37,148 bases of DNA from a virus: positions 1-37,148 of the IMG/VR virus record IMGVR_UViG_3300023708_000978. One strand, 5' to 3'. A program made the position numbers and the translations under genes. The stretch's first letter is position 1, and each line of letters starts with the position of its first letter. Positions 1 to 37,148 of the stretch are shown here, piece after piece. The notes under the pieces were generated by a model. It searched no databases and had not been told where the DNA came from. It saw nothing but the letters and a program-made list of their open reading frames with translations.

Positions 1-326
1 CCTCTGTCCCCAGAGCATGAACACTCAAGCGGTGAGTGAGTAATAACCGCCGCAAACAGGGGCTTCTACGGTGTCTCCGGGCTGACCTGTTCGTTTGGCC
101 CACGAGACGGGCCTTTATCCAAGATGAATGAGCACTTGATGTCATACCTGCCGCCGACTGACGGCAAGCGGAGACAGCAGAGCTGAACAAACCGCCTTCG
201 AGCGTTCATTCGTGTTGGTTAAGTCTGACTCGCGCAACCCACAGTTGCGAAAGAGATGGCAGGGTGAGGGGTTCCTCGCCGCCAACAACCCAAAAATTCT
301 AAAAATCGGCTCCGCCGATAAACGAT
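1..326. other. non-coding leader before terminase genes
   Basis: No convincing gene is present in this stretch. It contains a GC hairpin (97-101 pairing with 109-113, followed by TTTAT), which could be a weak terminator for transcription arriving from beyond the left edge, and a second hairpin directly in front of the first gene (305-319). The only plus-strand small frame of note, ATG at 124 ending at 186, has no ribosome site. The region probably carries the late promoter or packaging signals, but I could not point to a clear -35/-10 pair. Confidence 0.5.
305..319 (+). promoter_or_regulatory. hairpin at the terminase small subunit start
   Basis: ATCGGC (305-310) and GCCGAT (314-319) form a perfect 6-bp stem with a 3-nt TCC loop. 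The hairpin ends 7 nt before the ATG at 327, exactly where a Shine-Dalgarno would sit, and no purine-rich ribosome site is visible there. It may lower or regulate translation of the first late gene. That role is inference from position only. Confidence 0.35.
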
Positions 327-638
327 ATGGCAACCAAAAAATCCACCAAGGAAGCGATTAGCGCTCGTCGCGAACAGCTTCGGGCGGAACATGCGGACGC
401 TGTGCGTGAAAAGATTCAGACGACTGAACTGGTCAACACACTTCAAGGCTTTGCCCTCGGTACGTCCAAAGTGAAGATGACTGGTACTCGCTTGAAGGCC
501 ATTGAGATGTTGCTGGATAAGACTGTCCCCAACCTCGCTTCCATTAAACACGAGGTCGAGGCTAAGTCCGTGACCTTCTTAATTGACACCACCTTCGATG
601 AGCAACAACAGCCTGATTCGCTACCGACCTCCGGGTAA
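327..638 (+). CDS. terS: putative terminase small subunit
   Basis: A 103-residue basic, mostly helical protein lies directly before, and overlaps by 41 bp, the large terminase gene. This is the standard place for the small subunit, which recognises the phage DNA and regulates the packaging motor. The N-terminus (MATKKSTKEAISARR) is rich in Lys/Arg and is followed by predicted helices around residues 15-75. No enzymatic motif is expected or seen. The start at 327 lacks a clear ribosome site and follows a hairpin. The assignment is mainly by context and size. It could instead be a small DNA-binding packaging accessory. Confidence 0.55.
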   Translation: MATKKSTKEAISARREQLRAEHADAVREKIQTTELVNTLQGFALGTSKVKMTGTRLKAIEMLLDKTVPNLASIKHEVEAKSVTFLIDTTFDEQQQPDSLPTSG

Positions 639-2043
639 GGTAGCCGCCGCCTTTCACCATTCCGAAGCCTTTGTGCGCGGATTGAAGGGGCCAGTGGGTT
701 CCGGTAAGTCTTCGACGTGCTGCATGGAAATCATGCGCCATACCTTGAAGCAGAAGCCACACAACGGTGTGCGCCGCGCGCGCTGGGCTGTCATCCGTAA
801 CACCTACCCAGAACTCAAGTCCACGACTATTAAGACGTGGGAGAACTGGTTCAACTCCGACATCGCGCCGATGAAGTGGGACACACCCATCACATCGACC
901 ATCAAGATTAAGGACTGTGGTGACGGCAACGCTCTGGAACTCGAAGTGGTGTTCCTCGCTTTGGACAAAGCCTCAGAGACCGGCAAACTGCGCTCGCTTG
1001 AGCTGACAGGTGGCTGGATTAACGAAGCGTCCGAAGTACCAAAGGAAGTGTTCGACATGCTGACTCAGCGTGTTGGCCGCTATCCGCCCAAGACAATGGG
1101 TGGCCCGACTCACCCCTGTGTGATTCTGGACACCAACCCTCCAGACGACGACCACTGGTACTACAAGTTCGCCGAAGAAGAGACCCCTGATGACTGGGCA
1201 TTCTTCGACCAACCCGGTGGATTGATTCGGATGCAGGAAGGCGAGCAGGTCTGGTACGAACCAAACCCGCTTGCAGAGAACATTTTCAATCTGACTCAGG
1301 GGTATGACTACTACCTGAACATGATTGGCGGCAAGACTGACGACTGGATTAAGATTTTCGTTCTTGGTCAGTACGGCACGACTGCTGATGGCAAGCCTGT
1401 CTACCCTGAGTACAACGACAAGATTCACGTTGCAAGCGAAGAGCTTGAAGTCAACCCACACCTTCCAGTCTATTTGGGCTGGGACTTTGGTTTGACCCCA
1501 GCGTGCATCATTGGACAGATGACTGCCAAAGGGCAGCTCGTCATCCTTGATGAGCTTGTTGCTGAGGACATGGGCATTCGCCAGTTTGCTGGTGAGGTTG
1601 TGAAACCTCTGCTGATGAACAAATACGCTGGTTGTAGATTCGAGTCTGTTGGCGACCCTGCCGGCGTCTCTCGTTCTGCAACAGATGAGCGCACCTGTTA
1701 TCAGGAGCTGCTCGAAGTCGGCATCGCCTCAGAACCTGCCGACACAAACGATTTCATTCCCCGACGCGAATCTGTCGCGTTCTTCCTCACTCGCATGGCG
1801 GGTGGCGAACCGGGGTTCCTGTTGTCTCCCAACTGCCGGATGCTCCGAAAGGGGTTGATTGGTGGGTATCGCTACGAACGACTGAAAGTTGCTGGTGAGC
1901 GTTACCGAGACCGACCTGTGAAAGACCGATTCAGTCACCCCCATGACGCCTTGCAGTATCTCTGCATGAAGGCTCGTGGCGGAAACCATAAGTCTGTTCG
2001 CGCTCGTTCTATTGGGAAGGCTTCATCAAGAGCTTGGACTTAA
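598..2043 (+). CDS. terL: terminase large subunit (ATPase/nuclease)
   Basis: This 481-residue packaging motor pumps DNA into the procapsid and cuts it. The N-terminal ATPase carries a Walker A motif, GPVGSGKSS, at residues 31-39 and a Walker B-type block, LTGGWINEASEV, with the acidic residue E143. The C-terminal RNase H-like nuclease shows GWDFG with D296, then a VGDPAG motif and HPHDALQY near the C-terminus, as usual for Terminase_6/nuclease-type large subunits. I chose the ATG at 598, just before SNNSL, over a possible TTG at 583. Either way the gene overlaps the small-subunit gene, implying translational coupling. Identification is secure. The exact start is slightly less so. Confidence 0.95.
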   Translation: MSNNSLIRYRPPGKVAAAFHHSEAFVRGLKGPVGSGKSSTCCMEIMRHTLKQKPHNGVRRARWAVIRNTYPELKSTTIKTWENWFNSDIAPMKWDTPITSTIKIKDCGDGNALELEVVFLALDKASETGKLRSLELTGGWINEASEVPKEVFDMLTQRVGRYPPKTMGGPTHPCVILDTNPPDDDHWYYKFAEEETPDDWAFFDQPGGLIRMQEGEQVWYEPNPLAENIFNLTQGYDYYLNMIGGKTDDWIKIFVLGQYGTTADGKPVYPEYNDKIHVASEELEVNPHLPVYLGWDFGLTPACIIGQMTAKGQLVILDELVAEDMGIRQFAGEVVKPLLMNKYAGCRFESVGDPAGVSRSATDERTCYQELLEVGIASEPADTNDFIPRRESVAFFLTRMAGGEPGFLLSPNCRMLRKGLIGGYRYERLKVAGERYRDRPVKDRFSHPHDALQYLCMKARGGNHKSVRARSIGKASSRAWT

Positions 2044-2047
2044 AACT

Positions 2048-4063
2048 ATGACCGATGTTTATCAGGCAGCCGCACCCGTCGAAGCCGACGTGAGTGCCGC
2101 CCAAACTCCGGGCGTGGATAACTCCGACATGATTGCGTCTGGAATCTCTGGACACATCACATCGTGCTGGAACAAGGCAAAGTTCGCCAAACAGAAAATC
2201 ACTGAACGTCTGCTGTCGTGCGAGCGCCAGCGTCGTGGCGAATACGACCCTGATAAAGCTGTCGATATTGCACAGACTGGCGGCTCGGACATCTTTATGA
2301 TGATTACCGACGTGAAGTGCGCTGGTGCAAAGTCTTGGATTCAAGACGTGATGCTCCAGAACTCGCGCCCGTTTGACCTTGAGCCAGCTCGTGAGCCTGA
2401 GCTTCCTCCCGAAGTGAAGCTCTCCATCATCGACTTCGTTCGCCATGAGGCAGAAGCCTATGTAATGGCTGGCCAGCAGCTTCATCCCGAAGCGTTCCGC
2501 ACCCGCATGGGCGAGGTTCACGACGAGATTCTGATTCGCATCCGCGAAGAGGCCAAGCTGACCGCAGAGCGCATGGCCAACGTCATCGACGACCAGCTCA
2601 ATGAGGGTGGATTCCACCGCTCAATGCAGGATTTCATCGACGACTTCGTGACCTATCCAACAGCCGTGCTCAAAGGCCCGTCTGTTCGCAAGAAGAAAAA
2701 GCTCCAGTGGGGGCCAAACTTCGTGCCAATCGTCACGAATGATTTCTTCCGTGAAGTCGAGCGCGTCAGCCCATACGACATTTTCCCAAGCCCCAACGCT
2801 TCGGATGTCGATGATGGCTACCTGATTCAGCGCCACAAGCTGACGGTCAAGACCTTGGAGTCCATGAAGGACGTTCCGGGCTACTCGAATCACGAGATTG
2901 ACCAAGTGCTTGAGCGCTACGCTGGCAAAGGTTTCCGCTACTTTGAGTACGGCGACCAACAGCGTGACAACTTAGAGGGCAAGTACCACTCGCGCCTCTA
3001 CAACGACAACATCATCGAAGCCCTAGAGTTCTGGGGGCCAGTGATGGGCGAGATGCTCATCCAGTGGGGCATGAAAAACGTAGACCCTCGTGCGGTTTAC
3101 GAGGTGAACGCTTGGCAAATCGCCGGTTTCACTATCAAAGTCGTGCTCAACCCAGACCCCTTGGGTGAACGTCCCTACGAAATCGCCTCTTGGCGCAACA
3201 TCCCCGGTGCATTCTGGGGTACGGCGCTGCCAGAGGTGATGAAGGACGTGCAAATCATGTGCAACGCTTCGGCGCGAGCACTGGCCAACAACATGGGTAT
3301 CGGCTCCGGCCCCCAAGTTGAAGTGGCTGTGGACAGATTGGCTGACGGTGAAGACCTGACGCAGATGTACCCGTGGAAAATCTGGCAGACAACCTCTGAC
3401 AAGACGGGCGGCAACCAACCGGGTGTCCGCTTCTTCATGCCTGAGATGAAAGCTGCCGAATTGATGGGCATCTACAACCAGTTCGCAAAGCAAGCCGACG
3501 AAGTGACGGGTATTCCGAACTACGTCTATGGCGGCTCAAGCGGTTCTGGTGCAGGTCGCACTGCATCTGGCCTGTCTATGCTGATGGACAACGCTGCCAA
3601 GGGCATCAAATCTGCCGTGTCCCAAGTGGACAAGGTGGTTGAGATGGTTGTGCGCCGGTTCTACATCCACAACATGATGTATAACCCCGACCAGTACATC
3701 AAGGGCGACTTCAAAGTCATTCCCCGTGGTGCTATGGGTCTGTTGGCGCGCGAAGCCATCCAAGTTCGACGCAATGAGTTCTTGGCTGCCACCAACAACC
3801 CTGTTGACCTCAACATCGTTGGCCCAGAAGGGCGTGCATATCTGTTGCGTGAATTGGCCAAGGGTCTCCAGATGGACACCGACAAGCTGGTTCCGACTGT
3901 TGAAGCCATGCGCTTCAAACAGAAACAGATTGCCGATGCAATCGCGGTTGTTCAGCAGCAGCCACAACAACAGCAGCAGCTTGCAGCGCCAGCGCCAGAG
4001 GGTGCAGCGCCAGAAGGCCCACCTCCCGTCAACACAGTTCAACCTCAACAGGCAATCCAATGA
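2048..4063 (+). CDS. portal protein
   Basis: This 671-residue protein follows the large terminase by 4 bp. Size, order and sequence style fit a podovirus portal, the dodecameric ring at the capsid vertex through which DNA enters and leaves. Visible features are a long helical N-terminal half, the segment GIPNYVYGGSSGSGAGRTASG around residues 500-520 (typical of podophage portals just before the long helix), and a Gln/Pro/Ala-rich C-terminal tail (QQQPQQQQQ). I took the ATG at 2048 because it follows the terminase stop, although the open frame extends upstream to 1976. The final bases overlap the next gene as ATGA. Confidence 0.88.
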   Translation: MTDVYQAAAPVEADVSAAQTPGVDNSDMIASGISGHITSCWNKAKFAKQKITERLLSCERQRRGEYDPDKAVDIAQTGGSDIFMMITDVKCAGAKSWIQDVMLQNSRPFDLEPAREPELPPEVKLSIIDFVRHEAEAYVMAGQQLHPEAFRTRMGEVHDEILIRIREEAKLTAERMANVIDDQLNEGGFHRSMQDFIDDFVTYPTAVLKGPSVRKKKKLQWGPNFVPIVTNDFFREVERVSPYDIFPSPNASDVDDGYLIQRHKLTVKTLESMKDVPGYSNHEIDQVLERYAGKGFRYFEYGDQQRDNLEGKYHSRLYNDNIIEALEFWGPVMGEMLIQWGMKNVDPRAVYEVNAWQIAGFTIKVVLNPDPLGERPYEIASWRNIPGAFWGTALPEVMKDVQIMCNASARALANNMGIGSGPQVEVAVDRLADGEDLTQMYPWKIWQTTSDKTGGNQPGVRFFMPEMKAAELMGIYNQFAKQADEVTGIPNYVYGGSSGSGAGRTASGLSMLMDNAAKGIKSAVSQVDKVVEMVVRRFYIHNMMYNPDQYIKGDFKVIPRGAMGLLAREAIQVRRNEFLAATNNPVDLNIVGPEGRAYLLRELAKGLQMDTDKLVPTVEAMRFKQKQIADAIAVVQQQPQQQQQLAAPAPEGAAPEGPPPVNTVQPQQAIQ

Positions 4064-4410
4064 GTACAGCAGCACGCAAAATCAAACCAGCCAAAAAGGG
4101 CGTAATCCCTGCTGGCTTCGCCAACGGCGGCAAAGTGGCAAAGCCTTTTACGGGCAAAGACACCAAGGCCGAGGAAGTGGCGGAAGCCAAGGCCGTCCGC
4201 TCCGGCAAGCTGACCCCAAAGCAGTACGCCAGCAAAGAGCAGGTCGAAGAGAAAAAAGAAGGCGAGAAGAAAACTCCCGCCAAGAAACTCGTCGCGACTG
4301 GCAAAGCTCTGGCTTCTGGCAAGTTGTCTGCTGACAAGTACGGCTCAATGGCAAAGATGGCCAACGGCGGCAAGGTTGCTGCCAAAGGCTCCATGAAGAA
4401 AGGTTGCTGA
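4060..4410 (+). CDS. small Lys-rich head-associated protein with GGKV motifs
   Basis: This 116-residue protein of unknown function is very rich in Lys and Ala and overlaps the portal stop by ATGA. Its ends carry two nearly identical motifs, FANGGKVAKPF near residue 20 and MANGGKVAAKG near residue 102. The middle has two similar segments, SGKLTPKQYAS and SGKLSADKYGS, so the protein looks like an internal duplication. The charge suggests contact with DNA or with the acidic scaffold. The same GGKV motif recurs in 4412-5137 and in the protein at 20060-21154. The function is not established. Confidence 0.7.
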   Translation: MSTAARKIKPAKKGVIPAGFANGGKVAKPFTGKDTKAEEVAEAKAVRSGKLTPKQYASKEQVEEKKEGEKKTPAKKLVATGKALASGKLSADKYGSMAKMANGGKVAAKGSMKKGC

Positions 4411-4411
4411 T

Positions 4412-5137
4412 ATGGCAGAAGTACCAAGCTGGCAAAAACAGAACATGGCCAAGAATGGCGGCGCATCGGCTCCTAGCCAGATGAACCCAAAGCTGATGCC
4501 ATCTGGCGCATCGGCTGGCCTTCACAAGAAGATTGCAGCTCCCAGCTTCGGCATGGGTGGCTTGGTCTCTGGTGGCAAGAAGGTCGCCAAGTTTGCTGAC
4601 GGCTCCGAGGGTGGCGTGTCCGCCTCTCCTCAGTTTGACATGGGCGAGTTCGCTGGTGTTGACAAGGCTGTCTCTGACATGGCTTCCGGCCCAGACGCTC
4701 TGGCCAAAGAGAACTATGACGGCTCAACCCAAGAAAAGGTTGCGACGAACGATGAAGTTCGTGCCGCAGCCGACGAGGGTGCTGCCAAGCCTCAGTCATT
4801 CAAAGAAGCATTTGCCGAAAACCGCAAGGCTGGCAACAAAACCTTTGAGTACAACGGCAAGAGCTTCACCACAGACATCGCAACTGCGCGCGCAAATCGC
4901 ACAGATGCCGAGAAGAAACAGGAAGCACGTTCTGTTGTCGCCAAGTCACTGACCAGCAAACCCGTTCGCGGCGCTGACTTTGACCCAGACAGCATAGACA
5001 ACTTCTCAGGCAGCAAGCCAGCTCCAAAGGCTGCTACCGCTCAACCATCCACAGCAGCACGAGTGGTTCAACCCCGTGGCCGTGGCGTGATTGATACCAG
5101 CAACATCGACCCGGTAACTCTGTTGCCACGTCGCTGA
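4412..5137 (+). CDS. hypothetical head-region protein
   Basis: This 241-residue, low-hydrophobicity protein sits between portal and scaffold, where phages often carry head decoration, protease-like or portal-associated proteins. No protease or known domain motif is visible. The N-terminal third has the glycine motif MGGLVSGGKKVAKFADGSEGG, related to the GGKV motifs of the previous gene, and the rest is Ala/Lys/Asp-rich and probably partly disordered. A good ribosome site, GAAGAAAGG, precedes the ATG. The stop overlaps the next start (TGATG). I do not recognise the family. Confidence 0.65.
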   Translation: MAEVPSWQKQNMAKNGGASAPSQMNPKLMPSGASAGLHKKIAAPSFGMGGLVSGGKKVAKFADGSEGGVSASPQFDMGEFAGVDKAVSDMASGPDALAKENYDGSTQEKVATNDEVRAAADEGAAKPQSFKEAFAENRKAGNKTFEYNGKSFTTDIATARANRTDAEKKQEARSVVAKSLTSKPVRGADFDPDSIDNFSGSKPAPKAATAQPSTAARVVQPRGRGVIDTSNIDPVTLLPRR

Positions 5138-5370
5138 TGCTGAAACACCCCGACAAACGAGTCCTCAGCGCCCTTGCAGGGCTTGAGGGCAACGAGAACT
5201 TTGAGACCGTGAAACGATGGCTTGAAGAATCACTGCAAGACCTGTACTACAACGGCGTCAGAACCAAAGATGAGTCGCTCTCACGTTGGTCGCAAGGCGC
5301 TGCACAGGCTGTTGGTGACTTCCTCAACACAGCCAAGAACTCACAAGAGTCTCTCCGCAAATCGCGGTAA
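5137..5370 (+). CDS. small hypothetical protein
   Basis: A 77-residue protein is translationally coupled to the preceding gene, its ATG overlapping that stop by one base. It appears helical and charged, with motifs such as FETVKRWLEESLQDLYYNGV and a basic C-terminus. The composition is compatible with a small adaptor or head accessory protein. No family is recognised. Its position inside the head operon and tight packing support it being real. Confidence 0.6.
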   Translation: MLKHPDKRVLSALAGLEGNENFETVKRWLEESLQDLYYNGVRTKDESLSRWSQGAAQAVGDFLNTAKNSQESLRKSR

Positions 5371-5520
5371 CAGACCATTTTCGTGACGCCACGAAATTGA
5401 TGCTGTTAGCAGCATTCGCTGCAAAGGGGCTGGCCCTTAAACCAGCAACCGCTGAACACCGAACGAATCGCTCGAACACCGCGAGGCTCGAATGCGTCCG
5501 TCTCGGCTCACGGAGTAAAC
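5371..5520 (+). promoter_or_regulatory. 150-bp gap with hairpin before scaffold gene
   Basis: This is the largest gap in the head operon. It holds a 7-bp perfect stem, TTTCGTG (5379-5385) with CACGAAA (5390-5396), around an ACGC loop, followed by smaller GC-rich dyads such as GCTGTTAGCAGC and a repeated GAACACCG. There is no T-tract, so it is not a classic terminator. It may hold a promoter or an RNA processing or regulatory element that sets the high expression needed for scaffold and capsid. GGAG lies just before the scaffold ATG. Confidence 0.35.
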
Positions 5521-6456
5521 ATGTCATCTACTGCACCACGCGCAGTCTTGGAAGCCGAAGAACGTGCCAACAAGCTGCAAGAAGAACTTATCGCAAACAA
5601 GCAACAAGCTGCATCTGGGGAGCCTCCTGCTGATAGCACACCTCCTGCGAGTGAAACACCTCCAGTAGAAACGCCGCCAGCTCAAGGCTCGGAAAACCCT
5701 GCACCCGCGAACGACTCTCAACCTCCGACCCCTGCACAGGGCGAGGATTGGGAACACCGCTTCAAGGTTCTGCAAGGAAAGTACAACTCAGAAGTGCCGC
5801 GCTTTGCACAGGAAAACAAAGACCTGAAATCGAGGCTTGAAAACCTTGAGTCAGAAATGACTCGGTTGAAAGCTACTCCACCTGAACCGCTGGTCAAACA
5901 AGAAGAGATTGACGAATACGGCGAAGGCTTAATCGACGTTGCTCGACGCATTGCTCAAGAAGAGCTTGCGAAAAAGCAATCAGAGATTGACGCCCTCAAA
6001 GCACAAATCAATCAGATTTCTACCGCGACGACCAACACGGCGAAGAACGACTTTTTCAAATCTTTGAACGCAATCGTCCCTGAATGGGAACAGATTAACG
6101 CAGACCCAGCCTTCCTCACATGGTTGGATGAGTTTGATGAGTTAGCTGGCGAGACGCGACAAACCCTGTTGAGCAAGGCCGAAGCCGCTCGTGATGCTGC
6201 TCGCGTAGCAAAGTTCTTTGCGTCGTTCAAGAAGACATCTTCATCGTGGGCGGCGAATAGCCAAAGCGCTCTCGAACAACAAATCGTGCCACCGACGAAC
6301 AAGGCTCCCGACACGCCCCCTTCAAAGAAGGTGTGGACTCGTGGCGAGATTTCCGAGTTCTATGACCGTGTGCGCCGAGGCGATGTTACGGACGCAGAGG
6401 CTATCGCCATCGAAGCTGACATCACCGCAGCTTCAATCGAGGGTCGTATTCGATGA
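5521..6456 (+). CDS. putative capsid scaffolding protein
   Basis: This 311-residue acidic protein lies immediately before the major capsid gene, the normal place for the internal scaffold that shapes the procapsid and then leaves. Residues about 25-75 are Pro/Ala/Thr/Glu-rich and look disordered. Residues about 80-180 form charged coiled coil (for example KSRLENLESEMTRLKA and KKQSEIDALKAQINQI). The C-terminal quarter, from VWTRGEISEFYDRVRRGD, is compact and basic and could be the coat-binding end. A GGAG ribosome site precedes the ATG. The role is inferred from position, coiled coil and composition. Confidence 0.8.
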   Translation: MSSTAPRAVLEAEERANKLQEELIANKQQAASGEPPADSTPPASETPPVETPPAQGSENPAPANDSQPPTPAQGEDWEHRFKVLQGKYNSEVPRFAQENKDLKSRLENLESEMTRLKATPPEPLVKQEEIDEYGEGLIDVARRIAQEELAKKQSEIDALKAQINQISTATTNTAKNDFFKSLNAIVPEWEQINADPAFLTWLDEFDELAGETRQTLLSKAEAARDAARVAKFFASFKKTSSSWAANSQSALEQQIVPPTNKAPDTPPSKKVWTRGEISEFYDRVRRGDVTDAEAIAIEADITAASIEGRIR

Positions 6457-6488
6457 CCCGCAAATCAAATCTTTAAGAGGTAATTCAA

Positions 6489-7400
6489 ATGTCATTTCCC
6501 GTAGCTTCTGGCCGTACTCAGTACAGCGGTAACTTCATCCCCGAAATTTGGTCTGGCAAGCTCCAAGCCAAGTTCTATAAAACCACTGTTTTCAGCGAAA
6601 TTTCCAACAACGATTGGGAAGGCGAAATCAAGGGTCAGGGCGACAAGGTTCACATCCGCACCATCCCCACAATCACCATCAACTCGTATGCCAAAGGCGA
6701 CAACCTGACCAATCAGGTTCCAACCTCTGCTCCTATCGAGCTGTTGATTGACCAAGGCAAATACTTCGCTGTTGTGTTGGACGACGTTGACGCCGTTCAA
6801 ACCGACGTGAAGTTGATGGACATGTTTACCAACGACGCCACAGAGCAAATGAAGATTGCCATCGACGCGCAAATCTTGGACGGTGTGAAAGCTGCTGCTG
6901 CCACTACCAACAAGGGTGCAACTGCTGGTGCAATCTCTGGCAACGTCAACTTGGGTACTGACGCATCTCCCCGCGCCGTGACCAAGGCCAACATCATCGA
7001 CCTCATCTTGGATGCCGGTCAAGTGTTGGACGAGCAAAACGTGCCTGAATCTGGTCGCTGGTTGGTCATCCCATCTTGGATGGCTGCCATGATTAAGAAC
7101 TCTGACTTGAAGCAAGCCTACTTGACTGGCGATAGCGTGTCTCCCTTGCGTAACGGCAAGTTGGGCATGATTGACCGCTTCCAAGTCTATGTGTCCAACA
7201 ACTTGCCCAAGACCGCCGACGGCGACAGCTACTTGTTGGCTGGTACAAAAGACGCGATTACCTTCGCTTCTCAAATGACCAACGTGGAAACTCTCCGCGC
7301 TCAGTCAACTTTCGGCAACATCGTTCGCGGCTTGAACGTGTTCGGTTACAGCGTCATCAAACCAGAAGCTCTGGTGAACATGGTTGCTGTGAAGGGCTAA
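6489..7400 (+). CDS. major capsid protein
   Basis: This 303-residue protein follows the scaffold and has a strong ribosome site (AAGAGG). The sequence fits a HK97-fold coat of the podophage type: N-terminal segment entering with FIPEIWSGKLQAKFYKTTVF, an E-loop/beta region (VHIRTIPTITINSY), the spine-helix region around residues 105-135 and the conserved RWLVIPSWMAAMIKNS near residues 195-210. It would assemble the icosahedral shell. Codon use is strongly biased (for example many TTG Leu and AAC Asn), as expected for a highly expressed protein. Tandem hairpins directly follow, separating it from downstream genes. Confidence 0.92.
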   Translation: MSFPVASGRTQYSGNFIPEIWSGKLQAKFYKTTVFSEISNNDWEGEIKGQGDKVHIRTIPTITINSYAKGDNLTNQVPTSAPIELLIDQGKYFAVVLDDVDAVQTDVKLMDMFTNDATEQMKIAIDAQILDGVKAAAATTNKGATAGAISGNVNLGTDASPRAVTKANIIDLILDAGQVLDEQNVPESGRWLVIPSWMAAMIKNSDLKQAYLTGDSVSPLRNGKLGMIDRFQVYVSNNLPKTADGDSYLLAGTKDAITFASQMTNVETLRAQSTFGNIVRGLNVFGYSVIKPEALVNMVAVKG

Positions 7401-7412
7401 TCACCTCCGGCT

Positions 7413-7465
7413 GGGGCTTCGGCCCCTTGACTCCCCACTGAGGTTTTCCTCGGTGGGGTTTCTTT
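7413..7465 (+). terminator. tandem hairpins, intrinsic terminator after capsid gene
   Basis: Two hairpins lie in tandem. The first, GGGGC (7413-7417) with GCCCC (7422-7426), closes a TTCG tetraloop, an exceptionally stable RNA loop. The second, an 11-bp stem (7433-7443 with 7448-7458, one G-T wobble) with a TTTT loop, is followed by TTTCTTT. The second is a classic Rho-independent terminator. The first may protect the 3' end of the capsid mRNA or add to termination. Confidence 0.88.
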
Positions 7466-7479
7466 ACTGAGACACACGC

Positions 7480-7671
7480 ATGACGCGACAAATGAAAAAC
7501 ATCCGTACCGGCAAGATTGCTGTGTACGACGCTGACCTTGTAGAAGGTGGGCGCTGGGAGGAGTTCTTTCCCCCAAAAGAAAAGCCAGCATTGAAGCTCA
7601 AGAAGCTCAAAGGCACAGGCTCACTTGAAGTTGCACCCGCAGCAGATGCTGCTGCACCTGAAACCAAATAA
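7480..7671 (+). CDS. small hypothetical protein
   Basis: A 63-residue protein sits between the capsid terminator and the connector genes. The N-terminal half (KIAVYDADLVEGGRWEEFFP) has a beta-rich look and the C-terminal half is Lys- then Ala-rich and probably disordered. Small proteins with this layout occur after the capsid gene in related podophages, but I cannot name a function. The ATG at 7480 lacks a strong ribosome site, and an ATG at 7495 is an alternative. Confidence 0.55.
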   Translation: MTRQMKNIRTGKIAVYDADLVEGGRWEEFFPPKEKPALKLKKLKGTGSLEVAPAADAAAPETK

Positions 7672-7684
7672 CTGAACAACAGAC

Positions 7685-8029
7685 ATGGCAACTTTCCAAG
7701 CTATCACAGATGAAGCTCGCGTATTGCTCAATGACCAAATCATTGACGCGAACACCATCACTCGATACACGGAGTCCCAGTTGCTTGGCTACGCACGTCA
7801 GGCTCTCGTTGAGGCCCGTCGTGTTCGCCCAGACCTGTTCCTCTCAAACCTCACCGGCGCATTCCCTGCATTCGCGGCAACAGATATTGTTCCGCTGCCA
7901 GAGGAATACCACGTCTGTTTAACAGATTACGTCACTCACCGCGCTGAATTGCGTGACGATGAGTTTGCTGTTGATGGGCGAGCTGCTGGCCTGTATCAAA
8001 AATTCAAAGCGGGGCTGATGGGCGTATGA
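7685..8029 (+). CDS. phage adaptor protein, head-tail connector type
   Basis: This 114-residue helical protein begins MATFQAITDEARVLLND and has the pattern of the phage adaptor proteins that follow coat genes in podophages (DUF6682-like): an N-terminal helix, a YTESQLLGYARQALVEARRVRPDLF helix pair, then PLPEEYHVCLTDYVTHRAEL and a final helix. Such proteins bind the portal ring and extend it toward the tail. It overlaps the next gene by TATGA. The family is recognised by eye only. Confidence 0.65.
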   Translation: MATFQAITDEARVLLNDQIIDANTITRYTESQLLGYARQALVEARRVRPDLFLSNLTGAFPAFAATDIVPLPEEYHVCLTDYVTHRAELRDDEFAVDGRAAGLYQKFKAGLMGV

Positions 8030-8676
8030 AGACCTACGAGGCATTCTTTCCCGATGTGCTTCCCGATGTTCCGGGCTGCCCTTCGGATGTGGCAATCCGT
8101 GCGATTCGCCATGCTGTGATTGAATTTTGCGAGAAGTCGCTGATTCACCAAATCACCCAAGACCCCATCACTCTGCGGGAAAACCTGACAGACTACGACT
8201 TAGACGCACCAAACGGGTATCGAGTCCAGAAGGTGATGAAGGTTTGGTTCCGTGGTGTTGAGCTTGAGCCAGCCGCTCCAGATGACATCGTGACACCAGA
8301 TGCGTATAGCCAGTCTATTGGCGGCTACACACCATCCAAGTCAACCCCAACGGCGTACACACAAAAAGATTTTGAGTCGGTAAGTTTCCTCCCAATTCCG
8401 AATCAGACGTACACCAACGCTATTACAATGCGTGTAGCACTCGTGCCTCTGCGTGATTCAACACAGATTGAGGATTTCCTCTACGAGCAATGGGGCGAGT
8501 CGATCGCCTGTGGTGCAAAAGCCCGGTTGATGCTCAATCCCGGCAAACCCTACACAAACCAAGAAGCCGCTGCAATCAATCAAGGTCGCTACATGATGGC
8601 CCTGAATGATGCGCGTCAACGCGCTATTCGCGGCAATGTGCGCTCAGACTTGAGCGTGAAGATGAGGAAGCCATGA
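8026..8676 (+). CDS. putative head-tail adaptor / gatekeeper protein
   Basis: This 216-residue protein is coupled to the adaptor gene. It begins MKTYEAFFPDVLPDVPGCPSDVA and is mixed alpha/beta, with an insertion rich in Thr/Tyr/Ser (residues about 100-120) and a C-terminal helical segment ending in basic residues (RGNVRSDLSVKMRKP). Size and position match the second connector or T7 gp11-like adaptor protein of short-tailed phages, which joins the portal to the nozzle and fibres. No catalytic motif is seen. The assignment is by order and general sequence style. Confidence 0.6.
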   Translation: MKTYEAFFPDVLPDVPGCPSDVAIRAIRHAVIEFCEKSLIHQITQDPITLRENLTDYDLDAPNGYRVQKVMKVWFRGVELEPAAPDDIVTPDAYSQSIGGYTPSKSTPTAYTQKDFESVSFLPIPNQTYTNAITMRVALVPLRDSTQIEDFLYEQWGESIACGAKARLMLNPGKPYTNQEAAAINQGRYMMALNDARQRAIRGNVRSDLSVKMRKP

Positions 8677-8999
8677 CAGAGAAAATCAAGCTCGTCGCTG
8701 GCGACAATCGCCCCTACATCAAGCTAACTCTCAGGGATGCAGATGGCAATGCCATCAACCTTGAGAACACCACGGTGCGCGTCTACTTCCGCGCTGTCGG
8801 TTCGGACACAGTTCTCTCAACCATCACCTGCAACATGATTAACGGTGGACGTGACGGCCAAGTGTCGTTCAACTTCACTGGCAACACGTTGGATGTTGAA
8901 CCCGGCCCTTACGAGGGTGAAGTCGAGATTGACTTCGGTGGAGAGCTGCAAACCGTCTATGACGTGTTGAAGTTTCAAGTACGTCAACAATTTAACTGA
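8673..8999 (+). CDS. small beta-rich structural protein, BppU-like
   Basis: A 108-residue, almost all-beta protein: IKLVAGDNRPYIKLTLRDADGNAINL, then a hydrophobic-alternating Ig-like sandwich ending VYDVLKFQVRQQF. The N-terminal pattern matches the BppU_N-type domains found at the base of receptor-binding proteins in phages of Gram-positive hosts and, in the same style, in many environmental phages. It starts the fibre cassette and overlaps the previous stop by ATGA. It probably anchors or spaces fibres. The family assignment is tentative. Confidence 0.55.
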   Translation: MTEKIKLVAGDNRPYIKLTLRDADGNAINLENTTVRVYFRAVGSDTVLSTITCNMINGGRDGQVSFNFTGNTLDVEPGPYEGEVEIDFGGELQTVYDVLKFQVRQQFN

Positions 9000-9011
9000 G
9001 AGGATTAACTC

Positions 9012-9449
9012 ATGTCCGCAATGACCGACTTTCTGGAAAACAAACTGATTGACCAGATTTTCCGTGGCCAAAGCGCCCCAGCAACTGCAACCTTGTATGT
9101 CGCTCTGTTCACAGCAGCGCCAAGCGATGCAGCAGGTGGCACTGAGGTTTCGACAAACGGCTACGCTCGCGTGGCTGTGACATCGAGCTTGGCTAACTGG
9201 GCTGGCACACAAAGCGCTGGCTCAACGGTTGCCTCATCTGGCACTGGTGGCCAGACATCGAACAACGCTGCAATCACATTCCCAACTCCCACTGGTGGCG
9301 GCTGGGGTACTGTGACTCACTTCGCAATCTTTGACGCTGCCACTGGCGGCAACATGCTGCTGGAAGGCGCACTGGCAATCGCCAAGACCATCAACGAAGC
9401 CGACACGGTTTCTTTCCCTGCGGCATCTCTGGCAATCACCTTCGCTTAA
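9012..9449 (+). CDS. phage tail fibre-like structural protein
   Basis: This 145-residue protein has a recognisable arrangement seen in many phages: N-terminal helix (FLENKLIDQIFRGQ), the segment TLYVALFTAAPSDAAGGTEV, then NGYARVAVT and a C-terminal beta region with HFAIFDAATGGNMLLEGAL. Such proteins are annotated as tail fibre or virion structural proteins and are thought to be small trimeric tail or fibre components. A GAGAGGATTA ribosome region precedes the ATG. The exact role in the particle is not known. Confidence 0.65.
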   Translation: MSAMTDFLENKLIDQIFRGQSAPATATLYVALFTAAPSDAAGGTEVSTNGYARVAVTSSLANWAGTQSAGSTVASSGTGGQTSNNAAITFPTPTGGGWGTVTHFAIFDAATGGNMLLEGALAIAKTINEADTVSFPAASLAITFA

Positions 9450-9468
9450 TTTTTGTTCGGAGTGAGCA

Positions 9469-10377
9469 ATGCTTCTAAACGTCACTCCATTAAACAAGGT
9501 CGTCCTTAACGGACGAAGCGGAGAGTTCAAGGGGCTTGCAGGAAGTGTTTCCGCAAGCGCCTCAGTTGCATCAGCGCTAGGCAAAACAGACAGACTGGTT
9601 TCAAGCCTATCCGTCACTGCTGCCACAGCATCTGCTGCAACGATTGGCAAGCGCCTGAGCGCATCAGCCACAGCAAGAGCTACAACCTCGGCATCACTTG
9701 GCGTTGTCAAGAACGAGTCAGCATCTGTCACAGCACGGGCAACGACCACAGCGTCAGCGTCCAAACGAGTGAACATGGCTGGCTCTGCAACGATGGCCGG
9801 CATGACGGTTGCTGCCGCCAAGGTGAACAAGCTGGTCTCAGCGACAGCCACCGCGCGCGGAACGGTATCTGCCACAGCCAAAGTCAACAAGCTGGTGCGA
9901 GCTGCCGCAGTCGCTGCCGCATCTGTCTCCGTCTCGGCATTGCTGGGCAAGAGGCTGCAAGGCGCACTGACGAGCTACCTGACGACACAAGCAGCCGCCT
10001 CGTTGTCTGTGAACATGAGTGCGAGCCTAAAAACAGACAGTGGCTCACATAGTGAGCTTCTGCTTGAGGCAAACATAGCCGCCAGTCTGTTGGCGTCTGT
10101 CAACGGTCAGCCGATGGTGTACGTCGAGCGCTCCATCAAATCTGATGGCGTTGTGATTACCGCCTCTGCTGATGGCAAGTTGGTGTTTTCACATCTGGTG
10201 AGTGCAGAAGTCGGCGGTCATTCGTACTTTGAACAATCGTTCACAAGCGTCTTCGCAACTGCGGAGCTGGTGGACACATGGAAGAACCACATCAAGATTG
10301 ATGTTGACGCTTCTGTGAAACCAATAACGGCAAGTGCCGAACTGTACTACCCACCGGTTGTGCAGGGCGCACCATAG
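9469..10377 (+). CDS. Ala/Ser/Thr-rich repeat protein, probable fibre shaft
   Basis: In this 302-residue protein, about residues 35-185 consist of roughly 20-22-residue imperfect repeats of Ala, Ser, Thr and Val, each beginning with a basic turn such as KVNKLV, KRLSAS or KRVNMA. Two units share KVNKLV exactly (residues about 123 and 143). The last 110 residues are a different, beta-rich globular domain (MVYVERSIKSDGVVITASAD). The repeat suggests a rod or shaft made of beta-strand or beta-solenoid repeats with a C-terminal tip. A GGAG-like site precedes the ATG. No known family is recognised. Confidence 0.6.
   Translation: MLLNVTPLNKVVLNGRSGEFKGLAGSVSASASVASALGKTDRLVSSLSVTAATASAATIGKRLSASATARATTSASLGVVKNESASVTARATTTASASKRVNMAGSATMAGMTVAAAKVNKLVSATATARGTVSATAKVNKLVRAAAVAAASVSVSALLGKRLQGALTSYLTTQAAASLSVNMSASLKTDSGSHSELLLEANIAASLLASVNGQPMVYVERSIKSDGVVITASADGKLVFSHLVSAEVGGHSYFEQSFTSVFATAELVDTWKNHIKIDVDASVKPITASAELYYPPVVQGAP
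9571..10014 (+). repeat. protein-level tandem repeats, about 20-22 residues each
   Basis: About six degenerate repeats lie within the 9469-10377 gene. Units are marked by KTDRLV, KRLSAS, VKNESAS, KRVNMA, KVNKLV, KVNKLV and KRLQGA, followed by Ala/Ser/Thr/Val alternation. The DNA for the two KVNKLV units is similar but not identical. This indicates old duplication with selection for protein structure. Confidence 0.55.
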
Positions 10378-10385
10378 GAGCTTTC

Positions 10386-10751
10386 ATGGGTATCAAGTTT
10401 TCAAACAATGCAAGCGCAACGCTGGCAGCGGGTATCAACAACCTTGCAACCAGCGTTTCTGTTTCAACAGGTCAGGGCGCTCTCTACCCGACGCTTGGCG
10501 CTGGCGAATACTTCTACGCCACTCTGGTCGATTCAAGCAACAACCTTGAAATCGTCAAGGTGACAGCTCGCAGCGGTGACTCAATGACCATCGTGCGTGG
10601 TCAGGACGGCACAACGGCTCGCACGTTTGCATCTGGAGACAAGCTGGAAGTTCGACTCACTGGCGCTGGTCTCTCTGCAATTCAGCAAGAGGCCATCGAC
10701 AACACAACTGCTGCCGTTGGTAGCGCTTTGGCTTTTGCAATCGCCCTGTAA
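10386..10751 (+). CDS. tail fibre N-terminal-type protein
   Basis: This 121-residue protein begins MGIKFSNNASATLAAGINN and contains the module GAGEYFYATLVDSSNNLEIV, then RSGDSMTIVRGQDGTTARTF and a C-terminal FASGDKLEVRLTGAGL helix. This module is common at the N-terminus of phage tail fibres, where it binds the tail, but here it is a stand-alone gene. It probably forms a fibre base or cap joining neighbouring fibre proteins. It is tightly packed between neighbours (8 and 9 bp gaps). Confidence 0.65.
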   Translation: MGIKFSNNASATLAAGINNLATSVSVSTGQGALYPTLGAGEYFYATLVDSSNNLEIVKVTARSGDSMTIVRGQDGTTARTFASGDKLEVRLTGAGLSAIQQEAIDNTTAAVGSALAFAIAL

Positions 10752-10760
10752 GGAATCAAC

Positions 10761-11087
10761 ATGTCAAACACTTTTAAGAACTACCCAAGCGCCGGTATCG
10801 GCACAACTCCTGTTGATGTCTACACCGCTGGCGCTGGCGTCCAAGCAACTGTCATTGGTATGACTGTGGCCAACATCACCGCTGCAAACGTGACTGCCGA
10901 CATCAAAGCTACCGCAGGTGGCGTGACTGTCTACATCGTAAAGGGAGCATTGATTCCACCCGGCGGCGCTCTCGTTCCAATCGGCGGAGACCAGAAGGTT
11001 GTGCTCGAAGCAGCAGATAAACTCACAGTTCAAAGCGATACAGCTTCTGCACTCGACGTTCTGTTGTCCGTCCTCGAAATCGCTTAA
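10761..11087 (+). CDS. small all-beta structural protein
   Basis: This 108-residue protein alternates hydrophobic and small residues throughout (VDVYTAGAGVQATVIGMTVANITAAN, VTVYIVKGALIPPGGALVP, VVLEAADKLTVQSDT). The pattern fits a jelly-roll or Ig-like sandwich, as in small trimeric virion or fibre-associated proteins. It lies in the fibre cassette with GGAATCAAC upstream. No named family is recognised. It could be a decoration or fibre tip protein. Confidence 0.55.
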   Translation: MSNTFKNYPSAGIGTTPVDVYTAGAGVQATVIGMTVANITAANVTADIKATAGGVTVYIVKGALIPPGGALVPIGGDQKVVLEAADKLTVQSDTASALDVLLSVLEIA

Positions 11088-11098
11088 TAGGAGCGTCT

Positions 11099-11887
11099 AT
11101 GTCATGGATTGGTAAAAAGGCTGCGGACGTAATCACGTCCGGTCAGCAACTGATTAACGGAACAATTACCGCTGCAAAGTTTGCTGCTGGTGCTGTTGTT
11201 TCGCATCTTGGCTATACGCCAGCAAACAAAGCTGGAGATACGATTCAAAGCGGCGCTTGGCTTGATTATCAGACTGGCGCAGGAGTATCGTTAAAAGGCG
11301 TTCGTGCGATTCCTTTTGGATATGGTGCTCCATATACAGCGCTGCAAATTGGTAACGCATCAGGCAATCAAAACCTATCTCTTGGTGTTGATGTTTCTGC
11401 AATTACTGGCGGAAATTTTTCTGGCAACGGGAAGGATATTGTTGTACCAAATGCGGTCAACTTTATGATGCCTAATGCAGCCAACACTGATTTCATCAAA
11501 GCAATGGGTTTTGATACAAACGGGAACCTTCAATTTAACAGTGGGTATGGCTCTGCCGCTGTTGCATATGGTTGCCGCGCTTGGGTGAACTTCAACGGAA
11601 CTGGCACTGTAGCTATTCGTGCAAGCGGCAACGTGAGTTCTATTACGGACAACGGCACTGGCGACTACACGGTGAACTTCTCGACTGCAATGCCTGATGC
11701 AAACTACTCCATCACGGGTATCACTACTGGCTACTCTGCAAGCGATAACGCAGGCGTATCGGTTACAGTTGGAGGAAGCCTTTATACAAGCGCACTTCTT
11801 TACACCACTTCTTCTGTTCGCGTATCAGCGGGTAGAAATGGCACCCCACTAGACGGTGGTGTTATCTGCGTCAACGTATTTCGCTAA
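11099..11887 (+). CDS. tail fibre / receptor-binding protein
   Basis: This 262-residue protein has a short N-terminal helix (MSWIGKKAADVITSGQQLING) and a repetitive beta central part. Its C-terminal domain begins CRAWVNFNGTGTVAIRASGN and continues with TDNGTGDYTVNFSTAMPDANY. That C-terminal module is shared by many phage tail fibre tips and probably binds the host surface. The gene is visibly more AT-rich than its neighbours in the centre (about 11240-11540), suggesting exchange of the receptor-binding part. It has a GGAG ribosome site. Confidence 0.75.
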   Translation: MSWIGKKAADVITSGQQLINGTITAAKFAAGAVVSHLGYTPANKAGDTIQSGAWLDYQTGAGVSLKGVRAIPFGYGAPYTALQIGNASGNQNLSLGVDVSAITGGNFSGNGKDIVVPNAVNFMMPNAANTDFIKAMGFDTNGNLQFNSGYGSAAVAYGCRAWVNFNGTGTVAIRASGNVSSITDNGTGDYTVNFSTAMPDANYSITGITTGYSASDNAGVSVTVGGSLYTSALLYTTSSVRVSAGRNGTPLDGGVICVNVFR

Positions 11888-11899
11888 TCAGGAGCAACA

Positions 11900-12310
11900 A
11901 TGAAACGAATCATCTATCAAACACCAGAAGGCGGCGTTGCCGTCATCATCCCGTCCGGCGAGCTGCCAATCGAAGAAGTTGCTCGCAAAGACGTTCCTGC
12001 TGGCTTGCGCTACGCAATCATTGACACAGCAGATGTTCCGTCAGACCGCACATTCCGTTCTGCATGGGAAGTTGAGCACGGCAATCTGAATGACGGCGTT
12101 GGCATCGGCCAGCAAGCATGGTTCATTGAGCAGTATCAAGCTGAACTCGCAGTCGTGACTGCCGCAGAAGTTCCTGCACGCATGTCTGCCGAAGAGCAAA
12201 CAGACGAGCAGTACGCAGAAGTGGTCGCTCAGTTCGAGGCATCTCGTGCCGCTCGCGTTGAGCAACTGAACAAACAAATCGCAGCAATGCAAGCAGAGGT
12301 GGCAGCATGA
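11900..12310 (+). CDS. fibre-associated hypothetical protein
   Basis: A 136-residue protein directly after a fibre gene, coupled by ATGA to the next. The N-terminal part (MKRIIYQTPEGGVAVIIPSG, then the YAIIDTADVPSDRTFRSAWE segment) is a motif set widely seen in small phage proteins next to tail fibres. The C-terminus is a helix with repeating basic/hydrophobic residues (RAARVEQLNKQIAAMQAEV), likely coiled coil. It may be a fibre assembly chaperone. Function is unproven. Confidence 0.6.
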   Translation: MKRIIYQTPEGGVAVIIPSGELPIEEVARKDVPAGLRYAIIDTADVPSDRTFRSAWEVEHGNLNDGVGIGQQAWFIEQYQAELAVVTAAEVPARMSAEEQTDEQYAEVVAQFEASRAARVEQLNKQIAAMQAEVAA

Positions 12311-12543
12311 TTACGGTCAACATCGACAAAGCCAAAACAATCGCTCACGACGCACGCCGCGCAGCTCGCGCAGCCGAGTTCGCCCCATTGGATGAAGTGA
12401 TTACAAAACAGATTCCCGGCACAGATGTGCAAGCTGTTGAGGCCCAACGTCAATCTGTTCGCGACAAGTACGCAGCAATGCAAACTGCCATCAATGCAGC
12501 TTCGACTGTTGACGGCATCAAGGCTGCAATGCCTCAAGCCTGA
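12307..12543 (+). CDS. small helical fibre-cassette protein
   Basis: This 78-residue protein overlaps the previous gene by ATGA. It is predicted nearly all helical and charged (TIAHDARRAARAAEFAPLDE, then QAVEAQRQSVRDKYAAM). The N-terminal ITVNIDKAKTIAHDARR block is seen in small phage proteins paired with the preceding family, so the two may act together in fibre assembly or attachment. It ends the transcript just before an intrinsic terminator. Confidence 0.6.
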   Translation: MITVNIDKAKTIAHDARRAARAAEFAPLDEVITKQIPGTDVQAVEAQRQSVRDKYAAMQTAINAASTVDGIKAAMPQA

Positions 12544-12563
12544 TAACGGCAAACACGAACAAG

Positions 12564-12590
12564 GCCAGCCTAGCGCTGGCTTTTCTTTTT
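12564..12590 (+). terminator. intrinsic terminator between fibre genes
   Basis: GCCAGC (12564-12569) and GCTGGC (12575-12580) form a 6-bp GC stem with a CTAGC loop, followed by TTTTCTTTTT. The ribosome site GGAG of the next gene begins right after the T-run. Termination here would therefore be partial, or the next gene has its own promoter. Confidence 0.82.
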
Positions 12591-12600
12591 GGAGAATTGA

Positions 12601-13857
12601 ATGTCCTATATCGGGAATGCACCTGTCGTTCAGGCGTCGCGTGTAACCACTGAGTTGGTTGCCATTGCTGGCCAAACCGACATCTACCCTCTGGGCGGCT
12701 ACACACCGGGCGACTATCTCGATGTAGAGATTAACGGCTCCGCCCTCAAGTCAACAGACTACACGGCAACAGACGGCGTAAAGATTACTTTGGCTGTCGC
12801 AATGGCTGCTGGTGACGATGTTCGCGTCAAAGCCTTTGGCGTCTTTCAGGTTGCCAACGCTGTTCCTGCAAATGGCTCAGTGAGCGCTACAAAGTTGGAT
12901 GTTGCTAGTTCAAATGGCACTGGCGCATCATCTCTGCCGTCCGGAACAACAGCCCAACGCCCATCTTTGCCGTCTACTGGAATGCAACGATACAACACGT
13001 CGTTGAAGCAAATCGAAGCATTCAATGGCTCAGCTTGGGTTGCCGTCGGAGACATGACCTCAACATACTCTGTTGGCTATCTACTTTTAGGCGGAGGTGC
13101 TGGCGGCGGATATTCAGATGGCGGTGGCGGCGGTGCGGGCGGGTTTATTGAATCAACCGCAGTATTGACGGCGGAGACCGTATACGCGATTACTGTTGGT
13201 GCTGGCGGGTCAGCCGGTACGTCTGGCTCAACCAAGGGCGGGAACGGAGTCAACTCATCCTTTGTGGCTATTTCGGCAATCGGCGGCGGCGGCGGCGCTG
13301 GCGTTGGTAATTCTGCAAACTCAGGTGGCTCAGGTGGCGGCGGATGCTACACCTACACGTCAGCGGAAGGTGCTGGCACTTCTGGTCAAGGCTACGGCGG
13401 CGGACACGGCAACAACTATGTCAGTGGGTCTGGCTCCGCAACTGGCGGCGGCGGAGGCGGCGCTGGCGGTGCTGGCGGTGCTGGTGTTGGTGGTCAAGCT
13501 GGTGTTGGTGGTGCTGGCAAGTCTAGTTCTATCACAGGCTCTGCCGTTACCTATGGCGGTGGCGGTGGCGGTGGTGCATACGCAGGTCTTGGCGGCGCTG
13601 GCGGTGCTGGCGGAGGCGGTCAAGGCGGCGGCACAAGCGGCCCTCAGTTGTTGGGTGGCGCTGGCGCTGCAAACACCGGCGGTGGTGGTGGTGGTGGCGC
13701 AGACAGTAACAGTGGCGGCGCTGGTGGCTCTGGCGTTGTTGTTCTTTCTGTTCCAACAACTAGGTATAGCGGCATTACAACCGGCTCCCCGACTGTTACA
13801 ACTAGCGGAAGCAACACAATCTTGAAGTTCACTACTTCTGGCTCTTACACGGCATAA
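12601..13857 (+). CDS. glycine-rich tail fibre adhesin
   Basis: This 418-residue protein has three parts. Residues 1-110 form an N-terminal fibre module starting MSYIGNAPVVQASRVTTEL. Residues about 115-155 form a linker module (GTTAQRPSLPSTGMQRYNTS) typical of phage fibres. A long Gly-rich region spans about residues 160-385, with runs of 4-8 Gly separated by short Ala/Ser/Tyr/Val segments. The Gly-rich part resembles polyglycine-II adhesin tips, such as T-even gp38-like adhesins, in which Gly strands pack into a sandwich and loops contact the receptor. Receptor specificity is unknown. No chaperone gene of gp38 type is needed to explain it. Confidence 0.75.
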   Translation: MSYIGNAPVVQASRVTTELVAIAGQTDIYPLGGYTPGDYLDVEINGSALKSTDYTATDGVKITLAVAMAAGDDVRVKAFGVFQVANAVPANGSVSATKLDVASSNGTGASSLPSGTTAQRPSLPSTGMQRYNTSLKQIEAFNGSAWVAVGDMTSTYSVGYLLLGGGAGGGYSDGGGGGAGGFIESTAVLTAETVYAITVGAGGSAGTSGSTKGGNGVNSSFVAISAIGGGGGAGVGNSANSGGSGGGGCYTYTSAEGAGTSGQGYGGGHGNNYVSGSGSATGGGGGGAGGAGGAGVGGQAGVGGAGKSSSITGSAVTYGGGGGGGAYAGLGGAGGAGGGGQGGGTSGPQLLGGAGAANTGGGGGGGADSNSGGAGGSGVVVLSVPTTRYSGITTGSPTVTTSGSNTILKFTTSGSYTA

Positions 13858-13866
13858 GGAAAACAC

Positions 13867-14220
13867 ATGTCACATTTTGCAAAAGTAAACAACGGCATCG
13901 TTGAGCAAGTCATCGTTGCTGAACCTGAGTTCTTCGAAACATTCATTGACACATCACCCGGTCAATGGATTCAGACCAGCTACAACACGCACGGCGGCGT
14001 TCATGCAAACGGCGGTACACCACTTCGCAAGAATTACGCTGGTGTTGGCTTCACATACGACGCTCAGCGCGACGCATTCATTCCACCCAAACCATTCGCA
14101 AGCTGGACTCTGAGTGAAGATACTTGCCTGTGGAGTGCTCCTGTTGCAATGCCAACAGACGGCAAGCAATACACATGGGATGAGGCGACGACTGCTTGGG
14201 TTGAAGTACCTGCACAGTAA
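13867..14220 (+). CDS. fibre-cassette hypothetical protein
   Basis: This 117-residue protein is of a type common after tail fibre genes in aquatic phages: MSHFAKVNNGIVEQVIVAEP at the N-terminus, then GGTPLRKNYAGVGFTYD, DAFIPPKPFASWTL and a C-terminal WDEATTAWVEVP. Its function is not established. Proposed roles are a fibre tip chaperone or a small decoration protein. It follows the adhesin by 9 bp and precedes a terminator. Confidence 0.65.
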   Translation: MSHFAKVNNGIVEQVIVAEPEFFETFIDTSPGQWIQTSYNTHGGVHANGGTPLRKNYAGVGFTYDAQRDAFIPPKPFASWTLSEDTCLWSAPVAMPTDGKQYTWDEATTAWVEVPAQ

Positions 14221-14276
14221 CGGACACACACAGACTTGAGCGCAAGCTCTTGTCTGTTGTTCCACCAGATTCCAAC

Positions 14277-14307
14277 ACCGACACAAGCTGTCGGTTTTCT
14301 TTTTCTT
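14277..14307 (+). terminator. intrinsic terminator after fibre genes
   Basis: ACCGACA (14277-14283) and TGTCGGT (14289-14295) form a 7-bp stem with a CAAGC loop, followed by a long T-run (TTTCTTTTTCTT). It sits between two fibre cassettes, 12 bp before the next ATG. Confidence 0.85.
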
Positions 14308-14318
14308 AGGAGCTTCCA

Positions 14319-14888
14319 ATGAGCCTTGCTCGTTATCTCTCAAAACTTGCCGGGCTAGTTGGCTCTGATGGCAAGGTTCCTATGTCCGCCCTGAGCGGCA
14401 TTCTTGCGAAAGGGCAGCTCCCATCTGGCGCTGTTTTGCAGGTTGTCTCGGCTGTAAAAACTGACACATTTTCTACGACATCTTCGTCAGGTGTTGACAT
14501 TACAGGTCTGTCTGCAAGCATTACACCAACAAGTGCATCAAGCAAAATTTTGATTTTGAGTGATTGTTCGTTTGGTGGAAGCGCTGGTAATGCGGCAGTT
14601 CTTCGGCTTGCAAAAAATGGTAGCGTCATTTACGGCGGGGATTTTTCATCAGGCCGTCCAAACGGACTTGCATGGGGATATAACGGTTCAGACTACAACT
14701 TGCAGAGAAGTGGCGGTGTTTACCTTGATTCTCCAGCCACAACATCTGCGATTACATACAACTTAAAGTTGTCAAACACAGATGGTATAAATGCTGCGTA
14801 TATAAATCGCTCAACGGCTGACAGAGCAGCAACGAATTATGACCTTCGCACGGCATCATCAATTACCCTAATGGAGATTGCGGGATGA
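14319..14888 (+). CDS. tail fibre tip protein, acquired-looking
   Basis: This 189-residue protein begins with a short helix (MSLARYLSKLAGLVGSDGKV) like other small fibre attachment peptides. It continues into a beta-rich domain (VDITGLSASITPTSASSKIL) ending in RTASSITLMEIAG, the C-terminal pattern common in phage fibre tips. The gene is clearly more AT-rich than its neighbours, especially 14520-14880, which points to recent acquisition by exchange. It overlaps the next gene by ATGA. Confidence 0.68.
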   Translation: MSLARYLSKLAGLVGSDGKVPMSALSGILAKGQLPSGAVLQVVSAVKTDTFSTTSSSGVDITGLSASITPTSASSKILILSDCSFGGSAGNAAVLRLAKNGSVIYGGDFSSGRPNGLAWGYNGSDYNLQRSGGVYLDSPATTSAITYNLKLSNTDGINAAYINRSTADRAATNYDLRTASSITLMEIAG

Positions 14889-15154
14889 ACCACAAAGCAA
14901 TTTACTCTTTATATCCGCAAGTCGCTTCTATTGATGACGAGGATGGTGCATTTGATTCGCAAGGCAATAAAGTCACCATCGACATTGACGCTGTCAATGC
15001 TTGGGTTGACAAAGGCGCATACAGGTCACAACGAGCATCGGAATATCCTCCAGTCACAGATTACCTCGATGCAGTTGTAAAGGGCGACCAAGCTCAAATC
15101 GCAAAGTACATTGCTGATTGCCAAGCAGTCAAAGCAAAATACCCAAAGCTTTGA
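14885..15154 (+). CDS. XkdW-like small fibre-associated protein
   Basis: This 89-residue protein has the recognisable C-terminal block YPPVTDYLDAVVKGDQAQIAKYIADCQAVKAKYPKL. Blocks of this type occur in XkdW-like and tail-fibre-linked proteins of many phages. The N-terminus carries IDDEDGAFDSQGNKVTIDID, possibly a small metal-binding or acidic loop. It is coupled by ATGA to the fibre tip gene. Its role is probably in fibre assembly or attachment. Function is unproven. Confidence 0.6.
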   Translation: MNHKAIYSLYPQVASIDDEDGAFDSQGNKVTIDIDAVNAWVDKGAYRSQRASEYPPVTDYLDAVVKGDQAQIAKYIADCQAVKAKYPKL

Positions 15155-15162
15155 GGTGAGCA

Positions 15163-15474
15163 ATGTTCACTGATGACCAAGGTGTAAAGCAAGAAACGCC
15201 AGATGAGATTGGAATTGAGCGCAAGCTCGACCTTATTTTGTCTGAGCTAAAAAAGATTGAGACCGCCTTCCCAAGAAACGAAGACGGCTCAACAGACTTC
15301 GAAGGGCATAGGCGTTTTCACGAATCCAAGATTCGCGCAGCGGAAGCTGAGACGAGATTCTGGGAAGAGTTGAAATTGGACATTGCCAAGAAAGGCACAT
15401 GGGGCGTGCTCATCATTGTGCTCGGCCTCATCGCTGTTGGACTCAGTGCAAAGTTCGGAATCACAGTGAGGTAA
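15163..15474 (+). CDS. small C-terminal-anchored membrane protein
   Basis: A 103-residue protein begins the lysis cassette. A charged helical N-terminal part (IERKLDLILSELKKIETAFP, then FHESKIRAAEAETRFWEEL) is followed by one C-terminal membrane segment, WGVLIIVLGLIAVGLSAKFG. Similar proteins occur next to holins in many phages, with the bulk in the cytoplasm. It may act as a holin partner or antiholin. No specific function can be read from sequence. Confidence 0.6.
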   Translation: MFTDDQGVKQETPDEIGIERKLDLILSELKKIETAFPRNEDGSTDFEGHRRFHESKIRAAEAETRFWEELKLDIAKKGTWGVLIIVLGLIAVGLSAKFGITVR

Positions 15475-15477
15475 ATC

Positions 15478-16263
15478 ATTGACCCGATTAGCTTACTCAT
15501 GGCTGCTCAAGCCGCTGCTGCTGCTATACGCAAGGGCTGCGAAATGCTGTCCGAGGGTAAAGCAGAAATCGACAAGTTCAAGAAGACTGCTGAGAAAGCT
15601 GTTGGCGATGCCAAGGCAATCTACAAGGAAGTCACTGGATTGTGGGGATGGCTCACAAGCCTCTTCGGTGGACAGACTAAACCAGCACCTGCGCCAGTAT
15701 CTCCAGCACAGGCAGCACCTGCAACAACAGATGCGCCAAAGCCTGTGGCGAAAAAGGCAAATCGCCAACCTGAGCCAGAGCTAAGTTACGAAGAGTACAA
15801 AGCTAAGGCGGTTCACGACATCTTTGACAACCTCAAGATTTTCTTTGAGAACATTCGTCAATTGCGGAAGCATTGCATTGAACTGGAGGAACTCTCCAAG
15901 ACAACAGACAAAGTTGCCGACAGTGCGATTGACCGCATTGAGATTCAGTGGCAAATCAAAGAGATGCAGGGGCAGGTGAGTCACGCAATGATTTACGGCA
16001 CACCTGAGTCGCTTGGTCTGGGAGACCTATACAAGCAGTTCCTCTCGATGTACGACCTCATCCTTGAGGAGCAAGAGGCCGCCAGAATGCTGGCGCAAAA
16101 GAAACAACGGGATGCAAAGTGGCAACGAGAATTACTTCGCAATCACAGAATCGACAGGGCAGTAGCTACGGCTCTAATCCTGCTGCTAGTTCTGTGGATG
16201 TGGGGCTTTCTACTGTCACTCGGATGGCTCGTGAAGACACACAGTGGTTTGTCATTTGTGTAG
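15478..16263 (+). CDS. C-terminally anchored lysis-region protein (likely ATT start)
   Basis: This 261-residue protein consists of an N-terminal hydrophobic/helical part, a Pro/Ala/Gln linker (KPAPAPVSPAQAAPATT), a long helical charged middle (about residues 95-215) and a C-terminal membrane segment (ALILLLVLWMWGFLLSLGWL). I chose ATT at 15478. A Shine-Dalgarno GAGG (15468-15471) lies six bases before it, whereas the ATG at 15499 has none, and the start would read (M)DPISLLMAAQAA, the usual beginning of this family in environmental phages. With the conservative ATG the protein is 254 residues. The role is unknown. It is probably membrane-bound during lysis or assembly. Confidence 0.65.
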   Translation: MDPISLLMAAQAAAAAIRKGCEMLSEGKAEIDKFKKTAEKAVGDAKAIYKEVTGLWGWLTSLFGGQTKPAPAPVSPAQAAPATTDAPKPVAKKANRQPEPELSYEEYKAKAVHDIFDNLKIFFENIRQLRKHCIELEELSKTTDKVADSAIDRIEIQWQIKEMQGQVSHAMIYGTPESLGLGDLYKQFLSMYDLILEEQEAARMLAQKKQRDAKWQRELLRNHRIDRAVATALILLLVLWMWGFLLSLGWLVKTHSGLSFV

Positions 16264-16454
16264 TCGCTCTGTCCTTCGTTCTGTTCCTCGCGCTTCCAGT
16301 CTCCGCACTCATCTACATCGACCATCTTCGCATTCGCGCAGAGGTTCGACAGGAAATCACCAACCTCAAAAAACTTAAACAGCAACTAAAGAAAGACCAC
16401 GATGAAAGAGTTAATTCAAATGTGGATGACGCGCCCAGTAAACCGTCTTACTGA
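16224..16454 (+). CDS. single-TM small protein, possible i-spanin-like
   Basis: A 76-residue protein with one N-terminal membrane segment (WFVICVVALSFVLFLALPVSALIY) and a C-terminal charged coiled coil (RIRAEVRQEITNLKKLKQQL). The topology (N-terminal anchor and external coiled coil) is that of Rz-type i-spanins, but no Rz1-type lipoprotein overlaps it. The ATG at 16224 fits the usual MAREDTQWF start of this family. An upstream in-frame GTG at 16119 would extend it across a poorly conserved stretch. It overlaps the previous gene by 40 bp. Confidence 0.55.
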   Translation: MAREDTQWFVICVVALSFVLFLALPVSALIYIDHLRIRAEVRQEITNLKKLKQQLKKDHDERVNSNVDDAPSKPSY

Positions 16455-16716
16455 GGAAGAGATTGAAGTTCGAACATGGTCGTTTGTAGTTCGCTGCATC
16501 ACCATCATGGTGTTGGGCATCGCATTCGGCATTCTGTATTCCGTTGCATTTGTGCCGGAAGACCAAACGCTTGCGCCAATCGACGCTGTGTTCCTTGAGA
16601 TTCTGAAAGCCATTGCCTTCATGGGTGTTGGTGCAATGGGCGCAATCTCTGGCCGTAAGGGTGGAGGCGCAGCCCAACAAGTCCCACAGGGAGAACAAAG
16701 TGGACAAACTGCTTGA
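16402..16716 (+). CDS. two-TM membrane protein, holin candidate
   Basis: A 104-residue protein with two membrane segments: CITIMVLGIAFGILYSVAFV (residues about 32-51) and LKAIAFMGVGAMGAISGRKG (about 69-88). A charged N-terminus and a Gly/Gln-rich C-terminal tail flank them. In this position such small two-TM proteins are usually holins or pinholin-like lysis regulators. It overlaps both neighbouring genes. A second holin-type gene follows, so one may be the holin and the other an antiholin. Confidence 0.55.
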   Translation: MKELIQMWMTRPVNRLTEEEIEVRTWSFVVRCITIMVLGIAFGILYSVAFVPEDQTLAPIDAVFLEILKAIAFMGVGAMGAISGRKGGGAAQQVPQGEQSGQTA

Positions 16717-17152
16717 CCTATTAAAAGGCGCTGCACCTGCGCTGGCCACTGCGGTGGCTGGCCCCTTGGGTGGTGCTGCCATCAAAGCCATTGCTGACAA
16801 GCTCGGTGTGCCAGCTTCCATTTCGGAAGTGACTGCTGCGCTGGAAGCAAACCCTGAGCAACTGCTCAAGCTAAAAGAAATCGACGCAAAGAATTTTGAA
16901 GTCGAACAACAGAACGTGACAGACCGCTGGAAGGCGGACATGTCCAGCGACTCAACTCTGTCCAAGAACATCCGTCCTTGCACTCTGATTGCCATCCTTG
17001 CTGCGTACTTCATCTTCGCGATGATGTCTGCATTCCATCTTGATGTGAACGAGTCGTATGTGAAGCTGCTTGGCGAGTGGGGTCAGCTCATTATGTTGGC
17101 CTACTTCGGTGGCCGCACTGTTGAAAAAGTCATGGAATCACGAGGTAAGTAA
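16700..17152 (+). CDS. three-TM holin-type protein
   Basis: This 150-residue protein starts at GTG (16700), chosen because the ribosome site GGGAG lies six bases upstream. The open frame continues further but without support. Hydrophobic helix APALATAVAGPLGGAAIKAI is followed by a charged loop, then PCTLIAILAAYFIFAMMSAF and a final GQLIMLAYFGGRTVEKVMES. The layout fits the three-TM holin family used in phage and gene-transfer-agent release (PF11351 type). It would form the membrane lesion that lets the endolysin act. The stop overlaps the endolysin start (TAATG). Confidence 0.7.
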   Translation: MDKLLDLLKGAAPALATAVAGPLGGAAIKAIADKLGVPASISEVTAALEANPEQLLKLKEIDAKNFEVEQQNVTDRWKADMSSDSTLSKNIRPCTLIAILAAYFIFAMMSAFHLDVNESYVKLLGEWGQLIMLAYFGGRTVEKVMESRGK

Positions 17153-17613
17153 TGAATCTGTCCGAACACTTCACGCTTGAAGAAGCAACGTACTCTGAAA
17201 CCGCTGTCCGCATGGGCATCCCAAATCAGCCAAGCACTTTGCAGCTTGAGAACATGAAGCACGCCGCTGCTGGCATGGAACAGATTCGCGCACTGCTAGG
17301 CAAGCCAATCCATGTCAACTCATGGTTGCGCCTTCCTGATGTGAACGTGGCCGTTGGCGGCTCTAAAATCAGCTCGCACATGGATGGTTGGGCAATCGAC
17401 TTCACATCCGCTGGCTTTGGCGACCCGCTTGCTGTTTGCAAAGCAATCGCTGCTGCTGGCATCAAGTTTGACCAGATGATTCACGAGTACGCACGCTGGA
17501 CTCACATCTCGTTTGCGCCAGAAATGCGCGGTCAACAGCTCACCATCTTCCGTCCACAGAACAAGTACGTTGCCGGTCTGTTGACTGCTGACGAGTACGC
17601 CAAACACTTCTAA
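17152..17613 (+). CDS. M15-family peptidase endolysin
   Basis: This 153-residue endolysin cleaves peptide cross-links of peptidoglycan (D-Ala-D-Ala/L-Ala-D-Glu carboxypeptidase type). The M15A zinc motif is clear: SSHMDGWAIDF with H76 and D83, and the second histidine H118 in WTHISF. The N-terminal block NLSEHFTLEEATYSETAVR and PIHVNSWLR also fit Peptidase_M15_3. No signal peptide is present, so export depends on the holin encoded immediately upstream. Length is normal for the family. Confidence 0.92.
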   Translation: MNLSEHFTLEEATYSETAVRMGIPNQPSTLQLENMKHAAAGMEQIRALLGKPIHVNSWLRLPDVNVAVGGSKISSHMDGWAIDFTSAGFGDPLAVCKAIAAAGIKFDQMIHEYARWTHISFAPEMRGQQLTIFRPQNKYVAGLLTADEYAKHF

Positions 17614-17630
17614 ACCAGACAGGATTACAG

Positions 17631-19454
17631 ATGTCCGGAATCAAGTTACAGGGCTTTGCTGGTTTCGTACCGCGCCAAAGTCCGTATCTGCTGCAAGAGA
17701 GCGAGGCCCAGAAAGCCATCAACACCAAGCTGTATAGCAATGAGGTTCGTTCTTGGCAGAAACCCGGCGTCATTGACCCACGACGCATCATTGCAGACTA
17801 TGTGCCACTGACCATCTACCGCACCATCGGTGCATCTGGTGATGACCTGTGGCTGACATTCAGCAAGGACGTTGACATCGTTCCCGGCCCAATCTACGAC
17901 ACCGGCTACTCGCTGTACTACACGAACGCTGGTTCTGATGGTTTGCCCAAGAAGACCAACGCTGCACTGGCGTCTGTTGGAGCTGGCCCAAGCTATCCGG
18001 GAGACTACCTGTTGATGGGCGTTCCATACCCAACGGTTGCCCCAACTGTGGCAGCCTCTGGTGGTTCGGGTACAACCCCTGAGAATCGGGTCTACGTCTA
18101 CACCTACATCTCCGAGTTCGGCACGATTGAGGAGGAGTCCGCTCCATCCCCAACGTCAGCTCAAGTTGTGGTGAATGCTGGCGGCACGGTGACAATCACT
18201 GGATTGCCAACAACCGCACCCGTCGGCAAGTACAACATCACCAAGAAGCGCATCTACCGCTCTGTCACTGGCAGCAGCTCGACCATCTTCTTGCACGTTG
18301 CAGATGTTGCGATTGGCTCGGCATCCTACACAGACACTCTGTTGGCTGCAAACCTCGGTGGCGTGCTTCCATCAAGCGGCTGGACTCCACCTCCTGACGG
18401 AATGCGTGGCTTGGTCAGCATGGCCAACGGCATCATGGCTGGATTTGTTGGGAATGAGATTTATTTCTCTGAACCTTACAAGCCTCATGCGTGGCCGGCA
18501 CAGTACGCGCTGTCTGTTGAATATCAGATTGTTGGCTTGGCAGCCTTCGGCTCATCCCTTGTTGTGATGACCAAGGGCAACCCATTCGTCATCACTGGTT
18601 CAACCCCTGCGGCAATGTCGCAGGAGAAGCTACCGCTGTACGAACCCTGCATCTCGAAGCGCTCCATTGCCAGCGATGAGCAGGGCGCGATGTACGCATC
18701 ACCCAACGGCATCATCAAGATTGGCCCCGGTGTCGCCGACAACGTGACCCGTCAACTGTTCACACGCGATGAGTGGAACCTGTACGCCCCAGCAACCATG
18801 CTCGGCGAAGTGCAGGATGGACGCTACTTCCTGTTCTATGAAACAGACAAGGACAAGGGCGGCCTGATTCTTGACCGTAACAACACGGCATCTCCGCTGA
18901 CAGAGACCAATCTGTTCGCAACAGCCTTGCACACAGACCCTGTGAACGCGAAGCTGTACCTGTGCGAAAACAGTGAGGTCAAAGGCTGGGACAGTGACCC
19001 ATTCAACGGTATGCCGTATGAGTGGAAGTCCAAGGTGTTTGTGTTTCCGCGCCCACTGAATCTGTCTGCTGGTCAGGTTGATGCTGACTTTGAGAACTTG
19101 AACCCACTGGGTAAGCAAGACCAACTGAGCATCATCGACCACGTTAAGGCGGCGAACAGGGCGCTCTGGGCGTCTGTCTCGAAGTTGCTTGGCAACATCA
19201 ATGACAAGCCACTGAACGACTCGCTGCTCAACAGCTCAATCCTCCAGCCAATCCCTCTGATTGATGAGCGCTTTGTAACGCTTTCGATTTACGGAGATGG
19301 TGTGTTGCGTGCTGTGGTTCACGTTTCGAATCACAACCCGTTCCGCTTGCCATCTGGCTTTAAGTGTGACCGCTGGGAGTTTCAGGTCAACGGCAACATT
19401 CCGCTGCGCTTCATCAAGGTGGCGGAGACATCCAAAGAACTGGCGCAAATCTAA
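17631..19454 (+). CDS. putative tail nozzle protein
   Basis: This 607-residue, beta-rich protein begins MSGIKLQGFAGFVPRQSPYLLQ, the start of a family conserved in podophages that encode no T7-type gp12 by name but have one large protein at this position. Repeated blades of alternating hydrophobics (for example FGSSLVVMTKGNPFVITGST and GRYFLFYETDKDKGGLIL) suggest a beta-propeller, as in tail tubular protein B/nozzle. It would close the DNA channel of the short tail. Identification is by family resemblance and genome order, not a diagnostic motif. Confidence 0.65.
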   Translation: MSGIKLQGFAGFVPRQSPYLLQESEAQKAINTKLYSNEVRSWQKPGVIDPRRIIADYVPLTIYRTIGASGDDLWLTFSKDVDIVPGPIYDTGYSLYYTNAGSDGLPKKTNAALASVGAGPSYPGDYLLMGVPYPTVAPTVAASGGSGTTPENRVYVYTYISEFGTIEEESAPSPTSAQVVVNAGGTVTITGLPTTAPVGKYNITKKRIYRSVTGSSSTIFLHVADVAIGSASYTDTLLAANLGGVLPSSGWTPPPDGMRGLVSMANGIMAGFVGNEIYFSEPYKPHAWPAQYALSVEYQIVGLAAFGSSLVVMTKGNPFVITGSTPAAMSQEKLPLYEPCISKRSIASDEQGAMYASPNGIIKIGPGVADNVTRQLFTRDEWNLYAPATMLGEVQDGRYFLFYETDKDKGGLILDRNNTASPLTETNLFATALHTDPVNAKLYLCENSEVKGWDSDPFNGMPYEWKSKVFVFPRPLNLSAGQVDADFENLNPLGKQDQLSIIDHVKAANRALWASVSKLLGNINDKPLNDSLLNSSILQPIPLIDERFVTLSIYGDGVLRAVVHVSNHNPFRLPSGFKCDRWEFQVNGNIPLRFIKVAETSKELAQI

Positions 19455-19657
19455 TGAAGAAACCAGCCATCCCCGCAATCCGTGGAATCACAGACCGCAG
19501 TTTGTTGAGCGTGCTCACGCCGATGAAGGAGAACATTGAATCCCTCACCGGTGTGCGCGAGGGAATCATTGAAATGCTCCCTGCAACAACAACCGATTTG
19601 CCCACGATTGTGGGGAAAATTAACGAGATAATCGCGAGGCTTAACGCCCATGACTGA
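19454..19657 (+). CDS. small hypothetical protein
   Basis: A 67-residue protein between the nozzle candidate and the GNAT-like gene. It starts at the base where the upstream stop ends and overlaps the next gene (ATG at 19650). It contains PAIRGITDRSLLSVLTPMKE and a C-terminal helix PTIVGKINEIIARLN. Small proteins of this length with this pattern occur at the same place in related podophages. Their function is unknown. Confidence 0.6.
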   Translation: MKKPAIPAIRGITDRSLLSVLTPMKENIESLTGVREGIIEMLPATTTDLPTIVGKINEIIARLNAHD

Positions 19658-20072
19658 AAACCTCGTTATCAGACTTATCCCGACTGATTTAGTCAACCAG
19701 TTCATCCCGCTTGTGAAGTCTCACATCGAGGGTGCGCTTACCCATGCAGATGTCAGCTTTGAGCAGGTCAAGGTGTTCTTGACCGGTGGAAGTTGGAGTC
19801 TGTTGTTGGTGACTGATGAGGAAGAAAACCTGCGTGGTGCTTACACACTGGCCTATACAAATGGGCCGAATGACCGTGTGGCAACGATTGTCACAGCAGG
19901 TGGCGCTGGCCTTGCGAGCCAATACGCTTTTGACCGTGTTTGCGAAATCGCAAAGTCCAACGGAGCTACAAAAATTCAGGCGTTAGCCCAACAGTCTCAA
20001 GCCCGTCTTTACCGACGTGCCGGCCTTGTTGAAAAAGCAATTCTGATGGAGAAGAAATTATGGGTGGAGTAG
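19650..20072 (+). CDS. GNAT-like protein, T7 gp13-position
   Basis: This 140-residue protein has the look of a degenerate GNAT acetyltransferase: beta segments (GSWSLLLVTDEEENLRGAYT, RVATIVTAGG) and the C-terminal RLYRRAGLVEKAILMEKKLW, matching the end of that fold. Phages of the T7 type carry a GNAT-like protein (gp13) at the same place, before the internal virion proteins, needed for particle assembly rather than known acetylation. The acetyl-CoA pyrophosphate loop (Q/RxxGxG/A) is not obvious, so catalysis is doubtful. Confidence 0.55.
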   Translation: MTENLVIRLIPTDLVNQFIPLVKSHIEGALTHADVSFEQVKVFLTGGSWSLLLVTDEEENLRGAYTLAYTNGPNDRVATIVTAGGAGLASQYAFDRVCEIAKSNGATKIQALAQQSQARLYRRAGLVEKAILMEKKLWVE

Positions 20073-21154
20073 TTGATGCAATCTTTGGTGGCGGCGGTGG
20101 CGGCGGTGGCGGCGACAACAACGCAGGTTTGCAAGCTCAAGCTGCGGCCAGCGCTGAGGTAGCGCAAATTCAGCAGCAGACCGCTCGCGAGTATCTGGAT
20201 TTCCAGAAGCAGCAGTACGCTGAGTTGAAGCCTTTGGCGGAGAAACTGTCAAGCGCTCAAATCGACCTGATGAATCAGCAGAAGGACATCGCCACAAAGA
20301 ACGAGGCGCGTGCTCAAGAGTATTCTGATTACGAAAAAGAAACCTACCGGCCACTCGAAAAGAGTTTGGTCGATGAGGCCAACAACTACGACACGGAGGC
20401 CAAGAGGGAAGAGCTGGCTCGCAAGGGCATCGCTGATGTGGCCACGGCCTACGACGCCCAGAAGAAACAGGCGCTCGCTACTCTGTCCAGTTACGGCATC
20501 AACCCCAACTCCAACCGTTTTGCTGCACTCAACATGCAGCTCGCACAGAACGAAGCAACAGACAAGGCTGGCGCTGCAACCAATGCACGCTCTCAAGCAG
20601 AGCAGCTTGGTTACGCACGCAAGATGGATGCTGCATCTCTTGGACGCAACCTTGCATCCAATGCTTCCACTGCGTATGGCGTGTCTTTGAATGCCAGCAA
20701 CTCCGCTGCATCAACAGGCTCAACAGCTTTGAACACCGCTGGCAACCCCGGTCAAAACATGGGTTCGTCCTACGGCTCATACAACGCACAGCTTGGCAAC
20801 GCTGCAAACTCCTACGGCACAGCAGGAAACATCTACGGCTCTGCCTATAAAGCACAGATGGCCGCTGACTCTGCCTCTGCTGCCGGTACAGGTCAGTTGC
20901 TCGGTACGCTGGGTTCGGCTGCGATTATGACTGGCTACGCTGATGGTGGCAAAGTCCACGAAGGTGCTGGCCGAGTGCGCGGCATTGGTGGCCCAGTTGA
21001 CGACAAGATTGACGCCAAACTCTCCAATGGTGAGTACGTCATTCCTGCCGACACAGTGAAGGCCATTGGCGTGAGCAAGCTCGACAAGATTGTGAAGATG
21101 ACACACACACCTGCATCGGTTCAACGCCGTCAGGCTATTTCTGCAAGGGGTTAA
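20060..21154 (+). CDS. putative internal virion / ejection protein
   Basis: This 364-residue protein begins with a Gly run (MGGVVDAIFGGGGGGGGGD). Residues about 20-150 are helical and Gln/Glu/Lys-rich, likely coiled coil. A Ser/Ala/Asn/Gly-rich middle follows, with a C-terminal module around residues 290-340: MTGYADGGKVHEGAGRVRGI then DDKIDAKLSNGEYVIPADTV. This last module is common in ejected or internal virion proteins of podophages. Position just before two larger structural genes, in the gp14/gp15/gp16 order, supports an ejection protein. It overlaps the previous gene with GGAG at its start. Confidence 0.65.
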   Translation: MGGVVDAIFGGGGGGGGGDNNAGLQAQAAASAEVAQIQQQTAREYLDFQKQQYAELKPLAEKLSSAQIDLMNQQKDIATKNEARAQEYSDYEKETYRPLEKSLVDEANNYDTEAKREELARKGIADVATAYDAQKKQALATLSSYGINPNSNRFAALNMQLAQNEATDKAGAATNARSQAEQLGYARKMDAASLGRNLASNASTAYGVSLNASNSAASTGSTALNTAGNPGQNMGSSYGSYNAQLGNAANSYGTAGNIYGSAYKAQMAADSASAAGTGQLLGTLGSAAIMTGYADGGKVHEGAGRVRGIGGPVDDKIDAKLSNGEYVIPADTVKAIGVSKLDKIVKMTHTPASVQRRQAISARG

Positions 21155-21156
21155 AT

Positions 21157-22437
21157 ATGAATTTGGGCGCATTCGCTGGCGGTCTCGCAACCGGCATCCA
21201 GCAAGGACAACAGATGGTGTCCACCTATGAGCGTATGCAGGATGAGCGCGACGAACGAGCAGAACGCAAGAAGATGCGCGACGCCCGTGATGAGTTCCAG
21301 AAGCAAATGTCTGATGCTCGCGCACAGTTTGCAACTGGCAAGCTCCCCGGCCAAGAGAACAACCTCGTTGAGCAACCTCAGCTCTCAGCCCCTGAGCAAG
21401 CTGACGCACAACCACGCACAGCCATTGCACCAGAAGGCACATCTGCTCCAGCACCTGCCGCACCGAATGCAGCAGCGCCAGCGCCAGCAGCACCCGCACA
21501 GGACGCTTCTGGCAATGTGAACAACATCTTCAAGAACAACGGTGAAGGTCTCTACAAAAACCAGAAGCAAGCCAATGATGCTTACTGGGGTCGTTTGCGT
21601 GACATCACTGCCAACTACTACGAGAAGACTGGCCAAGTTGAAAAGCTGACTGGCGTGGACAAGGCAATCAACGAGTGGCGCACTAGCTCATACGATGAGC
21701 TTCGCAAAGCCACGGCTGCCGCCATTGCAACTGGCGACCCCGGCGCGTTGAAGATGGCCTCACACTTGGCTGGGTTGACCGGCCTTGGGATTCAGCTCGA
21801 CCCTGCATCTGGCCAGTACGACCCCAAAGCCCAGACATGGAAGGGCGTCAAGGTCATTGGCTCTGACGGCAAGGCATCGACACAGGACATCAGCGCGACC
21901 AGTCTGTTGACCACTATTGGTCAGCTCGCTCCTGAGAAGTTGGTTGAGTGGACTGTTGGCCGCCAAGACAAAGAGCGTCAGTTCACTATCGAAGAGCGCA
22001 AGGCTTCCGCAGAGGAAACCAAAGCTCGCAACAGCGGCATCGCGGCGCAGGAAACTGCACGTCTGCGCGGCATCGCTCAAGAGAACCAAGCTGACTACCG
22101 ACGTAGCGAACAAGAGCGCAAACGTGACGCACAGTTCACCACCGAGTTGGAGAACGATTTGTTCCGTGGCAAGAACCCAGAAATGATGGATGACAACCAA
22201 CGTGAAGTCATCACCCGCACTGGTTCTTTGGCTCGCAATCTGTACGCTATTCCGGGCAACCAAAGCCACAACGCCGCTACACTTGCTGGCGTGGCTCGCG
22301 GCCTTGGAACAGGCAAGGCACGCCTCACAGAGCTGCCTTCATCTGCACCGCAAGAGCAGCGTGACAACTTCTATCAAGCCGAATACGCAGGAGCAAGAGT
22401 GCTCGTGCCTCGTAGTTTGATTTCCCAGAACAAGTAA
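21157..22437 (+). CDS. putative internal virion protein
   Basis: This 426-residue, largely helical protein has an N-terminal highly charged segment (YERMQDERDERAERKKMRDARDE), an Ala/Pro low-complexity linker (SAPAPAAPNAAAPAPAAPAQ) at about residues 90-115, then a globular region and a second charged coiled coil (RLRGIAQENQADYRRSEQER) near residues 290-330. In order and composition it resembles the gp15-like ejection protein that precedes the giant protein in podophages. No enzyme motif is visible. The spacing to the previous stop is two bases. Confidence 0.6.
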   Translation: MNLGAFAGGLATGIQQGQQMVSTYERMQDERDERAERKKMRDARDEFQKQMSDARAQFATGKLPGQENNLVEQPQLSAPEQADAQPRTAIAPEGTSAPAPAAPNAAAPAPAAPAQDASGNVNNIFKNNGEGLYKNQKQANDAYWGRLRDITANYYEKTGQVEKLTGVDKAINEWRTSSYDELRKATAAAIATGDPGALKMASHLAGLTGLGIQLDPASGQYDPKAQTWKGVKVIGSDGKASTQDISATSLLTTIGQLAPEKLVEWTVGRQDKERQFTIEERKASAEETKARNSGIAAQETARLRGIAQENQADYRRSEQERKRDAQFTTELENDLFRGKNPEMMDDNQREVITRTGSLARNLYAIPGNQSHNAATLAGVARGLGTGKARLTELPSSAPQEQRDNFYQAEYAGARVLVPRSLISQNK

Positions 22438-22451
22438 GGAGTGAATCGTCA

Positions 22452-25400
22452 ATGAGTACCGGCATCCTAGGTTTAGAAGACGATGAACTGAACTTGGGTG
22501 ACACGAACCCATCTTCGATTTACAAAACCTTTAACGACGCAAATGCTCAGGTGAACCACAAGGCGGCTGAACTCCGCCTTGGTCGTCCTGTTGAAGACAA
22601 GCCTCAATCTGTTGGCTCTCCTAAGCAGGAGCAGTCATCTGTCATTTCGTACCAGCCACTGTTCGGTGACATCACCGCCAAGCCTGAGACCCAGACAGCC
22701 CAGCCAAAACAGGCTGAGGGTTCAATCGCGTACCAGCCGCTGTTCTCTGACCTCGTGCCAGAGAAGAAGCCCGGCATGTTGTCGCGCATCGGTAGCGCCA
22801 TTGACTCCGGCATCACCTCATTGGCTGGCGAGAACAAGCCTGACGCCTCCAAAGTGGACGAGCAAGGTCTTGCCCAGTACAACGCAGAAGAAGCCGAGCA
22901 AAACGCTCTGGTGGCAAAACGCCGTCTTGAGCTTGGCACTGACAAACATGGCTATGCCATGAAGTTGTTCGACTCAGCAGCCGCTGGGTTTGGTAGCGCC
23001 GTGTCCGGCACGCTCGAATGGGTGGGTGACTCTGTTGGCTCTGACTCCATCCGCAGCTTGGCTCAGGCTGGCAAGCGCGAGGCTCAAGCCCTGACACCCC
23101 GTGACCAAGACACCGCACAGAAGTTGGCCGGAGCTGTTGGCTCCATGCTGGCGTTTGTCGCCCCCGGCACTGGCGCAGTCAAGGGATTGCAGTTGGCCGG
23201 TGTGGGTATCAAGGCCGCTCGCGTGGCTGGCGCTGGTGCAGCCGCTCTGATGGAATCTGCTGGCGTTGCCCAAGAGACCTACGAGAAGGCCATGTCTGAG
23301 ACTGGCAACAAAGAGCACGCCAATGAACAGGCTTGGAAAGCCTACATGACCAACTTGCCGCTCAACTGGGCGATGAACAAGGTTGGCTTGTTTGGTGACA
23401 CCGGCAGCGCAGCCAAGCAAATTGGCATGACCTTCCTGACCGAAGGCGGAGAAGAGGGTGCTCAGAGCTTAATCACCAACAAACTGGGCTACAAGCCGGT
23501 GGGCGAAGGCTTCTCAGAGTCTGTCGCCATTGGTGGCTTGGCCGGTGGCGGCTTCAAAGGCGGCCAGCTCGCACTCCAGAAATACTTCGAAGAGGCAACT
23601 CCAGAACAGAAGCAACAGATTCTCACCGACTTGCGTGAGGATGGCTCTGCCGCGCGCCAACAAGTGTTTGACGCCATGATGCAGGATGAGCGCACTGCCA
23701 ACCTGATTAAGTCGGCTGGCATCGAGAGCGCAGAAGACCCACGGTTCCAAGGTCTCGCAATCCAGATTGGCAAACTTGACCGTCAGCTTCAAGAGCTGGA
23801 CATCAAGAGCGCAGAAGAGCAAGAGAAGACGCGCAAAGAGCGCGGCGCTGATGTGCAAGCTGCGTTCGGTGACACAGCCTCCACAAGTGTTGGTGTTGGT
23901 ACTGGCGCGACTGAGCCTGTCATTCAGCGCTCATCTGTCACACCCAACGAAGAGACCAAGACACTCGAAGGTGACGCCAAGCCAGCATTGCTCGGCAACG
24001 AAGGCAGCGCCGTGGCGATGTCGCCAGAGGACATGGTTTCAAACCAAGGTGGCTGGCACGCTATCCCATTGCAAATCGACGGCAAGGCTGTGAGCAACAG
24101 CTTTGTATCTCCTAAGTTGGCAGAGACTTTTTTGTACGGCCCTATCAACAAGGAAACTGGTGAGCGCGAGGGTGGTTTCGCAAGTAATGTTGATGATGCT
24201 GAGTTCCAGATTCGCCAAGGCAAGCGCTCGAAAGAGGCTGGTGGTGGTTCGTTCTACTTCATCGAAAGCCGCGAAAAGACTGCCGCAGCTCCCACAGAAA
24301 AGACTGAGGCCGCACCAGCAGCCGTGGACACTGCAAACAAGAACAGCGCTGGATTCATGCCTGAGCCTATCGCACAGGTTCAAGCACAGGTTGATGCCGT
24401 CATGGATGGTCGCAAGTCTGCCGTCGTCGCTGGCAAGCAAGAGTCCAAGAAGCTCAAAACCAAAGGCTTGACCAAGGTAACGGTCAAAGACCCAGAGACA
24501 GGCGCTGAGTCTGTTGTGATTTCCAAAGACAAGGCTATTGGCCAGAAGGTGCAAAAGCGCATCAAGGAAGTTGGCTTCAAGCAAGCGATGGGTGAAGTGC
24601 TTGGCTACGTTGAGCCAACTGCAACTGCAACGCCAGACACAAACAACGTCGTCGTCCAGCAGATTGACAACAAGAGTGGCGAAGCCATTCAAGACCAGAT
24701 TGTTTCGCCTGAGAACGTGGACAAGGTTCCAGAAATCGAAGGCACGACCAAAGAGGTAAAGACGATTGAGGAAGGCGCAGCCAAGCGCCAGCAAGAAGTG
24801 CAAGCAGAGGAGTCGGCCAAGGTTGAAGAGCCAGCTCCTGTTGTTGAAGAGAAGGCTCCGGCACAAGTCGTGTCGAAAACTGAGCCTGAAATCGACACGT
24901 CTGTTGAACAGAAGACCGAGGAGAAACCAGCGCCCAAGGCGAAGGAAGAGAAACCGAAGAAGCAACCAACACCCAAGAAAGTCTCAGAAGCTCAGATTGA
25001 GCAAGAGGCTGTTGAGCTGTGGGAAGACAATGATGACGGCAACGTCAAGCACATTCCATTCTTCCGTCTGCCACGCGAAATCCAGAACGAGTGGATTACC
25101 GCATACGCACCCGATGATGGCGAGAAGCCATACGCATCTGCTGACCTGCATGACAAGATTGTTGCTCGTGTGCTGAACAACGCACGCAAAGACCGCATCA
25201 ACAAAGTTGCCGCTGAGAACCGCAAGAAGGCTGACCCAGAAGGCGTCTATCGCGTCACGACTGTTGGTGACACTGGCATGTCCAAGGCTGCCGTGGACAA
25301 GATTGTCGAGAGCATGATTGCCAAGTGGAAGAACCTGCCTGAAATCAAAGTCGTTGAATCAGAGGACGACTTGCCAATCCGCGCCCTGACTTCAATCAAG

Positions 25401-28400
25401 CGCAAGGGTATGGCCGGCAAGGTTCCGGGTCTGTTCTTCAACAACAAGGTTTGGTTGGTTGCTGGCAACATGCACGACAGCAAAGACGCCATCCTGACTG
25501 TTGCTCACGAAGTCACGGGTCACTTTGGTATGCGTTCTCTGTTCGGCGAAAAGCACGCTGACGTGATGATGAGCATCTACGACGGCAACGCTGCCGTTCG
25601 CAAAGCTGCTGATGCAATGGACACCAAGGAAGGCTTGGGCAAAGCAATCGCAGTTGAAGAGGTGTTGGCTGACATGTCTGAGAAAGACCCAGCCGAACTC
25701 ACAGTGCCAGAGAAGTCTGCATTGCGTAAGCTGTACGAAGCAATCCGCATGTGGCTGCGCGATAACTTCAATGTGAAGTTTGTGTCTGACGAAGAGGTTC
25801 GCCAGATTGTTGCCAACGCTCGCGCCTATGTCATCGAAGGCAAAGGTGAGAAGGGTGTCGGCGGAACAGAGGCTGCTGCCAAATCTGTTAAAGATGCAAT
25901 GGCCGCGCGCGCTGGCGTGCCAACTTTTTACTCTGCACTGGAGCGCGGATTCCGCACATCAAAGCAAGAGAACATGCCAGCCGACCAGTGGAAGTCTTGG
26001 CTTGCAAGCAAGGCTCCGAGCCTTGGCATCCGCAAGGAAGAGATTGAGTGGACTGGTATCAATGAGTGGCTCGACTTGCAACAAGGCAAAGTCACCAAAG
26101 AGGAAGTGCTCAACTTCATTGGTGGCAACAAGCTGCACTTGAACGATGTGTTCTTGAAGTCTGGCATGTCTGATGAAGAGCTTGCTGAGTTGGTTGACCA
26201 GCTTGGTGAAGACTCATCGACCATGAGCCGTGATGACATGCTTGATGTTGTAACTCACGAGTACGGATGGAAGGCAGACCGTCTTGGTTTGGCTCGTCAT
26301 CGCAAGTACACCGAAGAGGGTGGCGACGACTACGTTGAACTCATCCTCACAAACCCAAACATTGCCCCATATAAGCAGGGCGACAAGACTCACTTTGGTG
26401 ACATCTCAGAAGGCAAGGCAATTGGATGGTTACGTATGCTTGTTCGTAGTGACAGCAAGGGTGAGCCTGTTCTGTTCTTGGAAGAGATTCAAAGTCAGCG
26501 CGGTCAAGATGGTCGCGACATTGGTTTTGGCGACGAAGAGGGCAAGGTTCCTGATGCGCCATTCGTGAAAGACACAAAGGCATGGACTGCGCTACTGTTG
26601 AAGCGTGCGATTGCCTACGCCCAAGAGCAAGGCATCTCCAAGATTGCATGGACACATGGCGACCAACAAGTTGAGCGCTACAAACTGTCCAAGCAAATTG
26701 AAACTCTGCGCGTCAACAAGAATGATGACGGCACGATTGACCTTGGCTACGCCCCACCCGGAGGCGGAAACATTCGCAAGTTGAAAACTGGCCTGAATCA
26801 AGAGGCGCTTGCTGGCTACATCGGCAAAGACATGGCCGACAACATTGCTGCACAGACTGAGCAGACCAAAGATTACAAAGGTCTCGACCTCGATGCTGGT
26901 GGTGATGGTGTTCGCCATTACTACAACAGCGTGGTTCCATCTGTTGCAAAAGATGTGCTCAAGAACTTTGATGGCAAAGTTGAGGTGATGACGGTTGAAG
27001 GCACTGGCCAACAACTTGGCTTTGTTGTGCCTGAGAAATTGCAGAAGCAGGTTGCAGAAGATGGCTTGCCGATGTTCCGCGCCCGTGAGTATGAAGACCA
27101 GTTCGCTGACCTTCCTGCACACGTTCGTGCAATGGCGATTGCCAAAGGTCACGTCAGCCCACCATCAATCCGTGAGCGTCTCGAAGCGCTCAAGCCAAAC
27201 ATGTGGCGTCGTGTTGTGCAAGGCACGTTCGACAAATTCCACTCGGTCAAAGACATCGACCTCAAGGCATACATGCAACTGCGACTGTCGAACAGTTTGC
27301 AGGATGGCGCTGTGTCTGGTCTGTTGCACTACGGCCAAGTGTTTGATGATGACGGCGCACTCAACATCAAGAAAGACACAAAGGGCTTGCTCGATGTGTT
27401 GTCTGATGTCGGCCCAGAGGTTGACCGCTTCCTGTTGTGGATTGCCGCCAACCGTGCTGGTGAACTCAAGAAGCAAGACCGCGAACGATTCTTCACTGAT
27501 GACGAGATTGCAAACCTCAAGCGCTTGAACCTCGGCACGATGAAGGATGGCAAGTCTCGCGTGTCCACCTACGTCAAGACACTGCAAGGCATGAACGAGT
27601 TGAACCGTTCTGTTCTGGATGTGGCAAAGCAAACCGGCTTGATTGACGCAGAGGCATACAAGAAGTTCGCCGCTGACATCTGGTATATCCCGTTCTATCG
27701 TCAGATGGATGATGACCGCACGCTGTCTGCTGCACAGACTACATCTGGTCACGTCAGCCAGTATCTGTCCAAGTCTCTCAAGGGCAGCTCTCGCGGCGTG
27801 AACGACTTGATGGAAAACGTGTTGATGAACTGGTCGCACATCCTGTCTGCGTCGATGAAGAACAAGGCTGCTGTCGCAACTTTGGACTCTGCATCGCAGA
27901 TGGGTGGCATCGTCACCAAGTTGAAGGCTGTTGACTCTGAGTTTGGCAAAGCACCGAACGGTGAAATGATTCCGCTCAAGCACACAGTCAAGGTGATGGA
28001 GAGCGGTAAGCCAGTTCACTACGAAATCAACGATGAGTTCCTGCTTGCATCTCTTGATTCTGTTGCAACGATGGGTGGCAGCAACGTGCTGCTCGATGTT
28101 GCGCGCAACTTCAAGACAACGCTGACTCGCTTCATCTCTTTGTCTCCCACATTCAAGATTAACAACTTGATTCGCGACTCAGTGCAATCGCTCGCTCTGT
28201 CGGACAACGGTAAGAATCCTTTGGCCAACGCACTTGAAGGCTATCGCGCCTACAAAGATGACCGTGCATCTGCGCTGGTTGGTGGCGGTCTGTTTGCAAT
28301 GGGCAACGCATTCGACGGCGACCAAGCTGCGAACGTGAAGCGCTTGCTCAAGTCTGGCGTGAAGAAAGAAGACGTTCTCACAACAACTGAGAAGGCGAAG

Positions 28401-29708
28401 GCATGGTTCGGTAAGTACCAAGACAAGTACGACGAAATCAGCGACGCGATGGAAAACGCAAACCGCATTGCGCTCTACAACAAGATGCGCTCCAACGGTG
28501 CGACTCACCTCGAAGCTGCTTACGCTGCTCGCGACCTGCAAGACTTCTCATTGCAAGGCGGCTGGGAAGCTATGCGCTACGCCAGCCAAGTGTTGCCGTA
28601 CTTCAACGCCCGTCTGCAAGGTCTCTACAAGATTGGCCGCGACGGTATCGACCCAATGCGCTCAGTCATGTTTGGCAACCCAACAGATTCAGAGCGTCAG
28701 AAGGCTGCCAAGTTTGGTGTTGTGCTCGGCGCAATCACTGCTGTTGAGTTGGCGCTGTACTTGGCACAGAAGGATGACGACGACTGGAAGAAGCGTGAGG
28801 AGTGGGACAAGGATGCGTTCTACTGGCTCAAGGTTGGTGACGTTGCTGTCCGTGTGCCGAAGCCATTTGAACTCGGTGCAATCGGCACAGCCATTGGCCG
28901 CGCAACAGAACAGTTGGTTGACTCCAACGTAGAGGGCAAAGTCTTCGGTCAACGCATGTTGGCTCTGTTGCATGACAACTTTGCAATCAACCCTGTGCCA
29001 CAGATGGTTCGTCCAATCTACGACCTGTCTCGCAATAAGGATGGATTCACTGACCGACCAATCGAGTCGATGGGTATGGAGCGTCTGTCGAAGGCGAACC
29101 GCGTCAACGCTGGCACGTCGAACGTGGCTGTTGGCTTGGCCAAGATTAACCAGATGTTTGCTGAGGCAGCGTCTGCTGTCACTGGTGCGAACCCAGAGAA
29201 CTTGCAGCTCTCACCAATCCAGATGGATTACATGGTGCGCGGCTACTTGGGTTGGGTCGGCACTGCGATGCAAGCGTCTGGCGACTTCCTGTTGAACCCG
29301 CTCAAGCCCGGTGAGACTCCTGACAAGCGCATCGACGACATCTTTGTGGTGGGCAACTTCGTGAAGTCCATGCCACAGTCACAGTCAAAGTACATCACCT
29401 CGTTCTACGAGAATGCAAAAGAGATTGCGACAGCGGCTTCTGACTATCGGATGTACCTGAACTCAGGCGAAACAGCCAAGGCTGCTGAGTTGATGACAGA
29501 GAAGCGTGACCTCATCACCTTGAACAAGCTCTACACACAGACGGCAGATAACCTGTCAAAAGTGGGCAAGCGAATCAAGATGGTTCAGGACAATGAACAG
29601 ATGGATGGGGAGGCCAAGCGGGTTGAGATTGACCGCCTGAACGCCCTGAAATCTGACATTGCCAAGCGAGCAGAAGAGATTCGCATCCGACGCTCGCGGA
29701 TGAACTAG
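22452..29708 (+). CDS. giant multidomain virion protein, LPD38-type
   Basis: This 2418-residue protein is the largest in the window and probably enters the cell with the DNA. Regions in order: short N-terminal repeats (YQPLFGDI at 67, YQPLFSDL at 94). A helical, partly hydrophobic segment covers about 190-330. Glu/Lys/Pro-rich disordered stretches cover about 450-880. A zincin-like metallopeptidase carries H1019-E-V-T-G-H1024 followed by FGMRSLFG. A conserved phage module at about 1155-1540 contains FLEEIQSQ and KIAWTHGDQQVERY. A region at about 1885-2100 (TRFISLSPTFKINNLIRDS) resembles large polyvalent protein associated domain 38. The C-terminus (about 2330-2418) is coiled coil. It matches T7 gp16-like or Bcep22-type giant proteins in place. 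Domain names are by eye. Confidence 0.75.
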   Translation: MSTGILGLEDDELNLGDTNPSSIYKTFNDANAQVNHKAAELRLGRPVEDKPQSVGSPKQEQSSVISYQPLFGDITAKPETQTAQPKQAEGSIAYQPLFSDLVPEKKPGMLSRIGSAIDSGITSLAGENKPDASKVDEQGLAQYNAEEAEQNALVAKRRLELGTDKHGYAMKLFDSAAAGFGSAVSGTLEWVGDSVGSDSIRSLAQAGKREAQALTPRDQDTAQKLAGAVGSMLAFVAPGTGAVKGLQLAGVGIKAARVAGAGAAALMESAGVAQETYEKAMSETGNKEHANEQAWKAYMTNLPLNWAMNKVGLFGDTGSAAKQIGMTFLTEGGEEGAQSLITNKLGYKPVGEGFSESVAIGGLAGGGFKGGQLALQKYFEEATPEQKQQILTDLREDGSAARQQVFDAMMQDERTANLIKSAGIESAEDPRFQGLAIQIGKLDRQLQELDIKSAEEQEKTRKERGADVQAAFGDTASTSVGVGTGATEPVIQRSSVTPNEETKTLEGDAKPALLGNEGSAVAMSPEDMVSNQGGWHAIPLQIDGKAVSNSFVSPKLAETFLYGPINKETGEREGGFASNVDDAEFQIRQGKRSKEAGGGSFYFIESREKTAAAPTEKTEAAPAAVDTANKNSAGFMPEPIAQVQAQVDAVMDGRKSAVVAGKQESKKLKTKGLTKVTVKDPETGAESVVISKDKAIGQKVQKRIKEVGFKQAMGEVLGYVEPTATATPDTNNVVVQQIDNKSGEAIQDQIVSPENVDKVPEIEGTTKEVKTIEEGAAKRQQEVQAEESAKVEEPAPVVEEKAPAQVVSKTEPEIDTSVEQKTEEKPAPKAKEEKPKKQPTPKKVSEAQIEQEAVELWEDNDDGNVKHIPFFRLPREIQNEWITAYAPDDGEKPYASADLHDKIVARVLNNARKDRINKVAAENRKKADPEGVYRVTTVGDTGMSKAAVDKIVESMIAKWKNLPEIKVVESEDDLPIRALTSIKRKGMAGKVPGLFFNNKVWLVAGNMHDSKDAILTVAHEVTGHFGMRSLFGEKHADVMMSIYDGNAAVRKAADAMDTKEGLGKAIAVEEVLADMSEKDPAELTVPEKSALRKLYEAIRMWLRDNFNVKFVSDEEVRQIVANARAYVIEGKGEKGVGGTEAAAKSVKDAMAARAGVPTFYSALERGFRTSKQENMPADQWKSWLASKAPSLGIRKEEIEWTGINEWLDLQQGKVTKEEVLNFIGGNKLHLNDVFLKSGMSDEELAELVDQLGEDSSTMSRDDMLDVVTHEYGWKADRLGLARHRKYTEEGGDDYVELILTNPNIAPYKQGDKTHFGDISEGKAIGWLRMLVRSDSKGEPVLFLEEIQSQRGQDGRDIGFGDEEGKVPDAPFVKDTKAWTALLLKRAIAYAQEQGISKIAWTHGDQQVERYKLSKQIETLRVNKNDDGTIDLGYAPPGGGNIRKLKTGLNQEALAGYIGKDMADNIAAQTEQTKDYKGLDLDAGGDGVRHYYNSVVPSVAKDVLKNFDGKVEVMTVEGTGQQLGFVVPEKLQKQVAEDGLPMFRAREYEDQFADLPAHVRAMAIAKGHVSPPSIRERLEALKPNMWRRVVQGTFDKFHSVKDIDLKAYMQLRLSNSLQDGAVSGLLHYGQVFDDDGALNIKKDTKGLLDVLSDVGPEVDRFLLWIAANRAGELKKQDRERFFTDDEIANLKRLNLGTMKDGKSRVSTYVKTLQGMNELNRSVLDVAKQTGLIDAEAYKKFAADIWYIPFYRQMDDDRTLSAAQTTSGHVSQYLSKSLKGSSRGVNDLMENVLMNWSHILSASMKNKAAVATLDSASQMGGIVTKLKAVDSEFGKAPNGEMIPLKHTVKVMESGKPVHYEINDEFLLASLDSVATMGGSNVLLDVARNFKTTLTRFISLSPTFKINNLIRDSVQSLALSDNGKNPLANALEGYRAYKDDRASALVGGGLFAMGNAFDGDQAANVKRLLKSGVKKEDVLTTTEKAKAWFGKYQDKYDEISDAMENANRIALYNKMRSNGATHLEAAYAARDLQDFSLQGGWEAMRYASQVLPYFNARLQGLYKIGRDGIDPMRSVMFGNPTDSERQKAAKFGVVLGAITAVELALYLAQKDDDDWKKREEWDKDAFYWLKVGDVAVRVPKPFELGAIGTAIGRATEQLVDSNVEGKVFGQRMLALLHDNFAINPVPQMVRPIYDLSRNKDGFTDRPIESMGMERLSKANRVNAGTSNVAVGLAKINQMFAEAASAVTGANPENLQLSPIQMDYMVRGYLGWVGTAMQASGDFLLNPLKPGETPDKRIDDIFVVGNFVKSMPQSQSKYITSFYENAKEIATAASDYRMYLNSGETAKAAELMTEKRDLITLNKLYTQTADNLSKVGKRIKMVQDNEQMDGEAKRVEIDRLNALKSDIAKRAEEIRIRRSRMN

Positions 29709-30184
29709 AGACCCAGACTGACGGCCATCACCTTGGGAGGCACATTCCCTCGGTTGATGGCTGCGTTCTCTATGACGTGAGCCATAGCGTTTTGCAGCTC
29801 GCGGCGGGTGCAGTCCTTCTGCATCTGGTCTGTCAGGTTCAGGCCGTCACCCATAGCGTTGAACTCCTCACCGGTGCAGCCCCAAGTCCCAAGGCGCTCA
29901 TGCCGCTGGAAGACCGCACGAAGGGCTAGGGCGGCCTTATCCATCATGGCTTTCACATCCCCCTCGTAATGGGTGTAGGCGAGCGTATTGCCAAGATTCA
30001 GGCGGGATGCTAGTGTGTGCCAGTCCCGTGAGTCGGCCATGCCTTCCTTGAACTTGGACAGGCTGGTGTGGGGTATCAGTTGCAAGTCAGTCTCATTCTC
30101 TTTGCAGAACCGATAGGTGACTGGCAGGGTGTCTTTGGCATACCGAGGGCGGTACTTCTTTGCGGGTTTCTTGTTCTTGGCCAT
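29705..30184 (-). CDS. unknown protein, convergent with giant gene
   Basis: This 159-residue protein runs leftward and its stop overlaps the giant gene stop (tail to tail, 4 bp). It has a basic N-terminus (MAKNKKPAKKYRPRYAKD), likely nucleic-acid binding, and a helical body with TRRELQNAMAHVIENAAINR near the C-terminus. No known domain is recognised. Separation from integrase by the att region and repeats suggests its own promoter. It could be a regulator or a host-takeover protein. A long imperfect hairpin (29724-29761) lies inside its 3' end. Confidence 0.6.
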   Translation of the reverse strand: MAKNKKPAKKYRPRYAKDTLPVTYRFCKENETDLQLIPHTSLSKFKEGMADSRDWHTLASRLNLGNTLAYTHYEGDVKAMMDKAALALRAVFQRHERLGTWGCTGEEFNAMGDGLNLTDQMQKDCTRRELQNAMAHVIENAAINRGNVPPKVMAVSLGL

Positions 30185-30195
30185 GTGCTTCTAGG

Positions 30196-30217
30196 TGTGT
30201 CCAAATGTGTGTCCAAA
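30196..30217 (+). repeat. direct repeat TGTGTCCAAA, two copies
   Basis: TGTGTCCAAA occurs at 30196-30205 and again at 30208-30217, 12 bp apart. This is close to the arm-type site pattern seen in attP of tyrosine-integrase phages. The match to a particular integrase is not known. Confidence 0.55.
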
Positions 30218-30235
30218 CGTATGCAGGGATATGTA

Positions 30236-30255
30236 CGTTTTAGTGCGTTTTAGTG
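30236..30255 (+). repeat. tandem repeat CGTTTTAGTG x2
   Basis: A perfect 10-bp tandem repeat occupies 30236-30245 and 30246-30255, one helical turn apart. That spacing is expected for cooperative binding of a small protein such as an excisionase or a repressor. Confidence 0.55.
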
Positions 30256-30331
30256 TGCTTTTTTTTGAGGGGTGACGGGGCAGGTCGGTAGCGCAACGTC
30301 CTGAATTAACAGGGTTTTTTTCAAAACATCC

Positions 30332-30361
30332 ACCAGTTTTAGTTGAGACTTGAAAACTGGT
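30332..30361 (+). repeat. 9-bp dyad related to the tRNA anticodon arm
   Basis: ACCAGTTTT (30332-30340) is the inverse complement of AAAACTGGT (30353-30361), with a 12-base centre. Its right part (CTTGAAAAC, 30349-30357) is identical to nine bases of the tRNA anticodon loop and stem at 30504-30512. It could be a recombinase binding site or a relic of an att sequence. Confidence 0.45.
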
Positions 30362-30471
30362 TCCAAACGCTGATGGGATAAGGGTTTGCTGGGGGGTGTG
30401 TACCAAACTGTGTTTTTCCCCTACAAAGTCCTACAATCACCGGCGTTTTACTGGTAGTGTTGAGCATGTTT

Positions 30472-30559
30472 GGAAGAGTGGCAGAGTGGTCGATTGCACT
30501 GGTCTTGAAAACCAGCGTTCCGCAAGGAACCGTGAGTTCGAATCTCACCTCTTCCGCCA
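30472..30559 (+). tRNA. tRNA-Ser (anticodon TGA), CCA encoded
   Basis: The full cloverleaf is visible. The acceptor stem is 30472-30478 with 30549-30555. The anticodon stem CTGGT/ACCAG spans 30499-30503 and 30511-30515, with loop CTTGAAA and anticodon TGA at 30506-30508. The class II variable arm is GTTCC-GCAA-GGAAC. The T arm is GTGAG (30532-30536) with CTCAC (30544-30548) and TTCGAAT loop. The discriminator is G and CCA is encoded at 30557-30559. It reads UCA codons. Its 3' end lies four bases from the integrase stop, so it is the likely integration target sequence. Because phage genes flank both sides, the phage itself appears to carry the complete gene. Confidence 0.95.
30499..30559 (+). 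other. probable attachment site core (attP) in tRNA-Ser
   Basis: The 3' half of the tRNA next to an integrase gene is the classic location of a tyrosine-recombinase att core. The anticodon arm (CTGGT-CTTGAAA-ACCAG) has the inverted-repeat shape that such enzymes use as core sites. The exact crossover limits cannot be set from this sequence, since no second partial copy of the tRNA occurs in the window. Confidence 0.55.
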
Positions 30560-30563
30560 AACA

Positions 30564-31625
30564 TCAGCCGACCAACCTGAGTTTCTCCCGCTGTGGGACA
30601 GACTCAATGTGGGCCAGCGCTTTTCCAAGTGCTGCATCCACCACCTCAGCGTGAGACCTGACTGACTCGGTTGCATGGTGAGCATATTTCTTCACCATGC
30701 TGGGAGTCTCCCAAGCCCCAAGCACCTGCAACGCACTGTCAGGAACCCCGTTCTGAACGAGGGTCGATGCCCATGTGTGCCGCATGTCGTGCCACCGAAA
30801 GTCCTCGATTCCAGCTTTGGCCAAGCAAGCCTTCCACGTCTCGTTGCTCACACTCTTCACAGGTTTCCCACGGAAGGTGAACACTGATTCGTGATGCTTG
30901 CCAATCTGTCGAGTGATGATGTCGATTGCTGCTTGCGGCAGTGGCAAACCAAAGGTCTGTCCGCTCTTCATCTTCAACCCGTCAATGACGGCAACTCTGT
31001 TCACGAGGTCAACTTCATGCCATTTCAAGCTCAACACGTTGGCTTGCCGAAGTCCGGTTGCCAGAGAGAAGGCTGCCATGTCACTCATGTGGGGTGGCAA
31101 TGCGGCCAACAATCTACTGACTTCATCGGGCTTGAGGAAACGTACTCGCTCCTTCGGCTCGTCATACATGAAAAACTTGGGTAGTCTTTCGGTCAACTGA
31201 TACTTCAAGTGCGCTAGTCTCAGAACAGCTCGCAGTGCCGCAAGGTAGCGGTTGCAAGTTGAGCCTGATGCTTCACGCTCTTTCTTTTTGATTGTCTTCA
31301 CAATCAGGTCTTGGGTAATCTGTCGAACATTTTTACCCACGAACTGCTCGCTCCACCAATCTAGCAACAGGGTGTACCCGTCAATCGTTGAGCCTTTGCG
31401 ACATGTGCCTTTGTCCTCAAGGAACATCTGCACACACTCTGTGAAAGGCACATCGGGTTTTACACCCAGCCTATGCTCTTCCCACATCTCGGCTTTCAGT
31501 TTGTCGTGAAGCTCTGTTGCCAACTGCTTGTTCTCTGTACCGGTTGAAGCTCGGTGCGGAGAACCATCGGGTCTGGTAAGTTTTATGTACCAGATTTTCG
31601 ATTTACCTCTTCGATATAGCGCCAT
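30564..31625 (-). CDS. int: tyrosine-family site-specific integrase
   Basis: This 353-residue recombinase inserts and removes the phage at the neighbouring tRNA-Ser. Catalytic residues are visible: R193 in ATGLRQANVLSLKW, H279-x-x-R282 in WHDMRHTW, and nucleophile Y314 in KKYAHH. The N-terminal SAM-like core-binding region spans about residues 60-150 and the extreme N-terminus (MALYRRGKSKIWYIKL) resembles an arm-binding domain. I chose ATG at 31625, preceded by AAAGGA. The open frame extends beyond it without ribosome site. The excisionase lies 22 bp upstream, so both are on one leftward transcript. Confidence 0.95.
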   Translation of the reverse strand: MALYRRGKSKIWYIKLTRPDGSPHRASTGTENKQLATELHDKLKAEMWEEHRLGVKPDVPFTECVQMFLEDKGTCRKGSTIDGYTLLLDWWSEQFVGKNVRQITQDLIVKTIKKKEREASGSTCNRYLAALRAVLRLAHLKYQLTERLPKFFMYDEPKERVRFLKPDEVSRLLAALPPHMSDMAAFSLATGLRQANVLSLKWHEVDLVNRVAVIDGLKMKSGQTFGLPLPQAAIDIITRQIGKHHESVFTFRGKPVKSVSNETWKACLAKAGIEDFRWHDMRHTWASTLVQNGVPDSALQVLGAWETPSMVKKYAHHATESVRSHAEVVDAALGKALAHIESVPQREKLRLVG

Positions 31626-31647
31626 AGTGTGTTCCTTTCTTGATTCA

Positions 31648-31854
31648 CTATTGAGCGCTACCGACCTGCCCAGTCGAACTTGCATTTTGCTGTGCCAATA
31701 AAAACTTGTCAATTTCGTCTCGGAAGGCACGCCAGTGGCTCTTGCCTCCGTAGCGGAAAACGGGAATCTTCCCGCTGACTGCCCAGCGTCGAGCTGTTTC
31801 CGGTGTGATGCCAAGCATCTTGGCAACCTCTTTCATTAAGATAACTTCGCGCAT
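31648..31854 (-). CDS. xis: excisionase / MerR-like HTH DNA-binding protein
   Basis: This 68-residue protein carries a winged-helix MerR/AlpA-type helix-turn-helix: MKEVAKMLGITPETARRWAV with the wing KIPVFRYGGKSHWRAFRDEI. In this place, just upstream of the integrase, it is most probably the recombination directionality factor that bends attachment-site DNA. It could also regulate int. ATG at 31854 has a good AAGGAG site. The open frame extending to 31902 has none. Confidence 0.8.
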   Translation of the reverse strand: MREVILMKEVAKMLGITPETARRWAVSGKIPVFRYGGKSHWRAFRDEIDKFLLAQQNASSTGQVGSAQ

Positions 31855-31862
31855 AGCGCTCC

Positions 31863-31997
31863 TTAGAAAAACATGGCTAACGTGTAGCCCATCATTACGC
31901 AACTCGCGCCAAACATGATGATGTTCAAGACGATGACTACGAGTTGGCGAACAGACACGTTGGTGTCTGTTTCGTCTCTGGTTCTATCAACTGGCAT
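31863..31997 (-). CDS. 44-residue single-TM protein
   Basis: A short gene lies between the excisionase and the next upstream gene. It starts with an ATG at 31997 that overlaps the upstream stop (TAATG), a tight coupling that supports it as real. The translation has a charged N-terminus (MPVDRTRDETDTNVSVRQ) and one membrane segment (LVVIVLNIIMFGASCVMMGY). It might act as a small membrane modulator. Function is unknown. It is below the usual gene-calling length and easily missed. Confidence 0.55.
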   Translation of the reverse strand: MPVDRTRDETDTNVSVRQLVVIVLNIIMFGASCVMMGYTLAMFF

Positions 31998-32230
31998 TAA
32001 GCTGCGGCAGATGTAGCGCCAGACTCAAATGGCAGCTCGCCACTCTCTTGCTCTGTTGCTGTTTCAATCTTGATGCCTTGACCCAATGCAGTCACCAATT
32101 CATCTTGGCTTGCGACCTTGACGTTGATGAGTGAGCGAGCCACATGGCCAACAGCTTGGGCGCGGTGTGCTGCACGAACGAGGCGCATTTCTTGACCGTG
32201 GCCGACGAGGTAGATACGTTGTTGTTTCAT
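31997..32230 (-). CDS. small hypothetical protein
   Basis: A 77-residue protein with a good ribosome site (AAGGA) before ATG 32230. It begins MKQQRIYLVGHGQEMRLVRA, and the body is basic, then acidic and Ala-rich at the C-terminus. The pattern VGHGQEMRLVRAAHRAQAVGHVAR is seen in small phage proteins of the early region. No enzymatic motif is seen and function is unknown. Confidence 0.55.
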   Translation of the reverse strand: MKQQRIYLVGHGQEMRLVRAAHRAQAVGHVARSLINVKVASQDELVTALGQGIKIETATEQESGELPFESGATSAAA

Positions 32231-32244
32231 TTTGATTTCCTTAG

Positions 32245-32463
32245 TTAATTAACAGTTGTGTGTGGTGGTGTATCAACACCAATCAATTCGTTTTCCATGA
32301 TGACCAGCGAGCCATCGAGCACGAATCCGGTTGCTTGCAAGAATCGCTCGAACACGCCGAGAACATCCTCAAGGTTGTCCAGCTTTGCTCGCATCGTGAT
32401 GCACTCGCCGCTGGTGTGGATGTTGCCCATCAAGAGCATGGTGTCTGGTTTAGGTTCGCTCAT
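32245..32463 (-). CDS. small hypothetical protein
   Basis: A 72-residue protein overlaps the next gene's stop by ATGA, indicating co-translation. It has a Cys- and Met-containing N-terminus and a helix LEDVLGVFERFLQATGFVLD followed by SLVIMENELIGVD. No domain is recognised. Likely a small accessory protein of the early operon. Confidence 0.5.
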   Translation of the reverse strand: MSEPKPDTMLLMGNIHTSGECITMRAKLDNLEDVLGVFERFLQATGFVLDGSLVIMENELIGVDTPPHTTVN

Positions 32464-32924
32464 ACGAATGGCTTCAAGTCAGGAGCAACCCAGCCTTCTG
32501 GTTTGCCAATCTTGCCGTTTGGTTTCAGAACAGGTTTGCCGTCAACGAGCTTGCGTTCATTGGCAGAGAGCACTTCCAAGTCAGCGCTATCCTTTGCAAA
32601 GCCAGCGAGGTAGGCGACACCATTGCCAGTGACTTCCAAATCACAAAGCGCATCCAAACATTCTTCACGGAACTCTTCCATTACTTCAACGCGCAACACG
32701 CCATCCTTGAGGCTGGTTGCCAACAGATTCATCGTCTCCATCGCAGCTTGCAACTGGATGGGGGTGGGGTAGACCTGACCATCTTGGTTTGATGCAATGC
32801 CGAGTGTGTCCATGAACTCCATGAACTCTTCGAGGTGGCATCCAACCTGAACAGACAGGTTCTCTTTGGTCTGGTCTTTGCCACAGGCAATCAACCAGTT
32901 CTTTGTTCGTTCAAAATTAGTCAT
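32460..32924 (-). CDS. MazG-like nucleotide pyrophosphohydrolase
   Basis: This 154-residue helical protein resembles the phage MazG / PRA-PH superfamily (PF01503 type). Acidic helices provide the metal-binding residues: VGCHLEEFMEFMDTLG near residues 28-43 and EECLDALCDLEVTGNGVAYL near residues 87-106. Such enzymes hydrolyse (d)NTPs or related nucleotides to NMP and pyrophosphate. Phage versions may remove damaged nucleotides or reset alarmone signals. The substrate is not readable from sequence. It overlaps the neighbouring Tad2-like gene by 8 bases. Confidence 0.7.
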   Translation of the reverse strand: MTNFERTKNWLIACGKDQTKENLSVQVGCHLEEFMEFMDTLGIASNQDGQVYPTPIQLQAAMETMNLLATSLKDGVLRVEVMEEFREECLDALCDLEVTGNGVAYLAGFAKDSADLEVLSANERKLVDGKPVLKPNGKIGKPEGWVAPDLKPFV

Positions 32925-33363
32925 TCACAACACTCCAATCTTCTGAAAGTAAATCTGTTTGGCTTGCAAGCCACGGCACTCGCTTGTCATCCACCGTCTT
33001 CATTTCGATGTAAGGCAGATAGCTCGGTGGAAGAACGCTCTTGCTGACGTAGCTCAGATACATGCCTTTACCGTTCCATCCGGCACGAGAAACTTTTGAA
33101 CCCATCTTCATGGCTTCAATCGCCAAACCGAATGTCATGCCGCTGGTTTGGAAGTAGGCTTTCTCAAACACTTCCTTCGGAGACCAAGACACATAGCCCT
33201 CAAACTCTTTGGTGTTTGCCTTGCCGCCGTCTGTGTATTCAACCAAGAAGCCTTCATCATCTGGGTTCTCGTCTGCTGGTACATCCCAGCCACGGAAGCA
33301 GTTGTACTCAAGCCGTGTCATTGGCTTGGCATTGATGACCTTTACGCCGATGTATTGCTTCAT
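32917..33363 (-). CDS. protein with C-terminal Tad2-like (DUF2829) domain
   Basis: This 148-residue, two-part protein starts with residues 1-70, a phage-specific module (MKQYIGVKVINAKPMTRLEY, then RGWDVPADENPDDEGFLVEY and YVSWSPKEVFEKAY). Residues about 76-146 match the DUF2829 pattern: TFGLAIEAMKMGSKVSRAGW, NGKGMYL, then PYIEMKTVDDKRVPWLASQT and EDWSVV. DUF2829 includes Tad2, a phage protein that binds and removes signalling ADP-ribose cyclic molecules of the Thoeris defence. The Tad2 role here is inference from fold family. Not all members need be inhibitors. The C-terminal Trp-rich motif W131/W143 is retained. Confidence 0.7.
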   Translation of the reverse strand: MKQYIGVKVINAKPMTRLEYNCFRGWDVPADENPDDEGFLVEYTDGGKANTKEFEGYVSWSPKEVFEKAYFQTSGMTFGLAIEAMKMGSKVSRAGWNGKGMYLSYVSKSVLPPSYLPYIEMKTVDDKRVPWLASQTDLLSEDWSVVND

Positions 33364-33629
33364 ACTGATACTCCCTGATACATGCGCTCTTTGAGCAAGT
33401 AGCCCTCAAGCGCCCACAGTTTTTGGAATGCGTTGGCATAGGACAGGTCTTTGCCAATCTGTTCATCAAAGTTCAGCCAGTCAGCGCAAGCAGATTCGCC
33501 GGTGACAACAAAGCCGTTGACCATCTTGATGGTGCAAATCGTCAGAGTGGTGTCTTCGATGCGCGTGTAGTTCACGCTGGCAATGCGAGCTGCAATGCCG
33601 TCAGATGTGATTCGATTTACTGTTGTCAT
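33360..33629 (-). CDS. Gp49-family phage protein
   Basis: This 89-residue protein (ATG at 33629) matches the pattern of the Phage_gp49_66 family: T(x)CTIKMVNGFVVTGESACAD, NFDEQIGKDLSYANA and a C-terminal KLWALEGYLLKERMY. These small proteins occur in the early regions of many phages. Their function is not known. Coupling by ATGA to the Tad2-like gene suggests joint expression. The open frame extends upstream of 33629 but covers the neighbouring small gene in another frame. Confidence 0.72.
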   Translation of the reverse strand: MTTVNRITSDGIAARIASVNYTRIEDTTLTICTIKMVNGFVVTGESACADWLNFDEQIGKDLSYANAFQKLWALEGYLLKERMYQGVSV

Positions 33630-33805
33630 GCGCGGCTCCCAATCTTTCCGTGTTCTGCTTTGATGTATGTGCCTTTGCGTCCAGAGTCCCACAAGAAGTC
33701 CCAGCACTTTTGCGCGAGCTTCCCTGCGTACTTGCTTTTTGCGCGGCGCTCTTTGTACTGCTTGACAGTTTCTTTTGCGCCTCGCTCTGGTGTGTGTAAG
33801 TTCAT
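33626..33805 (-). CDS. small basic hypothetical protein
   Basis: A 59-residue gene whose ATG at 33805 has the ribosome site TAGGA. Its stop overlaps the Gp49-family start by ATGA. The translation is strongly basic (VKQYKERRAKSKYAGKLAQK) and predicted helical, suggesting nucleic-acid contact. It fills the gap between two genes that would otherwise be unexplained. No family is recognised. Confidence 0.55.
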   Translation of the reverse strand: MNLHTPERGAKETVKQYKERRAKSKYAGKLAQKCWDFLWDSGRKGTYIKAEHGKIGSRA

Positions 33806-33816
33806 TTCAATTCCTA

Positions 33817-34146
33817 TTAAACGTAGCGCATGACGCGCTGTGGTTTTCCTGATTTGCCGGGGCGTCGTTGCCCTGTGTCTTCAATCAATCCCTTATCCAA
33901 CAGAGCGCGGTATCGCGCAGTCACGCTGGAGTAGGGGAGATGTGAATAGGCGCTTAATACATCGTCGCTAATGCAACCGTGCTCACCGAAACCTTTGATT
34001 GTTTCGAGCACAAGCTGCTCAAGCCGCGATGTGTCAACAGACTTGGCTGCAACACGACTGGTATCTGGACTGTCATGTCGCGCCAGCTTGATTGGGTGTG
34101 TTCCAAATTCGCTGCTGCTAAACATTTCAGTTTGTGCCGTTGTCAT
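33817..34146 (-). CDS. winged-helix DNA-binding protein, regulator candidate
   Basis: This 109-residue protein has a disordered N-terminal third (MTTAQTEMFSSSEFGTHPIK) followed by a predicted winged helix: TSRLEQLVLETIKGFGEHGC, SVTARYRALLDKGLI, then EDTGQRRPGKSGKPQRV as the wing. The fold resembles helix-turn-helix regulators or replication initiator winged domains. It could control the early operon or lysogeny. It overlaps the next gene upstream by ATGA. Role unproven. Confidence 0.65.
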   Translation of the reverse strand: MTTAQTEMFSSSEFGTHPIKLARHDSPDTSRVAAKSVDTSRLEQLVLETIKGFGEHGCISDDVLSAYSHLPYSSVTARYRALLDKGLIEDTGQRRPGKSGKPQRVMRYV

Positions 34147-34559
34147 GCTTTCACCTTCTCGATTAGTTTTGCTAGGTCGGCATCGTTGTAGATGCCGCTG
34201 TACTCGCTGTGTGAGAGACCGGCTGCTTGTGCAATCTTGCAGAGCTGTTTGATGGCTCCATGTTTTTGCGCGTCAGCTTTTGATTTTTCCAAATCAACCT
34301 TTGTTCTCTCTAACTCAATCTGTTTCTGTTTGGTTTTCTCGACCTCATCAGCGCTGGCAACTTGTTGCTTGCCGCCGATAAGAACCGATGCGTATCGTGC
34401 AACCATGATGACGCTGACAGCCCAACAGATTGGTGCTGCAACAACAGTGATGAGTTGCACTAGGTAGTGAACGCAAATCCACACGACACCTGCGGTTCCG
34501 GCAGTACCGGCAACCGACTTAATGGTGTCCATAATCATCCGAAGTTGTTCGGTGTCCAT
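34143..34559 (-). CDS. two-TM protein with coiled coil
   Basis: This 138-residue protein has two hydrophobic segments: AGTAGVVWICVHYLVQLITV and VAAPICWAVSVIMVARYASV. A long charged coiled coil (EVEKTKQKQIELERTKVDLE) and a C-terminal helix follow. It lies 2 bp downstream of the SPFH lipoprotein gene and is likely co-expressed with it. The cytoplasmic or periplasmic coiled coil could interact with that protein. No family name is claimed. Confidence 0.55.
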   Translation of the reverse strand: MDTEQLRMIMDTIKSVAGTAGTAGVVWICVHYLVQLITVVAAPICWAVSVIMVARYASVLIGGKQQVASADEVEKTKQKQIELERTKVDLEKSKADAQKHGAIKQLCKIAQAAGLSHSEYSGIYNDADLAKLIEKVKA

Positions 34560-34561
34560 GA

Positions 34562-35365
34562 TTACTTGACGTGAATGAATGGAGTTGCGTTACCGGACAT
34601 GGTTGCTGGCAGCTTGCCGTCCCACTTCTCGATAGCCTTGAGGTCAACGTACTGTTGGCCGCCTTGTGCTGACACGGCTGCTGCTTTGATGCGGATTGCA
34701 TCTGCAACACCTTGAGCCTCTACACGCTGACGGTCAGCTTCTGCCTTGGCCAACTCAACTTCCTTTTGCTTGGCGTTGATTTGGAACTGGCGATTGGCTG
34801 CTTGCTTGATGGCTGCTTCCAATGCTGGGTCTGTCACCAAGTTGCGGACGTTGGCAGAGCGAACAAAGAACCAACCCTTGCCAGCGGATTCATCCAAGTC
34901 TTTCTGCAACTGCTCAACAATCTTTGCAGCGATTGCTGTGCGCTCTGTGTGAACTGTTGCAGAGTCGTACTTGGTGATTGCGTTGTAGATGTTTTCACGG
35001 GCTTGGCGCTTGACGTAGTTCATGCCAATGCGAGCGCCGTCTTCACCCTTCTCGTGAGTGATGTCACCCGGCCAGCGCGTCATAATGTCTGCGGCTTTGC
35101 TGGGGTCAATCTGGACATAAACGTCCACATCCAAGTCGGCCAAGGTAATCTTGTCGCTGGTCTGTGGTTTCATGTCATCGAACTGCAAGAGCAATTCTTT
35201 TGCGGACACTTCTGTCACGCGCTTGAACATGGTGAAGTAAACGCCGGGAGCCATAGTCTCGTGTTTGACTTGGCCAAGCGTTGATTCAACGCCGATGTTG
35301 CCAGTGTCAATCTGTGAACATGCTGTCAGCCAAACAGCAGCGAGAGCAATAAGAACTTTTTTCAT
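34562..35365 (-). CDS. SPFH/prohibitin-like lipoprotein
   Basis: This 267-residue protein with a lipoprotein signal peptide ending LTAC, cleaved before C16 with Ser at +2, is predicted to be an outer-membrane-retained lipoprotein. The following domain, GNIGVESTLGQVKHETMAPG through about residue 190, matches the SPFH (stomatin/prohibitin/flotillin/HflKC) pattern. It ends in a coiled coil (QKEVELAKAEADRQRVEAQG). SPFH proteins form ring-like membrane cages; HflKC regulates FtsH. A phage copy may alter envelope proteolysis, host entry by other phages or phage lysis decisions. Start chosen at 35365 (signal peptide). It lies 11 bp from a two-TM gene. Confidence 0.8.
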   Translation of the reverse strand: MKKVLIALAAVWLTACSQIDTGNIGVESTLGQVKHETMAPGVYFTMFKRVTEVSAKELLLQFDDMKPQTSDKITLADLDVDVYVQIDPSKAADIMTRWPGDITHEKGEDGARIGMNYVKRQARENIYNAITKYDSATVHTERTAIAAKIVEQLQKDLDESAGKGWFFVRSANVRNLVTDPALEAAIKQAANRQFQINAKQKEVELAKAEADRQRVEAQGVADAIRIKAAAVSAQGGQQYVDLKAIEKWDGKLPATMSGNATPFIHVK

Positions 35366-35376
35366 GGTGGTTGGTG

Positions 35377-35568
35377 TCAAAAAAATTTGGTTGAGCCGAA
35401 GATGGCTTGGAGTGCGAAGAACGCAAGCACCATGTTGATGATGAACAGCACCTTCCACAGATGCTGTCGGATGAACAGACTGGCAGTAACGCGAGCGGCG
35501 TTGCCCATGTACTGCCAGACGAAGTAACCGCCTATCCCAATGATGAGAAGAAGGAGGATGTGCTTCAT
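35377..35568 (-). CDS. small two-TM protein
   Basis: A 63-residue protein is nearly all hydrophobic: MKHILLLLIIGIGGYFVWQY at the N-terminus and LWKVLFIINMVLAFFALQAI near the C-terminus. It lies 11 bp upstream of the SPFH gene and 3 bp downstream of the SSB-like gene, so it is part of the same leftward operon. It is likely an inner-membrane protein, possibly partner to the SPFH lipoprotein. Function unknown. Confidence 0.6.
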   Translation of the reverse strand: MKHILLLLIIGIGGYFVWQYMGNAARVTASLFIRQHLWKVLFIINMVLAFFALQAIFGSTKFF

Positions 35569-35571
35569 TGC

Positions 35572-35871
35572 TTAGAACGGGATGTCGTCGTCCATGTCGT
35601 CGTACTGCGGTTGTGGCGCAGGTTGACGTGCTGGTCGGGCTTGTCGTTCGCGTGGAGCTGGGGCGGGTGCTGGCTCTTTGTGGTCAAGCGCGAGCGAGAA
35701 GAATTTCTTCCCTTCCATGCGTGAGCCTTCCTTGCCTTCACGAACCCAAGCCTTGAGCCAATACTCCTGACCATCAACGGTCACAAAGCCTGTGTACTCA
35801 GGGTCTTTCTTACCCTCACGCATCCGCTCATTCTTTGCGAGCATCCCCGTGTTGTTGTTGTCGTATGCCAT
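35572..35871 (-). CDS. small ssDNA-binding-like protein
   Basis: This 99-residue protein has a short beta-rich N-terminal part (TGFVTVDGQEYWLKAWVREG, then GKKFFSLALDHKEP), consistent with an OB-like or reduced SSB fold. A Pro/Ala/Arg-rich linker follows, with an acidic C-terminal tip DDMDDDIPF. That tip is the hallmark of bacterial SSB proteins, which use it to recruit partner enzymes. It sits directly before the exonuclease gene in the transcript, so it probably coats ssDNA for recombination. Identification by tip motif and context. Confidence 0.68.
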   Translation of the reverse strand: MAYDNNNTGMLAKNERMREGKKDPEYTGFVTVDGQEYWLKAWVREGKEGSRMEGKKFFSLALDHKEPAPAPAPRERQARPARQPAPQPQYDDMDDDIPF

Positions 35872-35873
35872 GC

Positions 35874-36509
35874 CTATTCCTCTGTTAAGTTAATGATTCG
35901 CTCCGACAGAATCAGGCCATCTGTCGAAGGGGGCGGTTGCTTCTTCTCTCTTGGCGGCTCGACTTGGGCAACCACCCACGTCCAAAAGTCGGCCAGTCTC
36001 AGGTGCAGCCAATCCCAATACTCATGGGAGCGAGCCACACGTCTGATGCTCATTTTTTCCGGTGTCCAAACAACGAACTCACAGAAATCTCGTCCAGTGA
36101 TTTGCATAGCGCCTTGCATCTGAGCCATGTAGTAGATGGGTATTTCTGGATAGATGACTTGTGAGAACGGGCATTTGATTTCTCCCATTCCGTTTTCACC
36201 CACCAAGAAGTCTGGCGAGCAACCGAGCCAATCCATCGTCGGGTGTTGAACGAAGCCAACCAAATCCACAACAACAGATTCCGCTTTTTGGTACGCAGCC
36301 ACCGCATTGCCTTCATGTTCTTCGCCCCACTGTGTTGCTGGATTGCCTTCAAAAATTTCCATGCCCATCTGTCTGCGCCACAACTGTTGGCGAGAGCCGG
36401 GGCCAAGGCCAGCAGCCTGTCCAAAAGAGGATGCAGTCAGCCGACCTTCGCGAGCCTTGAACCACTCAGCAGTTTTCTGGTGAGGGTTGTGGTTGTCGGG
36501 GGTACTCAC
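35874..36509 (-). CDS. YqaJ-family exonuclease
   Basis: This 211-residue, lambda-exonuclease/YqaJ-like (PD-(D/E)XK fold) nuclease has FKAREGRLTASSFGQAAGLG at the N-terminus, then WGEEHEGNAVAAYQ (early Glu) and WLGCSPDFLVGENG (catalytic Asp). GEIKCPFSQVIYPEIPIYYM supplies the E-x-K. It would resect dsDNA ends to make 3' single strands for annealing. It overlaps the annealing-protein gene (ATGA) and is followed by the SSB-like gene, a standard phage recombination set. Confidence is high. Confidence 0.92.
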   Translation of the reverse strand: MSTPDNHNPHQKTAEWFKAREGRLTASSFGQAAGLGPGSRQQLWRRQMGMEIFEGNPATQWGEEHEGNAVAAYQKAESVVVDLVGFVQHPTMDWLGCSPDFLVGENGMGEIKCPFSQVIYPEIPIYYMAQMQGAMQITGRDFCEFVVWTPEKMSIRRVARSHEYWDWLHLRLADFWTWVVAQVEPPREKKQPPPSTDGLILSERIINLTEE

Positions 36510-37126
36510 TCCAGACCTTTGGCCAGCGCTTGTGAGTATTCTTTGGTCGCTGCCTTGAGCGCATCGTTGAACCCGCTATACACGGCGCGGAGTGCCTCAA
36601 CAGATTCGCAGTTGGCCAAGTCTTCCTTAGCCTTGGTAAGCACGGCAGCAGACACCTTGGGTTCTGGTTTTGGCTTAGGCTCTGGCTTGGGTTCTCCGTC
36701 CTCTGGCAAATCTTCGCCGGCGTAAATGTAGAGACCCAGACCGTGCAGGGCGATTGCCTTGGCCAAGCAACGCTGCATGGAGGTGTTGATTTGGAATGCG
36801 TCAGGGTTGGTGATGGGTTTGTTGCGGTGGTCAATCACTGGTAACTGGGCGGTGCGTGACACGCCGAATGCGTTGACCGTGCAGAACACCATTGCTGTGC
36901 CGCCAATGTCCACGAAGGGGACTTCCAGTTTGGTGTCGGCATCAATGCCAAAGCGGTATTCCCAAGTGGCTGACGGGTCGCGTTGAAGCAGTTCATCAAC
37001 TGCGTATGCCCAGCTCAGGTAGCTCAGGCCATTCTTCTTTTCAATGTGGTCGTTGACGCTGACCTTGCGGAGAGTATTGAAATTCACAAGCTCGCCTGTG
37101 GCGGCTGGGGTTGGTGTCTGTGTCAT
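36506..37126 (-). CDS. DUF1071/Sak3-like single-strand annealing protein
   Basis: This 206-residue protein has the DUF1071 (Sak3-like annealing) pattern: SVNDHIEKKNGLSYLSWAYA at the N-terminus, EYRFGIDADTKLEVPFVDIG, then INTSMQRCLAKAIALHGLGL YIYAGEDLPE. A KPEPKPKPEPK linker and a basic, helical C-terminus follow. It anneals complementary strands in recombination and works with the YqaJ exonuclease encoded next. The start at 37126 is 23 bases from the window end, so an upstream in-frame start outside the window cannot be excluded. Confidence 0.8.
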   Translation of the reverse strand: MTQTPTPAATGELVNFNTLRKVSVNDHIEKKNGLSYLSWAYAVDELLQRDPSATWEYRFGIDADTKLEVPFVDIGGTAMVFCTVNAFGVSRTAQLPVIDHRNKPITNPDAFQINTSMQRCLAKAIALHGLGLYIYAGEDLPEDGEPKPEPKPKPEPKVSAAVLTKAKEDLANCESVEALRAVYSGFNDALKAATKEYSQALAKGLE

Positions 37127-37148
37127 TTGGTGTCCGTTTCAAAACAAG

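Follow-up and report, generated by a model that had tools for sequence, protein, structure and literature searches.

The 148-residue protein encoded at positions 33363 to 32917 (minus strand) of a 37,148-base virus contig from IMG/VR, the whole of which is referred to here as the window, is probably a phage anti-defense sponge for the ADP-ribose-type signals of Thoeris immunity, paired with a sponge of the Acb4 family. The evidence supports a genuine Tad2-family domain that is fused to, and preceded by, a phage domain unrelated to it. Judged from sequence, this locus is most likely a two-sponge cassette, in which an Acb4-like protein would act on CBASS signals and the N-domain-Tad2 (N-Tad2) fusion would act on Thoeris ADP-ribose signals. 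The interest of this locus lies in a module shared among sponges and in the neighboring second sponge gene rather than in the fusion itself, which is common.

Gene organization

The preliminary description had listed an open reading frame at positions 32917 to 33363 without giving its strand. The frame is present on the minus strand, and all of the motifs quoted from it (e.g., FGLAIEAMKMG and YIEMKTVDDKR) are found letter for letter. It begins with an ATG at 33363, and a Shine-Dalgarno-like AGGGAG (33371-33376, minus strand) lies seven bases ahead of this codon. Residues 1 to 73 (33145..33363, minus strand) make up the N-terminal module, and residues 76 to 146 (32926..33138, minus strand) make up the Tad2-like domain. 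Directly upstream is an Acb4-family gene (PF13876, Phage_gp49_66; 33360..33629, minus strand), which encodes 89 amino acids from an ATG at 33629 and has a longer GTG frame that begins at 33707; its stop codon and the ATG of the fusion gene overlap as ATGA. On the downstream side, the end of the fusion gene shares 8 bases with the start of a gene encoding a MazG-like nucleotide pyrophosphohydrolase (32460..32924, minus strand; phrog_671, 5.4e-24; phrog_2144, 5.7e-7), in agreement with its earlier placement in the same operon.

The plus strand of the window carries the virion genes, whereas the assigned genes between 37126 (Sak annealing protein, YqaJ nuclease, and Band 7) and an integrase gene (31826..30564) are on the minus strand. 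This minus-strand block looks like the early-gene region of an apparently temperate phage. A tRNA-Ser(TGA) gene (30472-30559) adjoins the integrase gene and is a likely attachment site, and this arrangement suggests a temperate phage. The Band 7/SPFH-domain protein of the early region (34562-35458, minus strand; PF01145, 7.8e-14) has a lipoprotein-like signal.

Identity, fold, and pocket of the Tad2 domain

The Pfam family PF11195 (Tad2-like, formerly DUF2829) matches residues 76 to 146 over its full length (profile positions 1 to 73 of 73; 3e-25), with a score of 89 bits against a curated cut-off of 25, and the earlier assignment of a DUF2829 domain to these residues therefore holds. NCBIfam gave no match for the fusion protein, and PADLOC reported none. 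Among solved Tad2 relatives, phmmer places ModTad2 first (3e-15), followed by AcrIIA7/HgmTad2 (3e-13), SPO1 Tad2, and SptTad2, and a profile made from 82 relatives recovers the same set at values up to 3e-27. An AlphaFold2 model built from 82 sequences has a pLDDT of 91.6. The comparison with Tad2 structures that had been proposed as a check gave a clear result: ranks 1 to 24 of the Foldseek search with the fusion model are all Tad2 structures, and, in comparisons of monomer models with VIA-align, residues 73 to 148 superpose on SptTad2, SPO1 Tad2, and ModTad2 with Z values of 12 to 13 and an rmsd of 1.6 to 1.9 A over 71 to 76 residues. By profile, sequence, and fold, this is the same domain as in SPO1 gp34.65 Tad2, ModTad2, SptTad2, and HgmTad2/AcrIIA7, with the invariant W, K, S, and D residues kept. 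However, those solved chains are single-domain proteins of about 88 to 104 amino acids, whereas the fusion protein carries a 73-residue module ahead of the domain and a far shorter beta2-beta3 insertion.

The gcADPR pocket of Tad2 is formed by the beta1-beta2 loop, the beta3-beta4 loop, beta4, the beta4-alpha3 loop, and alpha3 (PMC12043709). The WNGKG motif of the beta1-beta2 loop, which lines the ADP-ribose pocket in Tad2 (PMC12043709), corresponds to residues 96 to 100 of the fusion protein (33064..33078, minus strand). Across the 82 relatives, W96 is invariant and N97, G98, and K99 are nearly so, and the family-invariant residues W96, W131, S134, D137, D142, and W143 are all retained within the pocket-loop segments. 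In the alignment, the W, N, G, K, K-T, D, W, S, D, and D-W positions are the same in SPO1 Tad2 and ModTad2. Inspection of the ligand pocket had also been suggested; assessed by loops rather than by single ligand-contact residues, the predicted pocket keeps the invariant residues of the family.

Some Tad2 proteins use an insertion after beta2 to bind cyclic dinucleotides (PMC12043709). This insertion is shortened in the fusion protein (residues 107 to 117; 33013..33045, minus strand), and the distance from the tryptophan of WNGK to that of W(L/V)(A/P)S is only 35 residues, compared with 48 in both SPO1 Tad2 and ModTad2 and 66 in HgmTad2/AcrIIA7. The median distance among 194 relatives is 50; four relatives have shorter distances, and the fusion protein is among the 8 shortest. 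SPO1 Tad2, with a spacing of 48, does not bind 3'3'-cGAMP (PMC11722364). The subgroup of Tad2 proteins that bind cyclic dinucleotides, to which the cGG-binding HgmTad2 belongs, has a long beta2 insertion that the fusion protein lacks. The very short insertion thus argues against cyclic-dinucleotide binding by this Tad2 domain, and such binding is predicted to be absent. With the insertion so short, the alpha2 region, which forms a V-shaped dimer in solved Tad2, is largely missing, so the tetramer may differ.

The N-terminal module

The fusion of this N-terminal domain to Tad2 is a common phage architecture rather than something peculiar to the phage studied here. The family phrog_872, which spans residues 1 to 147 (1.2e-58), is the same two-domain protein, and its entry records neither a function nor the domain split. 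By tblastn, 286 phage records match the protein and 90 of them cover at least 80% of it; the matches include Kapi1 and a homologue in coliphage Louie that is 63% identical and annotated "anti-CRISPR." At least 593 relatives were found in IMG/VR with a pattern scan, a way of sampling that differs from a census. The preliminary description had called the arrangement unlike stand-alone Tad2, which is correct with regard to the extra domain but does not make it unusual among phages.

A distinct N-terminal phage domain of about 70 residues had likewise been recognized, and it behaves as a separate conserved domain in a 56-sequence alignment, in which its aromatic and acidic residues W26, E32, Y43, and D45 and an SWSP motif are conserved. 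Modeled alone, the module has a pLDDT of 96.5 and the order strand-helix-strand-strand-helix, giving three strands and two helices. The window sequence of the module matches no significant Pfam family, and fold searches gave no confident match: the best Foldseek hit has an E value of 2.2, and the best VIA hits are chromodomains (Z of 3.0; rmsd of 3.0 to 3.4 over 45 to 49 residues), within match lists that leave room for families they do not contain.

Two candidate identities for the module were considered and gained no support. A Dec-like decoration domain was prompted solely by the annotations of JELG-KS1 and SNUABM_DT01, and no chain of phage L Dec appears when solved structures are searched with a profile or with the single sequence, or in the fold-match lists. 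The ryanodine-receptor domain PF02026, which is the RyDEP family that cleaves cADPR (PMC13232231), is absent from the Pfam matches even at an E value of 1. In Klebsiella phage K17alpha62 (L038, 2501-2908) and Erwinia phage Fifi051 (L039, gp23), the module's reading frame either bears the annotation "virion RNA polymerase" or falls within a gene so annotated; these labels are probably the result of annotation transfer or of a misread frame.

The module is mobile and is found on Tad1, Acb4, PF21825, and combinations of these as well as on Tad2. Searches were made with the N-domain alone (alignment A2) to avoid favoring Tad2, and architecture classes were derived from stop-to-stop frames. Among 79 bacterial-genome loci, 43 encode the module with Tad2 (one of them also with PF21825), 14 with PF21825, 9 with Acb4, and 3 with Tad1; the module stands alone in 9, and 1 has no class. 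The 286 distinct proteins from all loci, among which the share of Tad2 is inflated by the queries used, comprise N+Tad2 (220), N+PF21825 (23), N alone (14), N+Acb4 (13), N+Acb4+PF21825 (4), N+Tad1 (3), N+Tad2+PF21825 (2), N+Tad2+Acb4 (1), and no class (6). Pfam independently confirms the classes of 49 members with other architectures (PF21825 in 29, PF13876 in 18, PF11195 in 3, and the Acb2_Tad1 hairpin in 3, the three Tad1 matches being slightly below the cut-off). Furthermore, the N+Tad1 protein of L154 resembles solved Tad1 (1.5e-16), and that of L179 shares 50% identity in its C-terminal part with the Tad1 of SBSphiJ7, the founding member. In these two proteins, the same module stands in front of an anti-Thoeris sponge whose fold is unrelated to that of Tad2.

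The order of the domains also varies. The module precedes Acb4 in N-Acb4 proteins but follows it in gp090 of Rhizobium phage RHph_X2_28B (Acb4-N), and N-Acb4-PF21825 (Achromobacter phage Axy13), N-PF21825-Tad2, and N-Tad2-PF21825 are found as well. A single 284-amino-acid protein (L313:1501-2355; also L314) consists of the module, Acb4, and Tad2, and in the isolated Alcaligenes phage vB_Af_QDWS595 (L394, 835-1950), gp05, an Acb4-Tad2 protein, adjoins gp06, an Acb4-PF21825 protein. PF21825 (crAss001_48; about 60 amino acids) is recurrently joined to the module, Acb4, or Tad2 (L129, L131, L143, L150, L296, and L329, among other loci), which makes it a candidate sponge family. Its identification with the known Acb2 was discarded, as single-sequence and profile searches with it match no solved Acb2 chain. 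A further partner, which has no Pfam match, bears the pattern DYAWAWHCNIAMxAFDxGxxHxxANxxAARFMxLxxGVDT (L036:2879-3421, L244:3001-3456, L362:1501-2160, and L382:1501-2043).

We give nearly even credence to the view that the module is a dedicated building block of sponges, used with Tad1, Tad2, and Acb4 and in swapped orders, that PF21825 is a further family of sponges or signal-removing proteins, and that single proteins hold several sponges against both CBASS and Thoeris. A purpose common to these proteins is more likely than one specific to Tad2 or to Tad2 assembly, because the partners of known function are all sponges, their oligomeric symmetries differ, and stand-alone copies exist. What that purpose might be can be framed in two ways. 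The module may serve to target or dock sponges at a single place or partner, or to stabilize them, without binding a signal itself. Its compact, confidently predicted fold and its acceptance of partners of differing symmetry in both orders (N-X and Acb4-N) are as expected of a tethered independent domain; however, a candidate docking partner is lacking, and the likeness to phage L Dec comes from two annotations that profile searches do not bear out. We regard this role as possible while leaning against it. It is rather unlikely that the module itself binds a signal, so that one protein would trap two messengers as N-Acb4-Tad2 and Acb4-Tad2 proteins seem to do. The restriction of its known partners to nucleotide-signal sponges, its occurrence as a small stand-alone gene in the genome loci, and the strong conservation of its aromatic and acidic residues are consistent with such binding, but its fold matches no nucleotide-binding protein and a sponge-type gene was detected next to only one of the stand-alone copies.

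The Acb4-family and MazG-like neighbors

The conserved neighbor of N-Tad2 is the Acb4-family gene directly upstream, which the preliminary description had missed. The upstream gene matches PF13876 at 8.5e-23, with 81.1 bits against a curated cut-off of 27. This family had no assigned function until it was identified as Acb4, a sponge that forms tetramers and takes up 3'3'-cGAMP along with related signals of CBASS; all eight of the eight homologues tested bound 3'3'-cGAMP, and "several" carry unexplained extensions (PMC11722364). In 59 viral N-Tad2 loci that have 2.9 kb or more of flank to either side, 26 Acb4 genes are found, all on the same strand and 24 of them no more than 1 kb from N-Tad2, a clustering with a binomial probability of 5e-10 against an even spread when kinship is ignored. 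When kinship is handled by clustering at 70% identity, and only in that way, 38 of the 118 N-Tad2 clusters have Acb4 at a distance of 1 kb or less. Relatives fuse Acb4 to the module and to Tad2, whereas here it is a separate gene. Of the ligand residues of SPO1 Acb4, F48, F62, and I66 are kept in the window protein, and E49, Y57, and T70 are changed, as they vary in other members too. Since E49 and Y57 read guanine in SPO1 Acb4, the ligand of the window protein may differ. In SPO1 itself (L120 and L395), the Acb4-family gene gp1.3 (PF13876; about 19.4 kb) and the tad2 gene gp34.65 (about 127 kb) are widely separated, in contrast to the pair in the window.

This neighborhood also bears on whether the fusion protein acts chiefly as an AcrIIA7-type anti-CRISPR instead of as an anti-Thoeris protein. 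AcrIIA7 is a DUF2829 protein (PMC6739104) that aligns to the fusion protein at the value given above, and a phage protein 63% identical to the fusion protein is labeled "anti-CRISPR protein." However, AcrIIA7 itself has been solved with cADPR bound (PDB titles 8kbj and 8kbk), so homology equally predicts sponge activity, and the gene adjoining the fusion belongs to a sponge family. We consider the anti-CRISPR reading very improbable.

The MazG-like gene, in which ExxE and ExxD motifs are visible, is probably a neighbor and not part of a module with N-Tad2. The earlier proposal of a signal-removal pair, in which Tad2 does the capturing and related nucleotides are broken down by the MazG-like enzyme, is the least credible reading and finds hardly any favor with us. 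The two genes do overlap by 8 bases, and the MazG-like gene also lies downstream in the closest relative (L003), but of 118 N-Tad2 clusters only 3 have MazG within 1 kb, only 5 scattered MazG genes occur in the 59 loci with full flanks, and MazG homologues are spread over 230 records of diverse phages. The low figure for the clusters indicates that MazG is in general no functional partner of N-Tad2.

Proposed function and implications

In the sponge function that we prefer, the Acb4-like protein and N-Tad2 would be produced from one operon early after infection. The Tad2 domain would oligomerize and trap the TIR-made messenger (1''-3' or 1''-2' gcADPR or His-ADPR), and the Thoeris effector would stay off. 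The Acb4-like protein would trap the cyclic-dinucleotide product of the CBASS cyclase, so that the pair would cover two classes of signal, a split with which the short Tad2 insertion agrees. The N-module would be an accessory part common to several unrelated sponge families, which may target the sponge or bind a signal or host partner. The newness of the shared module is provisional, as Hadary 2025 and Tal 2026 may already describe the module or PF21825.

The sharing of one accessory module by three unrelated sponge families provides a handle for finding further phage proteins that inhibit nucleotide-signal immunity. Each domain to which the module is attached becomes a candidate inhibitor, and an anti-defense role is predicted for PF21825 and for the unnamed partner domain. 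In addition, phrog_872, a common "hypothetical protein" in many phages, gains a likely meaning. Overall, these architectures suggest that phages may bundle CBASS and Thoeris inhibitors in one operon or in one protein, of which the window, with two putative sponge genes overlapping by ATGA, is a clear example.
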